NCBI GenBank assembly: GCA_019348135.1
Contig: JAHWJY010000003.1
Location: forward strand, 1-64,000
DNA: 64,000 nucleotides
DNA from: Actinomycetota bacterium
GTDB taxonomy: Bacteria > Actinomycetota > Nitriliruptoria > Nitriliruptorales > Nitriliruptoraceae
Direction of reading: 5' to 3'
Shown here: piece by piece, positions 1 to 64,000 of the stretch
Layout of the letters: every line of letters starts with the position of its first letter
How positions within the stretch are numbered: the stretch's first letter is position 1
Made by a program: the position numbers and the translations under genes
Notes under the pieces: model-generated
The model's database searches: none
What the model was told of the DNA's origin: nothing
Seen by the model: the letters and a program-made list of their open reading frames with translations, nothing else

Positions 1-385
1 CGGCGTCGGCGGACAGCAGCCGGGTCTCGAGGTCGGTGACGTTGGCGCCGACGTCGGCGAGCGCGCGGGAGACTCCGGCGAGGATCCCCGGCCGGTCCCC
101 GCCGTAGACGGACAGCACGTGCGAGGGGGCGGCGGAGGCGTGGCCCTCGCCGGCCGGCGTCACCGAGATCGTGAGCCCGAGGTCGGCGGTCGCGGTCCGG
201 AGCGCGGTGGCGAGCTCGTCCGCCGGGTCGTCGGTCTCGACGAGCAGCATGATCGCGAAGTGGCCGCCGAGGATCGTCATGGCCGAGTCCTCGACGTTGC
301 CACCCCGGTCGCGCAGCACGTCGGCGACGGCGGCGACGATGCCGGGGCGGTCGGTGCCGAACGCGGTGACCGCGAGCTCGGGCAT
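1..385 (-). CDS. ACT-domain protein (GcvR-like, glycine cleavage repressor type), 3' part outside window
   Basis: Minus-strand reading from ATG at 385: MPELAVTAFGTDRPGIVAAVADVLRDRGGNVEDSAMTILGGHFAIMLLVETDD...VLSVYGGDRPGILAGVSRALADVGANVTDLETRLL; two ACT repeats with DRPGI motifs; open through the window edge so absent from the ORF track. Confidence 0.85.
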   Translation of the reverse strand, partial: MPELAVTAFGTDRPGIVAAVADVLRDRGGNVEDSAMTILGGHFAIMLLVETDDPADELATALRTATADLGLTISVTPAGEGHASAAPSHVLSVYGGDRPGILAGVSRALADVGANVTDLETRLLSADA

Positions 386-431
386 GCGGGACTCCTCGGG
401 GACGGCGGCCGGTCGAGGCTAGCGTCGGCGT

Positions 432-977
432 ATGGGCCCGCTCCTCCGCCTCGTCCGCAACGCCGCCACGGCACTGGCGCTCACGGCCGGTGCGCTGTCG
501 GCGTGCAGCGGCGGTGCCCCGACGCCGTCGCCCGCGGTCGTGCACGCCACCGAGGCCCCCACCTTCGGAACCAGCGCCGACACGTGGCCCGCCGCCACCG
601 TGCGACTCGAGGACGGGGACGGCACCGACCACGTGGTCGCGGTCCGCGTCGCCGAGGAGCCCGACCACCGCCGGCAGGGCCTCATGGGCGTCGAGGAGAT
701 CCGGCCCGGGACCGGGATGTTGTTCCTCTGGGACGGCAGCGAGCGCGACGGCGGCTTCTGGATGAAGGACACGCTCGTGCCGCTGGACATCGCCTACATC
801 CGCGCGGGCGAGATCGTCGACATCCAGCGCATGGAGCCCTGCGTCGGCTACGGGTCCGTGTCCGAGTGCCCGAGCTACCCGCCCGCCGCCCCGTACGACA
901 CGGCCCTCGAGGTCCCGGCCGACTGGTTCGGGGACCAGGGCATCGCCGTGGGGGCGACCGCGTCGGTCGCTGACTGA
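432..977 (+). CDS. DUF192 family secreted/lipoprotein
   Basis: RRQGLMGVEEIRPGTGMLFLWDGSERDGGFWMKDTLVPLDIAYI is typical of DUF192; N-terminal signal/lipobox-like LSACSGG. Confidence 0.88.
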   Translation: MGPLLRLVRNAATALALTAGALSACSGGAPTPSPAVVHATEAPTFGTSADTWPAATVRLEDGDGTDHVVAVRVAEEPDHRRQGLMGVEEIRPGTGMLFLWDGSERDGGFWMKDTLVPLDIAYIRAGEIVDIQRMEPCVGYGSVSECPSYPPAAPYDTALEVPADWFGDQGIAVGATASVAD

Positions 978-1277
978 GGTCGGTCGGGTACGGGGTGATG
1001 CGCCGATCGCCGGCGTCCGCTTCGCCGTGCGCGCCCACCGCTCGTCGCAGCCGGATGTCGCCCTCTCGGACTAGTTCGCCGTAACCACGCGGGTTCCGCC
1101 TCGGTTGTCCGCCCGCACGGTGGACGCCATCTAGCACGGCACCGCCGGGATGCGAGGGAAGTGCCCCATCCGGGAGGAGTCGGCCATCTGGCCGTCGAAA
1201 GCACCCTCGACGTCCTGGGGAACGTCCATCCGCGGAAGCGGACCCTCCGTAAGCGACACCCCGACCGAGGTGGACCG

Positions 1278-3764
1278 ATGAAGACGAAGCCCATCCAGCG
1301 CTCGCTGAGCCTCCTCTCCGCGATCGCACTCCTGCTGACCGTGCTCGCGGTCCCCGCCTCCGCCGCGGCCCGGGCCCAGGCGGACGTGCTCACGGACGAC
1401 CTGGTGGCAAGCGGCCAGCGGCCGTTCGAGGTGGAGGTGACGAACCAGCCGCCGGACCTCTCGGGTCTCGAGGTCCCCTCCTCACTGGACGCCGTCGTCT
1501 TCTACCTCCCGAGCGGGATCATCGATCCCGTCATCGGTGCGACCGAGGGATGGAACTCGTTCGTCGACTCCGAGATGGGGCTCGTCTACTTCACCGCCGA
1601 GGAGGGCAACGCGATCCCCTTCGGCGAGTCGCAGGTCTTCTCGATGACGGTCGACGTCGCGCCCGTCGCGGACGACATCACCGAGACGATCGCCGTCCAG
1701 GTCTCCTCCAACGGCGGTGGGACCTCCAAGCCCGCCGCTGGTGACCTCGACACGGTCCTCCGGATCCTCGGCGTCAGCCAGGTGTCCGTCGTGAAGCCGT
1801 CGACGGCGACCAACGCCGACGCCACCCAGGTCACGGCCGGTCAGGACAACGCGCTCGTGCAGGCGGTCCTCGAGAACCAGGGGACCGAGCCGCGCACGGT
1901 CACCGTCACGGCATCGAAGAAGAGCGGCAGCTCGAGCATCACGTCCGCCGCCCAGTCGGTCACGCTCCTCGCCGGCGGCACAGAGACCGTCCGGATCCCG
2001 GCCACCTTCGGCTCCGCCGGTGATCTCGTGGTCGAGGTCGCGGCCTCGTCCGAGAACTCCCAGGCGGCCCCGGCCTCCTCGCCGACGCTCGCCGTGCAGG
2101 AGGCGGTCTCGGCGACCTACACCGACGACAGCCTCAGTCCCACCACGGTCGTCCCCGGCAACCCCGTGCAGTTCACCGCTTCGCTGTCGAAGACCGGCGT
2201 GCCGGCGCTCAGCGTCGACCAGGCGCTCTCGACGCTGACCTTCGAGACCTTCTCCGCCGGGCTCGCCTCGCCGGCGACGCTCGACGGCGGGGACCAGTCC
2301 GTCGGCGTGACCTACAACTCCACGACGGTCCCGACGTCGATCCCCGACGGTGACTACACCCCCGCGATCCGGCTCGTCGGAACCGACGGCAACGGCGCGA
2401 CGGTGGACGTGCCGGTCGCCGTCTCCGACACCATCAAGCTCGATCGCGCCCTCCCGGTCGTCATCCCGACCATCAGCGGCGCGAGCAGCCGGCTCGCCGA
2501 CGCGGATCCCGCCGTCACGAACGGCACGGACCTCACCTTCGGTGGCAAGGTCTACAACGACAGCGACCAGTCGTCGCAGTGCGGGACGTGCCTGATCACC
2601 GGTGCCAGCGTCGTCGAGTACGGCGCCAACGGCACCGAGGTGGGCAGGCAGCCGGTCGACGTCAAGAACAGCGGCGGGAACCTCGAGGGCGAGGCGACGC
2701 TCACCTACGCCGCCGCGACGCGGACGATCCGACTCGAGGTCTCGGTCGCGAAGCTGACCGGTCTCGCGGGGACGGGCACCTCCGACGTCGTCGCGGTCGA
2801 CACCATCGCCCCGTTCGCCACCGGCGCTGCCACGGGCCGTGACGCCAACGGCGACTTCATCGCGGTCGACCTCAACGAGCTGATCGGTGCTCCCGCCATG
2901 ACGGCGGCCGACTGGTCGGTCGACGACAACCAGGTCGTCACGACCCAGGCCCAGCCGAACCCGATCACGGGCGCCACCACCGTCACGCTGCGGCTGGCCC
3001 GCAAGCTGACGCACGACAACGTCCAGCCGGCGGTCCGGTACGAGCCGGCGGACGGCGCACGCGCCTACGACCGCGTCGACCTCAAGCTCGCCAACCAGGC
3101 GCTGAACGCGGCCGACGGTGTCATCCCGGAGATCCCCACGATCGCCACCGTGGCCGGCAAGGCCAAGCAGGACGGCGCCTTCTACACCAACGACTCGACC
3201 CCGGACATCGAGGTCTCGAACCTGGTGCAGGGCGACCTGGTCCAGCTCTTCATCGACCGGAACGGCGACGGTCAGGTGGACAGCGGCGACACCAAGATCG
3301 GCGAAGGCTCCTCCTTCGAGGGCGAGGACGTGGTCATCACCGCGTCCAGCCTCGGCACCGCCGACGCGGACCTCGGGCTCCTGGCTCAGGTGAAGGACGG
3401 CAGCGGCAACACGAGCCCTGCCCGTCTGGAGACGCTGGTCCTCGACTTCACGGCTCCCACCGCCCTCCGGGCGCTCGTCTCCGGGAACACGGTGGAGGTG
3501 GAGTTCAACGAGCCGCTGGCCGTCGGTCGCAACCACACCTTCGACTGGAACGTCCTCGTCACCCGCAGCGGGACGCAGCGCACGCGCCCCGTCAACGAGG
3601 TGGCCGGCAGCGGCGACTCCCGCCAGCTGACGGTGGACGAGCAGTACTACACCAGCGGCGTGGACAGCATCGACGGGGCGATCTACCGGCTGCGTTCGGA
3701 GACCGATCGCTACCTCGACCGTGCGGGCAACGCGCTGGCGGACTTCTCGGTCGCCACGAGCTGA
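1278..3764 (+). CDS. Large secreted protein with Ig-like modules and a C-terminal SbsA/Big-like module
   Basis: Signal peptide MKTKPIQRSLSLLSAIALLLTVLAVPASAAA; ATG at 1278 preferred over the upstream GTG at 1161; repetitive Ser/Thr/Asp-rich beta-type sequence; Ca-binding-like DRNGDGQVDSGDT. Confidence 0.75.
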   Translation: MKTKPIQRSLSLLSAIALLLTVLAVPASAAARAQADVLTDDLVASGQRPFEVEVTNQPPDLSGLEVPSSLDAVVFYLPSGIIDPVIGATEGWNSFVDSEMGLVYFTAEEGNAIPFGESQVFSMTVDVAPVADDITETIAVQVSSNGGGTSKPAAGDLDTVLRILGVSQVSVVKPSTATNADATQVTAGQDNALVQAVLENQGTEPRTVTVTASKKSGSSSITSAAQSVTLLAGGTETVRIPATFGSAGDLVVEVAASSENSQAAPASSPTLAVQEAVSATYTDDSLSPTTVVPGNPVQFTASLSKTGVPALSVDQALSTLTFETFSAGLASPATLDGGDQSVGVTYNSTTVPTSIPDGDYTPAIRLVGTDGNGATVDVPVAVSDTIKLDRALPVVIPTISGASSRLADADPAVTNGTDLTFGGKVYNDSDQSSQCGTCLITGASVVEYGANGTEVGRQPVDVKNSGGNLEGEATLTYAAATRTIRLEVSVAKLTGLAGTGTSDVVAVDTIAPFATGAATGRDANGDFIAVDLNELIGAPAMTAADWSVDDNQVVTTQAQPNPITGATTVTLRLARKLTHDNVQPAVRYEPADGARAYDRVDLKLANQALNAADGVIPEIPTIATVAGKAKQDGAFYTNDSTPDIEVSNLVQGDLVQLFIDRNGDGQVDSGDTKIGEGSSFEGEDVVITASSLGTADADLGLLAQVKDGSGNTSPARLETLVLDFTAPTALRALVSGNTVEVEFNEPLAVGRNHTFDWNVLVTRSGTQRTRPVNEVAGSGDSRQLTVDEQYYTSGVDSIDGAIYRLRSETDRYLDRAGNALADFSVATS

Positions 3765-3790
3765 GCTGTCCGGAAGGTCCGGAACCATCC

Positions 3791-3822
3791 CGTAGGGCCC
3801 GCCGTTGACGGCGGGCCCTACG
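3791..3822 (+). terminator. Perfect 14-bp hairpin, likely transcription terminator
   Basis: CGTAGGGCCCGCCG-TTGA-CGGCGGGCCCTACG followed by CTTTCC, between two same-strand secreted-protein genes. Confidence 0.75.
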
Positions 3823-3856
3823 CTTTCCGCAGTGGCACTCGTTGGAGGGGGATGAC

Positions 3857-6844
3857 GTGGACCGTTCTCTGCACCGCGCGACGGTCGTCCGTCGGCTCCT
3901 GATCGCCGTGTTCGTGGCCGCCCTCGTGCCCTTGGTGGCCCCGGCCGCAGCCGCGGGACCCGTCTCCCCGGAGCTGCACCCGCCGGCGGGACAGTCGGCC
4001 GTCAAGCCCGACGACCGGGTCCGCTTCGCCGGTTCCGCCCCTGCCGGCTCGACGAAGACGTCCGCGTCCATCGAGGCGGTCGACGGCGCGGGCGTCGTGA
4101 TGAAGCGGGTGGACATCACGAGCCGCCTGAGCGTGGCGTCGGACGGCACCATCTCCGGCGATGTGCCGCTCGGATGCACCTTCATCCCCGGATGCGCCGA
4201 CGGTGACGCCGAGCGCCGCGCGAGGACTGCGGGCTTCCAGCTCGTCGTCACCGTCGATGACGCCGGCACCTCACGGTCGGGGACCTCCGCCGTCGTGCCC
4301 TTCGACGAGACCCCGCCGGCCATCGACCGGTACGAGCTCATCGCCGTGGACGTCATCCGGGTCGTCTTCACCGAACCGGTCGTCGACCCCGAGGGCGACG
4401 ACCCGTTCGAGTGGGAGGTCGACGGCCTGCGGATCGTGTCGTCCGTCACGGGGACCGGTGCGACCAGGGACCTGCGCCTCAACGACGACCAGGGCCGCGA
4501 CGCGACCCCCGAGGTCGACTACCGCCCCCGGAGCTCGCTGATCGGCCAGGCTCCCAACCAGCCGTACGTCGACCGCGCCGGCAACTTCCTCCTCGCCGCA
4601 GGGCGAGAGCAGCTGGCGCGGGACCGGGTCGGTCCGGTGCCGCCGGTGATCGACCAGGTCAACGACACCGTCATCCAACGATCGGAGCAGGAGGTCGTGG
4701 GGCCGGCATCACCCGTCACCGTGCACGGCTCCCGCGTGACCTCCGGTCACCTCGTGAGGCTGTTCACGGGCTCCACGGAGATCGGCTCGGCGACCGCCGG
4801 GGCGCAGGGTGTCACCATCACCGCCGACCGCGCTCTCGCCGAGGGCACGCACGTCCTCACGCTCCGCTCGTACGACCAGGCGCAGTGCGACCCCGGGACG
4901 AGCGACGGGACCGTCTGTCCCAACGCGTCGGACCCCTCGGCGCCCGTTCACTACGTCGTCGACGTCACCCCGCCCGCCGCGCTGTCCGCCGTGGGGGACG
5001 GACGGTTCGTGACCGTGCGGTTCTCGGAGCCCGTCACCGGAGCGGACCGCGCCCAGGACTGGCGGGTCGGCTCGGGCGGTCCCGTGGAGAGCGTGAGCGG
5101 ATCCGGGGACACGCGCGTGATCCGGACGGCGTCGACGGCCGGCGGGGACATCAGCTGGACGCCTCCGGCGTCGGAGCCGTACACCGACGGCTCGGGCAAC
5201 CGGATGGGGTCCTTCCGCCTGCCGATCCTGCGCCCCGGCGACCTCGGCGTCTCCGGGACGTCGGCCGTCGAGGGTGCGTCACTCGACTTCACCGTCACCG
5301 TGGCGCGCCCGGAAGGCGACGACACCGAGTACTCCGTCGCCTACGCGACCGAGGACGGCACCGCCGTCGCCGGTCGGGACTACACGTCCCGCAGCGGGCG
5401 CCTGACCTTCTCCGGGAGCGAGACCTCGAAGACGGTGTCCGTCCCGACGTCGAGCGACGACGTGGCGGAGGAGCCCGAGACGGTGACCCTGCGCCTGTCC
5501 AACCCCGGCGGCGGCGCGACGCTCCCGAGTCCGGCGACCGCCACGGCGACGATCCTGGAGCCGGGCGCGGTCGGCGGTCTGTCGGTCTTCGACACCCGCG
5601 CCCACGAGGGGTCGACGGCTCGGGCCGTCGTCCAGCTGGCCTCGGCGACCGCGGACGACGTCACCGTCCGGTGGGCGACCCGGGACGGCACGGCGACGGC
5701 CCCGGCGGACTACCGGGCCAGCTCCGGGACGGTCCGGATCCCCGCCGGCTCGCGGGAGGCGACGATCGTCGTCCCGCTCACCGCGGACGAGGCCGACGAG
5801 TCGACCGAGACGTTCTCGATCGAGTTGTCCGAGGCCGCGAACGCGGCGATCCAGCGCGCGACCGCGACCGTGTCGATCCTCGACGGGGCCGGCGTGGCTC
5901 CGGGCATCGGGCGTATCTCCGGTCCGTCGCGGGTCGAGACCTCGGCCGCCATCTCGAAGGCGTTCTACGCCACGGCCGACACCGTCGTCGTCGCGACCGC
6001 CAACGCCTACCCGGACGCGCTCGCCGGCGCGCCGCTGGCCGAGAAGCACGCGGCGCCGATCCTGCTCACGACCCCGGAGCGGCTGCACCCGGCCATCAGG
6101 GACGAGGTGAAGCGTCTCGGCGCCACGACCGCGCTCGTGCTCGGCGGCCCCGCCGCGCTCTCGGGCCAGGTCGACCGTGACCTGCGGGCCGCCGGCGTGA
6201 CCACCGTCCGGCGACTGTCCGGTCAGAACCGCTTCGACACGGCGCGTGTCATCGCCGCCGAGGTGGGCGGCAGCGCCGTCTACGTCGTCGAGGGCGCCAA
6301 CGCCGACCCGAAGCGCGGCTGGCCCGACGCCGTCGCCGTGTCCGCACTCGCCGCGGCGCAGCAGCGACCCATCCTGCTCGTCGAGCGCACCCGACTGCCG
6401 AGCGAGACGGCCGCGGCGCTGAACCGGCTCTCGCCCGACCGTGCCACGATCGTCGGTGGACCGGCGGCGGTGAACGACGACGTCCGACGCGCGGTCGACC
6501 AGCGCGCCGGCGACGTCGACCGCGTCGCCGGCCGGACCCGCTACGAGACCTCCCGCGCCGTGGCGAGCCGTGCCGTGGTCGCCGGGTTCGACCCGGGCAA
6601 CACGTTCTTCGCCACCGGTGACGACTGGCCCGACTCGCTGTCGGCCTCGCCGGCGGTGGCGCGGACCGGCGGGATCCTGCTGCTCGTCGACAGCGACCGG
6701 CTCGACGACTCGCCACCGGCGAGGGAGTGGCTCGTCACCCACCGGGACGGGCTCCGCAGCATCACGCTCGTCGGCGGACCCAAGGCGATCTCCTCCAACG
6801 TGTCGAAGCAGATCCAGAGCCAGAGCGGGCTGAAGCCGCGGTGA
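3857..6844 (+). CDS. Secreted protein: Big/SbsA-like modules, two Calx-beta domains, three cell-wall-binding repeat 2 (CWB2) units
   Basis: GTG at 3857 after GGAGGGGG RBS; Calx-beta EYSVAYATEDGTAVAGRDYTSRSGRLTFSGSETSKTVSV and VRWATRDGTATAPADYRASSGTVRIPAGSREATI; CWB2 repeats RISGPSRVETSAAISKAFY...VLGGPAALS, RLSGQNRFDTARVIA...IVGGPAAVN, RVAGRTRYETSRAVA...LVGGPKAIS. Confidence 0.88.
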   Translation: MDRSLHRATVVRRLLIAVFVAALVPLVAPAAAAGPVSPELHPPAGQSAVKPDDRVRFAGSAPAGSTKTSASIEAVDGAGVVMKRVDITSRLSVASDGTISGDVPLGCTFIPGCADGDAERRARTAGFQLVVTVDDAGTSRSGTSAVVPFDETPPAIDRYELIAVDVIRVVFTEPVVDPEGDDPFEWEVDGLRIVSSVTGTGATRDLRLNDDQGRDATPEVDYRPRSSLIGQAPNQPYVDRAGNFLLAAGREQLARDRVGPVPPVIDQVNDTVIQRSEQEVVGPASPVTVHGSRVTSGHLVRLFTGSTEIGSATAGAQGVTITADRALAEGTHVLTLRSYDQAQCDPGTSDGTVCPNASDPSAPVHYVVDVTPPAALSAVGDGRFVTVRFSEPVTGADRAQDWRVGSGGPVESVSGSGDTRVIRTASTAGGDISWTPPASEPYTDGSGNRMGSFRLPILRPGDLGVSGTSAVEGASLDFTVTVARPEGDDTEYSVAYATEDGTAVAGRDYTSRSGRLTFSGSETSKTVSVPTSSDDVAEEPETVTLRLSNPGGGATLPSPATATATILEPGAVGGLSVFDTRAHEGSTARAVVQLASATADDVTVRWATRDGTATAPADYRASSGTVRIPAGSREATIVVPLTADEADESTETFSIELSEAANAAIQRATATVSILDGAGVAPGIGRISGPSRVETSAAISKAFYATADTVVVATANAYPDALAGAPLAEKHAAPILLTTPERLHPAIRDEVKRLGATTALVLGGPAALSGQVDRDLRAAGVTTVRRLSGQNRFDTARVIAAEVGGSAVYVVEGANADPKRGWPDAVAVSALAAAQQRPILLVERTRLPSETAAALNRLSPDRATIVGGPAAVNDDVRRAVDQRAGDVDRVAGRTRYETSRAVASRAVVAGFDPGNTFFATGDDWPDSLSASPAVARTGGILLLVDSDRLDDSPPAREWLVTHRDGLRSITLVGGPKAISSNVSKQIQSQSGLKPR

Positions 6845-6910
6845 GCCGGTGCCCCTCGGCGTGCACCGGCGGCTAGCGTCCCCGCCGCAGGCGGTGGCGA
6901 GGAGCAACGG

Positions 6911-7807
6911 GTGTCGGGTAGCACGTCGCGCGACGTCGCAACGGCCGCCTTCCTGGGCCTCGGGGCGATGGGCGCGCCCATGGCCGCGCACCTCGCGGCC
7001 GCCCGGCCGACCCTCGTGTGGAACCGCACGTCGTCCGTCGCCGAGGCGCACGCCGCGTCGCACGGCTCGCGGGACGTCCCCCTCGACGCGATCGCCGAGG
7101 CCGAGGTGATCGTCTCGTGCCTGTCGCGGACCGTCGACGTGGTCGACGTCGCCCGCCAGGTCGCCGGGGACCTGCGCCCCGGCACCGTCTGGGTCGACTG
7201 CACCTCGGGGGAGCCGGAGCCGAGCCGGGTCCTCGCGACGCGTCTCGGCGAGCACGGCGTCGCCTACCTCGACGCGCCGGTGAGCGGCGGCACCGCGGGC
7301 GCCGAGGCCGGGACCCTCACCGTCATGGCCGGGGGCGACGCGGACGTCCTCGAGCGCGTCCGGCCCGTGCTCGCCGCGTTCGCCGGGCGGATCGTCCACG
7401 TGGGACCGGTGGGCGCCGGGCACGCCGTGAAGGCCGTCAACAACACCCTGCTCGCCGCCAACCTGTGGGCCGCCGGCGAGGGCCTGGTGGCGCTCGTCCG
7501 CGCCGGGGTCCCGGCCACCACCGCGCTCGAGGTCATCAACGCCAGCTCCGGCCGGTCCTTCCCCACCGAGGTGCTGATCCCCGAGCGGGTCGTGACGCGG
7601 GAGTTCCCCGTGACCTTCACCCTGGGGCTGCTCGCGAAGGACGTCGGGATCGCCCGGGGCGTGCTGGACGCCGCCGGTTCGCCGGCGCCCGTGCTGCGCC
7701 AGGTCGCCGAGCTCCTGACCGTCGCGCTCCGCGAGCTGGGCCCCGACGTCGACCACGTGGCCGCCCTCCAGCTGGTGGAGCGTTGGGCCGGATCGGAGAT
7801 CCGGTGA
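6911..7807 (+). CDS. NAD(P)-dependent oxidoreductase, 3-hydroxyisobutyrate dehydrogenase family
   Basis: [61 protein letters not shown]. Confidence 0.9.
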
Positions 7808-9522
7808 TGGACCTGGAGCGCGTGCTCGAGCTCGCCGGCTGGGCCAGCACCTTCGCGTTCGTGGCGCTCGCGGTCATCGCCCTCCGGGTCTACCGGCGCC
7901 ACGGCGACGCGGCCTCGAAGTGGCTGGTGGTGAGCTTCAGCGTGCTCACCGGCGGCCTGCTCGTGTCCCGCTCGGGCCTGTCCGACGCGGTCCCCGCGCT
8001 GCAGGTCGTCGTCGTGCTCGCGATCCTGGCCTTCCCCTACCTGCTGCTGCAGTTCACCGCCGCCTTCGTCCCGCTGCGGCCGGTCCTGCGCGTCGCACCC
8101 GCCGTCGTCTTCGCCGTGCTCGCCGTGTGGACGTTCGCCGTGGTCCCACTGCCCGAGGACGGTCGGTCGGCGGGTGACATCGCCTGGCTCGTGAGCTTCC
8201 TGGCCTTCTTCGGTCTGACGAGCCTCACGGTCGCGACGCGTCTGTGGCGCGCCGCGGAGGGTGAACCCACCATCGCGCGACGCCGCATGCGCACCCTGGC
8301 CATCGCCGCCGTGCTCCTCTCGCTCGGACTCCTCCTGGCCGGCGTCGCCGCCGGGCGGCCGGGCTTCGGCCTGGTGGTGCAGCTCACCGCGCTCGTCTCG
8401 ACGGTCCTGTTCGGCATCGCGTTCCTGCCGCCAGCGCTCCTGCGGGCGTCCTGGCGCGCGACCGAGGAGGACCAGCTCTACCGCGCGGCCCTCCGGCTCA
8501 TGGCGACCACCTCCGACGCGGAGGTCGCGGAGGTCCTCCTCCCGCAGGTCACCCGGGTGGTCGGCGGCCACGGGGCGACCCTCGAGTCGGTCGACGGGAC
8601 GCTGCTCGGGGAGTTCGGCGACGGCACGGGGACCGAGCCGATGGACGTCACCCTGACGCGGACGCGTCTGCGCGTGTGGGTGTCGCCCTACACGCCGTTC
8701 TTCGGCGAGGACGAAGCCAAGCTGCTGCTCCGCCTGGGGCTCCTGGCCGACCTGGCGCTCGACCGGGCGGCGCTCCTCGCGCGGGAGCAGGAGGCACGCA
8801 GCGAGACCGAGTCCGTCAACGCGGAGCTCGAGGCCTTCGTCTACTCGGCGTCCCACGACCTCAAGACCCCGCTCGTGACGATCCTCGGCTTCCTCGACGT
8901 CCTCGGTGACGAGCGGGCCTCGCTCTCGGCCGAGGACACGACCTTCTACCTCGGCCGCATGCGCGCGAACGCGCGGTACATGCAGGAGCTCATCGGCGAC
9001 CTCCTCGAGCTGTCCCGCATCGGACGGGTCGAGACGACCGTCGAGCCGGTCGACCTGGCGGAGGTCCTCACCGAGATCGAGGAGGGGCTGGGGGCGGTGC
9101 ACCCGGACGTGCGGCTGGTCGTGCAGGACGAGCTCCCGACCGTCCTCGCCAACCGCACGCGTACGCGTCAGCTGTTCGCCAACCTCGTCGAGAACGCGGC
9201 CCGGTACGGCGGACGCCCGGACGTCACGGTCCGGGTCGGTGCCAACGCGAGCGACGCCGGCTGCGAGCTGCGCGTCGTCGATGACGGCGTCGGCGTGCCG
9301 GAGGAGCACCGCGAGCGGGTGTTCGGGGTGTTCGAGCGGTTGTCGACGGACGAGCGGGGGACGGGGATCGGGCTCGCCATCTGCCGCAAGATCGTGGCGG
9401 AGCTCGGGGGCGACATCCGGTTCGTGGACGGCGGCGACGGCGGCGCCGACGTGCGCATCACCCTGCCGGAGGAGCTCCTCGTGGACCGTCCCGGCGTCCG
9501 GACCGGGGGCGGCGGGGACTAG
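7807..9522 (+). CDS. Membrane sensor histidine kinase
   Basis: ATG at 7807; multiple TM segments; H-box [18 protein letters not shown]; HATPase ENAARYGG...[38 protein letters not shown]. Confidence 0.88.
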
Positions 9523-9569
9523 GCTGGCCCGCGCCGGCGGACGCACGACGCCGCGGTCAGGAGGCGACG

Positions 9570-9752
9570 GTGGAGAACTGGCAGCTGATCCTCGGGGGGT
9601 TCTTCGTCCTGCTCCCGATCGTGCTGATGCTCGACTACTGGGGCGACGAGCGCCTGACCTTCCGCGGCCGTCCCCTCCCGCGCGAGTGGCGCCGGCAGGT
9701 GCCGGAGCACGAGCCCGTCGACGTCCCCCACGAGGACTCGCACTCGCACTGA
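9570..9752 (+). CDS. Small single-TM protein with His-rich C-terminus
   Basis: 60 aa: [33 protein letters not shown]...VPHEDSHSH; short distance after the kinase gene. Confidence 0.5.
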
Positions 9753-9813
9753 CGGCAGCTGCCGCCCGTCCGTCCCCGGGGCGAAGCGTCCGCCTGCGTG
9801 CCAACGACGGGGA

Positions 9814-9834
9814 CCTGAGTCGTAGAGACTCATA
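9814..9834 (+). promoter_or_regulatory. HAIR-type HspR operator upstream of dnaK
   Basis: CCTGAGT-cgtagag-ACTCATA, i.e. TGAGT-N7-ACTCA, matching HAIR consensus CTTGAGT-N7-ACTCAAG; hspR is encoded downstream in the same cluster. Confidence 0.82.
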
Positions 9835-9929
9835 TCATCTGCGTCGCTGCATCGTCGTCAGCTTGCGCGCGTGCGGGACCTCGGTACCTTGGGAGGGAGA
9901 TCCGACCCCGGCACCAGGAGCAGAGCACG

Positions 9930-11777
<1,848 letters not shown>

Positions 11778-11781
11778 CACC

Positions 11782-11854
11782 GCGGGGGATGCAGGCCATC
11801 CCTGCGCGGCTCCGAACCCACAGTCGCCGCTACGGGACGACCTGCATCCCCCGC
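11782..11854. repeat. Structured inverted-repeat element, copy 1
   Basis: Perfect 14-bp terminal IR GCGGGGGATGCAGG/CCTGCATCCCCCGC enclosing core CTCCGAACCCACAGTCGCCGCTACGGGAC, shared (28/29 nt) with copy 2. Confidence 0.75.
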
Positions 11855-11942
11855 TACCGATAGGCCTCCTCCTCCTCCTCGAGGGGGAGGGAGGGTGAAG
11901 AGAAGGAAGACCGGAACACGTACCTGGAAGGGGGTACTGCTG

Positions 11943-12401
11943 ATGAACGAGATGGCCATGAAGACGAACCGGTGGGATCCCGTGCGGGACGTCTCCGGGT
12001 TGCAGGACGAGGTGGAGCGGATGTTCCGCCAGGCGTTCGGGACCCGCGGCGACGGACCTGCGTCGGCCGGGGCGTGGAGCCCCGCGCTGGACGTCGAGGA
12101 GACCGAGGACACCTTCGTCCTCCACGTCGAGCTGCCCGGCGTCAAGGCCGACGACGTCGACGTCTCGCTCGAGGCCGACGTGCTCACCATCTCGGGAGAG
12201 CGGTCCTTCTACGACGAGAGGGGCAGCGACGGCTTCCGACGCATCGAACGCCGATTCGGCCGCTTCCACCGGGCCGTCCGGCTGCCCGACCGCGTCGCGG
12301 TCGACGGGGTCGAGGCCGCCTACCGCGATGGACTCCTGACCATCACGGTCCCGAAGGCCGAGGAGGCGAAGCCGCGTCGCATCCCCGTGCGGGCTTCGTG
12401 A
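11943..12401 (+). CDS. Hsp20/alpha-crystallin family small heat shock protein
   Basis: WDPVRDVSGLQDEVERMFRQAFG...SPALDVEETEDTFVLHVELPGVKADDVDVSLEADVLTISGER. Confidence 0.95.
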   Translation: MNEMAMKTNRWDPVRDVSGLQDEVERMFRQAFGTRGDGPASAGAWSPALDVEETEDTFVLHVELPGVKADDVDVSLEADVLTISGERSFYDERGSDGFRRIERRFGRFHRAVRLPDRVAVDGVEAAYRDGLLTITVPKAEEAKPRRIPVRAS

Positions 12402-12413
12402 GCTGTTCCACCC

Positions 12414-12497
12414 GCCGGCGGGAGGGGTCGGGATGTCCCTGCGGGGACTCCGAACCCACAGTCGCCCCTACGGGACACCCCTCCCCCTCCCGCCGGC
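12414..12497. repeat. Structured inverted-repeat element, copy 2
   Basis: Perfect 14-bp terminal IR GCCGGCGGGAGGGG/CCCCTCCCGCCGGC enclosing core CTCCGAACCCACAGTCGCCCCTACGGGAC. Confidence 0.75.
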
Positions 12498-12555
12498 TGC
12501 CTCTCCCCTCCGCGGGGAGCGGGACGCGGTAGGTAGACCCGACAGAGAGAGTGTG

Positions 12556-13227
12556 ATGACTTCGGATAGTCCAGATCCCGTCCCCGAGGAGATGGTGGGG
12601 GCCGTGGAGGACGAGACCTCGGCCGACCCGACCGTCGACGTCCCGGACGAGGCGCTGGTGGGGGAGCCGGTGTCCACGGAGGGCGCGACCGACGTCGAGG
12701 ACGAGGGTGAGGAACCTGCGGAGGAGCCGGACTGGGCCGTTCTGGCGGAGGAGGATCCGCGGTCGCCGGGGGAGCTGCTCGCGGAGCTGACCGAGGCCGA
12801 GGCGCGACGCGACGAGTACCTCGAGGACGTCCGACGGGCCCGGGCCGAGTTCGAGAACTACCGCAAGCGGGTGATGCGCGAGGGCACGGCCCAGCGCGAG
12901 CAGGGTCGCGCCGACGTGGTCGCGCGGCTGCTCGACGTGCTCGACGATTTCGACCGCACGCTGCAGGCCGCCGGGCCCGGCGCCGAGGAGAGCTTCGTCA
13001 AGGGCGTCTCGCTCGTCCACGACAAGCTCGTCGCGACGCTCCGCGACCTCGGGCTGCAGCGGATCGACGAGGTCGGGGTCCCCTTCGACCCCAACCGCCA
13101 CGAGGCCGTCCAGCAGGTCGAGGCCGAGGAGACGACCGAAGAGCCCCGCGTCGCCCAGCTGTTCCGGCCCGGCTACGAGCTCGGGGGACGCGTCCTCCGG
13201 GCCGCGATGGTCGTCGTCGAACAGTGA
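12556..13227 (+). CDS. grpE: Nucleotide exchange factor GrpE
   Basis: YLEDVRRARAEFENYRKRVMREG...VARLLDVLDDFDRTL...GVPFDPNRHEAVQQVE; ATG at 12556. Confidence 0.95.
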   Translation: MTSDSPDPVPEEMVGAVEDETSADPTVDVPDEALVGEPVSTEGATDVEDEGEEPAEEPDWAVLAEEDPRSPGELLAELTEAEARRDEYLEDVRRARAEFENYRKRVMREGTAQREQGRADVVARLLDVLDDFDRTLQAAGPGAEESFVKGVSLVHDKLVATLRDLGLQRIDEVGVPFDPNRHEAVQQVEAEETTEEPRVAQLFRPGYELGGRVLRAAMVVVEQ

Positions 13228-13253
13228 GTCCGACCCGGCAGAGGAGGTGACCC

Positions 13254-14417
13254 ATGGCCCCGCAGCGTGAGTGGCTCGACAAGGACTACTACGCGGTGCT
13301 CGGGGTGCCCCAGGACGCCTCGGCCGACGACATCAAGAAGGCCTACCGCAAGCTCGCCCGGGCGAACCACCCCGACAGCACCCCCGACGACCCCGCCGCC
13401 GAGCAGCGGTTCAAGGAGGTCGGCGAGGCCTACGCCGTGCTCGGCGACGAGGACAAGCGCAGGGAGTACGACGAGATCCGCAAGCTCGCCGCCACCGGTG
13501 GCGGCTTCGGCGCTGGCGGCTTCGGAGGTGGCGGGTTCGGGGGTGGCGGCTTCGAGGACGGGGACCTCGGCGATGTCCTGCGGACCATCTTCGGCCAGGC
13601 CGGCGGCGGACGCGCCGGCGGCCCGTTCGGCGGCGGGTTCGGCACGCCGCGCGGACGTCCGCGGAAGGGTCGCGACCTCACGGCCGACGTCCACCTGTCG
13701 TTCGGCGACGCCCTGGCCGGGGTGAAGACGAAGCTGCGGGTCTCCGGGGACGGCCCGTGCGAGACATGCAACGGCGTCGGTGCTGCACCCGGGACGACCC
13801 CGCACACCTGCACGACCTGCGGAGGATCCGGCCAGGTCACCGTCGACCAGGGCATGTTCTCCATCGCGAACGCCTGCCCCGCCTGCGGTGGGCGGGGTCG
13901 CGTCATCGAGACGCCGTGCCCGACGTGCGGCGGTGCCGGCCGCGTCACCAGGCCACGCGACCTGACCGTGAAGATCCCGGCCGGGGTCAAGGACGGGGCG
14001 ACCATCCGCGTCGCCGGCCGCGGCGGGCCCGGCGCCAACGGCGGCCCCGCCGGCGACGTGCTCGTGAAGGTCCACGTCGAGCCCGACCGCGTCTTCGGCC
14101 GTCGAGGGGACGACGTCACGGTCGACGTGCCGGTGACCTTCGCCGAGGCGGCGCTCGGCACCAAGCTGCGCGTGCCCACGCCCGACGGCGGGACCACGAC
14201 CATCCGCATCCCGGCGGGGACGGCCAGCGGCCGCACCTTCCGCGTCCGCGGCAAGGGCGCGCCGCGGGGCAACGGCCGGACGGGCGACCTCCTCGTGAAC
14301 ATCCGGGTCCGCGTCCCGCAGAAGCTCTCCCGCGAGCAGAAGCAGCTCATCGAGCAGCTCGGGGAGCTCGACGACACGAGCGAGCGGGACGCCACGCTCT
14401 TCGACCGCGTCAGCTGA
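13254..14417 (+). CDS. dnaJ: Molecular chaperone DnaJ
   Basis: J-domain [32 protein letters not shown]; Gly/Phe-rich linker; four CxxCxGxG-type zinc motifs. Confidence 0.97.
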
Positions 14418-14428
14418 AGGAGGGAGCG

Positions 14429-14884
14429 ATGGCGGGCCAGACCTACGAGGCGACGTTCGTCGAGGACTACGACGCGCCCGTGTACGTGATCTCGATCGCG
14501 GCGGAGCTCGCCGACATGCACCCCCAGACGCTGCGTGCCTACGAGCGCAAGGGCCTCATCGACCCGTCCCGGACCGAGGGCAACACCCGCCGCTACTCGC
14601 GCCGGGACGTCGACAAGCTCAAGTTCATCCAGCGGCTCACCCAGGAGGAGGGGCTCAACATCGCCGGCGTCCGAGCCGTGCTCGAGATGGGGCAGAAGCT
14701 CGACAACGCCCGCAAGCGCATCGGCGAGCTCGAGGACATGGTCCGCCACCTCGCCAGCCGTCTCGAGACCGACGTCGAGGCGGCCCACAAGAGCCACCGG
14801 TTCGAGATCATCCCCGCCCCCGGCCGGCAGATGGAGGTGCACGAGCGGCTCCGGCGCCGGCCCCCCAAGCAGAACGCGAGCTGA
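14429..14884 (+). CDS. hspR: MerR-family heat shock repressor HspR
   Basis: VYVISIAAELADMHPQTLRAYERKGLIDPSRTEGNTRRYSRRDVDKLKFIQRLTQEEGLNIAGVRAVLEM; position downstream of dnaJ. Confidence 0.95.
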   Translation: MAGQTYEATFVEDYDAPVYVISIAAELADMHPQTLRAYERKGLIDPSRTEGNTRRYSRRDVDKLKFIQRLTQEEGLNIAGVRAVLEMGQKLDNARKRIGELEDMVRHLASRLETDVEAAHKSHRFEIIPAPGRQMEVHERLRRRPPKQNAS

Positions 14885-14920
14885 GACCTGCACCGCCGAA
14901 GCACCTTACGGAGGACCGAG

Positions 14921-17500
14921 ATGGACCTCGACCGCCTGACCTCGAAGAGCACCGAGGCGCTGCAGAGCGCCGCCGGCATCGCCAAGGACCGCCACCACCC
15001 CGAGGTGGCCCCGGCGCACCTCCTCGTGGCACTCGTGGCCCAGCCCGAGAGCGTCGTGCTGCGCCTCGTGCAGCACATGGACGTGACCCCGACCACGCTC
15101 CGGAACGCCGCCAGCGAGCTGCTCGCCCGGCTCCCCGCCGCGTACGGCGCGTCCGGTGACGTGCGCCTGTCGCCGGCGCTGTCGACCGTGCTGGACGCGG
15201 CCGGGAAGGCCGCCGCGGACCTCGGCGACGACTACGTCTCGACCGAGCACCTCCTGCTCGCGCTCGCCGAGTCCTCGACCCCGGTCGGCGAGCTCCTCCG
15301 GGGGCACGGCGTCGACCGCGACGGGGTCCTCACCGCCCTCCGGGAGGTGCGTGGCGCCCAGCGGGTCACGAGCAGGGATCCGGAGGCGACCTACGAGGCC
15401 CTGGAGAAGTACGCCCGCGACCTCACCGGCCTCGCCCACGACGGCAAGCTCGACCCCGTCATCGGCCGTGACGAGGAGATCCGGCGCATCATCCAGGTGC
15501 TGGTCCGGCGCACCAAGAACAACCCCGTCCTCATCGGCGAGCCGGGCGTCGGCAAGACCGCCATCGTCGAGGGCCTCGCCCGCCGGATCGTCGAGGGCGA
15601 CGTCCCGGACCTGCTGAAGGACAAGAAGCTCGTCGAGCTCGACCTGTCGGCGATGGTCGCCGGCGCCAAGTACCGCGGCGAGTTCGAGGAACGGCTCAAG
15701 GCGGTGCTGAAGGAGATCGAGGCGAGCGCGGGTGAGATCATCACCTTCATCGACGAGCTCCACACGATGGTCGGCGCCGGCGGGGCCGAGGGCGCGATGG
15801 ACGCGGCGAACATGCTCAAGCCCATGCTGGCGCGAGGGCAGCTGCGCATGATCGGCGCCACCACCCTCGCCGAGTACCGCAGCATCGAGAAGGACGCCGC
15901 GCTCGAGCGTCGCTTCCAGCCGGTCCACGTCGGTGAGCCGTCGACCGCCGACACCATCGGCATCCTCCGGGGCCTGAAGGAGCGCTACGAGGTCCACCAC
16001 GGGGTGCGCATCACCGACGACGCGATCATCGCCGCCGCGACGCTGTCCGACCGCTACATCACCGACCGGTTCCTGCCCGACAAGGCCATCGACCTGCTCG
16101 ACGAGGCGGCCGCCCGGCTGCGCATCGCCATCGACTCGATGCCACCGGAGATCGACGAGGTCGACCGCCGCATCAAGCAGCTCGAGATCGAGCGCATGTC
16201 CCTCGCGAAGGAGGAGTCCGACACGGGCCGGGCACGGCTCGACGACCTCGACCGCGAGCTCGCCGAGCTGCGCGAGCGCATGGCCGGCATGCAGGCCCAG
16301 TGGCAGCACGAGAAGGGCCTGATCGCGGCGGCCCAGGCGGCGAAGGAGGAGCTGGAGGCGGCCCGCGACCAGGCCGCGATCGCCGAGCGCGACGGCGAGC
16401 TCGAGCGTGCCGCCGAGCTCCGCTACGGCCGGGCCGTCGAGCTGCAGAAGGAGCTCGACGCCGCCGAGGCCCGGCTCGAGGAGCTCCGTGCGGAGGGGGA
16501 GATGCTGCTCGAACAGGAGGTGAGCGGGACCGAGATCGCCGAGGTCGTCGCGAAGTGGACCGGCATCCCGGTCACCCGGCTCGTGCAGTCCGAGGCGATG
16601 AAGCTCATCGAGCTCGAGACCCACCTCCACGAGCGCGTGATCGGCCAGGACGAGGCGGTGGAGGCGGTCGCGAACGCGGTCCGCCGCTCGAGATCGGGCA
16701 TCTCCGACCCCGACCGGCCCGTCGGCTCGTTCCTGTTCCTCGGTCCGACCGGCGTCGGCAAGACCGAGCTCGCGCGCACGCTGGCCGCGTTCCTGTTCGA
16801 CGACGAGCGGGCGCTCCTGCGCCTCGACATGGGCGAGTACCAGGAGAAGCACACGGTCGCGCGTCTGATCGGCGCCCCTCCGGGCTACGTCGGCTACGAC
16901 GAGGGCGGCCAGCTCACCGAGCAGGTGCGGCGCCGGCCCTACTCGGTGATCCTGCTCGACGAGGTCGAGAAGGCCCACCCGGACGTGTTCAACGTCCTGC
17001 TGCAGGTCCTCGACGACGGCCGCCTCACGGACGGGCAGGGCCGGACGGTCGACTTCCGCAACACGGTCGTCATCATGACGTCGAACCTCGGGTCACAGCA
17101 CATCCTCGACGTCACCCTCAGCGAGGAGGAGATCCACGACCGCGTCATGGCCGACGTCCGGAGCTACTTCCGCCCGGAGTTCGTCAACCGCCTCGACGAG
17201 ATCGTCATCTTCTCGCGGCTGACCCGCGAGGAGCTCACCGCGATCGTCGACATCCAGCTCGAGCGCCTGCGGTCCCGCCTGGCCGACCGCGACCTCACGC
17301 TCGAGGTGTCGGACGCGGCGCTGGCGTGGCTCGCCGACCGCGGGTTCGACCCCGTGTACGGCGCGCGGCCGCTCAAGCGCGTGATCCGCAAGGAGCTCGA
17401 GGACCAGCTGGCACGGGCGATGCTCGCCGGCGACATCCCCGACGGCGCCACCATCGGGATCGACGTCGCCGGCGACGCCCTGACCGTCACCCCGCGCTGA
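14921..17500 (+). CDS. clpB: ATP-dependent disaggregase ClpB
   Basis: Two AAA+ modules ([30 protein letters not shown]), coiled-coil middle domain, 859 aa. Confidence 0.98.
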
Positions 17501-17515
17501 CGCGGAGGTCGAGGC

Positions 17516-18097
17516 TCAGGCGGTGGCGGCGCCAGCGGCCGGGTCCGCGGGCGCGCCGACGTGCCGGTTCTCGCGCACGCCGACCGCGGCACCGACCACC
17601 ACGCCCACGAGGCCGACCGTGACCGCGCCGACGTAGCCGGGCTTGTTCGTCATGAGGGCGACGATCGCGAGGTCGGCCCCGGCCATGGCCCACAGGGTGA
17701 GCGTCAGCTTCGGGTCGGCGAGGGAGCGGCCGATCTCCGGCGTCATCGGCCCGTCGGGCGTCCCGTCGAGGGTCTCCATGAGGCGGGCGACCCCGGGGTC
17801 GACGATGGAGCCGGCGAGGGCGCCCGTCGCGGCGAACAGGACGAGGGACACCACGGGCCAGCCCTTGCCCCACCAGTCGCCGGCGAAGGCGAGGTAGAGC
17901 GCCGGCACGAGCACGAGGACGGCGATCGGCATCATCGCCTTGTTGGAGCCCGCGAGGAAGCGCGCGTGTGCGCGCGCCTCGGCGACCGTGGAGCTGCGCT
18001 TGACGAACTCGCCGGCGACGTGGAGCCAGACGGTTCCGCCGACGAGGGCGATGGCGAAGACGATGTGCAGGAAGAGCGCGGTGCCGTAGAGCGTCAT
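17516..18097 (-). CDS. DUF2269-like integral membrane protein
   Basis: MTLYGTALFLHIVFAIALVGGTVWLHVAGEF...; four TM segments; start ATG at 18097. Confidence 0.65.
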   Translation of the reverse strand: MTLYGTALFLHIVFAIALVGGTVWLHVAGEFVKRSSTVAEARAHARFLAGSNKAMMPIAVLVLVPALYLAFAGDWWGKGWPVVSLVLFAATGALAGSIVDPGVARLMETLDGTPDGPMTPEIGRSLADPKLTLTLWAMAGADLAIVALMTNKPGYVGAVTVGLVGVVVGAAVGVRENRHVGAPADPAAGAATA

Positions 18098-18301
18098 GGA
18101 GGAGACCCCTGTGCCGTGCGGCCCACCCCTGGGCCGACCCCGCGGGAACTGTTCCACAGCACGGGGCGCGTGTCTCGCGTTCCAGTGCTGTCCGCGCACG
18201 CGGGTGAGCGGCGACCGAGCGGCGTCCGGCCGGCCTCCGGTGACGATGTCGGGACGCGTCTGCCCTACCGTCCGGGGTGACACCTCGGACACGGAGGGCA
18301 C

Positions 18302-19723
18302 GTGGCAGAGCTCGATGCGGTCGTCGTCGGCGCGGGCCCGAACGGGCTCGCCGCCGCCATCGCGATCGCCAGGGAGGGCTACGCGGTCACGGTGCTCGAG
18401 GCCGAGGACGAGATCGGCGGCGGGACGCGCACCGAGGAGCTCACGGTCCCCGGGGTCCTGCACGACGTCTGCTCGGCCATCCACCCGCTCGGCGTCGGCT
18501 CGCCGTTCCTGTCGCAGCTCCCGCTCGCCGAGCACGGACTGCGCTGGGCGCACCCGGACGTCGGGGTCGCCCACCCGCTCGACGACGGCACCGCGGGGGT
18601 GGTGCTGCAGTCCCTCGACGAGACCGTCCGCCGGCTCGGTGCCGACGGCGACGCCTGGCGCCGGACCTTCGCCTGGGGGGTCGAGCGCTTCGGTCCTCTG
18701 ATGGACGACCTCCTGCGGCCGCTGACGCGCGTCCCCCGGCACCCGGTCGCGCTCGCCCCGGTGGGTCTGCAGGCGCTCCTGCCGGCCACCGTGGTGGCCC
18801 GCAGGTTCCGGACCGAGGCCGGCAAGGCGTTGTTCGGCGGCCTGGCCGCGCACGCGTTCCTCCCGCTCGAGGCGCCGCTCACCGCGTCCTTCGGGATGAT
18901 GCTGACGATCGCGGGACACGCGGCCGGCTGGCCCGTCGCCGTCGGGGGCTCGCGCTCGATCACCGACGCCATGGCGAGCTACCTGCGGTCCCTCGGCGGC
19001 GAGATCCACACGGGCGTGCGCGTCCGGCGGCTGTCCGACCTGCCGCGGACGAGGGTCGCCCTCCTCGACCTCACGCCCCGCCAGATCCTCGCGATCGCCG
19101 GCGACGAGCTCCCCGGCCGCGTCCGCGGCGCCTACGAGCGCTGGCGCTACGGCCCCGCGGCGTTCAAGGTCGACTACGCCGTCGAGGGTGCGGTGCCCTG
19201 GACCGCCGAGGGGCCCCGCCGCGCCGGCACCGTCCACCTCGGCGGGACCTTCGACGAGGTCGCCGCCGCCGAACGCGAGGTCGCCGCGGGACGCGCTCCG
19301 CAGCGCCCGTTCGTCCTCGTCGGCCAGCAGCACCTCGCGGACCCGAGCCGTTCCGTCGGCGACGTCCACCCGCTCTGGGCCTACGCGCACGTCCCCAACG
19401 GCTACGACGGCGACCTCACCGACGCCATCGACGCGCAGATCGAGCGGTTCGCGCCGGGGTTCCGGGACCGGGTCATCGCCCGCCACGTGTGGACCCCGGC
19501 CGCCCTCGAGGCCCACAACAGCAACTACGTCGGCGGAGACATCGCCGGCGGCTCGCACGGCGGGATGCAGCTGCTGGGACGACCGCGCCTCGCGACCGAC
19601 CCGTACTGGACCGGCGTCCCCGGCCTCTACCTCTGCTCGTCGTCGACGCCGCCCGGTGCCGGCGTCCACGGCATGTGCGGCGCCAACGCGGCGCGGTCGG
19701 CCCTGAAGGCGCTGCGGCGCTGA
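18302..19723 (+). CDS. Phytoene dehydrogenase-like FAD-dependent oxidoreductase
   Basis: DAVVVGAGPNGLAAAIAIAREGYAVTVLEAEDEIGGGTRTEEL; C-terminal GVPGLYLCSSSTPPGAGVHGMCGANAAR. Confidence 0.93.
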   Translation: MAELDAVVVGAGPNGLAAAIAIAREGYAVTVLEAEDEIGGGTRTEELTVPGVLHDVCSAIHPLGVGSPFLSQLPLAEHGLRWAHPDVGVAHPLDDGTAGVVLQSLDETVRRLGADGDAWRRTFAWGVERFGPLMDDLLRPLTRVPRHPVALAPVGLQALLPATVVARRFRTEAGKALFGGLAAHAFLPLEAPLTASFGMMLTIAGHAAGWPVAVGGSRSITDAMASYLRSLGGEIHTGVRVRRLSDLPRTRVALLDLTPRQILAIAGDELPGRVRGAYERWRYGPAAFKVDYAVEGAVPWTAEGPRRAGTVHLGGTFDEVAAAEREVAAGRAPQRPFVLVGQQHLADPSRSVGDVHPLWAYAHVPNGYDGDLTDAIDAQIERFAPGFRDRVIARHVWTPAALEAHNSNYVGGDIAGGSHGGMQLLGRPRLATDPYWTGVPGLYLCSSSTPPGAGVHGMCGANAARSALKALRR

Positions 19724-19727
19724 CGGG

Positions 19728-20165
19728 TCAGCGGGAGAGCTTGCGGAAGTCCCAGCTCGCGAGGTCACCCGCGGGCGTGAGCTCGATCCAGGTGTGGCTC
19801 GCCATCAGCGGCATGGGCTCGTCGCTGCCGAGGTACTTCCGGCCGAACGCCTCGCGCGCCGGCAGGGTCTCGTCGGGATCGACGAAGCGGACCGTGACCG
19901 GGCAGGACAGCCCGCGCAGCTCGTCGTAGGTCTCCCCGGCGTCGACGGTGAGGGCGCTCTTGGCTCCGGCGCGCAGCAGCCGCGTCCGCTTGGAGCGCTC
20001 GAGGTTGTTGACGTGGAAGCGGCCGTCCTGCCACACGAACCACAGCGGCACGACGTGCGGCCAGCCGTCCTCGTCGACGGTCGCGAGCCGCAGCACCCGC
20101 TCGCTGGCGAGGAACGCGTCGATCTCCTCGTCGGTCATGTGCAGCTTCGAGCGTGCGACGACCAC
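19728..20165 (-). CDS. Pyridoxamine 5'-phosphate oxidase-like (PPOX/F420-type) protein
   Basis: MTDEEIDAFLASERVLRLATVDEDGWPHVVPLWFVWQDGRFHVNNLERSKRTRLL; GTG at 20165 preceded by GGAGG. Confidence 0.87.
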   Translation of the reverse strand: MVVARSKLHMTDEEIDAFLASERVLRLATVDEDGWPHVVPLWFVWQDGRFHVNNLERSKRTRLLRAGAKSALTVDAGETYDELRGLSCPVTVRFVDPDETLPAREAFGRKYLGSDEPMPLMASHTWIELTPAGDLASWDFRKLSR

Positions 20166-20207
20166 CTCGCCTCCAGGTCCGATCGCCGGCGAGGCTACGG
20201 TGCCGGC

Positions 20208-20471
20208 ATGGCCGAGCACACCTCCGACGACGACCGCGACCCGTTCCGTGAGCCGGACGTCTCGCCCCGCTACCGGCGCCCACTGGCGATCGCGGCCTTC
20301 GTCCTCGGCGCGACGGCCGTGGTGCTGCTGCCCCTCGTCACGGGCGTGCTCGGGATGGTCTGCGGTCTTTCCGCACACGTGAAGGGTGACCGCCTCGGCT
20401 TCCCGTCGACCGCCGTCGCGGCGGTCGGGATGATCGCCGGGATGGGCCTCGAGTTCCTGGTCGGCCGGTAG
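20208..20471 (+). CDS. Small DUF4190-like membrane protein
   Basis: MAEHTSDDDRDPFREPDVSPRYRRPLAIAAFVLGATAVVLLPLVTGVLGMVCGLSAHVKG...; two hydrophobic segments. Confidence 0.6.
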   Translation: MAEHTSDDDRDPFREPDVSPRYRRPLAIAAFVLGATAVVLLPLVTGVLGMVCGLSAHVKGDRLGFPSTAVAAVGMIAGMGLEFLVGR

Positions 20472-20554
20472 GGGAGCGCGGCCCGTCGGCGCTGACCGTC
20501 CCACTACGCTCCCAGGTCGACGCCCGCCCCGCCCGCCCCAAGAGAGGGACTCCC

Positions 20555-21466
20555 ATGGCACTCGGCTACGACGGCACGCTGTTCATCCTGGCTTTCGACC
20601 ACCGCGGCAGCTTCAAGCGGAAGTTCGGGGTGGGCGACGACGCGACGCCAGAGCAGATGGAGACCCTCCGCGACGCCAAGCGGCTGGTCTGGGAGGGCTT
20701 CCAGCAGGCGCTCGAGATGGGAGCGCCCAAGGACCAGGCCGGGATCCTCGTCGACGAGGAGATGGGCGCCGACATCGCCCGCGAGGCGAAGGACCTGGGC
20801 GTGCAGTTCGCGATGCCGGTCGAGAAGTCCGGCCAGCCCATCTTCGACTTCGAGTTCGGCGAGGAGTTCGGCGAGCACATCACGGACTTCGACCCGACGT
20901 TCTCGAAGGTGCTCGTGCGCTGGAACCCGAACGACCCGCAGGAGGAGAAGGACGCGCAGGGGCCGCGCCTGAAGCGGCTGGGCGATTGGCTGCGCGACAA
21001 CGGCCGGCTCTACCTCTTCGAGCTGTTGGTGCCGGCGACCGACGAGGACCTGGCGCGGGTGGACGGTGACAAGGACCGCTACGACACCGAGCTGCGACCC
21101 AACCTGACCATCGGGGCCATCAAGGAGATCCAGGACTTCGGCGTCGAGCCGGACATCTGGAAGATCGAGGGCCTCGACGACGCCGGCGACTGCGAGCGGC
21201 TGTCGGAGACCATCCGCACCGGCGAGGGCCGGGACGGCGTCTGTGCCGTCGTGCTCGGCCGCGGCGCCGACGACGCGAAGGTCGACCACTGGCTGCAGAC
21301 CGGGGCACCCGTCGACGGCTACCGGGGCTTCGCCATCGGTCGGTCGATCTGGTCCGACGAGGTCGACGCGTTCGTGGACGGCTCCCGGGGGCGCGAGGAG
21401 GCGGCGCGGAACATCGGGGAGAACTTCCTGCGCTTCGTCAACGTCTACCGGGACGCCCAGCGCTGA
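20555..21466 (+). CDS. DUF2090 family protein (aldolase-like, related to the C-terminal part of IolC fusions)
   Basis: MALGYDGTLFILAFDHRGSFKRKFG... IWKIEGLDDAGDCERLSETIRTGEGRDGVCAVVLGRG; AIGRSIW near the C-terminus. Confidence 0.75.
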   Translation: MALGYDGTLFILAFDHRGSFKRKFGVGDDATPEQMETLRDAKRLVWEGFQQALEMGAPKDQAGILVDEEMGADIAREAKDLGVQFAMPVEKSGQPIFDFEFGEEFGEHITDFDPTFSKVLVRWNPNDPQEEKDAQGPRLKRLGDWLRDNGRLYLFELLVPATDEDLARVDGDKDRYDTELRPNLTIGAIKEIQDFGVEPDIWKIEGLDDAGDCERLSETIRTGEGRDGVCAVVLGRGADDAKVDHWLQTGAPVDGYRGFAIGRSIWSDEVDAFVDGSRGREEAARNIGENFLRFVNVYRDAQR

Positions 21467-22110
21467 CCGCCCTCGTCGCCCGGTCGGCCACGGGCGGCGC
21501 GGACCTCACCGGTCTCGTCGGGTGGGTCGCCGACGTCGTCGCGACGCTCGGCGCCATGGGTGTCGGCCTGCTCGTCGCCCTCGAGAACCTCTTCCCGCCG
21601 GTCCCGAGCGAGATCGTGCTGCCGTTCGCGGGCTTCGTCAGCGCGCGCGGCGGCGCGGCGCTCTGGCTGATGATCGTGGCCGCCACGGTCGGATCGGTCG
21701 CCGGTGCGCTCCTGCTCTACGGGATCGGCCGGCGTCTCGGCGAGCCTCGGGCGCGGCGGTCGCTGTGCCGGCTCCCGCTCGTCGAGGCCGACGAGGTCGA
21801 CCGGGGCATCGCCTGGTTCCGGCGCCACGGCCAGGCCGCCGTCCTCACCGGTCGGTTCGTGCCGTTCGTGCGCAGCGTCGTGTCCCTCCCGGCCGGAGCC
21901 TCGAGGATGCCGCTGGGGCGGTTCGTGCTGCTGACGGCGCTCGGCTCCGGGATCTGGAACACGCTCTGGATCGTGGGGGGGTACGCGTTGGGGCGGCAGT
22001 GGCGGGACGTCGGGCGGTACTCGGACCTGCTGAACGGGGGGCTGGCGGTCGTCGCGGTGCTGCTCCTGCTGCGGTTCGTGTGGCGCCGACGCGACCGCAT
22101 CGGCGCGTAG
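21463..22110 (+). CDS. DedA family membrane protein; start uncertain (CTG at 21463 or ATG at 21556)
   Basis: ENLFPPVPSEIVLPFAGFVSARGG...GRFVPFVRSVVSLPAGASRMPLGRFVLLTALGSGIWN. Confidence 0.88.
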   Translation: MTALVARSATGGADLTGLVGWVADVVATLGAMGVGLLVALENLFPPVPSEIVLPFAGFVSARGGAALWLMIVAATVGSVAGALLLYGIGRRLGEPRARRSLCRLPLVEADEVDRGIAWFRRHGQAAVLTGRFVPFVRSVVSLPAGASRMPLGRFVLLTALGSGIWNTLWIVGGYALGRQWRDVGRYSDLLNGGLAVVAVLLLLRFVWRRRDRIGA

Positions 22111-22186
22111 GCTGGCGCACCCGGCCCCGGCACCGCCGTGCGCCCACCCCCTCGAGCCCCCGCCAGGCGGGGAGGAGTGAACGATC

Positions 22187-22390
22187 ATGGCCGTCATCAA
22201 GACCATCGACCTGGTCGGCGTGTCCACGGAGTCGTGGCGCGACGCGGCCCAGAAGGCCCTCGAGGAGGCCAGCAAGACCCTCCGGGGCGTCGAGGGGTTC
22301 AACGTGCTCGACACGTCGGCGGTCGTGGAGGACGGTCAGATCAGCGAGTACCACACCCACATCCGCATCAAGTTCCGCATCGCCCGCTGA
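22187..22390 (+). CDS. Dodecin family flavin-binding protein
   Basis: 67 aa MAVIKTIDLVGVSTESWRDAAQKALEEASKTLRGVEGFNVLDTSAVVEDGQISEYHTHIRIKFRI. Confidence 0.95.
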   Translation: MAVIKTIDLVGVSTESWRDAAQKALEEASKTLRGVEGFNVLDTSAVVEDGQISEYHTHIRIKFRIAR

Positions 22391-22400
22391 ACGCCGCCGG

Positions 22401-22430
22401 GGTCCCCGCGCCAGGTCGGCGCCGGGGACC
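22401..22430. terminator. Bidirectional hairpin between convergent dodecin and LVIVD-type genes
   Basis: GGTCCCCG...CGGGGACC (8 bp, further inner pairs). Confidence 0.55.
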
Positions 22431-22444
22431 GTCGGGGCGGTCGC

Positions 22445-23818
22445 TCAGAGGTAGCGCAGGAAGCTCGACGGAGCGGCCGCGGGCGGCTCGAACCGGAACA
22501 CGTCCAGCCCGCGGACGCCGAAGTCCCCGACGTAGATGTGGTCGCCGTGGACGGTGGCACCCCAGGAGTTCGCGCCGGGGGCGATGAACTGCCCCGCGCG
22601 CACGGGGTTCGCGGGGTCGGACAGGTCGAGGACCTGCAGACCCGCGTTGTACGAGCCGATGAAGACGTAGTGGCCCCGGGTGCTGAACACGTGCACCGAG
22701 CAGACCGCGGCGGGCGTGCCGGGGCCGTTGAACCAGTCCGCCATCCAGGTCGCCTTGGTGAGGTCCTCCGAGAGCCGGACGGTGCTGATCCCACCGGCCT
22801 CGCAGCCGTTGTGCAGGTCCTCGTCGGAGACGAACATCACGCTCGGGTCGGCCTCGAGCAGCTGGACCTCGTGGTAGTAGCGGATCGGGTGGCCGTCGTC
22901 CGCGTCCGCATCCGTACCCTTCACCCAGCGGTTGAGGACTACCGGCGCGGTCGGGTCCGTGATGTCGATGATGAAGATGCTGCCCGTGTTGCCGTTGTCG
23001 TTGGTGTAGCTGCCGCCCTCGGCGAGCACGACGATGTCGCGCTCCCCACGGGTCGGGTCCAGGTCCCCGTCGCCGTCCTGGTCGACCCACTGGTCGGGCT
23101 GGAGCAGGATCTCGTGGTCCGGGTAGATGGTGAGGTCGTGGGTGTGCGTGAAGTCGGCGCCGACATCACGTCCGAGCCGCTCGCGCACCGGCGATTGCTC
23201 CCACATGGTCACGGGGTTCCGGTTGAGCAGGCGCGTCGGCGCCTCCCCCGCGAGCAGCGGCTCGAGGTCGAAGATCCGGAAGCCGAAGTCGCCCCTGCCC
23301 CCCGACGGCAGCCACAGCCGTTCGCGGTCGAAGATGTCGCTGTTGTGCGCCTCGCCGTCCTCCGGGCCGGTGGAGCGGTGCAGCAGCTCCAGGTTCTCGG
23401 GGTCCGTCGCGTCGATGAACTCGGTCTGCTGGGTGCCGCGAGCACGCGAGGTGCCCCCGAGGGCCACGATGTGCCGGCCGTCCATCACGGTGGCGTCCGG
23501 CACGGCGTCGGCGCGCGCGCCGAGGTCGCCCGTGTCCTGCGGGCCGGGCCGCCAGTCACCCAGGACCTGCGGGTCCGCGGGGTTGGCGATGTCGAAGATC
23601 CGCATCCCGGTGCCGTAGGCCCCGACGTACAGCCGGTCGCCCTCGACGGAGGCGTGGCCGCCCGTCGAGCCCGGGACGTTCGTCACGTGGGTGACGTTCT
23701 CGGCGACCACGTCGGCGATCAGGGTGTTGCCGCCGACGTTGACGCCGGCGACCGCCGGCAGCGTCGGCACGAGGCTCCCGACGAGCGTCGTCGCAGCCAG
23801 CATGGTGAGCTTCTTCAA
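22445..23818 (-). CDS. Secreted LVIVD-repeat beta-propeller protein
   Basis: TTG start at 23818 preceded by GGAGG; signal peptide KKLTMLAATTLVGSLVPTLPAVAG; repeats RLYVGAYGTGMRIFDIANPADPQVLG, SIFIIDITDPTAPVVLNRW, YVFIGSYNAGLQVLDLSDPANPVRAG. Confidence 0.8.
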   Translation of the reverse strand: MKKLTMLAATTLVGSLVPTLPAVAGVNVGGNTLIADVVAENVTHVTNVPGSTGGHASVEGDRLYVGAYGTGMRIFDIANPADPQVLGDWRPGPQDTGDLGARADAVPDATVMDGRHIVALGGTSRARGTQQTEFIDATDPENLELLHRSTGPEDGEAHNSDIFDRERLWLPSGGRGDFGFRIFDLEPLLAGEAPTRLLNRNPVTMWEQSPVRERLGRDVGADFTHTHDLTIYPDHEILLQPDQWVDQDGDGDLDPTRGERDIVVLAEGGSYTNDNGNTGSIFIIDITDPTAPVVLNRWVKGTDADADDGHPIRYYHEVQLLEADPSVMFVSDEDLHNGCEAGGISTVRLSEDLTKATWMADWFNGPGTPAAVCSVHVFSTRGHYVFIGSYNAGLQVLDLSDPANPVRAGQFIAPGANSWGATVHGDHIYVGDFGVRGLDVFRFEPPAAAPSSFLRYL

Positions 23819-23895
23819 CGGGAACCTCCGAGAGGGCGATGTCCCGAGGGATTCGACGTGCGTCCTCCCGTCTCCTCCAGGGCGGCGCCCAGCGC

Positions 23896-24573
23896 TCAGA
23901 GGAGCCGGCGGCCGGCCGCCCAGGCGGTGAGCTCGTGCCGGCTCGACAGCTGCAGCTTCCGCAGCACGGCGGACACGTGCGTCTCGACCGTCTTGATGGA
24001 GATGTGCAGCCGCTTGGCGACCTCCTTGTAGGTGTAGCCACGCGCGATGTGCCGCATCACCTCCTTCTCGCGGGTCGTGAGCTGGTCGAGCTCCGGGTCG
24101 GCGTCGTCGACGCCCGGCGGGAGGTCGCCGGCGAAGGCGTCGAGCACGAAGCCGGCGAGGCGGGGCGAGAACACGGCGTCGCCCTCGGCGATGCGCTGGA
24201 TCGCGTCGACGAGCTCGTCGGGCGCGATGGTCTTGGTGACGTAGCCCCGGGCGCCGGCGCGGATGACGGCGATGACGTCCTCGGCGGCGTCGGACACCGA
24301 CAGCGCCAGGAAGCGGGTGTCGGGGTGGGTCTCGTGCACGCCCTCGATCACCGCGCGGCCGCCGCCGCCGGGCATGTGCACGTCGAGCAGGACGACATCG
24401 GGCTTGGTGAGTCGGATGCCCTGGATGGCCTCGTCGACGTCGCCGGCGTCGCCGACGATGTCCACGCGCGTGCCGATCTCGGCCTTCACGCCGGAGCGGA
24501 ACATGCGGTGGTCGTCGACGAGGAAGATGCGAGTTCCCCTTCGGGGCTGCTCGACCAACACGCGCTGGGTCAC
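23896..24573 (-). CDS. NarL/LuxR-family response regulator
   Basis: IFLVDDHRMFRSGVKAEI...PDVVLLDVHMPGGGG...LTTREKEVMRHIARGYTYKEVAKRLHISIKTVETHVSAVLRKL. Confidence 0.95.
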   Translation of the reverse strand: MTQRVLVEQPRRGTRIFLVDDHRMFRSGVKAEIGTRVDIVGDAGDVDEAIQGIRLTKPDVVLLDVHMPGGGGRAVIEGVHETHPDTRFLALSVSDAAEDVIAVIRAGARGYVTKTIAPDELVDAIQRIAEGDAVFSPRLAGFVLDAFAGDLPPGVDDADPELDQLTTREKEVMRHIARGYTYKEVAKRLHISIKTVETHVSAVLRKLQLSSRHELTAWAAGRRLL

Positions 24574-25859
24574 GGGGTCGTCTCCGATCGGGAGGCGGGA
24601 TGCCGTGGCAGGGTGACCGCGACCTCGGTCCCTCCGCCGGGCTCGGTCCACAGCTCGACCGTGCCACCGCGTCGTTCGACGCGACCGCGGATCGAGTCGG
24701 CGATGCCGCGCCGGTCGGCCGGCACGGCGGCCGGATCGAAGCCCCGACCGCGGTCACGCACGAACGCCGTCACGACCTCCGGCGTCGACTCCAGGTACAC
24801 GGACACGACGTCGACGCCCGCGTGCTTCGCGGCGTTCACGGCCGCCTCCCGCACGGCGCCGATGACCGCGACCGTGTCGTCGTCGAGCACCCCGTCGCCG
24901 ACGAGCACGACGTCGAGGTCCACCTCGTGGTCGACCTCGACCTCCTCGGTCATGGCGTCGAGGGCGGCGCGGACGGTGCGGGTGTCCGGACCCGCACCGC
25001 GCCCGTACAGCCACGCGCGGAGCTCGCGCTCCTGCCGGCGGGCGAGCGCGACCATGCGCCGCGGCTCCTCGCTCGAGCGCTGGATCAGCGCGAGGGTCTG
25101 CAGCACCGAGTCGTGGAGGTGGGCGGCCACGTCGGCGCGTTCCTCGGAGCGGATGCGCTCGCGACGCTCCTCGGAGAGCTGGGCCACCAGGCGCGCGAGC
25201 CACGGCCCGAAGACCAGCGCGATGCCGGCCACCGTGACGGTGACGGCGAGGACGACCGGTCGGAAGGACACGAGCGCGTCGTTGGCCGCGAGGAAGCCGG
25301 CCATGCCGGCGCCGATCAGGGTCGCGCCCACGAGGATCCGCGGGATCGAGATGCGTCCGCCGAACACCGACCCGACGGGGTCGCCGGGGATGTGCGAGGC
25401 CATCCGGGACCACCGCGCACGGTCCTCCGCGTCCCCACGGGTCCAGATCACGGCCGACCCGAGCCCGCCGATCACCACCGGCCAGACGAGCCCGTCGCCG
25501 AGCCAGAACCCGGCCTCGCGCAGGAGCAGCAGCACCCCGAGCGTCACGAGCCCGAGCGCCACGCCCTGCTGCAGGTCGGGCGCACGTGGCACGTCGTGGG
25601 CGTCGGCCCCGGGGTCCTCGTCGCTCGAGAGCGCCCAACCGAGCAGGTACAGCAGCACGCCGGCCCCCCCGGCGAAGGCGAACAGGATGAACGCGATGCG
25701 GACGAGCACGGGGTCGACGCCGATGCGGTGGGCGAGCCCGGCGGCGATGCCGGCGACGACGCGGTCCTCGCCGGCGCGCGAGAACCCCAGGGCGCCCTCG
25801 GCCGCCCGTCGCCGTGGCGGCGGGGGAACGGTGGACGTCGCGGGGTCGGGAGGGCTCAC
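24570..25859 (-). CDS. PspC-domain sensor histidine kinase
   Basis: N-terminal PspC VVAGIAAGLAHRIGVDPVLVRIAFILFAFAGGAGVLLYLLGWALS; DHp AAHLHDSVLQTLALIQRSSEEP; HATPase; 4-nt overlap with the downstream response regulator. Confidence 0.92.
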   Translation of the reverse strand: MSPPDPATSTVPPPPRRRAAEGALGFSRAGEDRVVAGIAAGLAHRIGVDPVLVRIAFILFAFAGGAGVLLYLLGWALSSDEDPGADAHDVPRAPDLQQGVALGLVTLGVLLLLREAGFWLGDGLVWPVVIGGLGSAVIWTRGDAEDRARWSRMASHIPGDPVGSVFGGRISIPRILVGATLIGAGMAGFLAANDALVSFRPVVLAVTVTVAGIALVFGPWLARLVAQLSEERRERIRSEERADVAAHLHDSVLQTLALIQRSSEEPRRMVALARRQERELRAWLYGRGAGPDTRTVRAALDAMTEEVEVDHEVDLDVVLVGDGVLDDDTVAVIGAVREAAVNAAKHAGVDVVSVYLESTPEVVTAFVRDRGRGFDPAAVPADRRGIADSIRGRVERRGGTVELWTEPGGGTEVAVTLPRHPASRSETTP

Positions 25860-25927
25860 GTCGACGATGGTCGCACACGCTGCCGGGGCGGACGAGTGGT
25901 GGCATCCCGGACATCCGTGCCGTCCCT

Positions 25928-25945
25928 CAGGGTCCGCCCAGGGTC
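25928..25945. promoter_or_regulatory. Candidate response-regulator binding site in divergent PspC intergenic region
   Basis: Direct repeat CAGGGTC-CGCC-CAGGGTC (11-bp period, one helical turn). Confidence 0.35.
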
Positions 25946-26030
25946 GTCCCCGATGGTCCCGGGGGCGTGGCGTCCGGAGGATGGGACCACGACCTCGCCG
26001 GGGACCCCCCGAGCCGACCGGAGCACCGCC

Positions 26031-27299
26031 GTGACCGAGACCCCGACCGATACCCCCCCGCCGCCGCCCCCTCCGCCCACGTCCGGTCCGGACCGTCCCC
26101 GGCCGCTGCTGGTCCGCCGGCGCCGCGGGCGCATGCTGGCGGGCGTCGCGAGTGGCCTGGCCCGTCACCTCCGCGTCGACGTGACCCTGGTCCGGATCGG
26201 GTTCGTGATCCTCGCCTTCACGGGCGGTGCCGGCATCCTCGGCTACCTCGCGGGCTGGGTGCTGCTGCCGGAGGAGGACGACGACGGCAGCGAGCCGGTC
26301 AGCTGGACGGTCCCGCGGGGCGCGTCGTTCTGGGTCGGCGTCGGCCTGCTGGTGGTGGCCACGATCGTGCTCGTGGAGCACACGACCCCGTTCGGCTCGT
26401 CCGTGGGCACCCCCCTCGTGCTGATCGCGGTCGGGGTCGCGCTGTGGAAGGTCAGCCAGGACCGCGCGGACCGTCCGCCCCCACCCGTCCCCGACGGGAC
26501 GTCCGGGGTCCCCGGGACGGGCAACGACACGCCCCCCGGATCGCCGGGCGCCGCTTCCGCGCCGACCGAGCGGATGGACGCGGTCCCCGGGCCGGCCTGG
26601 ACCCCGCCCCCCGTGCCGCCTCGCGCGTCCCGCGCGGCCGCGGACTGGACCCCGCCGGCGTCGCGGCGACCGCGCTCCATCCTGGGTCGGCTCACCCTGG
26701 GCGTCCTGCTCCTCGCGGTCGGCGGCGGCGTGCTGCTCGAGCAGCTCGACCTGATCCGGTTCACGGCGCTCGACGCCGCGGCGACGGCCCTGTTCGTCGT
26801 CGGGCTCGGCCTCGTCGTCGGCACCTGGTTCGGCCGCGCCCGTGGCCTCATCCTCCTCGGAGTCCTGCTCGTGCCCTTCGTCCTGGCGACCGGCGTCCTG
26901 CATGCCGCCGGCATCGACGTGGGGGGCGGGGCCGGCGAGCACTTCCACACGGTGTCCGCGACGGACGAACTCCTGCCCGAGTACAGCCTCGGTGCCGGCC
27001 TCCTCCAGCTCGACCTGTCGGGGATGGACGTGCCGGACGTCGGTGCCAGCACCGACGTCCGCCTGGGTGCCGGCGAGATCGTGCTCCTCGTTCCCGAGGA
27101 CACCAACGTCGTGGTCGACGCGAGCGTCCAGCTCGGCGCCGTGGAGCTGCCCAGGATGGATCGTGGGGGAGCCGGGATCACCGAGCACCTCGAGCTGCGG
27201 GGGTCACCGGACACCGGGGGGACGCTCCACATCGACGCCCGACTCGGGGTCGGTCAACTCACCGTCCGCATGGTCCCGACCCCGGAGGATCCCGCATGA
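26031..27299 (+). CDS. PspC-domain membrane protein with C-terminal toastrack-like beta domain
   Basis: RRGRMLAGVASGLARHLRVDVTLVRIGFVILAFTGGAGILGYLAGWVLLP; C-terminal LDLSGMDVPDVGASTDVRLGAGEIVLLVPEDTNVVVDASVQLGAVEL. Confidence 0.88.
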   Translation: MTETPTDTPPPPPPPPTSGPDRPRPLLVRRRRGRMLAGVASGLARHLRVDVTLVRIGFVILAFTGGAGILGYLAGWVLLPEEDDDGSEPVSWTVPRGASFWVGVGLLVVATIVLVEHTTPFGSSVGTPLVLIAVGVALWKVSQDRADRPPPPVPDGTSGVPGTGNDTPPGSPGAASAPTERMDAVPGPAWTPPPVPPRASRAAADWTPPASRRPRSILGRLTLGVLLLAVGGGVLLEQLDLIRFTALDAAATALFVVGLGLVVGTWFGRARGLILLGVLLVPFVLATGVLHAAGIDVGGGAGEHFHTVSATDELLPEYSLGAGLLQLDLSGMDVPDVGASTDVRLGAGEIVLLVPEDTNVVVDASVQLGAVELPRMDRGGAGITEHLELRGSPDTGGTLHIDARLGVGQLTVRMVPTPEDPA

Positions 27300-27568
27300 C
27301 CCGCCACCGCACCGACCTCCTCTCGCTCCTGTTCGGCCTCGCCTTCATCGCGTTGGCGGTGGCGGCGCGCAACGGCGCCCTCCGGTTCACCAGCCCGCCG
27401 GACGTCCGGTGGATCTGGCCGGCGCTCCTGATCGGAGGCGGCCTGAGCCTGCTGGCCGGGCTGACCCGCTACGACGCGACGGCGCCGGACGCGACCGCCG
27501 ACGGTGGCGACCCTGCCGGCGACGGACCAGGCGCTGCCGGCGGGGAGTCACCTCCCGCGGACGGGTAG
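27296..27568 (+). CDS. Small two-TM membrane protein coupled to PspC gene
   Basis: MTRHRTDLLSLLFGLAFIALAVAARNGALRF...WIWPALLIGGGLSLLAGLTRYDA; ATGA overlap with preceding stop. Confidence 0.7.
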   Translation: MTRHRTDLLSLLFGLAFIALAVAARNGALRFTSPPDVRWIWPALLIGGGLSLLAGLTRYDATAPDATADGGDPAGDGPGAAGGESPPADG

Positions 27569-27599
27569 CTCCGGCCAAGGAGCTCATCCCGCGGTCGGC

Positions 27600-27944
27600 G
27601 TGACGGGGCTGCCCGCGTCCGTTGAGACCACCGATCCCTTCCCGACGACGTCCGTCGTCGTCGGCGAGGACCCCTTCAGCGACTGGGGCGGCGGCGGCAA
27701 CGACGCCGTCGTCGGTCACGCGCTCGGGCAGGACCTGGTGGAAGCCTCGATCAGGATGCCCGATGCCGACACGGTGGAGTTCCAGATCGAGGTGACCTTC
27801 CTCCCGAGCGCCGGCGACGTGGCCGGCTGGCCGGAGGCGAGCCGCTACGTCTGGGACATACTCGTCGACGGGGAGTTCGTCGAGCTCGACGGCAGGTTCA
27901 CCAACTACACCCGCGGTGCCGACCACCGATCCGTTGGGCTGTGA
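27600..27944 (+). pseudogene. Fragment of a secreted-protein module without a convincing start
   Basis: GLPASVETTDPFPTTSVVVGEDPFSDWGGGGNDAVVGHALGQDLVEASIRMPDADTVEFQIEVTFLPSAGDVAGWPEASRYVWDILVDGEFVELDGRFTNYTRGA; protein-like but has no start/RBS or signal peptide and sits between duplicated flanks. Confidence 0.45.
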
Positions 27945-29555
<1,611 letters not shown>

Positions 29556-29568
29556 GGAGGGAACGCAC

Positions 29569-30849
29569 GTGGGTCGCAACGTCCTGGTCGTCGGCGGTGG
29601 CGGACGCGAGCACGCGCTCGCGTGGCGCCTCGCGGCGTCGAGCTCGGTGGACGCCGTCGAGAGCACGCCCGGCAACCCCGGCACCGCGGCCATCGGGCGC
29701 ACGCACGACATCGACGTCGAGGACCCCGCCGCCGTGGCCGAGCTGGCCGAGCGGCGCGGCGCCGACCTCGTCGTCATCGGGCCCGAGGCGCCGCTCGTCG
29801 CCGGCGTGGCCGACGAGCTCCTCCGCCGCGACATCCCCGTCTTCGGCCCCACCGCCGACGGGGCGCGCATCGAGGGCTCGAAGGCGTTCGCCAAGGAGGT
29901 GATGGCGGCGGCCGGCGTGCCGACGGCCGGCTACGTGGCCACCGCCGACCGCGAGGAGGCGCAGACCGCGCTCGAGCGGTCCGCCCCGCCGTACGTCGTC
30001 AAGGCCGACGGCCTCGCGGCGGGCAAGGGGGTCAGCATCTGCGACACCCTCCCCGAGGCCAGGGAGGCCGTCGACGACCTGCTCGTACGCCGGCGCTTCG
30101 GCGACGCCGGCGACCGGGTCGTGATCGAGGAGTTCCTCCACGGGCCCGAGGTCAGCGTCTTCGGCGTCTGCGACGGCGAGGACGTGGTGCTGCTGTCGCC
30201 GGCGCAGGACTTCAAGCGCGCCGAGGACGGCGACGCCGGCCCCAACACCGGCGGCATGGGCGCGTTCACGCCGGTGCCGGGGTTCGGCCTCCCGGACGCC
30301 GGCGAGCTGTCAGGGCTGGTGTTCCGCCCCGTCCTGCGCGAGCTCGCCGCCCGCGGAACCCCCTACCGCGGCGTCCTCTACGCCGGGCTCGTCCTGACCG
30401 ATGGCGGGCCGAAGCTGCTCGAGTTCAACGCCCGCTTCGGCGACCCGGAGACGCAGATCGTGCTGCGTCGGCTGGGATCGGACCTCGGCGACCTCCTGGC
30501 GGCGGCCGCGACCGGACGGGTCCGGGACGTGCGGGTCCGGTGGCACGACGACGCGTTCGTCGGGATCGTGCTCGCGAGCGGGGGCTACCCCGGCGCCTAC
30601 CGCACCGGCCTGCCGATCACGGGCGTCGACGAGGCCGACGCCCGCGAGGGCGTGAAGGTGTTCCACGCCGGCACCGCCCGTGCCGGCGACGGCACGCTCG
30701 TCACGAGCGGCGGTCGTGTGCTCAACGTGACCGGACGTGGCGCGACGATCGCCGACGCCCGCGAGGTCGCCTACGAGGCGGCGGACCGCATCCGCTGGGA
30801 CGGCCTGCACCGTCGTGAGGACATCGCTCTCACGGCCTCGCGCGCCTGA
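29569..30849 (+). CDS. purD: Phosphoribosylamine--glycine ligase
   Basis: NVLVVGGGGREHALAWRLA...VVIGPEAPLVAGVADEL; ATP-grasp; GVLYAGLVLTDGGPKLLEFNARFGDPETQ. Confidence 0.98.
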   Translation: MGRNVLVVGGGGREHALAWRLAASSSVDAVESTPGNPGTAAIGRTHDIDVEDPAAVAELAERRGADLVVIGPEAPLVAGVADELLRRDIPVFGPTADGARIEGSKAFAKEVMAAAGVPTAGYVATADREEAQTALERSAPPYVVKADGLAAGKGVSICDTLPEAREAVDDLLVRRRFGDAGDRVVIEEFLHGPEVSVFGVCDGEDVVLLSPAQDFKRAEDGDAGPNTGGMGAFTPVPGFGLPDAGELSGLVFRPVLRELAARGTPYRGVLYAGLVLTDGGPKLLEFNARFGDPETQIVLRRLGSDLGDLLAAAATGRVRDVRVRWHDDAFVGIVLASGGYPGAYRTGLPITGVDEADAREGVKVFHAGTARAGDGTLVTSGGRVLNVTGRGATIADAREVAYEAADRIRWDGLHRREDIALTASRA

Positions 30850-30861
30850 CGGCGCGTCAGG
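30845..30861. terminator. Palindrome containing both convergent stop codons
   Basis: CCTGACG-GCG-CGTCAGG. Confidence 0.45.
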
Positions 30862-31282
30862 TCGACAGGTCCTTCTCGACCTTGTCGAGGTCCTTGGAGA
30901 ACTGCTTGCCGATGCGCTTGCCGACCATCCTGCTGCCGAGCGGGAAGAAGCTCCCCGGGTCGGTCTCGAGGCTCGCGTCGACCCGGGTCCCGCCGTCCTC
31001 GTCGGAGAGGGCGAAGTCGAAGCCGAGGTGGAACGGCTCGTCGCCCGAGAACGCGTAGCGGCGGCCCGGGTCCCAGGCGGTCACCGTCGACCGGGACTCG
31101 AAGTCCATGCCGAGGAAGCCGGCCTTCGTGACGAGCACGCGGCCCTCGCCGGGTTCGCCCTCCGCCCGCACCTGCTTGGCGGCGCTCACGAGCTCCGGGC
31201 CGTTGGCGGGGTCGGTGATGTAGTCGAACACCTCGTCCGGTGACATGCCGGTGATGTGGCGGGTCTCCTCGAAGCGCTGCAC
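30857..31282 (-). CDS. SRPBCC family protein (polyketide cyclase/dehydrase-like)
   Basis: MQRFEETRHITGMSPDEVFDYITDPANGPELVSAAKQVR...; about 140 aa. Confidence 0.82.
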   Translation of the reverse strand: MQRFEETRHITGMSPDEVFDYITDPANGPELVSAAKQVRAEGEPGEGRVLVTKAGFLGMDFESRSTVTAWDPGRRYAFSGDEPFHLGFDFALSDEDGGTRVDASLETDPGSFFPLGSRMVGKRIGKQFSKDLDKVEKDLST

Positions 31283-31318
31283 GGTGGCTCCCTCTCGTCG
31301 ATCGTCCCGTGCGTGCTC

Positions 31319-31852
31319 TCAGTCGTCCTGCTGGCCCAGGTCCGTGTCGGCGATCGCGACGGCGGTGGTCGCGCCGGAGACGCCGGCGGAGACGTGGACC
31401 TTCGAGCTCGGGGCGAGGACGGTCTCGCCGCGCAGCGCGCGGCGGAACTCGAGCAGGAGGCTCGTCAGCTGGCCGGCCATGTCGGAGCCGAGCTCGGTCT
31501 TCTCGACGTAGGCGAACGCGCCGGCGGCGATCGAGGGGGCGGCCTCCTGGCGTGCCTGGAGGGCGGAGAGCACCACGACCATGGAGCGGGGCGAGGCCGA
31601 GACGATCTTGGGCAGCGCCTCACGTCCGTCGACCTCGGGCATCATGAGGTCGAGCAGCACGACGTCCGGGGCGTGCTCGGCCGCGAGGTCGATGGCGTCG
31701 CGACCGTTGGCGGCCTCGGCCACGACCCGGAAGGACCCCGAGCGCTGCAGCCCGATCCGGATGAGCGTGCGGAGGTCCTCCTCGTCGTCGACGAGCAGGA
31801 CGGTGGCGGGCTCGTTCGTCCCGTCGGGGAGGCCCCCCTGGTCCGCTGTCAC
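31319..31852 (-). CDS. Orphan receiver-domain response regulator without obvious DNA-binding domain
   Basis: TVLLVDDEEDLRTLIRIGLQRSG...PDVVLLDLMMPEVDGREALPKI...AFAYVEKTELGSDM; GTG start at 31852. Confidence 0.88.
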   Translation of the reverse strand: MTADQGGLPDGTNEPATVLLVDDEEDLRTLIRIGLQRSGSFRVVAEAANGRDAIDLAAEHAPDVVLLDLMMPEVDGREALPKIVSASPRSMVVVLSALQARQEAAPSIAAGAFAYVEKTELGSDMAGQLTSLLLEFRRALRGETVLAPSSKVHVSAGVSGATTAVAIADTDLGQQDD

Positions 31853-32087
31853 CCCTGCACACCTCGCGTCGTCGGCGTCCCCGGGGCCGTGATGCGGCCG
31901 ACGACGGGGACGTATCGTGGCCCTACTGTACGCAAGGTCGGCCCGTGGCGCGTTCCGACGGAGGGAGCTCGCCCGCCTCGCATCCCCGTGAGCGTCCGGA
32001 TGTGCGCGGAGGATGCGGCCGGGGCCGCAGAGCGGACACTTCGGGCGCTCCCCGCACCGACCGCCAGCACCTCCGAAGGAGACGACC

Positions 32088-32987
32088 GTGGACCTCCCGG
32101 GCCTCGCCCACGTCCGTTCCGGCAAGGTGCGCGACCTCTACGAGGTGGACGACGACCACCTGCTCCTCGTGGCGTCCGACCGCGTCTCGACCTACGACGT
32201 GGTCCACCCGACCCCCATCCCGGACAAGGGCCGGGTGCTCACGGGCATCTCGGCGTTCTGGTTCGCGCGACTGGCCGACGTCGTCGACAACCACCTGGTC
32301 ACCACCGACGTCGAGGCGTTCCCGGCGGCCGCCCAGCCGCACCGGGACCACCTGCGGGGGAGGACGATGCTGGTCCGGCGCGTGGACGTGGTCCCCTTCG
32401 AGTGCGTCGTGCGTGGCTACCTGGCCGGATCCGGCTGGCGCGAGTACCAGGAGACGGGGGAGGTCTGCGGGGTCGCGCTCCCGGCGGGGCTGCACGAGGC
32501 CTCCGAGCTGCCAGCGCCGATCTTCACGCCGGCGACCAAAGCCGCGGACGGCGAGCACGACGAGAACGTGCCGTTCGCCGTCGTGGAGGCCGCGGTCGGG
32601 GCACGCCTCGCCGCCACCCTGCGTGACCTCTCGGTCGCCCTCTACGAGCGGGGCCGCGCGCACGCCCGCGAGCAGGGGATCATCCTCGCGGACACCAAGT
32701 TCGAGTTCGGTGTGCGGGACGGGCGGGTCGTGCTCGCCGACGAGGTGATGACCCCGGACTCGTCCCGCTACTGGCCCGCGGACACCTGGCGGCCCGGGAC
32801 CAACCCGCCCAGCTTCGACAAGCAGTTCGTGCGCGACTACGCGACGTCGACCGGCTGGGACAAGACCCCCCCGGCGCCGGAGCTGCCGGCGGACGTGGTC
32901 ATGGCCACGCGCGGCAAGTACGCCGAGGTCTACGAGCGCATCACCGGGCGGTCGTTCGCCGCGTTGCTCGAGGGCGAGCTCGCCTGA
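32088..32987 (+). CDS. purC: Phosphoribosylaminoimidazole-succinocarboxamide synthase
   Basis: GLAHVRSGKVRDLYEVDDDHLLLVASDRVSTYDV...VRRVDVVPFECVVRGYLAGSGWREY. Confidence 0.97.
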   Translation: MDLPGLAHVRSGKVRDLYEVDDDHLLLVASDRVSTYDVVHPTPIPDKGRVLTGISAFWFARLADVVDNHLVTTDVEAFPAAAQPHRDHLRGRTMLVRRVDVVPFECVVRGYLAGSGWREYQETGEVCGVALPAGLHEASELPAPIFTPATKAADGEHDENVPFAVVEAAVGARLAATLRDLSVALYERGRAHAREQGIILADTKFEFGVRDGRVVLADEVMTPDSSRYWPADTWRPGTNPPSFDKQFVRDYATSTGWDKTPPAPELPADVVMATRGKYAEVYERITGRSFAALLEGELA

Positions 32988-33123
32988 ACGGCCGGTCGTC
33001 CGTCGGGCCGTCTGTGGCGGCTGTTCCCCGCGCCGCGCCCACGTTCGTCGGTAGGGCCCGCCTGCGCGGGTGCTGGTCGCCGGGTTCGTTGGAACCTGAA
33101 CGGAACCGACGAGAGGGAGACCC

Positions 33124-33732
33124 ATGGCGAGCATCGGCATCGTCTACTACTCGATGTACGGCCACACGACCGACCTGGCCCGGACGCTGAAGGACGGGAT
33201 CGAGAAGGACGGTGGCGAGGCCCACCTGCGGCTCGTCCCCGAGCTGCTGCCGCGATCCGTGATCGACGAGCAGGGCGTCGCGACCGTCGACGAGCTCGAG
33301 GACGTCACCGAGGCGACCGTCGACGAGCTCCCCGACTTCGACGGGATCCTGTTCGGGTCGCCGACGCGGTTCGGCAACCGGACGGCGCAGCTGTCGAACT
33401 TCCTCGACCAGACCGGGCCGCTGTGGCAGGCCGGCGCGCTCCACGGCAAGACGGCCGGGTTCTTCACCGGGGCCGCGACGATCCACGGTGGGCACGAGAC
33501 CACCATCCTCACGATGTCGACCTACGCCATGCACCTCGGGATGCTGATCGTCCCCGCCGGCTACGCGCTGGGCGAGACCATGGGCGAGACCCGCACCGGC
33601 GGGTCGCCCTACGGCCCGACGCACTTCTCCCCCATGGGCGGCGGCAAGGACGGTCTGTCCGACGACGAGTCGCAGATCGCCCTCGACTACGCGCGCTGGT
33701 TCCACCAGGTCACCGACAAGGTCGCTGCCTGA
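33124..33732 (+). CDS. wrbA: NAD(P)H:quinone oxidoreductase, WrbA family flavoprotein
   Basis: IGIVYYSMYGHTTDLARTLKDGI...FDGILFGSPTRFGNRTAQLSNFLDQTGPLWQAGALHGKTAGFFTGAATIHGGHETT. Confidence 0.95.
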   Translation: MASIGIVYYSMYGHTTDLARTLKDGIEKDGGEAHLRLVPELLPRSVIDEQGVATVDELEDVTEATVDELPDFDGILFGSPTRFGNRTAQLSNFLDQTGPLWQAGALHGKTAGFFTGAATIHGGHETTILTMSTYAMHLGMLIVPAGYALGETMGETRTGGSPYGPTHFSPMGGGKDGLSDDESQIALDYARWFHQVTDKVAA

Positions 33733-33788
33733 CCCAGCCCGCGCCCCCCCTCCGCCCGTGGCAGACTCCCCGCCGGCAGGAGGACGCG

Positions 33789-34316
33789 GTGGGAGACGGG
33801 TTCGGACCGGTCGGGCGGCAGCTCCGGCAGGGCGTCGGCGGGGAGCTCCGCGCGGAAGCGGAGGAGACCGAACGCCTCGCGGCGCTCGCTGCCCGCCGGC
33901 GACGATCCCTCGCCGACGTGGCCGCCGACCTGCTCGCGCGTGGCGACACCGTGGCCGTCGACGTGCCCGGCCGGCGCTTCACCGGTCGGGTGGTGCACGC
34001 GGCCGCGGACGTGATGCGGGTGCGCACCGTCAGCGGCGCCGTGGACGTCCCGCTGCGCGGGCCGGTCACGCTGAGCGTGGTCGAGCGCGCCCGCGCGGGT
34101 GGCGTCGACCACCCCGGGGGTCCGTCCTCGTTCCGCTCGCGGCTGCTCGAGCTCGAGCTCGAGGGCGCGGCCGTGGAGCTCGGCGACGCGGCCACGGGCG
34201 ACACGGTCGTCGGCCGGCTGACCGCGGTCGCCGTCGACCACGCCGTCGTGGTCGGGCCCGGCGGCACCGAGCGCTACGTGTCGCTCGCGGGGATCGCGTA
34301 CGTCCGCGTCCCGTAG
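33789..34316 (+). CDS. Conserved hypothetical protein
   Basis: ORF with GTG start at 33789 and well-behaved translation (SLADVAADLLARGDTVAVDVPGRRFTGRVVHAAADVMRVRT). Confidence 0.6.
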   Translation: MGDGFGPVGRQLRQGVGGELRAEAEETERLAALAARRRRSLADVAADLLARGDTVAVDVPGRRFTGRVVHAAADVMRVRTVSGAVDVPLRGPVTLSVVERARAGGVDHPGGPSSFRSRLLELELEGAAVELGDAATGDTVVGRLTAVAVDHAVVVGPGGTERYVSLAGIAYVRVP

Positions 34317-34317
34317 G

Positions 34318-34683
34318 TCACGTCAGCGTCATCGAGCGGCCCTCGGCCAGCGCCTCGACGATGCGGGCCGCGCCCACGATCTGGGCGCCGTCGATGACGT
34401 CGTCGCCCGTGATGCCGCGCTTCGTCGTGCAGGCCGAGCACAGCCACAGCTCCCCGCCGGCGTCGAGCAGCTGGCGGATGAGGTCGACGAGCGGCGGCAT
34501 GCCCTCCTCCTCGATGGTCTCGGCGTAGCCCGGCGTGCCGATGCGCACGGCCTCGGTGGTGCAGACCACCGTGGCGCGCTTGCCGCTGATCGCGGCCACG
34601 CTGGCGGCGATGAAGGGCACCGTGGCCCGTTCGGGCTCCGCTGCGCCGGCGGTGCAGGGGAACAGGAAGCGTTCGTCGGGCAC
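34318..34683 (-). CDS. DsrE/DsrF-like family protein
   Basis: FIAASVAAISGKRATVVCTTEAVRIGTPGYAETIEEEGMPPLVDLIRQLLDAGGELWLCSACTTKRGI. Confidence 0.78.
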   Translation of the reverse strand: MPDERFLFPCTAGAAEPERATVPFIAASVAAISGKRATVVCTTEAVRIGTPGYAETIEEEGMPPLVDLIRQLLDAGGELWLCSACTTKRGITGDDVIDGAQIVGAARIVEALAEGRSMTLT

Positions 34684-34781
34684 GTGCGGCTCCGTGGTCG
34701 GGAGGAGGCACGGTAGAGGGAACCGGGTCCGGCGGGCGGTCGTAGGCTCGACGCCCGGCCCCGACCCCCCGGGAGGCACCC

Positions 34782-36008
34782 GTGCCCGTCGCCCACGCCC
34801 GTCCCCTCGTCGTGCGCGGCCGCCTGGCGCAGCCGGACGGCCCCACCGCACCGGACGGGACGGTGATGGTCGAGGCCGGACGCGTGACGTACGCCGGCCC
34901 GTCCGGGTCGGCCCCACCCGCACCCGACGGCGCGTACGAGCTCCCGGTGGAGGGCACGATCGTGCCGGGTCTGGTCGACGCCCACGTGCACCTCACCTGC
35001 GACGGCGGGCCCGACCTCCAGGCCGAGGTGGAGGGTCTGGGGCCAGCGGCGCTGACGGTGAAGGCGCTCGCGAACGCGTGGCGCAGCCTCGCGCGGGGGG
35101 TGGTCGCGGTCCGGGACCTGGGCGCCCCCTGCGGCGAGGCCGTCGCCGTGGCGGAGGCCGTGGCCGAGGGTCGGCTGCACGGACCGGAGGTCGCGGCGGC
35201 CGGCCGCGCCCTCACGGCGCCCGGCGGCCACATCCCCTACCTCGGGCGCGTCGAACGGGGCGTCGAGGCCATGGGGCGCGCCGCCGAGGAGGAGCTGCGG
35301 GACGGCGCGGCCGGGATCAAGCTCGTGGCGACGGGCGGCATCCTCACGCGGGGGGTGCCGATCGGCAACCTCGCCTTCGAAGAGGACGAGCTCGCCGCCG
35401 CCGCGGAGGTGGCGCGCGCCGCCGGCGCGTGGGTGGCCGCGCACGTGATCGGCCTCGAGGGGACGAAGCGGGCGGTCCGGGCCGGGGCCACGACCCTCGA
35501 GCACGCCACCTTCGTCGACGACGAGGCGGTGGAGCTGATCCGCGACCGCGGGGTCGTGACCGTGGCGACCCTGAGCGCGCTCCACGCCATCCTGCGGCAC
35601 GGGCGCGCCGGCGGCGTGCCGGAGGAGTCGGTCCTCAAGGCCGAGTCGGTCCTCGAGATCCACACCGAGTCGATGCGGCGCGTCGCCGCCGCGGGTCTTT
35701 CGCTGGCGACCGGTACGGACGCGGGCACGCCGTTCAACCCGCACGGCGGCGTCGCGGCCGAGGCCCGCCTGCTCGTGCAGGAGGTGGGTCTGTCCCCGTC
35801 GGAGGCCTTCGCCGCGGCGACCACCGTGGCCGCCCGCTGCCTGGGACGCAGCGACCTCGGCCGGATCGTCGCCGGCGGCCCGGGCCACCTCCTCGTCGTC
35901 GAGGGCGACCCCGGGGACGACGTGACCGCGCTCGACCGCGTGCGGTCGGTCGTGTGGGGTGGCTTCCCGGTCGGGCCCCACCTCGCGAACCTCCTGCCGT
36001 TGTCGTAG
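34782..36008 (+). CDS. Amidohydrolase family protein (imidazolonepropionase/prolidase-like)
   Basis: GTIVPGLVDAHVHLTCDGG...WVAAHVIGLEGTKRAVRAGATTLEHATFVDDE...LATGTDAGTPFNPHG. Confidence 0.92.
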   Translation: MPVAHARPLVVRGRLAQPDGPTAPDGTVMVEAGRVTYAGPSGSAPPAPDGAYELPVEGTIVPGLVDAHVHLTCDGGPDLQAEVEGLGPAALTVKALANAWRSLARGVVAVRDLGAPCGEAVAVAEAVAEGRLHGPEVAAAGRALTAPGGHIPYLGRVERGVEAMGRAAEEELRDGAAGIKLVATGGILTRGVPIGNLAFEEDELAAAAEVARAAGAWVAAHVIGLEGTKRAVRAGATTLEHATFVDDEAVELIRDRGVVTVATLSALHAILRHGRAGGVPEESVLKAESVLEIHTESMRRVAAAGLSLATGTDAGTPFNPHGGVAAEARLLVQEVGLSPSEAFAAATTVAARCLGRSDLGRIVAGGPGHLLVVEGDPGDDVTALDRVRSVVWGGFPVGPHLANLLPLS

Positions 36009-36102
36009 CCTCCCAGGCCGCGCCGGCCCGGGAGCTGTCCATCCCCGCCGGCCCGACGCGCGGCCGACCGTCCCGGTCCGTGCCCCACGAGAGGGATCGT
36101 CC

Positions 36103-37428
36103 ATGCAGACGTCCACCTGGTCGCGCCGTGCCGCGGCGGCACTCGCGGTCGCGCTGCTCGCGGCTGGCTGCTCCACGGGCGGGGAGACGCCCGGCGACGA
36201 TGCCGGGACCGGGACCGACGCCTCCGTCGCTCCTCCCGACGAGCCCGGGGGGGACCCGACCCCGGAGGGCGACCCGACCGGCGAGGCCGACGGCCGGCTG
36301 GCGCTCGGGTACGTGCTCCCCGAGTCCGGACCGCTGGCGTTCCTGGGGCCACCGCAGATCGCCGGCATCGACCTGGCCATCGAGGACATCAACGCGGCCG
36401 GAGGCGTGCTCGGCGAGGACGTCACGCTGTCGGCCGGGGACGAGGCGGGCGACCCGGTCGTCGCCTCGCAGACCGCCCAGCGGCTCGTCGACGAGGGCGT
36501 CGACGCCATCGTCGGCGCGGCGTCGTCGGGCATGTCGCTGGCGCTGATCGACGGGGTCACCAACGCCGGCGTCGCGCAGTGCTCGGCCTCGAACACCTCC
36601 CCGACGTTCACGGACTACAGCGACAACGGCCTCTACTTCCGCACGGCCCCGTCCGACGCCCTGCACGGACCGGTCCTGGCGCGCACCATCGTCGACGACG
36701 GACACCGCGACGTCGCGATCCTCGCCCGCGCCGACGACTACGGGCAGGGTCTGATGACGGCCACCCGGGACGCACTCGAGCAGCAGGGTGCCAGCGTGGT
36801 GGCGGCGATCGTCTACGACCCGGAGGCCGCGAGCTTCACGTCCGAGGCGACCCAGGTCGTCAACGCCGGCGCGGATGCGGTGGCGCTGATCTCGTTCGCC
36901 GAGGGCGCCGAGATCATCACGGCGCTGATCGAGGCCGGCGCCGGTCCCGACGACATCGGGGTCTACGGCGCGGACGGCCTCCGGTCCAACGAGCTCGCGG
37001 ACCTGGTCGATCCCACCGACCCGTCCGTCCTGGAGGGCATGCGCGGGACCGCCCCGGCCGGGGACGTCTCCGAGGACCTGGTGCAGCGCCTGCGCGGGTC
37101 CTCGGAGCTGGAGGACACGAGCTACGCCGCGCACGCGTACGACTGCACGGTCATGCTGGCGCTGGCCGCCGTGGCCGCCGGCTCCGACGCCGGTCGGGAC
37201 CTCGCGGCGCAGATGGTCGCCATCTCCCGCGACGGCACCAAGTGCACGTCCTTCCGCGAGTGCAAGGGGCTGCTCGAGCGCGACGAGGACGTGGACTACG
37301 ACGGCGCCTCGGGGTCGGTCGACCTCCTGCCCCAGGGGGAGCCGGAGACGGGGACCTACGAGGTGTGGACGATCGACGGAGAAGGCGACGTCCGCACGGA
37401 CCGGACCGTCGAGGTCGGGTCGGACTGA
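36103..37428 (+). CDS. ABC transporter substrate-binding lipoprotein, branched-chain amino acid type
   Basis: Lipobox LLAAGCS; LALGYVLPESGPLAFLGPPQIAGIDLAIEDINAAGGVLGEDVTL; no permease/ATPase genes adjacent. Confidence 0.9.
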   Translation: MQTSTWSRRAAAALAVALLAAGCSTGGETPGDDAGTGTDASVAPPDEPGGDPTPEGDPTGEADGRLALGYVLPESGPLAFLGPPQIAGIDLAIEDINAAGGVLGEDVTLSAGDEAGDPVVASQTAQRLVDEGVDAIVGAASSGMSLALIDGVTNAGVAQCSASNTSPTFTDYSDNGLYFRTAPSDALHGPVLARTIVDDGHRDVAILARADDYGQGLMTATRDALEQQGASVVAAIVYDPEAASFTSEATQVVNAGADAVALISFAEGAEIITALIEAGAGPDDIGVYGADGLRSNELADLVDPTDPSVLEGMRGTAPAGDVSEDLVQRLRGSSELEDTSYAAHAYDCTVMLALAAVAAGSDAGRDLAAQMVAISRDGTKCTSFRECKGLLERDEDVDYDGASGSVDLLPQGEPETGTYEVWTIDGEGDVRTDRTVEVGSD

Positions 37429-37441
37429 CCCCGCGCCCGGC

Positions 37442-38167
37442 TCACGTCGCCGCCGGCTCGCCCACGAGCAGCCGCAGCACGTTCGGGTGCGCCAGGTCGG
37501 CGGCACCCGCCCCGACCCCGATGCGGGCGACGTCGAGCTCGGGCGCCGTCTGCACCGCCTCGGTGAGCTCGGCGATCAGCGCGGCGCCGGTCGCCGTGAC
37601 GAGCTCGGACGCGACGTCCGTGGCGACGAGCCGGTGGTCGCGGAGGAGCGCGACGACGGTCGGGCTCGGGACCTCGACCGCGCCCAGCGGCCGATCCACC
37701 CGACCGCTCCCCGTCGCGATGGGGCCGACGGTGATCCGCCGCAGCCCCAGGTCCGCCACGCCGGCGCAGGTGCCCACGACGTCCCCCAACCGGTCGAGGG
37801 TGCCGACCGTCGGGAACCGCACGCCGTCGACCGGCACGCCGGCGACGGACGCCTCGGCCTCGGCCAGCCGGCGGAACACGGCGTGGGCGCGGTCACGGAC
37901 GGCGTCGGGCAACCCCGCATCCTCGAGCAGCCTGCGGATGGCCGGCCAGGTCTCCGGCGTCGTCGTCCCGTGCGGAGGACGGACCCGGACGGACAGCGCC
38001 GGCGTCCCCGCACGACGGACCCGACCCCACGTCAGGCGGACGTCGCCCATGCCGAGCCGGTCGACCGCGTCCTGGATGCGCTCCAGCGACGCGCCGGCGT
38101 CGACGACGGCCCCGAGCCACATGTCGCCCGCAGCGCCGCTCGCGCACTCGAGGTGTGCCGTCGTCAC
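37442..38167 (-). CDS. LarC-like nickel insertion/pincer cofactor protein, N-terminal domain only
   Basis: HLECASGAAGDMWLGAVVDAGASLERI...GVRFPTVGTLDRLGDVVGTCAGVADLGLRRI...GRVDRPLGAVEVPSPTVVALL. Confidence 0.78.
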   Translation of the reverse strand: MTTAHLECASGAAGDMWLGAVVDAGASLERIQDAVDRLGMGDVRLTWGRVRRAGTPALSVRVRPPHGTTTPETWPAIRRLLEDAGLPDAVRDRAHAVFRRLAEAEASVAGVPVDGVRFPTVGTLDRLGDVVGTCAGVADLGLRRITVGPIATGSGRVDRPLGAVEVPSPTVVALLRDHRLVATDVASELVTATGAALIAELTEAVQTAPELDVARIGVGAGAADLAHPNVLRLLVGEPAAT

Positions 38168-38334
38168 CAGTCGCTCCGGACCCGGTCGGGGGGTCGCAGA
38201 CTACGGCGGAGCGGCCGGAGGACGGCACGCGAGCCGGTAGGCTCGGTGCCCGCCGGCGGGGTGGGAACGGGACGGACGTCGCGTCCGCCGCCAGTCCGGC
38301 CCCGGCGGGTCATCCGCAGCGATCAGGGGACGCC

Positions 38335-38883
38335 GTGATCCTTCCCGAAGCGACCATGGGCGTGCTCGTCCTCGCGACGGCGGCCGTGGTCGTCCTCCTC
38401 CTCGGCGTCGTCGTGGTGCTGGCCGTGCGGCTGGCCCGCCTGCGGTCCGCGTACGCCTCGGCGCTCGATCCGGCGCGGCGGGAGGACCTCTTCCAGGCGG
38501 TCCAGCGCCAGGCCGAGGACCTCGACGGGCTCCGCCGCGACGTCGGCATCGTGCACGACAACACCGAGCAGCTGCGGTCCCTCCTCCGCGAGGCCGTCAG
38601 TCGGGTCGGGATCGTTCGCTACGACGCCTTCGCGGACATGGGGGGCGCGCTGTCCTTCTCCGCCGCGCTGCTCGACGAGGACGGCCACGGCGTCGTCCTC
38701 AGCGCGATCAACGGACGGTCCGAGACCCGCGCGTACGCCAAGCCGCTCGTGGCCGGTGCCAGCCAGTACAACCTGTCGCAGGAGGAGCTCGCCGCGATCG
38801 AGGCCGCGATGGCCGGCAGCAAGGGACAGCAGGGCGGGGCGGCTCCGGCCGGTCGCCGGGGGCGACGACGGGACGCGTCGTGA
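38335..38883 (+). CDS. DUF4446 family protein
   Basis: Single TM, then VGIVRYDAFADMGGALSFSAALLDEDGHGVVLSAINGRSETRAYAKPL. Confidence 0.87.
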   Translation: MILPEATMGVLVLATAAVVVLLLGVVVVLAVRLARLRSAYASALDPARREDLFQAVQRQAEDLDGLRRDVGIVHDNTEQLRSLLREAVSRVGIVRYDAFADMGGALSFSAALLDEDGHGVVLSAINGRSETRAYAKPLVAGASQYNLSQEELAAIEAAMAGSKGQQGGAAPAGRRGRRRDAS

Positions 38884-39803
38884 CGGTCGCGTTCCTCGGC
38901 CCGGAGGGCACGTTCACCGAGACCGCGGCACGGCTCATCACCGGCGGCGAGGGCGACCTGCGGGCGCTGGGTGACATCACCGAGGTCTTCCGTGCGGTCG
39001 AGGAGGGCGAGGTCCAGCGCGGCGTCGTCCCGATCGAGAACACCCTCGAGGGATCGGTGACGGCGACCCTCGACGCCCTCGCCTTCGACACCGAGCTCCT
39101 GATCGAGGCGGAGCTCGAGATCCCGATCGCGCTCGTGGTCGCGGTCGCGTCCGGCGCCGGCCTCGACGCCGTCGAGGCGGTCCACAGCCATCCCGTCGCG
39201 CTCGCGTCCTGCCGGCGGTGGCTCGCCTCCAACCTCGCCGGCGTGGAGCGCGTGCCGGCGACCTCCACCGCGCGCGCCGCCCAGCTCGTGGCCGAGGACG
39301 GGGGGACGTCGCTCGCCGCCATCGTCAACCCCCTCGCCGCGGAGCGGTACGGGCTCGACGTGGTGGCCCGCAACGTGGCCGACGTCCAGGGCAACTCCAC
39401 GCGCTTCATCGTGGTCGGACGGGCCTTGCCCGAACCGACCGGTTGGGACAAGACCTCGGTCGTGGTCTTCATCGAGGAGAACCGGCCCGGCGCGCTGCTG
39501 AAGCTGCTCGAGATCTTCGCCGAGCGCGACCTCAACCTCACGAAGATCGAGTCCCGCCCGACCAAGGCCGAGCTCGGCGAGTACTGCTTCTTCCTCGACG
39601 TCGAGGGCCACCTCGCCGGCGAACGCGTCGGGGACGCGCTGTCCGCGGTCCACCGGACCCACCGGGCGGTCAAGGTCCTGGGCTCCTACCGCCGCTCCGG
39701 GGCGCGCCGGACCGACGAGGCCGAGCGCATCGCGGCCGACGACGACTCGTACCGGGCCGCGGCGGCCTGGCTGACGGACTGGCGTGCGCGCATCGGCCGC
39801 TGA
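38880..39803 (+). CDS. pheA: Prephenate dehydratase
   Basis: TVAFLGPEGTFTETAARL...GVVPIENTLEGSVTATLDAL...NSTRFIVVGR; C-terminal ACT domain GALLKLLEIFAERDLNLTKIESRPTK. Confidence 0.96.
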   Translation: MTVAFLGPEGTFTETAARLITGGEGDLRALGDITEVFRAVEEGEVQRGVVPIENTLEGSVTATLDALAFDTELLIEAELEIPIALVVAVASGAGLDAVEAVHSHPVALASCRRWLASNLAGVERVPATSTARAAQLVAEDGGTSLAAIVNPLAAERYGLDVVARNVADVQGNSTRFIVVGRALPEPTGWDKTSVVVFIEENRPGALLKLLEIFAERDLNLTKIESRPTKAELGEYCFFLDVEGHLAGERVGDALSAVHRTHRAVKVLGSYRRSGARRTDEAERIAADDDSYRAAAAWLTDWRARIGR

Positions 39804-39873
39804 GGCCGGCCCGGGCAGGACCACCGTCCCCGGACGTCGAAGGACGCCCCGACACCGAGGCGGGACGACGACG

Positions 39874-41373
39874 ATGACGAGGCGGGCGGCGGGACGGGCA
39901 CGACGGACCTGGGGGTCGGCGTTCGCGACGGCCGTGCTCGCCGTCGGCCTGGTGGGCTTCGCCCCGGCCGAGGTGCGCCGTGACGCCCCGGCGGTCGGCG
40001 AGACCGACCTGTTCAACCTCGAGCACGTCTACAACTTCAACATCGAAGCGTCCGAGTGGGACCTCGAGGCCGCCGACCACGACGTCGACGAGCAGGGCAC
40101 GGACCTCGAGTTCTTCACGACCGAGGTCGACGGGGTCGCGCGCGACTACGCGGTGGTCGGCGGCTACAGCCGCGGCGCCTACATCTTCGACATCACCGAC
40201 CCGGCCGCCACCGAGCTGGCCCAGTTCGTCCCCTGCGCCCAGCCGCGCAACGACGTCGCCGTGGGCCAGTACGAGGTCGACGGTGACCAGCGGACGTTCA
40301 TCGGCCTGTCGCTGCAGCGCGGGACCGTCTGCGCGGAGGCCGGCCCGGTCGTCAACGACGGTCCGTCGGGCGGCTTCGCGTTCTTCGACGTGACCGACCC
40401 CACCCAGCCGGCCGTCGGGCTCGGCGCGGTCCAGGTCGGCTTCGGCGGCGTGCACAACCTGGTCTTCCACCCCACGGAGCCGCTGGCCTACATCTGGAAC
40501 GGTGCGCTCCCCGGTGCGGTGAGCTCGATCCCGATCGTCGACTTCAGCGACCTGTCGGCGATCACCGTGTCCGAGGGGCCGACGACGCTGGGCGGACCGC
40601 ACGACGGCGAGCTCTCCCCCGACGGGACGCGGCTGTACGTGGCGAGCGAGAACAACTACGAGATCTTCGACAACACCGACCCGCGGAACCCGGTCCGCAT
40701 CGGCGCGTTCACGCCCAACATCGGCACCTACGCCCACGGGTACTTCCCGACGCCCGACGGCCGGCTGGCGATCACGAACAACGAGTCGCTGGCGCTCGGC
40801 GGGTTCTTCCGGGCCAACAGCGGGGTGTGCCCCGGCGAGGGGCTGGCCTTCTACGACACCTCCGATCCCGGGGCCGTGGTGGCGCCGCTCGGCTACTTCG
40901 CGCCGCCCGTCCAGGGCCAGACCGACGCCCGGGCGTGCACGTCCCACTTCGGCCGCATCGCCGACAACAACCAGGTCATGACGATCGGCTGGTACATCCT
41001 CGGGACCCGGGTCATCGACTTCTCGGACCCCTCGGCCCCGCGCGAGATCGGCGCGGCCACCATCGCCGACGAGGAGGACGACCCGACCGAGGGTGGGAGC
41101 GAGGCGTGGTCCTCGAAGACCTACGAGGGGCCGTACGTCTACGTCGGCGACCTCCGGCGTGGGTTCGACGTGTTCCGCTGGAGCGGACCGACCTGTGGCC
41201 CCGACCACGCGGCGCCCGGCGCCTGGCCCTGGGCCGACGGCTGGACCCCGGACTGCGTCCCGGACGGCCGCGCGACCCTCGTCGAGCCGACCACCGCCAT
41301 GGCCCCCGACCCCCGCGAGCTCGAGGTGCGCGCACCGGTCGGGGCGGGGTCCGGCTACAGCTGCGCGATCTGA
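39874..41373 (+). CDS. Secreted LVIVD-type beta-propeller protein, paralogue of 22445-23818
   Basis: Signal peptide; GAYIFDITDPAATELAQF, GFAFFDVTDPTQPAVG, TRVIDFSDPSAPREIG, YVYVGDLRRGFDVFRWSG. Confidence 0.8.
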   Translation: MTRRAAGRARRTWGSAFATAVLAVGLVGFAPAEVRRDAPAVGETDLFNLEHVYNFNIEASEWDLEAADHDVDEQGTDLEFFTTEVDGVARDYAVVGGYSRGAYIFDITDPAATELAQFVPCAQPRNDVAVGQYEVDGDQRTFIGLSLQRGTVCAEAGPVVNDGPSGGFAFFDVTDPTQPAVGLGAVQVGFGGVHNLVFHPTEPLAYIWNGALPGAVSSIPIVDFSDLSAITVSEGPTTLGGPHDGELSPDGTRLYVASENNYEIFDNTDPRNPVRIGAFTPNIGTYAHGYFPTPDGRLAITNNESLALGGFFRANSGVCPGEGLAFYDTSDPGAVVAPLGYFAPPVQGQTDARACTSHFGRIADNNQVMTIGWYILGTRVIDFSDPSAPREIGAATIADEEDDPTEGGSEAWSSKTYEGPYVYVGDLRRGFDVFRWSGPTCGPDHAAPGAWPWADGWTPDCVPDGRATLVEPTTAMAPDPRELEVRAPVGAGSGYSCAI

Positions 41374-41385
41374 CCGCGGGCCGAC

Positions 41386-42390
41386 CTACGGGCGTCGCAC
41401 ACGCGCGATGCTGCGGCGGTCGAAGAGCGACGACAGGTAGAGCCAGCCGCCGTGCTCGCGCACGCCGGTGACGAGCGGGTAGACGGAGCCGTCGCCGGCG
41501 AGGACGTCCGTCACGTCGCCGTGCTCGTCCAGGCCGACCACCAGCGAGACGGGGTTGGCGGAGGGACGCAGCTGCTCGGGCAGCGCTGCCGCGATCCGCC
41601 GCAGGACCGGGGCGCGCGGGAGGATCAGGTCCAGGGCGGCGACGCGCAACGAGGGCACGGCGCACCAGATCGTGCCGTCCGGGGCGGTCGACAGGTTGTC
41701 CGGCATCCCGGGGAGCGGCGTGCTGAAGGGCTCGGTCGCCCCCGCCGACGGACCGGTCAGCACCACCCGGTGGAGGGCGTAGCGGCCCGTCTCCGCGACG
41801 ACGGCGAACGTCTCGTCCGCGGACAGCGTCACCCCGTTCGCGAAGACGAGCCCCGCGTGCAGCCGGTCGACCTCTCCCGAGGACGGGTCCAGGCGCCACA
41901 GCGAGCCCGTGGCCGACTGCTCCATGAGGTCGAGCTCGTGGTCGGCGAGCGTGAACCGGCGCGTCGACTCCGTGAACAGGATGGTCCCGTCGTTGCGGAC
42001 CGCGGCGTTGTTGGTGAGGACCAGCGGCCGCCCCTCGACCTCGGTGAGCAGCACCTCGCGGCGGCCGTCGTCGGGATCCACGAGCACCAGACCGTGGTCC
42101 GCGTGGCAGCACAGGATGCGCCCGTCGGGCATGACCTCGACGCCGAGCACCTGCCCGCCGCCGAGCTCCGCGACGACGGCGGGCTCGCCACCCCCGGCCG
42201 GGAAGCGCACCAGCCGGCCGTCGCTGAGGCCGGTGAGCACGCGGCCCTCCGCGTCGACCGCCACGTCCTCCGGTCCCTTCGCCGGGACCTCCCAGCGCTC
42301 GACGGCGTCGAGGCTGGCGGTGGGCGCCCACTCGCCCGCGAGGCCGGGATCCTGCGGCGGGGTCCAACGTTCGGGTCGGATCTTCGGCAT
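41386..42390 (-). CDS. SMP-30/gluconolactonase/strictosidine synthase-like beta-propeller
   Basis: GPEDVAVDAEGRVLTGLSDGRLVRF...LVLTNNAAVRNDGTILFTESTRRFTL...GLVFANGVTLSADETFAVVAETGRY...MPDNLSTAPDGTIWCAV. Confidence 0.92.
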   Translation of the reverse strand: MPKIRPERWTPPQDPGLAGEWAPTASLDAVERWEVPAKGPEDVAVDAEGRVLTGLSDGRLVRFPAGGGEPAVVAELGGGQVLGVEVMPDGRILCCHADHGLVLVDPDDGRREVLLTEVEGRPLVLTNNAAVRNDGTILFTESTRRFTLADHELDLMEQSATGSLWRLDPSSGEVDRLHAGLVFANGVTLSADETFAVVAETGRYALHRVVLTGPSAGATEPFSTPLPGMPDNLSTAPDGTIWCAVPSLRVAALDLILPRAPVLRRIAAALPEQLRPSANPVSLVVGLDEHGDVTDVLAGDGSVYPLVTGVREHGGWLYLSSLFDRRSIARVRRP

Positions 42391-42444
42391 CAGCTCTCCT
42401 CGTGGCGTCGGAAGCGCGGTGCGGGACGGGTTAGCCTCGCGGCC

Positions 42445-43704
42445 ATGATCGACGTGAAGCTGCTCCGAGAGGATCCCGAGGGGGTCGCCGTCGCGCTCGG
42501 CCGCCGAGGCTACGCCCGCGAGGACGTGGACCGCATGGTCGCGCTCGACCGCCGCCGCCGCGAGCTCATCGCCGAGGTGGACACGGCGCGCAACGAGCAG
42601 AAGACCGCGTCGAAGCTGATCGGCCAGGCATCCCCCGACGAGCGCCAGGCCCTGATCGACGCGGCGGCGGCGGTGAAGGAGCGCGTGGCGGCGCTCGAGG
42701 GGCAGCTCGCCGCGGCCGAGGAGGCGTTCGGAACCGCTCTCGCGTCGGTGCCGAACCTGCCCCACCCGGATGCCCCGGACGGTCACGAGGGGGACGGCGT
42801 CGTGCTCCGCACGGTGGGTACGCGTCCCACCTTCGACTTCGACGTCCGCGACCACGTCGACCTGCTCGAGGCGGCCGACGCGGTCGACCTCGCGCGTGGC
42901 GCCCGCGTCTCCGGCGCCCGGTTCGCCTACCTCAAGGGACCCGGCGCCCTGCTCGAGTTCGCGCTCGTGCGCTACGCGATGGACATCGCCCAGGCGCACG
43001 GGCACGTGCCGGTGATCCCGCCGGTGCTGGTCCGCGAGCCCGCGATGTACGGGACGGGGTTCCTGCCGACCGACGAGCAGCAGATCTTCAAGACCGCGGA
43101 CGACGACCTGTACCTGACCGGCACGGCCGAGGTCCCGCTGGCCGCGCTGCACATGGAGGAGATCCTCGACCCCGACGAGCTGCCCATCCGCTACGTCGGC
43201 TTCTCGACCTGCTTCCGCCGCGAGGCGGGCACCTACGGCAAGGACACCCGCGGCATCTTCCGGGTGCACCAGTTCGACAAGGTGGAGCTGTTCAGCTTCG
43301 TCGCGCCGGACGCCAGCAGCGACGAGCACGAGCGGCTGCTCGCCATCGAGGAGGAGGTGCTGGCCGGCCTCGGGCTGCACTACCAGGTGGTCGACATCCC
43401 GGTCGGCGACCTGGGCGCGTCCGCGGCGCGCAAGTTCGACATCGAGGCGTGGCTGCCGGGCCAGGAGGCGTACCGCGAGCTCACCTCGACGTCGAACACC
43501 ACCGATTACCAGGCCCGTCGTCTCCGCGCCCGCATGCGGGCCGAGGGCGACAACGTCCTGCTCCACACGCTGAACGGCACCGCGCTGGCGGTCGGGCGCA
43601 CGATCATCGCGGTCGTCGAGACCCACCAGCGCGAGGACGGGACCGTCGCCGTGCCGGAGCGGCTCCAGCCGTACCTCGGCACCGACGTCCTCCTGCGCCG
43701 CTAG
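42445..43704 (+). CDS. serS: Seryl-tRNA synthetase
   Basis: MIDVKLLREDPEGVAVALGRRG...GTAEVPLAALHMEEILDPDELPIRYVGFSTCFRREAGTYGKDTRGIFRVHQFDKVE. Confidence 0.98.
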   Translation: MIDVKLLREDPEGVAVALGRRGYAREDVDRMVALDRRRRELIAEVDTARNEQKTASKLIGQASPDERQALIDAAAAVKERVAALEGQLAAAEEAFGTALASVPNLPHPDAPDGHEGDGVVLRTVGTRPTFDFDVRDHVDLLEAADAVDLARGARVSGARFAYLKGPGALLEFALVRYAMDIAQAHGHVPVIPPVLVREPAMYGTGFLPTDEQQIFKTADDDLYLTGTAEVPLAALHMEEILDPDELPIRYVGFSTCFRREAGTYGKDTRGIFRVHQFDKVELFSFVAPDASSDEHERLLAIEEEVLAGLGLHYQVVDIPVGDLGASAARKFDIEAWLPGQEAYRELTSTSNTTDYQARRLRARMRAEGDNVLLHTLNGTALAVGRTIIAVVETHQREDGTVAVPERLQPYLGTDVLLRR

Positions 43705-43861
43705 CCCGTCCTGCGACGCCCCCGGCCGCGTGGCCACCGCCGGTGGCCGACACCCCCTCCGGACGGACGCGGGGGGGCCGACGGGGCGCGCCTCACCCTG
43801 CGTACCGTCGAGTGCGTCGCTCCCGCCCCGGACGCGACCCCCGACGCGCACGAGGTCGCCG

Positions 43862-46012
43862 GTGCCCGAACCACGCCCCTCCTTCCGCCCGCTCGCACCG
43901 TGGCAGGCGCTGCTGGCCCTGCCGCTCGTGATCGCCCTGGCGGCGACGACGCTCGGGGTGCTGACGCTGCCGGCGCTCGCGACGGCGGACGGCGCCATCG
44001 GCACCGTCCGGGACGAGCTGCTCGACCTGCCCCCGTTGCCGGACGTCGTGGCGCCTGCCGAGCGCTCACGCATGTACGACAGCGGCGGCAACTTCATGGG
44101 CTACCTGGTCGGGGCCGAGAACCGCGACATCGTGCCCCTCGACCGCATACCCGAGCGGGTGCGGCAGGCGGTGATCGCCACCGAGGACGACACGTTCTAC
44201 GAGCACAACGGGGTCAACCGGGCCGCGATCATGCGGGCGATGATGACCAACGTCCAGTCGGGCGACATCGAGCAGGGTGCCTCGACCATCACCCAGCAGT
44301 ACGTCAAGAACGCGATGCTGTCGAACGCGCAGACCCTGGAGCGCAAGCTGCAGGAGGCCATCTACGCCACCCGGCTCGAGCGGGAGCTCAGCAAGGACGA
44401 GATCCTCGAGCGCTACCTGAACCTCGCCTACTTCGGGTCCGGGGCCTACGGGGTGGCCGCGGCCGCCGAGCGGTACTTCGGCGTGGGGATCGAGGACGTC
44501 ACGCTCGGCCAGGCGGCGATGCTGGCGGGCATGATCCGTCTGCCCGAGGTGAACAACCCGATCCGCTCGCCGGAGGCGGCGCTCGCCCGCCGGGACGTCG
44601 TGCTGCGGCAGATGCGGATCGCGGGCTTCATCACCCCCGAGGAGGAGCAGCAGGCCAGCACCGAGCGGTGGGACCCTGAGCGCGTGACCGAGCCGCCGGC
44701 CCCGCCGCACCCGTTCTTCGTCGAGTACGTGAAGAAGCTGCTGCTCGACCACCCCGCGCTGGGTGAGACGCGCCAGGAGCGGATCGACGCCGTCTTCGGC
44801 GGTGGGCTGCGGATCCACACGACGCTGGACCAGCGCATGCAGACGCTCGCGAACCAGGCCATCGCGGACCACCTGCAGGATCCCGTCGAACACCCGCTCG
44901 GGGGCCTGCTGTCCCTCGAGGCCGACAGCGGCCAGATCCGCACCATGGCGCTCGGCCCGAAGGAGTTCGGCAGCTGCGAGGAGCACCCGGACGACTGTCA
45001 CGTGACCAAGGTCAACCCCCTGGTCCCGGGCATGGGTGGCTCGGGACGCCAGGTCGGGTCCTCCATCAAGCCGATCGTCGACACGGCGGCGCTCGACGCC
45101 GGCTTGCGCACGAGCTTCTACACGAGCGTCCGGGACGGCAAGGAGATCCCCGGCTGCATCGACTACAAGGACGGCGAGAAGGGGCTGTACCGACCCGTCA
45201 ACTACAGCCCGACCGGCGGCAGCATGGACATGCCGGAGGCGCTGCGGCGGTCGAACAACGTCTACCACGCGACCGTCGTCGGCGAGATCGGGCCCCAGAC
45301 CGTCGGCGCGATGGCCAACCGGATGGGCATCGGGAGCGTGCCCGCCGACTACCCGCACTGCTCGATCGGCCTCGGAGCCATCGACGCGTTCCCCATCGAG
45401 ATGGCGTCCGCGTTCGCGACGCTCGCCAACGGCGGCGTCGCGTGCGTGCCGTACGCGATCACGGAGGTCACGGACGCGGACGGCAACGTGCTGATCGCGC
45501 GGGAGCCCAGCTGCGAGCGGGTGGTGGACCAGGAGATCGCGGACAAGCTGGTGACGATGATGCAGGCGGTCGTCGAGAGCGGGACCGCCACCGCTGCCCA
45601 GATCGGGCGTCCCGTGGCCGGCAAGACCGGTACCACCAACGACTTCAAGGACGCCTGGTTCGTCGGGTTCACGCCGCAGCTCGTGACGGCGGCCTGGGTC
45701 GGCTTCGAGATCCCCCGCGAGATGTACGGCGTGCTCGGGCACCGACGCGTCACCGGTGGCTCGATCCCGGCGCAGCTGTGGCACGACTACATGCTCCCGA
45801 CGATGGAGCCGTTCGAGGTCGAGGCGCTCCCGCGGGTCCCGCTCGACCGCTACACCCCGCCGAAGCCGAAGCCGAAGCCGCAACCGGCCGACGAGCCTCC
45901 GGACGAGCCTGCCGACCAGCCCGCCGACCCGCCGGCCGACGAGCCGCCGCCCGACGCCGGTGACGGCAACGGCGGCAACGGCGGCGGCAACGGTGACGGT
46001 GGCGGCGACTGA
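43862..46012 (+). CDS. Penicillin-binding protein (GT51 transglycosylase/transpeptidase) with low-complexity Pro/Asp/Gly tail
   Basis: VIATEDDTFYEHNGVNRAAIMRAMMTNVQSGDIEQGASTITQQYVKNA; GSSIKPIVDTAALD; GKTGTTNDFKDAWFVGFTPQLVTAAWVGF. Confidence 0.96.
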   Translation: MPEPRPSFRPLAPWQALLALPLVIALAATTLGVLTLPALATADGAIGTVRDELLDLPPLPDVVAPAERSRMYDSGGNFMGYLVGAENRDIVPLDRIPERVRQAVIATEDDTFYEHNGVNRAAIMRAMMTNVQSGDIEQGASTITQQYVKNAMLSNAQTLERKLQEAIYATRLERELSKDEILERYLNLAYFGSGAYGVAAAAERYFGVGIEDVTLGQAAMLAGMIRLPEVNNPIRSPEAALARRDVVLRQMRIAGFITPEEEQQASTERWDPERVTEPPAPPHPFFVEYVKKLLLDHPALGETRQERIDAVFGGGLRIHTTLDQRMQTLANQAIADHLQDPVEHPLGGLLSLEADSGQIRTMALGPKEFGSCEEHPDDCHVTKVNPLVPGMGGSGRQVGSSIKPIVDTAALDAGLRTSFYTSVRDGKEIPGCIDYKDGEKGLYRPVNYSPTGGSMDMPEALRRSNNVYHATVVGEIGPQTVGAMANRMGIGSVPADYPHCSIGLGAIDAFPIEMASAFATLANGGVACVPYAITEVTDADGNVLIAREPSCERVVDQEIADKLVTMMQAVVESGTATAAQIGRPVAGKTGTTNDFKDAWFVGFTPQLVTAAWVGFEIPREMYGVLGHRRVTGGSIPAQLWHDYMLPTMEPFEVEALPRVPLDRYTPPKPKPKPQPADEPPDEPADQPADPPADEPPPDAGDGNGGNGGGNGDGGGD

Positions 46013-46082
46013 CGAGGTGCGGGCGGGCTGCGCCGGGAGCCGGAGGGCTACCCTCCGGGACCGGCGCCCCTCGCGGCGTCCC

Positions 46083-46170
46083 GGAGGGTTGGCAGAGCGG
46101 ACGAATGCACTCGCCTTGAAAGCGAGCGACCCGCAAGGGTCCGGGGGTTCGAATCCCTCACCCTCCGCCA
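46083..46170 (+). tRNA. tRNA-Ser(UGA), CCA encoded
   Basis: GGAGGGT...CTCGC-CTTGAAA-GCGAG...GGTTCGAATCC...ACCCTCCGCCA; long variable arm. Confidence 0.96.
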
Positions 46171-46190
46171 CCGCCAGCGGGAGCTCGAGG

Positions 46191-46865
46191 GTGGGAACGA
46201 CACCGCGGATCCTCGTCGTCGAGGACGACCGGACGCTGCGTGACGCCATCGCGTCCGCGCTCCGGCACGAGGGCTACACGGTCCGCTCCACGGGCCGGTC
46301 CGGCAAGGCCGTCGAGCTCGCAACGTCCTTCCGGCCCGACCTCGCGGTCCTCGACGTCCGCTTCCCCGACGGGCCCGACGGGTTCGACCTCGCGCGGGCG
46401 CTGCGGGGCGGCTCCGACGCACCGATCGTGTTCGTGACCGCGGCGGAGACGCTCCAGGATCGCCTGACCGGCTTCGACGTGGGCGGCGACGACTACCTCG
46501 TGAAACCGTTCGCGATGCCCGAGCTGCTGGCGCGGGTGCGCGTCCTGCTGCGGCGGTCGGGCCGGGTCGCCTCCCAGACGCTGCAGCTCGGCGACCTCGT
46601 CATCGACGAGAGCGCGCGCACCGTGCTCCGCGGGGAGGCCGAGATCGAGCTGACCCCCACGGAGTTCGACCTGCTGGCCGCCTTCGCCCGGCGACCGGGC
46701 GTGGTGCTGTCGAAGGACCGGCTGCTCGCGCTCGTGTGGGACTTCGCCTCCTACGACGGCAACCTCGTCGAGGTCTACGTCAGCACCTTGCGACGCAAGC
46801 TCGAGGAGGCGGGACCGCGGGTGCTGCACACCGTCCGGGGCGCCGGCTACGTGCTCCGCGCGTGA
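46191..46865 (+). CDS. OmpR/PhoB-family response regulator
   Basis: RILVVEDDRTLRDAIASALRHEGYTV...GGDDYLVKPFAMPELLARVRVLLRR...LTPTEFDLLAAFARRPGVVLSKDRLLALVW. Confidence 0.96.
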   Translation: MGTTPRILVVEDDRTLRDAIASALRHEGYTVRSTGRSGKAVELATSFRPDLAVLDVRFPDGPDGFDLARALRGGSDAPIVFVTAAETLQDRLTGFDVGGDDYLVKPFAMPELLARVRVLLRRSGRVASQTLQLGDLVIDESARTVLRGEAEIELTPTEFDLLAAFARRPGVVLSKDRLLALVWDFASYDGNLVEVYVSTLRRKLEEAGPRVLHTVRGAGYVLRA

Positions 46866-48178
46866 ACCTCCTCGCGCCCCTCCGCCCCACCTCGCTCCGG
46901 CGGCGGGTCACCCTGAGCGGCGTCGCGATCGTCACCACGCTCGTCCTCGCGTTCGACGTCGTCGTGTACCTGAGCCTGCGGGACCTGATGCTGTCGAACC
47001 TCGAGGACGTGCTCGACGCCCGCGAGCAGCTCGCACGCGAGCTCCTCGCCGAGGTCGGTCCGCTGCCCCCCGAGGAGGTGTCCCGACGTCTCGACGAGGT
47101 CGGGCTCCGCTCGGTCATCCGGACGGTCCCGGGAGCGGTCTTCTCGAGCGAGGGCGCACCCGCGTTCGACCGCCTCCCCGCCGAGGTCGAGGACGACGGC
47201 CCCTACGCGTGGCGGGAGTTCCGCCTGCAGGACGGCAGCCAGCTGTTCATCCTGACGTCCCGCGGCGGTACCGACGCCACCCTGAACCGTCTGCTGTTCC
47301 TGGAGATCGTCGGGACCGTCACGCTCGTCGCGCTCGCCTACGCGCTCCTCGACCGTGCCTCCGCGGTCGTGCTGCGGCCGGTGCGGGACGTGGCGGGAAC
47401 GGCGCGACGGATCGCCGACGGACGCATCCAGGAGCGGCTCCCCCTGCGCGACGACGACCTCGAGCTCGCCGACATGGTCTCGGCCTTCAACGGCATGCTC
47501 GACGAGCTGGAGGACGCGCTCGCGCACTCCCAGGCGGCCGAGGCGACGAGCCGGCGCTTCCTCGCGGACGCCGCCCACCAGCTGCGCAACCCCGTGGCCG
47601 GCATCCGCGCCACGGTCGCGTCGCTGCTGCGGTCCGACGACCCCGGCGAGCGCGACCGCCTGACCGACGCCCTGGCCCGCGAGGTCGCCAGGGTCTCGCG
47701 GCTGCTGTCCTCGTTGCTGCGCGTGGCCCGACTCGACAGCCTCGAGGCGCCGACGTTCCGGCCGACCCCCCTCGACGACATCGCCGCCGCGGTGGTGGAG
47801 CACCACCGGACGCTGGCGCCGCTGCACCGGTTCGACGTCCGGGCGGAGGGCGACTGCACGGCCGAGGTGGACGCCACGGCCGTGCACGAAGCGCTCTCCA
47901 ACCTCGTCGACAACGCGGCGCGCCACGCCGAGGGTCACGTCCGCGTCGAGGTCGCCGGGCAGGACGGGCACGTCGAGGTCGCGGTGGCGGACGACGGGCC
48001 CGGGGTCCCGGCGGCCGACGTGGGACCGATCTTCGACCGGTTCGTGACCCGGGACACCGCCGGCGGGTCCGGCCTCGGCCTGCCGATCGCGCGCGGCATC
48101 GCCGAGGCGCACGACGGCGACCTGTCGTACCGGGACGGTCGGTTCGTCCTGCGGCTGCCGCGGGTGCACCGGGCCTGA
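46862..48178 (+). CDS. Sensor histidine kinase (HAMP, HisKA, HATPase)
   Basis: FLADAAHQLRNPVAGIRATVASLL...NLVDNAARHAEGHVRVEV...DDGPGVPAADVGPIFDRFVTRDTAGGSGLGLPIARGI; GTGA overlap with preceding stop. Confidence 0.95.
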   Translation: MNLLAPLRPTSLRRRVTLSGVAIVTTLVLAFDVVVYLSLRDLMLSNLEDVLDAREQLARELLAEVGPLPPEEVSRRLDEVGLRSVIRTVPGAVFSSEGAPAFDRLPAEVEDDGPYAWREFRLQDGSQLFILTSRGGTDATLNRLLFLEIVGTVTLVALAYALLDRASAVVLRPVRDVAGTARRIADGRIQERLPLRDDDLELADMVSAFNGMLDELEDALAHSQAAEATSRRFLADAAHQLRNPVAGIRATVASLLRSDDPGERDRLTDALAREVARVSRLLSSLLRVARLDSLEAPTFRPTPLDDIAAAVVEHHRTLAPLHRFDVRAEGDCTAEVDATAVHEALSNLVDNAARHAEGHVRVEVAGQDGHVEVAVADDGPGVPAADVGPIFDRFVTRDTAGGSGLGLPIARGIAEAHDGDLSYRDGRFVLRLPRVHRA

Positions 48179-48354
48179 GAGTTCGCTGAGAGCCGGACCG
48201 AACGGCCACCCGACGATCCATGTGGGAGGGGCCCGGGAACGGCTGCCAGACGCCCCTTCCGACGCTCGCCCTGGCCGTCCGGCGGGGCTCGCCGGCGGTT
48301 GCACGCCCTCCCGGAGCCCGACACGGTCACGTCACCCGACCGAGGAGATCGAAC

Positions 48355-48540
48355 ATGAAGATCCGCTCCGCGTTCCCCGTCCTGATCGTCGCCGGTGGCC
48401 TCGCCTTCGGCATGGCGGCCTGTGAGGCCGAGGACGGCGGCGGCACGTCCCCGGGCCTCGAGGCACCGGCCGAGGACGGCGCCGGCACGGACCCGCTGGC
48501 GCCGGCGACGACCGAGGACGCGGGCCTCGGGGAGGGCTGA
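48355..48540 (+). CDS. Small acidic putative lipoprotein
   Basis: 61 aa MKIRSAFPVLIVAGGLAFGMAACEAEDGGGTSPG...; lipobox-like GMAAC; RBS GAGGAG. Confidence 0.55.
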   Translation: MKIRSAFPVLIVAGGLAFGMAACEAEDGGGTSPGLEAPAEDGAGTDPLAPATTEDAGLGEG

Positions 48541-48591
48541 CCGCCCTTTCCCCCCGTTCGCCCCTCCGGCACGGCACACTCGGGACCGTCC

Positions 48592-50394
48592 GTGGCAACG
48601 GACGGTCCCGAGGTGGCGGGTCGGAGGGGTGTCGTGCGTTCGGAGGCGTGGCACCCGCCGGACCCCACGCGCCTCGCGCGGATGGGCGGCATCGCCACGG
48701 TGCTGGTGCTGCCCGTGCTGGTGCTCGACGCCGCCTGGCACGACGTCGCGTTGACGGCCGGGCTCGTCGGCGCGCTCGCCGTCATCGCTCTGTCGGCGGC
48801 GCTGATCGTCACGGTGGTGGCGCTCCAGCGTCGGCGCTCGGTGAGCGACGGCATCGCGACGTCCACCTTCTACGTGTGGAACGCGCTGGCGATGACGGCC
48901 CTGACGGCCTTCGTGGTCGCGGTCGGGGGCGATCCCCGGCGGTACGGCATCCTGTACGGCCTCGTGATGGGGCTGGGCGCGGCGCTGTTCCCCGCCCGGG
49001 GGCAGCTGATCCTGCAGCCCGTCGCCATCGGGAGCTACGCCGTCGTGCTCCTCGCCTCCGATCTCGCGCCGTCCGAGGTCGGGGTCCAGCTCGCCCTCGT
49101 GGCGACGGTGTCGTGGATGCTGATCGAGGGCGCCATCCGGGCGCGGTCCTCCTGGCTGGCCGAGCAGGAGGCGCGCACGGCCGCCGACCGTCAGGCGGGT
49201 CTGGCCAGCGCCCTGACGCGCCTGACGACCCTCGATCCCGACGAGCTGATGGACCGCATCGCGGACGCGGTGGTCGGGCTCGGCTTCGAGCTCGCCACCA
49301 TCGCGGTCCTGCGTGACGGCTACCTCGTCCCGGCCCGCCACCGCGGGTTCGCACCCGGCGCCGAGCCCTACGGCATCCCGGCCGACCGGGGACTGGCCGG
49401 GCGCGCCATGAGCGAGCGGCGGACGATCACCGTGGGCGACTACCTCGACTTCGAGGGCCGGCTCCCGGGCCGCGACGGCGTCCGTGCGACCGTCGCGGTG
49501 CCGTTGACGCACGGCGACGATGTCGTGGGGGCGCTCATCGGGTCGCGGTCGGCGCCCGGGGGGCCCGACCCCCGCGAGGTCGAGGCGCTCGAGGTCCTCG
49601 CGACGCACGCCGGCCACGCGCTCGTCAACGCCCGTCGCTTCGAGTCCGAGCAGCGCGCCGTGGCGCGCCTGACGGAGCTCGAGGTGATGAAGTCCGACTT
49701 CGTCTCGAACGTCTCGCACGAGCTGCGGACCCCCCTGACGGTGATCCACGGCGTCGGCGAGACCCTCGCGGCGCACGGGGAGGCGCTCGGCGACGACCGC
49801 CGCCGCGACCTGCTCGCCCGCCTCAACGCCAACAGCGCGCGGCTGTCCGCCATGATCTCCACGCTGCTCGACTTCTCGCGGTTCGAGTCGGGCAACGCCG
49901 AGATCTCGCCGGCGCCGGTGCCGCTCCGGCACGTGCTCGAGGGGCTGATCGCCCGACTGGCCCCACTCCTCGAGCACCACGAGGTCACCACGGACGTGGC
50001 GGACGAGGCCGTGATCGTCGATCCCCGGTTGTTCGAGCACGTGGTCGAGAACCTGCTCAGCAACGCGCTGCGGCACACGCCGCCGGGGACGCGCGTGTGC
50101 CTCCGAGCGGTCCCCGAGGGTGGTGTCGCCCGCATCTCCGTGCGCGACGAGGGGCCGGGCATCGCGACCGAGGACCTCGCCCGGATCACGGAGCGCTTCT
50201 ACCGCGGCGGGCCGGCGGGCACGCGCCCCGCGGGCGGCGTGGGGCTCGGGCTCGCGCTGTGCGAGCAGATCCTCGCGGCCCACGGCACGTCCCTGACGGT
50301 GCGCTCCGAGGAGGGCGTCGGCACCGAGTTCAGCTTCGTGCTGCCGCTCGCCGTCCCGGCCCCCGTCCGGGGCGCGGGATCAGGTGTGGTCTGA
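48592..50394 (+). CDS. Orphan membrane sensor histidine kinase with GAF domain
   Basis: N-terminal TM segments; GAF-like ALTRLTTLDPDELMDRIADAVVGLGFELATIAVLRDG; FVSNVSHELRTPLTVIHGVGETL; HATPase. Confidence 0.92.
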   Translation: MATDGPEVAGRRGVVRSEAWHPPDPTRLARMGGIATVLVLPVLVLDAAWHDVALTAGLVGALAVIALSAALIVTVVALQRRRSVSDGIATSTFYVWNALAMTALTAFVVAVGGDPRRYGILYGLVMGLGAALFPARGQLILQPVAIGSYAVVLLASDLAPSEVGVQLALVATVSWMLIEGAIRARSSWLAEQEARTAADRQAGLASALTRLTTLDPDELMDRIADAVVGLGFELATIAVLRDGYLVPARHRGFAPGAEPYGIPADRGLAGRAMSERRTITVGDYLDFEGRLPGRDGVRATVAVPLTHGDDVVGALIGSRSAPGGPDPREVEALEVLATHAGHALVNARRFESEQRAVARLTELEVMKSDFVSNVSHELRTPLTVIHGVGETLAAHGEALGDDRRRDLLARLNANSARLSAMISTLLDFSRFESGNAEISPAPVPLRHVLEGLIARLAPLLEHHEVTTDVADEAVIVDPRLFEHVVENLLSNALRHTPPGTRVCLRAVPEGGVARISVRDEGPGIATEDLARITERFYRGGPAGTRPAGGVGLGLALCEQILAAHGTSLTVRSEEGVGTEFSFVLPLAVPAPVRGAGSGVV

Positions 50395-51315
50395 CCCGTC
50401 CGGGGGCGACGCGGCGGGCCGCACCGTGGGCCACATCTTCTCGATCTCCGCGTTCAGCTCCGCGCCCAGGAGCACCGCGAAGGCGCTGACGTAGAGCCAC
50501 AGCATCAGCACCAGGGGCCCGGCGATCGGCTCGTAGATCGACCGCGCCGAGATGGTGCGGTTGGCGTAGGCACGCAGGGCCATCGACCCCAGGAACCACA
50601 GGATCATCGCGAGCGCGGCGCCCGGGAGGTCGCGGTGCCACGGGGTCCACCACGGGGCGACGAAGTGGTACAGCGAGGCGATGAGGAACCACGCCAGGAT
50701 CCCGGCGACGGGCCAGTAGAGGATCCGGTAGAGGTCGGCGAAGCCGAGGTCGACCCCCACCGTCGCGACGATCGTCCCCCCGAAGTCCGGTCCCGCCACG
50801 ATGATCGGCAGCAGCACCAGCCCCAGGAGCATCCCGACCAGGGTGAGACCGAGCCCCCACAGGCGCTGCTGCCAGGCGGGCCGGGTTGCCTCGAGGTCGT
50901 ACGCGACCGTGATCGCGGTGGCGACGACGCGCAGTGCCCGTGACGCCACCAGCACGGTGATGACGAAGCCGATCGTGGCGATCCCACCCCCGCCTTCACT
51001 GAAGATCCGGCGCACCGTGGGCTCGACGGTGGACTCGACCGTCTGACGGTTCAGCACCTCGCCGGCGAGCGCGACCGTGCGCTCCGTCACCCGGGTGGGG
51101 AGGTCGACCTCGAGCACCGGATCGAGCGCGCCGAGCGTGCCGAAGATGGCGAGGAGCAGCGGCGGGAGGGTGAGGAGGACGAAGAACGCCACCTCCGCCG
51201 CGAGGCCCGGCAGGCGGTCGTCGCCGGCATCCACCACCGTGCGCACGGTGAGCTCGACCCCGGGGCGCAGTCGCGCCGGGGCCCGGTCGATGATCCGTTC
51301 GGCGACGCGGTGCAC
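50380..51315 (-). CDS. YihY/BrkB family membrane protein
   Basis: DRLPGLAAEVAFFVLLTLPPLLLAIFGTLGALDP...PWWTPWHRDLPGAALAMILWFLGSMALRAYANR...AGPLVLMLWLYVSAFAVLLGAELNAEIEK. Confidence 0.93.
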   Translation of the reverse strand: MHRVAERIIDRAPARLRPGVELTVRTVVDAGDDRLPGLAAEVAFFVLLTLPPLLLAIFGTLGALDPVLEVDLPTRVTERTVALAGEVLNRQTVESTVEPTVRRIFSEGGGGIATIGFVITVLVASRALRVVATAITVAYDLEATRPAWQQRLWGLGLTLVGMLLGLVLLPIIVAGPDFGGTIVATVGVDLGFADLYRILYWPVAGILAWFLIASLYHFVAPWWTPWHRDLPGAALAMILWFLGSMALRAYANRTISARSIYEPIAGPLVLMLWLYVSAFAVLLGAELNAEIEKMWPTVRPAASPPDGSDHT

Positions 51316-51413
51316 GGGCGCGAGGCTACGCGCCGCGGCCTGCCACCGTTCGCGCCCCTGGGGCCCCGCTGCTACCCTCCGCGCCCGCGCGCCGTTCGCG
51401 GTTCGCGGCGCCT

Positions 51414-51504
51414 GGAGGCATCGCCTAGCCTGGTCTATGGCGCGGGATTGCTAATCCCGTTGGGGGTATACACCCCCTCGAGGGTTCGAATCCCTCTGCC
51501 TCCG
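51414..51504 (+). tRNA. tRNA-Ser(GCU)
   Basis: GGAGGCATCGCCTAGCCTGG...GCGGGAT-TGCTAAT-CCCG...GGGTTCGAATCCCTCTGCCTCCG; long variable arm. Confidence 0.94.
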
Positions 51505-51516
51505 CTCGTACCACTC

Positions 51517-51591
51517 GCGCGGGTAGCTCAGTCCGGATAGAGCACCTGACTACGGATCAGGCGGCCGGGGGTTCGAATCCCTCCCCGCGCG
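51517..51591 (+). tRNA. tRNA-Arg(ACG)
   Basis: GCGCGGGTAGCTCAGTCCGGATAGAGC-ACCTGA-CTACGGA-TCAGG...GGGTTCGAATCCCTCCCCGCGC; anticodon ACG. Confidence 0.95.
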
Positions 51592-51597
51592 CGACCC

Positions 51598-51645
51598 ACG
51601 GAACCCCGGTAGACGCCTCCAGCAGGCGATCGTCCGGGGTTCCGT
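51598..51645 (+). terminator. Hairpin terminator after tRNA-Arg
   Basis: ACGGAACCCCGG...CCGGGGTTCCGT 12-bp stem with inner GCCT/AGGC pairing. Confidence 0.7.
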
Positions 51646-51858
51646 CGTTCCGACACAGGATGATCCGTCCGGAACGGGACGGGGATGCTGTGGACCGACG
51701 CCCGTCATGTCAGGCTGAGCCGTTGGCTGCATCGCCGGAGGCTGATGCCACGTGCCGGATGGCTCACGGGTCGACACGCCACGCCCGCGAGCACGGCCCG
51801 GGCGCAACGACCCCGAGCTCGTGTCCGGCAGGTTCGGGCGCTCTTGACAGCGGCGAGG

Positions 51859-51897
51859 TGTCATGACAGCGTGGCGAAGTCATCATATGACATATGA
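51859..51897 (+). promoter_or_regulatory. Candidate GntR operator/promoter region of the downstream ten-gene operon
   Basis: Palindrome TGTCATGACA (51859-51868) and perfect 7-1-7 palindrome TCATATG-A-CATATGA (51883-51897), in an unusually AT-rich patch; possible -35 ATGACA/-10 TATGAC pair overlaps it; RBS GGAGGG then GTG at 51910. Confidence 0.6.
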
Positions 51898-51909
51898 CTC
51901 GGAGGGCGA

Positions 51910-53394
51910 GTGGGGATCGTCATCGGCTGCGACATCGGCACCCAGAGCGTCAAGGGGGTGGCGATGGACGAAGATGGCCGGATCGTGGGCGAGGCCTCCG
52001 TCGCGTACGGAACGCGCTTCCCGCAGGAAGCCCACGCTGAACAGGATCTGGACACCTGGCGGCTGGCGACGGTCGACGTGCTCGCGGACCTGGGTCGACA
52101 GGTCGGCGCTCGACGGCCTGAGGTGTCACATGTCGCGATCGACGCGCAGGTCGACGGCATCGTCGGCGTCTCGGCTGACCTGTCCCCCAGGACGCCCGCC
52201 CTCATCTGGCTCGACCGGCGTGCGGTCTCGGAGCGGGCGAGGCTGGAGGAGGCGGTCGGTTCCAGGCGCATCGCCGAGCTGACCGGTCTCAACCCGGACA
52301 GCTCGCACGGCGCTCCCAAGATCATGTGGCTGCGCTCCCGCCACGGTGCGGACGTCCGCTGGTGGCTGTCACCCTGTTCCGCGGTCGTTGCGGGACTCAC
52401 CGGCGAAGTGGTGCAGGACCACGCCAACGCCTCGTCGACCATGCTCTACGACGTCCGACGGCGCGAGTGGGCGGCGGAGATGCTGGCCGCCGCGGACATC
52501 GAGCCAGCCAGCCTCGCAGAGATCCGCGAGGCCACGGACACCGCGGGCGTGCTGCGCAGCGACATCGCCGCGGCGACGGGCTTGCCAGCGGGATGCGCGG
52601 TCCTGGTGGGGACCGGTGACGATCACGCGGCGGCGGTCTCCGCAGGGGGCACACGGCCGGGGGTCGTGGTCGATATCACGGGGACGGCGGAACCGGTCGG
52701 CGTGTCGTGCGCCAGCCCCGTGTTCGATCCGGAGCGGCTCGTGGAGACACACGCCCACGCCGTGGCGGGAGCGTGGTTCTTCCAGCACCCGGGGATCGTC
52801 TCCGGTGGCTCCGTCCTCTGGATCGCCGAGGTCTTGGCCGTCGACCAGTCGGCGGTCTTCACCCTGGCGGCGGACGCTCCGCCCGCGTCGCGTGGCTTGC
52901 TCTTCCTGCCGGCTCTGTGCGGCTCGATGTCGCCGCGCTGGAACGAGTGCGCCCGTGGTGCGCTCACGGGCGCTTCCATGAACCACAAACGGCCCGAGAT
53001 CGCTCGAGCGGTCCTCGAGGGCTGCACGTTCGCTCTCCGGGACATCCTGGACCGCATCCAGGCGCTGACCGGCAACGTCCACGAGTTGCGTGCGACGGGT
53101 GGCGGCGCTCGTAGCGACCTGTGGTTGCAGATGAAGTCGGATATCACCGGACGGGTCGTACGACGGGTCGCCGGCGCGGGACCTGCCGCCGGAGCGGCAT
53201 GTCTCGCAGCAGTCGCCGCTGGCTGGTTCTCCGACATCCCCGAGGCTTCCGACGAGTTGGTCGTGCTCGAGACGCGGTCGTTCGATCCGGATCCCGCAGC
53301 GGCAGCGGTCTACGAGGATGCCTACGGCCGCTACCGCGACATGTTCGACGCCCTCGAGCCGACCTTCGCGTCGGGCGGGAGTGAGCGACGATGA
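51910..53394 (+). CDS. FGGY-family carbohydrate kinase (xylulokinase-like)
   Basis: IGCDIGTQSVKGVAMDEDGRIVGEASVAYGTRFPQEAHAEQDLDTW...GTGDDHAAAVSAGG...ATGGGARSDLWLQMKSDITGRVVRR. Confidence 0.93.
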   Translation: MGIVIGCDIGTQSVKGVAMDEDGRIVGEASVAYGTRFPQEAHAEQDLDTWRLATVDVLADLGRQVGARRPEVSHVAIDAQVDGIVGVSADLSPRTPALIWLDRRAVSERARLEEAVGSRRIAELTGLNPDSSHGAPKIMWLRSRHGADVRWWLSPCSAVVAGLTGEVVQDHANASSTMLYDVRRREWAAEMLAAADIEPASLAEIREATDTAGVLRSDIAAATGLPAGCAVLVGTGDDHAAAVSAGGTRPGVVVDITGTAEPVGVSCASPVFDPERLVETHAHAVAGAWFFQHPGIVSGGSVLWIAEVLAVDQSAVFTLAADAPPASRGLLFLPALCGSMSPRWNECARGALTGASMNHKRPEIARAVLEGCTFALRDILDRIQALTGNVHELRATGGGARSDLWLQMKSDITGRVVRRVAGAGPAAGAACLAAVAAGWFSDIPEASDELVVLETRSFDPDPAAAAVYEDAYGRYRDMFDALEPTFASGGSERR

Positions 53395-54815
53395 CGGCCC
53401 CCTCGACCCTGGACGAGGGCCTCGCCGACCGGCTGCGCGACCGACTGGAAGCCGGCCCCGGCGGTCGGTCTCTGCACCCCATCGGCATCGGTCGGATCCT
53501 GATCGGGCCCGGTGCCCTCGATCGTCTCGCGGACGAGGTCGCCGCCGTGTCATCCGGGCCGATCGTCCTCCTCGAGGACGCCACACCGATGCTGCGGCTC
53601 GGCACCGATCTGAAGGCGGCCGTCGAGAAGCATCTGGGCGGGTTCGCAGACGTCCGCCGGGAGGTACTGACCGGCCGGGACGGACAACTGCACGCCGACG
53701 ACGGAACCCTCGCGGTCGCCCGGGCCGCCGTCGAAGGAGCCGGGTGCGTCGTGTCCGTGGGTTCGGGCACGCTGACCGATATCGCCAAGGACGCGTGCAA
53801 CCACCGCGGGGGCACGCCGTTGGTGGCGGTGCAGACGGCCGTCTCCGTCAACGGCTTCTCGGACGACATGGCGGTGATCCTCCGGGATGGCGTGAAACGG
53901 ACGGTTCCGTCCTCATGGGTGACGACGCTGCTGATCGACACCGAGATCATCCGCGACGCGCCGGAGGCCATGAACCAGGCTGGCGTCGGTGAGCTCCTGG
54001 CGATGTTCACCGCGCCAGCCGACTGGCACCTCGCGGCTCTCGTCGGACTGGACGGTTCGTACTCCGCCGGTGTGGTGGACCTCTTCCGGCGCGAGGGCGA
54101 CCGGCTCCTCACCATCGCGGGTGGGGTGGGGCGTCGCGACGGCGATGCCCTCGACGAACTCGCCCGTCTCATGACCGCCTCCGGGATCGCACTCGGGGTC
54201 GCAGGACGTACCGCGCCCCTCTCGGGTATGGAGCACACGGTCAGTCACATGCTGGACATGTCGGCCGGGCACACGGGCACTCCCGTGGGCCTCCATGGTG
54301 CCCAGGTCGGTGTGGCCGCCGTGGTCGCGGCAGCACTGTGGGAACGGATGATCGCCACACTCTCGGCGCAGTCGCTACGGCACGTCGTCGTCGTCCCGTC
54401 CGTCGAGGACCTCGAGCGCAGGGTCAAGGGCGCCTTCTCGGACGTGGACCCCTCGGGGACGATGGGTGCGGAGTGCTGGTCGGATTACGCGAAGAAGCTG
54501 GATGCGTGGGCCGGCGCCCAGCCGAGCGTCGGTGAGCTCTCGGAGCAGTGGGACGATGCGGTGTCCGCTGTGCGCCGCGTGCTGGTCTCGCCGGAGGAGA
54601 TGGTCACCGCGCTGCACGCCGCCGGAGCACCTGTCCGCTTCCGTGACCTCGACCCCCCGGTCGACCCCGACCGGGCACGGTGGGCGGTGGCGAACTGTCA
54701 CCTCATGAGGGACCGCTTCACGATCGCCGACCTGGCGTTCTTCACCGGCAACTGGAACGACGGCGACGTCGACGAGGTCCTTGACCGTGTCGCCGACCTG
54801 GGCGGTGGCCTGTGA
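53391..54815 (+). CDS. AraM-like sn-glycerol-1-phosphate dehydrogenase family protein
   Basis: VVSVGSGTLTDIAKDACNHRGGTPLVAVQTAVSVNGFSDDMAVILRDGVKRTVPSSWVTTLLIDTEII...SGMEHTVSHMLDM...GLHGAQVGVAAV. Confidence 0.88.
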   Translation: MTAPSTLDEGLADRLRDRLEAGPGGRSLHPIGIGRILIGPGALDRLADEVAAVSSGPIVLLEDATPMLRLGTDLKAAVEKHLGGFADVRREVLTGRDGQLHADDGTLAVARAAVEGAGCVVSVGSGTLTDIAKDACNHRGGTPLVAVQTAVSVNGFSDDMAVILRDGVKRTVPSSWVTTLLIDTEIIRDAPEAMNQAGVGELLAMFTAPADWHLAALVGLDGSYSAGVVDLFRREGDRLLTIAGGVGRRDGDALDELARLMTASGIALGVAGRTAPLSGMEHTVSHMLDMSAGHTGTPVGLHGAQVGVAAVVAAALWERMIATLSAQSLRHVVVVPSVEDLERRVKGAFSDVDPSGTMGAECWSDYAKKLDAWAGAQPSVGELSEQWDDAVSAVRRVLVSPEEMVTALHAAGAPVRFRDLDPPVDPDRARWAVANCHLMRDRFTIADLAFFTGNWNDGDVDEVLDRVADLGGGL

Positions 54816-55633
54816 GGATCCTGGACCGCTACGACGGCTTCGTGTTCGACCTCGATGGCACCATCTACCTCGGTGACGTTCTCCTCCCGGGCGCACGTGC
54901 GGTCGTCGACGAGATCCGTCGTCTGGGCAAGGGGCTGCTGTACCTCACGAACAAGCCGCTCGACCCGTCGTGGGCCTACGCCGAGCGGCTGACGGAGCTC
55001 GGTCTCCCCACGGCGGCCGACGACGTCGTGTCCTCGCTCGACTCTCTCGTCCTCTACATGGATCTGCACCACCCGGCCGCGACCGTCCTCTGCGTGAGCG
55101 AGCCGCTCGTCGCTGCTCGTCTGCGAGACGCCGGCCACCAGGTGACCGCGGACGCCGCCCAGGCCGACGTCGTCGTGGTCTCGTTCGATCGCACCTTCGA
55201 CTACACGAAGCTGCATGCCGCCTACGTCGCCGTCGCGGGAGGAGCTGTGCTCGTCGCGACGAACCCCGACGCGTACTGCCCGACCCCGGACGGGGGTCTT
55301 CCTGACTGCGCTGCCATGCTCGCGGCCATCGAGGCGTGCACGGGCGCGAAAGCCGAGGCCGTCGTCGGGAAGCCGTCGGAACACATGGCCCGCGCACTCG
55401 TGCGGCGTCTCGACATGTCTCCCGGCCGTGTCCTGCTGACGGGCGACCGGATCGAGACCGACGTCGCCATGGCCGCCCAGGCCGGTCTGGATTCCGCGTT
55501 GGTCTTGACGGGCGCCACCCAGCTGCCCCTCGTCCACCAGCCCTCGAGCCATCCGACCTACGTCTTCGGGTCGCTCCAGCAGCTCCTGGTCGGGACCACC
55601 GCCAGGACCCCCATGAGAACAGAGGTGACGTGA
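54812..55633 (+). CDS. HAD-IIA family phosphatase (NagD/AraL-like)
   Basis: YDGFVFDLDGTIYLGDVLLPGARAVVDEIRRLGKGLLYLTNKPLDPSWAYAERL...VVGKPSEHMARALVRRLDMSPGRVLLTGDRIETDVAMAAQAGLDSALVLTG. Confidence 0.93.
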   Translation: MRILDRYDGFVFDLDGTIYLGDVLLPGARAVVDEIRRLGKGLLYLTNKPLDPSWAYAERLTELGLPTAADDVVSSLDSLVLYMDLHHPAATVLCVSEPLVAARLRDAGHQVTADAAQADVVVVSFDRTFDYTKLHAAYVAVAGGAVLVATNPDAYCPTPDGGLPDCAAMLAAIEACTGAKAEAVVGKPSEHMARALVRRLDMSPGRVLLTGDRIETDVAMAAQAGLDSALVLTGATQLPLVHQPSSHPTYVFGSLQQLLVGTTARTPMRTEVT

Positions 55634-56304
55634 TGGAGTTCATCTTCATGTTGACCCAGGACGACCGGACGATCCCGGACGCCCTCGAGGTCTACGACAG
55701 CATCCGGCGAACGGAGCTGCGGTACGTCGGGTTCAAGGACGTCGGCGTCGACCGACCGACCCTCCAGAAGCTCACCGCCGAGATGCACGCCGACGACCGG
55801 CAGGTGATGCTCGAGGTCGTGTCGACCTCACGCGACGACGAACTGCGCAGCATCCAGGCGGCGGTCGACGTGGGCGTGGACTACATCCTCGGGGGGACGA
55901 ACACGGAAGCCGCCGGCGAGCTCCTCGCCGGCTCGGGGGTGCGCTACTACCCGTTCCCCGGGACCATCGTGGGCCATCCCAGTGAGCTCCGCGGGGACAT
56001 CGAGGAGATCGCCGAACACGCGCGCCACCTCACGCGTACCGATGGCATCGACGGCGTCGACCTCCTCGCCTACCGCCACCGTGGGGTCGACCCCGTGGCG
56101 CTCACCAAGGCGGTCGTCGACGCCTCGCATGGCCCGGTGATCGCTGCAGGGAGCGTCGACAGCGAAGAGCGCATCCAGGCACTGCAGGCGGCGGGAGCCT
56201 GGGGGTTCACGATCGGGAACGCGATCCTGGCCGGACAGATGCCCGAGGGCCCGGATGTGGCCGCGCAGATCACGTGGACGCTGCGAGCGGCAGCAGGCGC
56301 ATGA
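55633..56304 (+). CDS. TIM-barrel phosphate-binding protein of unknown function (HisA/TrpF-like C-terminal signature)
   Basis: MEFIFMLTQDDRTIPDALEVYDSIRRTELRYVGFKDVGVDR...GVDYILGGTNTEAAGELL...VIAAGSVDSEERIQALQAAGAWGFTIGNAILAGQM. Confidence 0.72.
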   Translation: MEFIFMLTQDDRTIPDALEVYDSIRRTELRYVGFKDVGVDRPTLQKLTAEMHADDRQVMLEVVSTSRDDELRSIQAAVDVGVDYILGGTNTEAAGELLAGSGVRYYPFPGTIVGHPSELRGDIEEIAEHARHLTRTDGIDGVDLLAYRHRGVDPVALTKAVVDASHGPVIAAGSVDSEERIQALQAAGAWGFTIGNAILAGQMPEGPDVAAQITWTLRAAAGA

Positions 56305-57932
56305 TCAGCACGCTGGAGCGACGGAGCGAGATGCTGCGGTCGGCTGCCGCCGATGGGCTCGACCTCGTCGTGATCGGAGGGGGCATCAACGGCGTCGGCA
56401 TCCTCCTCGATGCTGCAGCCCGCGGGTTCCGATGCCTGTTGCTCGAAGGCGATGACCTCGCCGTGGGAACGTCCAGCAGATCCTCGAAGCTGATCCATGG
56501 TGGCCTTCGGTACCTGGAAGGCCACGAGTTCGGTCTGGTGCGCCAGGCACTCGCGGAGAGAGCGACCCTGTTGCGGGTGGCACCACACCTGGTGGACCTC
56601 CGCCGGTTCGTCCTGCCGGTCGCCGGCGGATGGTCGCAGCGTCTGTACATCGGCGCGGGACTCGGGCTCTACGACGGACTCGGCGGCCGTCGCGGCGGCC
56701 GCTTCCGAGCGCTGTCGCCGACCGCACTGGCGGACCGAGCTCCGGCCGTGCGGAGCGATCTGTTCGAGGGCGGATTCGAGTACAGCGACGGGGTGACCGA
56801 CGATGCCCGACTGGTGATCGCGGTCGCCCGTACCGCTCGCCAACTCGGTGCCCGACTCGTGACGCAGGCGCAGGTGACCGGACTGCTCCGCGCGAAGGGT
56901 CGCGTGGCCGGCGTGGTCGTCAAGGACCGCATGACCGGCGACGACGTCGAGATCCCGAGCGCCTGTGTCGTGGATGCCACCGGAGCGTTCGACGTGCAGT
57001 TGACCGACTCCGCGTCCGCCGCCTCGGTCATCCGGAGTCGCGGGACCCATCTCGTCATCGCGCGCGACCGCATCGCATCCGATGTCGGGTTGACGCTGCG
57101 CGTCGACGGGAGGGTGATCTTCATCGTCCCGTGGGAGAGCTCCTGGCTCCTCGGGACGACCGATGTGGTCCACGATGGCGCCGTCGCGAGACCGACCGCG
57201 ACGCCCGGCGAGGTGTCGTACCTGCTGCACGCCGCCAACCGGTCGCTCGACGTCGAGCTCACCGCCGGTGACGTCCTCGCGACGTTCGCCGGCATCCGTC
57301 CCCTGGTCGGGAGTCCGACCCAGGCACCCGGTCCCGTCAGTCGTGAGCACCACATCGACGAGCGCACCGACGGGATGCTCGTCCTGCGTGGGGGGAAGCT
57401 CACCACCTACCGGGTCGTCGCCGCGGAGGTCGTCGATCGTGTGGCCACGCAGTTGCGACGGGCCGTGGCGTCCTCCACGTCCTCCCTGCCGCTGACGGGC
57501 GCAGCCCCACGACCGGCACTCGACCGCCTGTCGCAGCAGTTGCAACGACGTGGGCTGGCCCCCGACGTCGCCAGTTCGCTCGTCTCCAGGTACGGGCGGG
57601 AGTCGGTCGATGTCGCCGACGTGGCCGCCCGGTGGGGGCTCCAGGGCCGGCTCCTCGACCATCTGCCCTACATCGAGGCCGAGGTCTGGTGGTCGGTGGA
57701 CCATGAGGATGCGCTGACGATCGACGACGTCCTGTCGCGCCGAACACGAGCGGCCCTCCAGGACCGGGACCAGGCGGAGGCCGCGGCAGGCGTGGTCGCG
57801 GACATCCTCGGGGCGAAGCTCGGCTGGGACCGCCGAACGCGCCTCGAGGCGGTGACCGCGTACAGCGAGAGCCGTGGTGAGTACGCCGTTCCCCACGCTG
57901 AGGGACGGATCCGAGAGGCGGTGGCGGGATGA
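56301..57932 (+). CDS. GlpD-like FAD-dependent glycerol-3-phosphate dehydrogenase/oxidase family
   Basis: DLVVIGGGINGVGILLDAAARGFRCLLLEGDDLAVGTSSRSSKLIHGGLRYLEGHEFGLVRQALAERATLLRVAPHL; ATG at 56301 overlaps preceding stop. Confidence 0.92.
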   Translation: MISTLERRSEMLRSAAADGLDLVVIGGGINGVGILLDAAARGFRCLLLEGDDLAVGTSSRSSKLIHGGLRYLEGHEFGLVRQALAERATLLRVAPHLVDLRRFVLPVAGGWSQRLYIGAGLGLYDGLGGRRGGRFRALSPTALADRAPAVRSDLFEGGFEYSDGVTDDARLVIAVARTARQLGARLVTQAQVTGLLRAKGRVAGVVVKDRMTGDDVEIPSACVVDATGAFDVQLTDSASAASVIRSRGTHLVIARDRIASDVGLTLRVDGRVIFIVPWESSWLLGTTDVVHDGAVARPTATPGEVSYLLHAANRSLDVELTAGDVLATFAGIRPLVGSPTQAPGPVSREHHIDERTDGMLVLRGGKLTTYRVVAAEVVDRVATQLRRAVASSTSSLPLTGAAPRPALDRLSQQLQRRGLAPDVASSLVSRYGRESVDVADVAARWGLQGRLLDHLPYIEAEVWWSVDHEDALTIDDVLSRRTRAALQDRDQAEAAAGVVADILGAKLGWDRRTRLEAVTAYSESRGEYAVPHAEGRIREAVAG

Positions 57933-59125
57933 TGGCGGACGGCTCCAGCGGGTCCGTGGAGATCCGCGACGCGACGAAGCGCTTCGGCGGCGTCACCGCG
58001 GTCGATGGCGTCTGCCTCACCGTGCGACCGGGCACGTTCTCTGCGCTGCTGGGGCCGTCCGGCTGCGGGAAGACGACGCTTCTGCGTCTCGTAGCCGGCT
58101 TCGAGTCGCCGACCCGCGGAAGCATCCTCATCGGCGGTGAGCCGATGGACGACGTGCCCAGCTACCGGCGCCCCGCGAACACCGTCTTCCAGCACTACGC
58201 CCTCTTCCCGCACATGGATGTCGAACGGAACGTCGGCTACGCGCTGCGCCAACAGCGCCCCCGCATCGACCGTTCCGAACAGCGGCGGAGGATCGACGAG
58301 GCGTTGGAGCTCGTGCAGCTCGGCGGCTACGGGAAGCGCCACGCGCGTGAGCTGTCGGGCGGCCAACAGCAACGGGTGGCGCTTGCGCGGGCACTCATCT
58401 CGCGGCCGCAGGTGCTTCTCCTCGACGAGCCTCTCTCGGCGCTCGATGCGAAGCTGCGTCACGCGATGCAGCTCGAGCTGAAACAACTGCAGCAGCAGTT
58501 GGGCATCACGTTCGTCTTCGTGACCCATGACCAGCAGGAGGCCATGTCCATGGCCGACCGCGTCGCGGTCATGCGGGACGGGCGGATCCTCCAGGAAGCA
58601 CCCCCGGAACATGTCTACGACTTCCCGGCGGACACGTTCGTGGCCGACTTCGTCGGCACGATGAACCTCTTCCGAGGGCGGTTGGTGACGCGAGAGGGCG
58701 ACACGGCGACGGTGCAGACCCCGGCGGGAACGAAGCTCGTCGGCTGCGCCCTGTCACACGACCTCCTGTCGCCGGGCCAGCCAGCCGCGCTCGCGGTCCG
58801 CCCGGAGCGGATCGTCCTGTCCCTGGGCGCGGAACGTGCAGCGGGCCCCTCGTCCGCCGTCACCGCGCTTCGCGCCCACGTGAGGACCCGGACCTTCCTG
58901 GGCGATCAGGTGTCGTACCAAGCGGACTCTCCGGACGTCGGCCGCGTCACGGTCTTGCAGGCTCGCACGGCGGCCGGCACGGACGGCCTCGCCGCCCCCG
59001 GAGACCAGGTGACGTTGGAGTGGGCGCTCGACGTGGCCCACGTGATCCCCGACACCGGCAAGGAAGCAGCCGAGCATGGGGCCGATGTCGGCCTGAACCC
59101 ACCACCGAAGGAGAGCGGAAGATGA
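57929..59125 (+). CDS. ABC transporter ATP-binding protein, spermidine/putrescine (PotA)-like
   Basis: LLGPSGCGKTTLLRLVAGFESPTRGSILIGG...RPANTVFQHYALFPHMDVERNVGYAL...ELSGGQQQRVALARAL; TOBE-like C-terminus. Confidence 0.93.
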   Translation: MMADGSSGSVEIRDATKRFGGVTAVDGVCLTVRPGTFSALLGPSGCGKTTLLRLVAGFESPTRGSILIGGEPMDDVPSYRRPANTVFQHYALFPHMDVERNVGYALRQQRPRIDRSEQRRRIDEALELVQLGGYGKRHARELSGGQQQRVALARALISRPQVLLLDEPLSALDAKLRHAMQLELKQLQQQLGITFVFVTHDQQEAMSMADRVAVMRDGRILQEAPPEHVYDFPADTFVADFVGTMNLFRGRLVTREGDTATVQTPAGTKLVGCALSHDLLSPGQPAALAVRPERIVLSLGAERAAGPSSAVTALRAHVRTRTFLGDQVSYQADSPDVGRVTVLQARTAAGTDGLAAPGDQVTLEWALDVAHVIPDTGKEAAEHGADVGLNPPPKESGR

Positions 59126-60237
59126 TCCAGATCATGACGAAGAGATCGGGCGTACGCCTGGTCGCCGCGATGGCGGGCAGCGTGCTGTTCCTCGCTGCCT
59201 GCGCGCCCGGAACGGACGAGGCGGTCGGCGGTGAGGGCGGAGATGCGGAAGACGCCGAGCTGGGCGACAAGCTGACGCTGGCGACGTGGCCCAACTACCA
59301 CGACCCCGCGATCATCGAGGCGTTCACGGAAGAGACCGGCGTGAACGTTGACGTCAACGTGTACGGGTCGACCGAGGAGATGGAAGCGCTCCTGCGTGGA
59401 GGAAGCTCCGGTATCGACATCCTCATGCCCACGCACTACGCGGTGCCGGGCTGGATCGAGGACGGTCTCGTCCAGAAGATCGACTACAGCAAGCTCGGAG
59501 ACGTCGATCTCAGCACGTGGAACGAGCTCTTCGTCGACCAACCGTTCGACCCCGGGAACGTCTACACCATCCCCAAGAACTGGGGGACCACCGGCATCAT
59601 CTACGCACCGGAGGCGGAGGACCCGGTCACGAGCTGGAAGGAGTTCTTCGAACGCGCCTCCGGCGATCTGACCGGCCACAGCGTCATCGTCGACCACCAG
59701 ATCTCCTCGATCGGGTCCGCTGCCGTCGCCCTCGGCTACGACCTCAACACCACCGACCCTGACGAACTCGCCGAGATCGAACAGCTGCTGGTGGGCCTCA
59801 AGCCGGACCTCTGGGCCATCACCTCCGACGTGCAGCCTCCTTTGCGCAACGGCGACAGCTGGTCGTCCATCGCCTGGACCGGCGACGGCGTACAGGTGCA
59901 GCGCGACAACCCGGACTACGAGTACGTCATCCCGGACGATGGCGGTGAGCTGTGGGTCGACAACTGGACGATCGCGGCGGACGCCCCCAACGCCGCGGCG
60001 GCGCACGCCTTCCTCGAGTTCGTGCTGCGACCGGAGAACAGCGCAGCCGACACCGAGTTCTGTCTGTTCCCCCACGCCAACCCCGCGGTCCAGGAGCTGC
60101 TGTCGCCGGAGGTCGGCGAGAACCCCGTCATCTACCCGGAACAGGCAGCGATCGCCAGGATGACGCTGAGCTCCGCCGAGGCGTACAACAGTGAGGCCCG
60201 CGCCGAGATGTGGGCTCGGATCAAGTCGTCGTCGTGA
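59122..60237 (+). CDS. ABC transporter substrate-binding lipoprotein, PotD-like
   Basis: Lipobox FLAACAP; LATWPNYHDPAIIEAFTEETGVNVDVNVYGSTEEMEALLRGGSSGIDILMPTHYAVPGWIEDGLVQKIDYSKL. Confidence 0.93.
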   Translation: MIQIMTKRSGVRLVAAMAGSVLFLAACAPGTDEAVGGEGGDAEDAELGDKLTLATWPNYHDPAIIEAFTEETGVNVDVNVYGSTEEMEALLRGGSSGIDILMPTHYAVPGWIEDGLVQKIDYSKLGDVDLSTWNELFVDQPFDPGNVYTIPKNWGTTGIIYAPEAEDPVTSWKEFFERASGDLTGHSVIVDHQISSIGSAAVALGYDLNTTDPDELAEIEQLLVGLKPDLWAITSDVQPPLRNGDSWSSIAWTGDGVQVQRDNPDYEYVIPDDGGELWVDNWTIAADAPNAAAAHAFLEFVLRPENSAADTEFCLFPHANPAVQELLSPEVGENPVIYPEQAAIARMTLSSAEAYNSEARAEMWARIKSSS

Positions 60238-61202
60238 CCACCCATCCCACGCCGGGCGAGGCGCCGCCGGCCGAGCCGCCGGCAGCGCTTCTCCTGGCTC
60301 CTGCTCCCGAGCCGCCGAGCTCGGGAGCAGGGGGGCGCGACCGGCTCAACCGGCAGGCGGACCGGATGTACCGCGTCATGGGGGCGCCAGCGGTCGTCTG
60401 GTACCTGCTGTTCCTTGCCGCGCCCCTCATCGTGCTGCTCGTGGTCTCCCTCGGTCGTCGGTCCCCCAACGGGGGCTACCAGCCGGGACTCACGCTGGAG
60501 CAGTACGGCCAGCTGGGCACGCGGTGGACGGCCTTCGCCAACACCGTGGAGCTCGGCCTCGTCGGGACCGTCGTCTGCTTGATGGTGGCCTACCCGATGG
60601 CGTACGTCCTGGCGACGCGTGGAGGCCGGTACAAGACGATCCTCCTCGCCCTCGTCGTGGTGCCGTTCTGGACGAGCCTGCTCATCCGGACCTACGCGTG
60701 GGTCTTCCTCCTGGGCAACAGCGGCATCCCGGCGCTGCTCCGCGACCTCGGCATCGCCGAGGGCGTCAGGCTCCTCAACACCCCCTTCGCCGTCGTGCTT
60801 GGGATCGTCTACAACTACCTCCCGTTGATGATCCTCCCCATCTTCGTCAGCCTCGACCGCATCGACCAGGGCATCCGGCAAGCTTCGAAGGACCTCGGCG
60901 CCGGTCCCGCCAGGACCTTCCTCCGCATCACCTTGCCGCTGTCCGCGCCAGGGATCATCAGCGGCGTCCTGCTCGTGTTCGTACCCGTGCTCGGCGAGTA
61001 CCTCATCCCGGTCCTGCTCGGCGGCGGTCAGATCTACTTCCTCGGCAACGCGCTGGCGGATCTGTTCTTCCAGTCGCGGAACTGGCCGTTCGGGGCCGCC
61101 GTCGCAACGGCGTTCATCGCGCTCGTCATGGTCCTCATCGGCTTCTACCGGAAGGCCGCCTCCCGTCTCGCTCCGGGAACGGAACAGGAGGGGATGCTCT
61201 GA
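60234..61202 (+). CDS. ABC transporter permease, PotB-like
   Basis: TM-rich; FANTVELGLVGTVVCLMVAYPMAYVLATRGG; EAA-like loop QASKDLGAGPARTFLRITLPLSAPGIISG. Confidence 0.93.
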   Translation: MTTHPTPGEAPPAEPPAALLLAPAPEPPSSGAGGRDRLNRQADRMYRVMGAPAVVWYLLFLAAPLIVLLVVSLGRRSPNGGYQPGLTLEQYGQLGTRWTAFANTVELGLVGTVVCLMVAYPMAYVLATRGGRYKTILLALVVVPFWTSLLIRTYAWVFLLGNSGIPALLRDLGIAEGVRLLNTPFAVVLGIVYNYLPLMILPIFVSLDRIDQGIRQASKDLGAGPARTFLRITLPLSAPGIISGVLLVFVPVLGEYLIPVLLGGGQIYFLGNALADLFFQSRNWPFGAAVATAFIALVMVLIGFYRKAASRLAPGTEQEGML

Positions 61203-62062
61203 ACGCGCGATCGGGTCGGGCGATGGATCGGCTGCTCCGTGGCTACGGGGCCGCGGTCTACCTCTTCCTGTTCGTGCCCATCGCCGTCGTCGTGGTCTTC
61301 AGCTTCAACGCCGGCGAACACGTCGCCGAACTCACCGGCTTCTCGTTGCGCTGGTACGTCGAGGCGTGGACGAACCCGTTCATCGTGGAAGCCTTCCGGA
61401 CGAGCATCACCGTTGCGCTCACGAGTGCCACCATCTCCATGTTCCTCGGAACGGCAGCGGCGCTGGCGATGCCGTCGGCCCCACGCCGGCTGCGGCGAAC
61501 CTTCGATGTGATGGTCAACACGGCCCTGGTCGTGCCGGGGATCGTCCTCGGGATCTCGCTGCTCATCTTCATCGTCACCGCCACGAACTGGTTGAACTCC
61601 TGGATCGCGTACCTCGTGCCCAGTTCGGATCTTCGCCTGGGTCTCGGCTTCGCCAGCCTGGTGGCCGCCCACTCGGTGTTCGGGACCGCGCTCGTCACCA
61701 TCCTCGTCCGGACGCGGCTGGCCTCCATGGATCTCCGCGTCATCGAGGCGTCAGCGGACCTGTATGCGCCGCCGCTGCGGACGGTGTGCACGGTGACGCT
61801 GCCGCTGCTGGCCCCCGCCATCTTCGCCGGATTCCTGCTGGCCTTCACGTTCAGCTTCGACGACTTCATCATCGCCTTCTTCACACGCGGGCGGGCGGAG
61901 ACCTTGCCGATCTACCTGTTCGCGTCCATCCGTCGAGGGGTGTCTCCGGTGGTCAACGCGACCGCGAGTAGCCTCCTGGCGATGACCGTCACCTGCCTCG
62001 CGGTCGCCGCCGTGGTGTTCTGGCGGCGGGGATCGAACCGGACGGAGAAGGGGATCCCATGA
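61199..62062 (+). CDS. ABC transporter permease, PotC-like; start uncertain (CTG 61199 or ATG 61223)
   Basis: VYLFLFVPIAVVVVFSFNAGEHVAELTGFSLRWYVEAW...EASADLYAPPLRTVCTVTLPLLAPAIFAGFLLAFTFSFDDFIIAFFTRG. Confidence 0.93.
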   Translation: MNARSGRAMDRLLRGYGAAVYLFLFVPIAVVVVFSFNAGEHVAELTGFSLRWYVEAWTNPFIVEAFRTSITVALTSATISMFLGTAAALAMPSAPRRLRRTFDVMVNTALVVPGIVLGISLLIFIVTATNWLNSWIAYLVPSSDLRLGLGFASLVAAHSVFGTALVTILVRTRLASMDLRVIEASADLYAPPLRTVCTVTLPLLAPAIFAGFLLAFTFSFDDFIIAFFTRGRAETLPIYLFASIRRGVSPVVNATASSLLAMTVTCLAVAAVVFWRRGSNRTEKGIP

Positions 62063-62817
62063 CGTCGCTGTCTCCGGTCCGCTCCTCCGGACGGCTCCTC
62101 ACGGATCGGGTACGTGATCAGCTGCTGAGTGCCATCCACTCCGGCGAGCTGGAGGTCGGTACGAAGATCCCGAACGAACAGCAGCTCTGCGCGACGTTCG
62201 GCGTGTCTCGGATCACCGTCCGCGAAGCCGTCCGGTCACTCGTGGAGGGTGGCTACCTCGATCGCGTCCACGGGTCAGGTACGTACGTGGCGTTCCGGCC
62301 CTCGGCACGCCACAGTCTCGAACAGAACCTCTCGTACACGGCCATGATCCGTGAAGCCGGGATGCGACCGTCGCGACGTCTCGTGCAGCTGGAACGTGAC
62401 GGCGCCAGCGAGCATGAGGCCGCGTTCCTCCAGATAGGTGCTCACGATGAGGTGGTGCGGGTGAGGCGCGTGCGGTACGCCGATGAGTCACCCGTCATCT
62501 CGTCCATCGACACGATCCCCGCTGCCATCCTCGGCGACGTCGACGACTCCGCCTTCGGCGGGTCGCTCTACAACATGCTCGAGAGTGCAGGCAACAAGGT
62601 GTCCCACGCGGAAGCGACCGTGCTTCCCGTGATCGCCGATGCTGACCTCGCGGACATCCTCTCCGTCGACATCGGATCACCACTGCTGCACATCTCGCAG
62701 GTCGACTGGGTCGCCGGTGGACACGCCGTGATGTTCAGCCGCGAATGGCACGTGCCGGGTGTCTTCGAGCTGTCGCTGCTCCGCCGACCATCGTCATCGG
62801 ACACGACAGGGTTCTGA
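62059..62817 (+). CDS. GntR-family transcriptional regulator, HutC/UTRA subfamily
   Basis: LLTDRVRDQLLSAIHSGELEVGTKIPNEQQLCATFGVSRITVREAVRSLVEGGYLDRVHGSGTYVA plus UTRA-like C-terminal domain. Confidence 0.95.
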   Translation: MTSLSPVRSSGRLLTDRVRDQLLSAIHSGELEVGTKIPNEQQLCATFGVSRITVREAVRSLVEGGYLDRVHGSGTYVAFRPSARHSLEQNLSYTAMIREAGMRPSRRLVQLERDGASEHEAAFLQIGAHDEVVRVRRVRYADESPVISSIDTIPAAILGDVDDSAFGGSLYNMLESAGNKVSHAEATVLPVIADADLADILSVDIGSPLLHISQVDWVAGGHAVMFSREWHVPGVFELSLLRRPSSSDTTGF

Positions 62818-62819
62818 GC

Positions 62820-63362
62820 GTCTCCGAGCCACGGGAGAGCGACAAGCCGACCGACCCCGAGGCCTGCGACGCCGAGGAGTTCCACTACCTCGGGTGGTCG
62901 CTCGGAGCGAAGGTCGGGTGGGGTCTGGCCGCGCACGCTGCCGACCGCTTGACGTCGGTCGCACTGATCGCTGCCGAACCCGAGAACAGTGGCGAGACCT
63001 CGACCGCGATGATCGACCTGATCTCTGAAGGCGGCGCGGAGGCCGTCGCGGATGCGATGTCGCAGATGTGGGACATGCCGGACTGGGCGCTGGAACAACA
63101 ACGCCGGAACGACCCGCGAGCCGTGCTCGCGTACTTCCGGTCGTCGTGGCCGGACCTGTCGCACGTGCCCGATGAGCTGAGCATGCCGTCGCTACTCATG
63201 TGTGGCACGGACGACGAGGTCCAGGATCCGATGGCTCGCGCAGCGCGTCGCGGGAACGCCGAGTTCGTCGGGCTCGACGGCGAGGACCACATGGCCACCT
63301 TCCTCAGCGTCGCGGCGCGCACGGCCTACCGGGACTTCCTCGCGCACGTGCACGGTGGTTGA
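62820..63362 (+). pseudogene. 5'-truncated, internally deleted alpha/beta hydrolase
   Basis: Reading continues ...EPRESDKPTDPEACDAEEF|HYLGWSLGAKVGWGLAAHAADRLTSVALIA...; nucleophile elbow GWSLG present, oxyanion HG region and N-terminal strands missing, spacing between ESDKP and GWSLG too short. Confidence 0.6.
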
Positions 63363-63401
63363 AGCGATCCCTGCCTATCGCGGGCGCACGCGGTGTGGGG
63401 C

Positions 63402-63463
63402 TCAGGTCGGCGGGCAGAAGGACTCGAGGGCGATGCCATCGGGGTCCCGGAAGCCGAGTCCGG
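63402..63463 (-). pseudogene. C-terminal remnant of a VOC/glyoxalase-family gene
   Basis: Minus-strand reading GLGFRDPDGIALESFCPPT-stop, matching the usual FRDPDGI.LE.F..P terminus; upstream coding part absent. Confidence 0.5.
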
Positions 63464-63472
63464 AGCACTTCC

Positions 63473-63820
63473 CGCTGCAGGCCTACCGCGACCGCCTCGA
63501 CGAGCTCGCCGTCGAGATCGGCCAGGCCGGCGACGACGCCGACCTCGGCCGTTGCGAGCTGCTGGAGGACGAGCGCGAACAGCTCCTCGCCGAGGTCCGG
63601 CGGGCGACCGGCCTCGGTGGCCGACTCCGGACCGACGCCAAGGATCCCGCCGAACGTGCTCAAGGCCGTGACCGCTCGCGTACGGGACGCGATCGGACGC
63701 CTCGCGACCGGAGCTCCGTTGCTGGCCGCCCACCTCGATCGCTCCACCCGCACGGGCCTCCACTGCTCCTACGTGCCCCTCGGGGAGGACGCCGACATCC
63801 TCTGGAACGTGCGGAACTGA
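63473..63820 (+). pseudogene. Frameshifted C-terminal fragment of a larger regulatory/ATPase-type protein
   Basis: Frame A LQAYRDRLDELAVEIGQAGDDADLGRCELLEDEREQLLAEVRRATGLGGRLRTDAKDPAERA, then switch at about 63661 to KAVTARVRDAIGRLATGAPLLAAHLDRSTRTGLHCSYVPLGEDADILWNVRN. Confidence 0.55.
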
Positions 63821-63976
63821 CGGCCACAACGAGCCGTGCCCCGCGGCGGGTCCGGCGCGGGATCCGTCACGCGCCCGTGCCCCTCGTGCGGCACGCCGTG
63901 CGCGACTCCGTCGACCGTCGGGCCGGACGGCGACGTCCTCGGCCGTCTACGTTCACGGCCGGCGGAGGAGCGGACC

Positions 63977-64000
63977 GTGGACGTCGGTGCCGAGCGGCCC
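63977..64000 (+). CDS. Possible start of a next gene, truncated by window end
   Basis: TACGTT -10-like, GGAGGAG RBS then GTG at 63977; only 8 codons visible. Confidence 0.25.

Follow-up and report, generated by a model that had tools for sequence, protein, structure and literature searches.

A dispersed, often GTAG-tagged hairpin element flanks hsp20 in the dnaK operon of an actinobacterium and recurs at gene ends across its class

The window analysed here, a stretch of 64,000 nucleotides from an Actinomycetota bacterium of the class Nitriliruptoria (GenBank assembly GCA_019348135.1, contig JAHWJY010000003.1, positions 1 to 64,000), carries dnaK, hsp20 and grpE on the same strand, and each of the two gaps between them contains a hairpin element (Table 1). 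A first-pass annotation, made from the sequence alone, had placed the two elements there and given them 14-bp arms that are unlike between the copies. Both their location and their lengths were confirmed, as was the perfect 14-bp terminal inverted repeat in each (GCGGGGGATGCAGG and GCCGGCGGGAGGGG). The near-identity of a 29-nt stretch was likewise confirmed (28/29 identical between the copies), but the conserved core proved wider than that: it runs from GTCCCTGC to TACGGGAC and measures about 42 nt. In copy 1 the core reads ATCCCTGCG-stem-CTCCGAACCCACAGTCG-stem-CTACGGGAC, and its CTAC on the plus strand is GTAG on the minus strand. When the 3.17-Mb genome was searched with the core pattern, allowing up to 3 mismatches, exactly 2 matches were found, and a reversed control pattern gave 0. 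The site of copy 1 was also recovered by the covariance models described below (R1-R3).

Table 1. Genes, hairpin elements and neighbouring features of the dnaK-hsp20-grpE region (window coordinates)
Feature	Position	Strand	Remarks
dnaK	9930-11777	+	Pfam HSP70, 1.6e-245
Element copy 1, dnaK-hsp20 gap	11782-11854 (73 bp)	+	P1 11782-11795 / 11841-11854; core 11798-11838
Core of copy 1	11798-11838 (41 nt)	+	
Second pyrimidine/purine hairpin before hsp20	11865-11895	+	fold z -1.27
hsp20	11943-12401	+	Pfam HSP20, 1.4e-22; operon position shared with relatives
Element copy 2, hsp20-grpE gap	12414-12497 (84 bp)	+	P1 12414-12427 / 12484-12497; core 12435-12476
Core of copy 2	12435-12476 (42 nt)	+	
Second hairpin before grpE, weak	12501-12524	+	fold z -1.22
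grpE	12556-13227	+	Pfam GrpE, 2.2e-38

RNA folding of copies 1 and 2 gave -49.4 and -62.6 kcal/mol (z = -6.23 and -6.18, respectively), and 0 of 200 shuffled sequences were equally stable. The 14-bp arms rank among the longest perfect inverted repeats in the window, where 12 such repeats with arms of at least 11 bp were found and shuffled sequence gave 1-8. Two other long perfect hairpins of the window, at 3791-3822 and 48579-48612, have arms of 14 and 15 bp and 4-nt loops; they lack the core and are terminator-like without a T-run. As for the second hairpin that had been noted behind each element, both do fold, but unremarkably so. The one before hsp20 is a feature separate from the element, because it is present in the sister genome G001, which does not carry element 1 at this site. 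Immediately 5' of the hsp20 ATG (11920-11943), the Shine-Dalgarno sequence lies within a small hairpin, GTACC-TGGAAGGG-GGTAC, and this stretch is identical in G001 despite the diverged remainder of the gap.

The bracketing of a single gene by two element copies had led to the proposal that hsp20 arrived as a cassette, inserted together with its flanking elements, as an optional latecomer to the operon. We compared synteny by tblastn of DnaK, GrpE and DnaJ against the loci around hsp20 relatives. The order dnaK-hsp20-grpE-dnaJ recurred throughout the family, in G035, which belongs to the other family of the order, and in the more distant G045, without the core; by this distribution, it is ancestral in the family and the order. 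The core is missing from both gaps in all relatives except G001, which has hsp20 in place and an element only in the hsp20-grpE gap. Since hsp20 occupies this place all through the family in the absence of the core, since G001 carries one of the two elements only, and since other element copies have no hsp20 nearby, the cassette origin is refuted by synteny, and we give it practically no credence. Most relatives have strong GC-rich hairpins in both gaps, unrelated in sequence and devoid of the core. Thus, the position of a hairpin in these gaps is old and the core is a lineage feature, which also fits a role of hairpins behind stop codons. In G012 and G007 (L024 and L040), long repeat/hairpin units stand in tandem between dnaK and hsp20, which suggests a rapid turnover of hairpins at this site.

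The search for further copies used a covariance model built from five cores (R1), followed by models R2 and R3 and two sequence patterns, and copies were accepted on the presence of the flanking stem. It yielded 16 copies, distributed over 9 genomes of the window's class; the core is thus not unique to the two sites at which it was first noticed, and it recurs in relatives. Four copies are in the window's own genome (G000, 72% complete), 3 in G001, and 1-2 in each of the others. Besides the dnaK-hsp20 and hsp20-grpE gaps, G000 carries copies in the tuf-rpsJ gap (L013) and at the 3' end of an S9 peptidase gene (L014), the latter matching the core in its reverse complement (P about 1e-4 versus shuffles preserving the arms). 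The copies of G001 are in the hsp20-grpE and tuf-rpmG gaps and in a convergent gap between tRNA-Glu and a dapE-like gene. Both tuf gaps are occupied in G012, the tuf-rpsJ and tetR-mraZ gaps in G033, and the tuf-rpsJ gap in G035. Single copies lie behind a PilZ gene (G028), immediately behind a crtI-like gene (G040), behind mtnA (G045) and, antisense, within dnaX (G046). In G040, a serine-resolvase gene in an IS607-like layout and then a long ORF without a Pfam match follow directly behind the element, between the crtI-like and crtB-like genes (L126:3600-5835).

The exact g1 core was confined to the window's genus. The second loop pattern matched 6 of 397 Actinomycetota, of which 5 belong to the window's class and 1 is a Streptomyces-like match without the hairpin. 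Outside the class, the element was found neither among the 397 Actinomycetota nor in phages or Rfam. The phages searched gave no match; the exact core pattern had 0 viral matches, and the 4 viral matches to the second loop pattern were without the hairpin, so that a viral origin was rejected. A single 23-nt plasmid match, from Streptomyces, to the stem sequence was judged to be chance. Lacking the flanking stem, matches in G053 (L003) and G005 and the repeats of G035 (C10) were set aside as chance or other repeats, as were model matches in G003, G059, G023, G038, G010, G047, G045 (C191), G028 (C3) and G000 (C61) and the Streptomyces match L115. The G035 contig C10 contains another dispersed repeat, CGTCGCCCCTGCGGGGCGTCGCTCACCGGTACACCTCC, in several closely spaced occurrences (L052/L054). 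Upstream of rpsJ, many family members share a conserved motif, GGGCATCTCACGGCC or a close form of it, e.g., GCATCTCACGG (L057, L059, L064, L084, L088, L089, L090, L092), possibly a leader or promoter element of the S10 operon.

All 16 copies follow one plan, which reads 5' to 3' as a locus-specific stem P1, CCUNCGG, an inner stem P3, a loop, P3', CCUNCGG and P1'. In nearly all copies the two UNC triplets lie opposite one another, forming a 3x3 internal loop (2x3 in G035 and G045). An alternative fold into two mini-hairpins with UNCG tetraloops suited copy 2 and, on hand inspection, failed for most other copies. The loop resembles CUCCGAACMCACAGUCG in the window's genus, has a recognisably related form in G035 and reads ACCCGCCCGCCCUCC in the g12 and f5 genomes. 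At its 3' foot, the inner stem carries CUAC (GTAG when the minus strand is read) in 11 of the 16 copies, CTCC (GGAG) in 4 and CTGC (GCAG) in 1. Read on the minus strand, the CUAC copies thus have GTAG directly before the palindrome. In the g1 copies, the inner stem and loop span about 30 nt with a bulged or mismatched fold, as in an imperfect palindrome of 20-40 bp; in the tuf copy of G033 the inner stem is poorly paired.

Fifteen of the 16 copies are intergenic, and 14 lie in sense orientation downstream of a gene end: 12 follow the stop codon of an upstream gene encoded on the same strand, and 2 more, also in sense, are in convergent gaps. The exceptions are the copies in the tetR-mraZ gap of G033 and inside dnaX of G046. 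A DNA-level element without a role in RNA would not, we infer, favour one orientation in this way. The suggestion that the elements target the dnaK operon mRNA holds insofar as they prefer sites behind stop codons, those of highly expressed operons included; being dispersed, they are not specific to this message. Strong hairpins just after stop codons, two of them in convergent gaps, could also be atypical terminators or attenuators without a U-run, with a shared core inherited from duplicated terminators, and in relatives these places are indeed taken by strong hairpins of a plain kind. We regard this explanation as improbable. The terminator scan called no intrinsic terminator at either window element, and the sequences 3' of the stems (TACCGATAGG and TGCCTCTCCCC) contain no T-run, so that neither of the window hairpins is an intrinsic terminator. 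Moreover, both window copies are located within a conserved operon, and a terminator has no need of a nearly invariant 42-nt tip.

The comparison of the orthologous hsp20-grpE copies of G000 and G001 revealed 3 paired events in P1 (A-T to G-C, G-C to T-A, and one inserted T-A pair) and 0 broken pairs. In the core of this pair, 1 of 42 positions has changed, and the remainder of the gap has diverged far more strongly. This single change together with the paired stem changes indicates that the core is constrained or recently spread, and that the stem is free in sequence as long as its pairing is held. Within the genus the cores are near-identical. The stem arms are not, when non-orthologous copies are compared: over the 15 nt beside the core, similarity is mostly at the random level (5.9 of 15 expected; 3-8 in most pairs), with a maximum of 10 in g1t/g1r and in one arm of g1h/L013. 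G001 lacks the element in its dnaK-hsp20 gap and at the 3' end of the S9 peptidase gene. The combination of a conserved tip with locus-specific stems could result either from insertion at the tips of existing palindromes, for which there is a precedent (PMC3733652), or from copying of the whole unit and later drift by paired changes. No site was found at which the same stem stands without the core.

The slow core at this ortholog pair and the compensatory stem changes, together with the strong sense bias and the recurrence behind tuf in three genera, including one of another family of the order, would also be expected of a cis-regulatory structured RNA, the loop or internal loop of which binds a trans-acting protein or small RNA and so co-regulates operons for abundant proteins (tuf, dnaK, hsp20), its copies having spread by duplication. 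We consider this possible, though it is not the reading we would choose: the loop is wholly different between lineages (the form of the window's genus versus ACCCGCCCGCCCUCC), copies are also found at tRNA, S9 peptidase, PilZ, mtnA and crtI gene ends and antisense within dnaX, and they are missing at orthologous sites. More speculative, and in our view rather doubtful, is a class-specific structured RNA whose UNC/UNC internal loop is symmetric and whose lineage-specific loop evolves slowly; a trans-acting factor recognising it would decide what happens to tuf and chaperone operon messages at their 3' ends, and the element would disperse in the genome via hairpin tips.

We lean, with modest confidence, towards the window elements being low-copy dispersed palindromes of the REP (repetitive extragenic palindrome) type, tagged with GTAG, that act as intercistronic RNA hairpins. 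A short imperfect palindrome with the tag would sit at the tip of a longer, perfect, locus-specific stem, and copies would settle mostly just behind stop codons, where transcription would turn each of them into a long hairpin in intercistronic mRNA. Most likely, the hairpin would serve as a cap that shields the message of the upstream gene (dnaK, hsp20 or tuf) from 3'-to-5' decay; alternatively, it may mark a point of processing or attenuation. As a consequence, the upstream genes of an operon would give more protein than the downstream ones. Judged from the sequences compared, the probable role of this small element, scattered over a handful of gene ends, is that of an RNA hairpin downstream of genes with high expression. 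The action as RNA, the stabilisation or processing of mRNA and the movement by a REP-type transposase (RAYT) are what we infer; no RAYT was noticed beside the element copies in the neighbourhoods viewed. The element works like a REP; its membership in the REPs is not established, because of its low copy number and imperfect GTAG tag.

If correct, this interpretation adds a deep and little-studied actinobacterial class to the known range of REP-like palindromes. The main text of the REP papers searched did not contain the term Actinobacteria, and a literature search on Nitriliruptor palindromes or dnaK intercistronic hairpins returned nothing useful. The case is unusual in that a conserved tip is carried on locus-specific perfect stems and that sister species differ in the presence of the element in the same operon. 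This presence/absence pair makes a standing question testable, namely whether such hairpins change how strongly the genes of one operon are expressed relative to each other, in this case dnaK : hsp20 : grpE.

Among known systems, MITEs with conserved terminal inverted repeats differ from the element, the outer arms of which are mostly at random-level similarity between non-orthologous copies. Like Rfam RNA families, it would form an RNA hairpin and shows compensatory changes; Rfam covariance models gave no family at the gathering score, and the best sub-threshold matches were miRNA models on both strands. Rickettsia palindromic elements (RPEs; PMC3733652) can enter coding regions, as the dnaX copy of G046 does, but their tag is CGTC, and the copies found here are mostly intergenic. 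With the REPINs/BIMEs of E. coli and Pseudomonas the element shares longer hairpins around REP palindromes in intergenic space; however, it does not consist of two inverted REPs and has one GTAG-type tag, with CUNC at the other foot. GTAG directly before the palindrome is the hallmark of GTAG-tagged REPs (PMC3733652; PMC8266576), which are mostly intergenic, downstream of and near gene 3' ends (Di Nocera et al. 2013, PMC3733652), with some copies intragenic in replication/repair genes and some families, such as A. variabilis GTAG-15 and T. roseum GTAG-23, inserted within palindromes (PMC3733652). Like these, the element is a short imperfect palindrome, in most copies with GTAG at one foot, and has lineage-specific stems and loops; it is mainly extragenic and downstream of genes, with one copy in the replication gene dnaX. 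Unlike the high-copy GTAG-REPs, it has 1-4 copies per genome, keeps GTAG in 11 of 16 copies, and has a long loop (10-15 nt) nested in locus-specific perfect stems.
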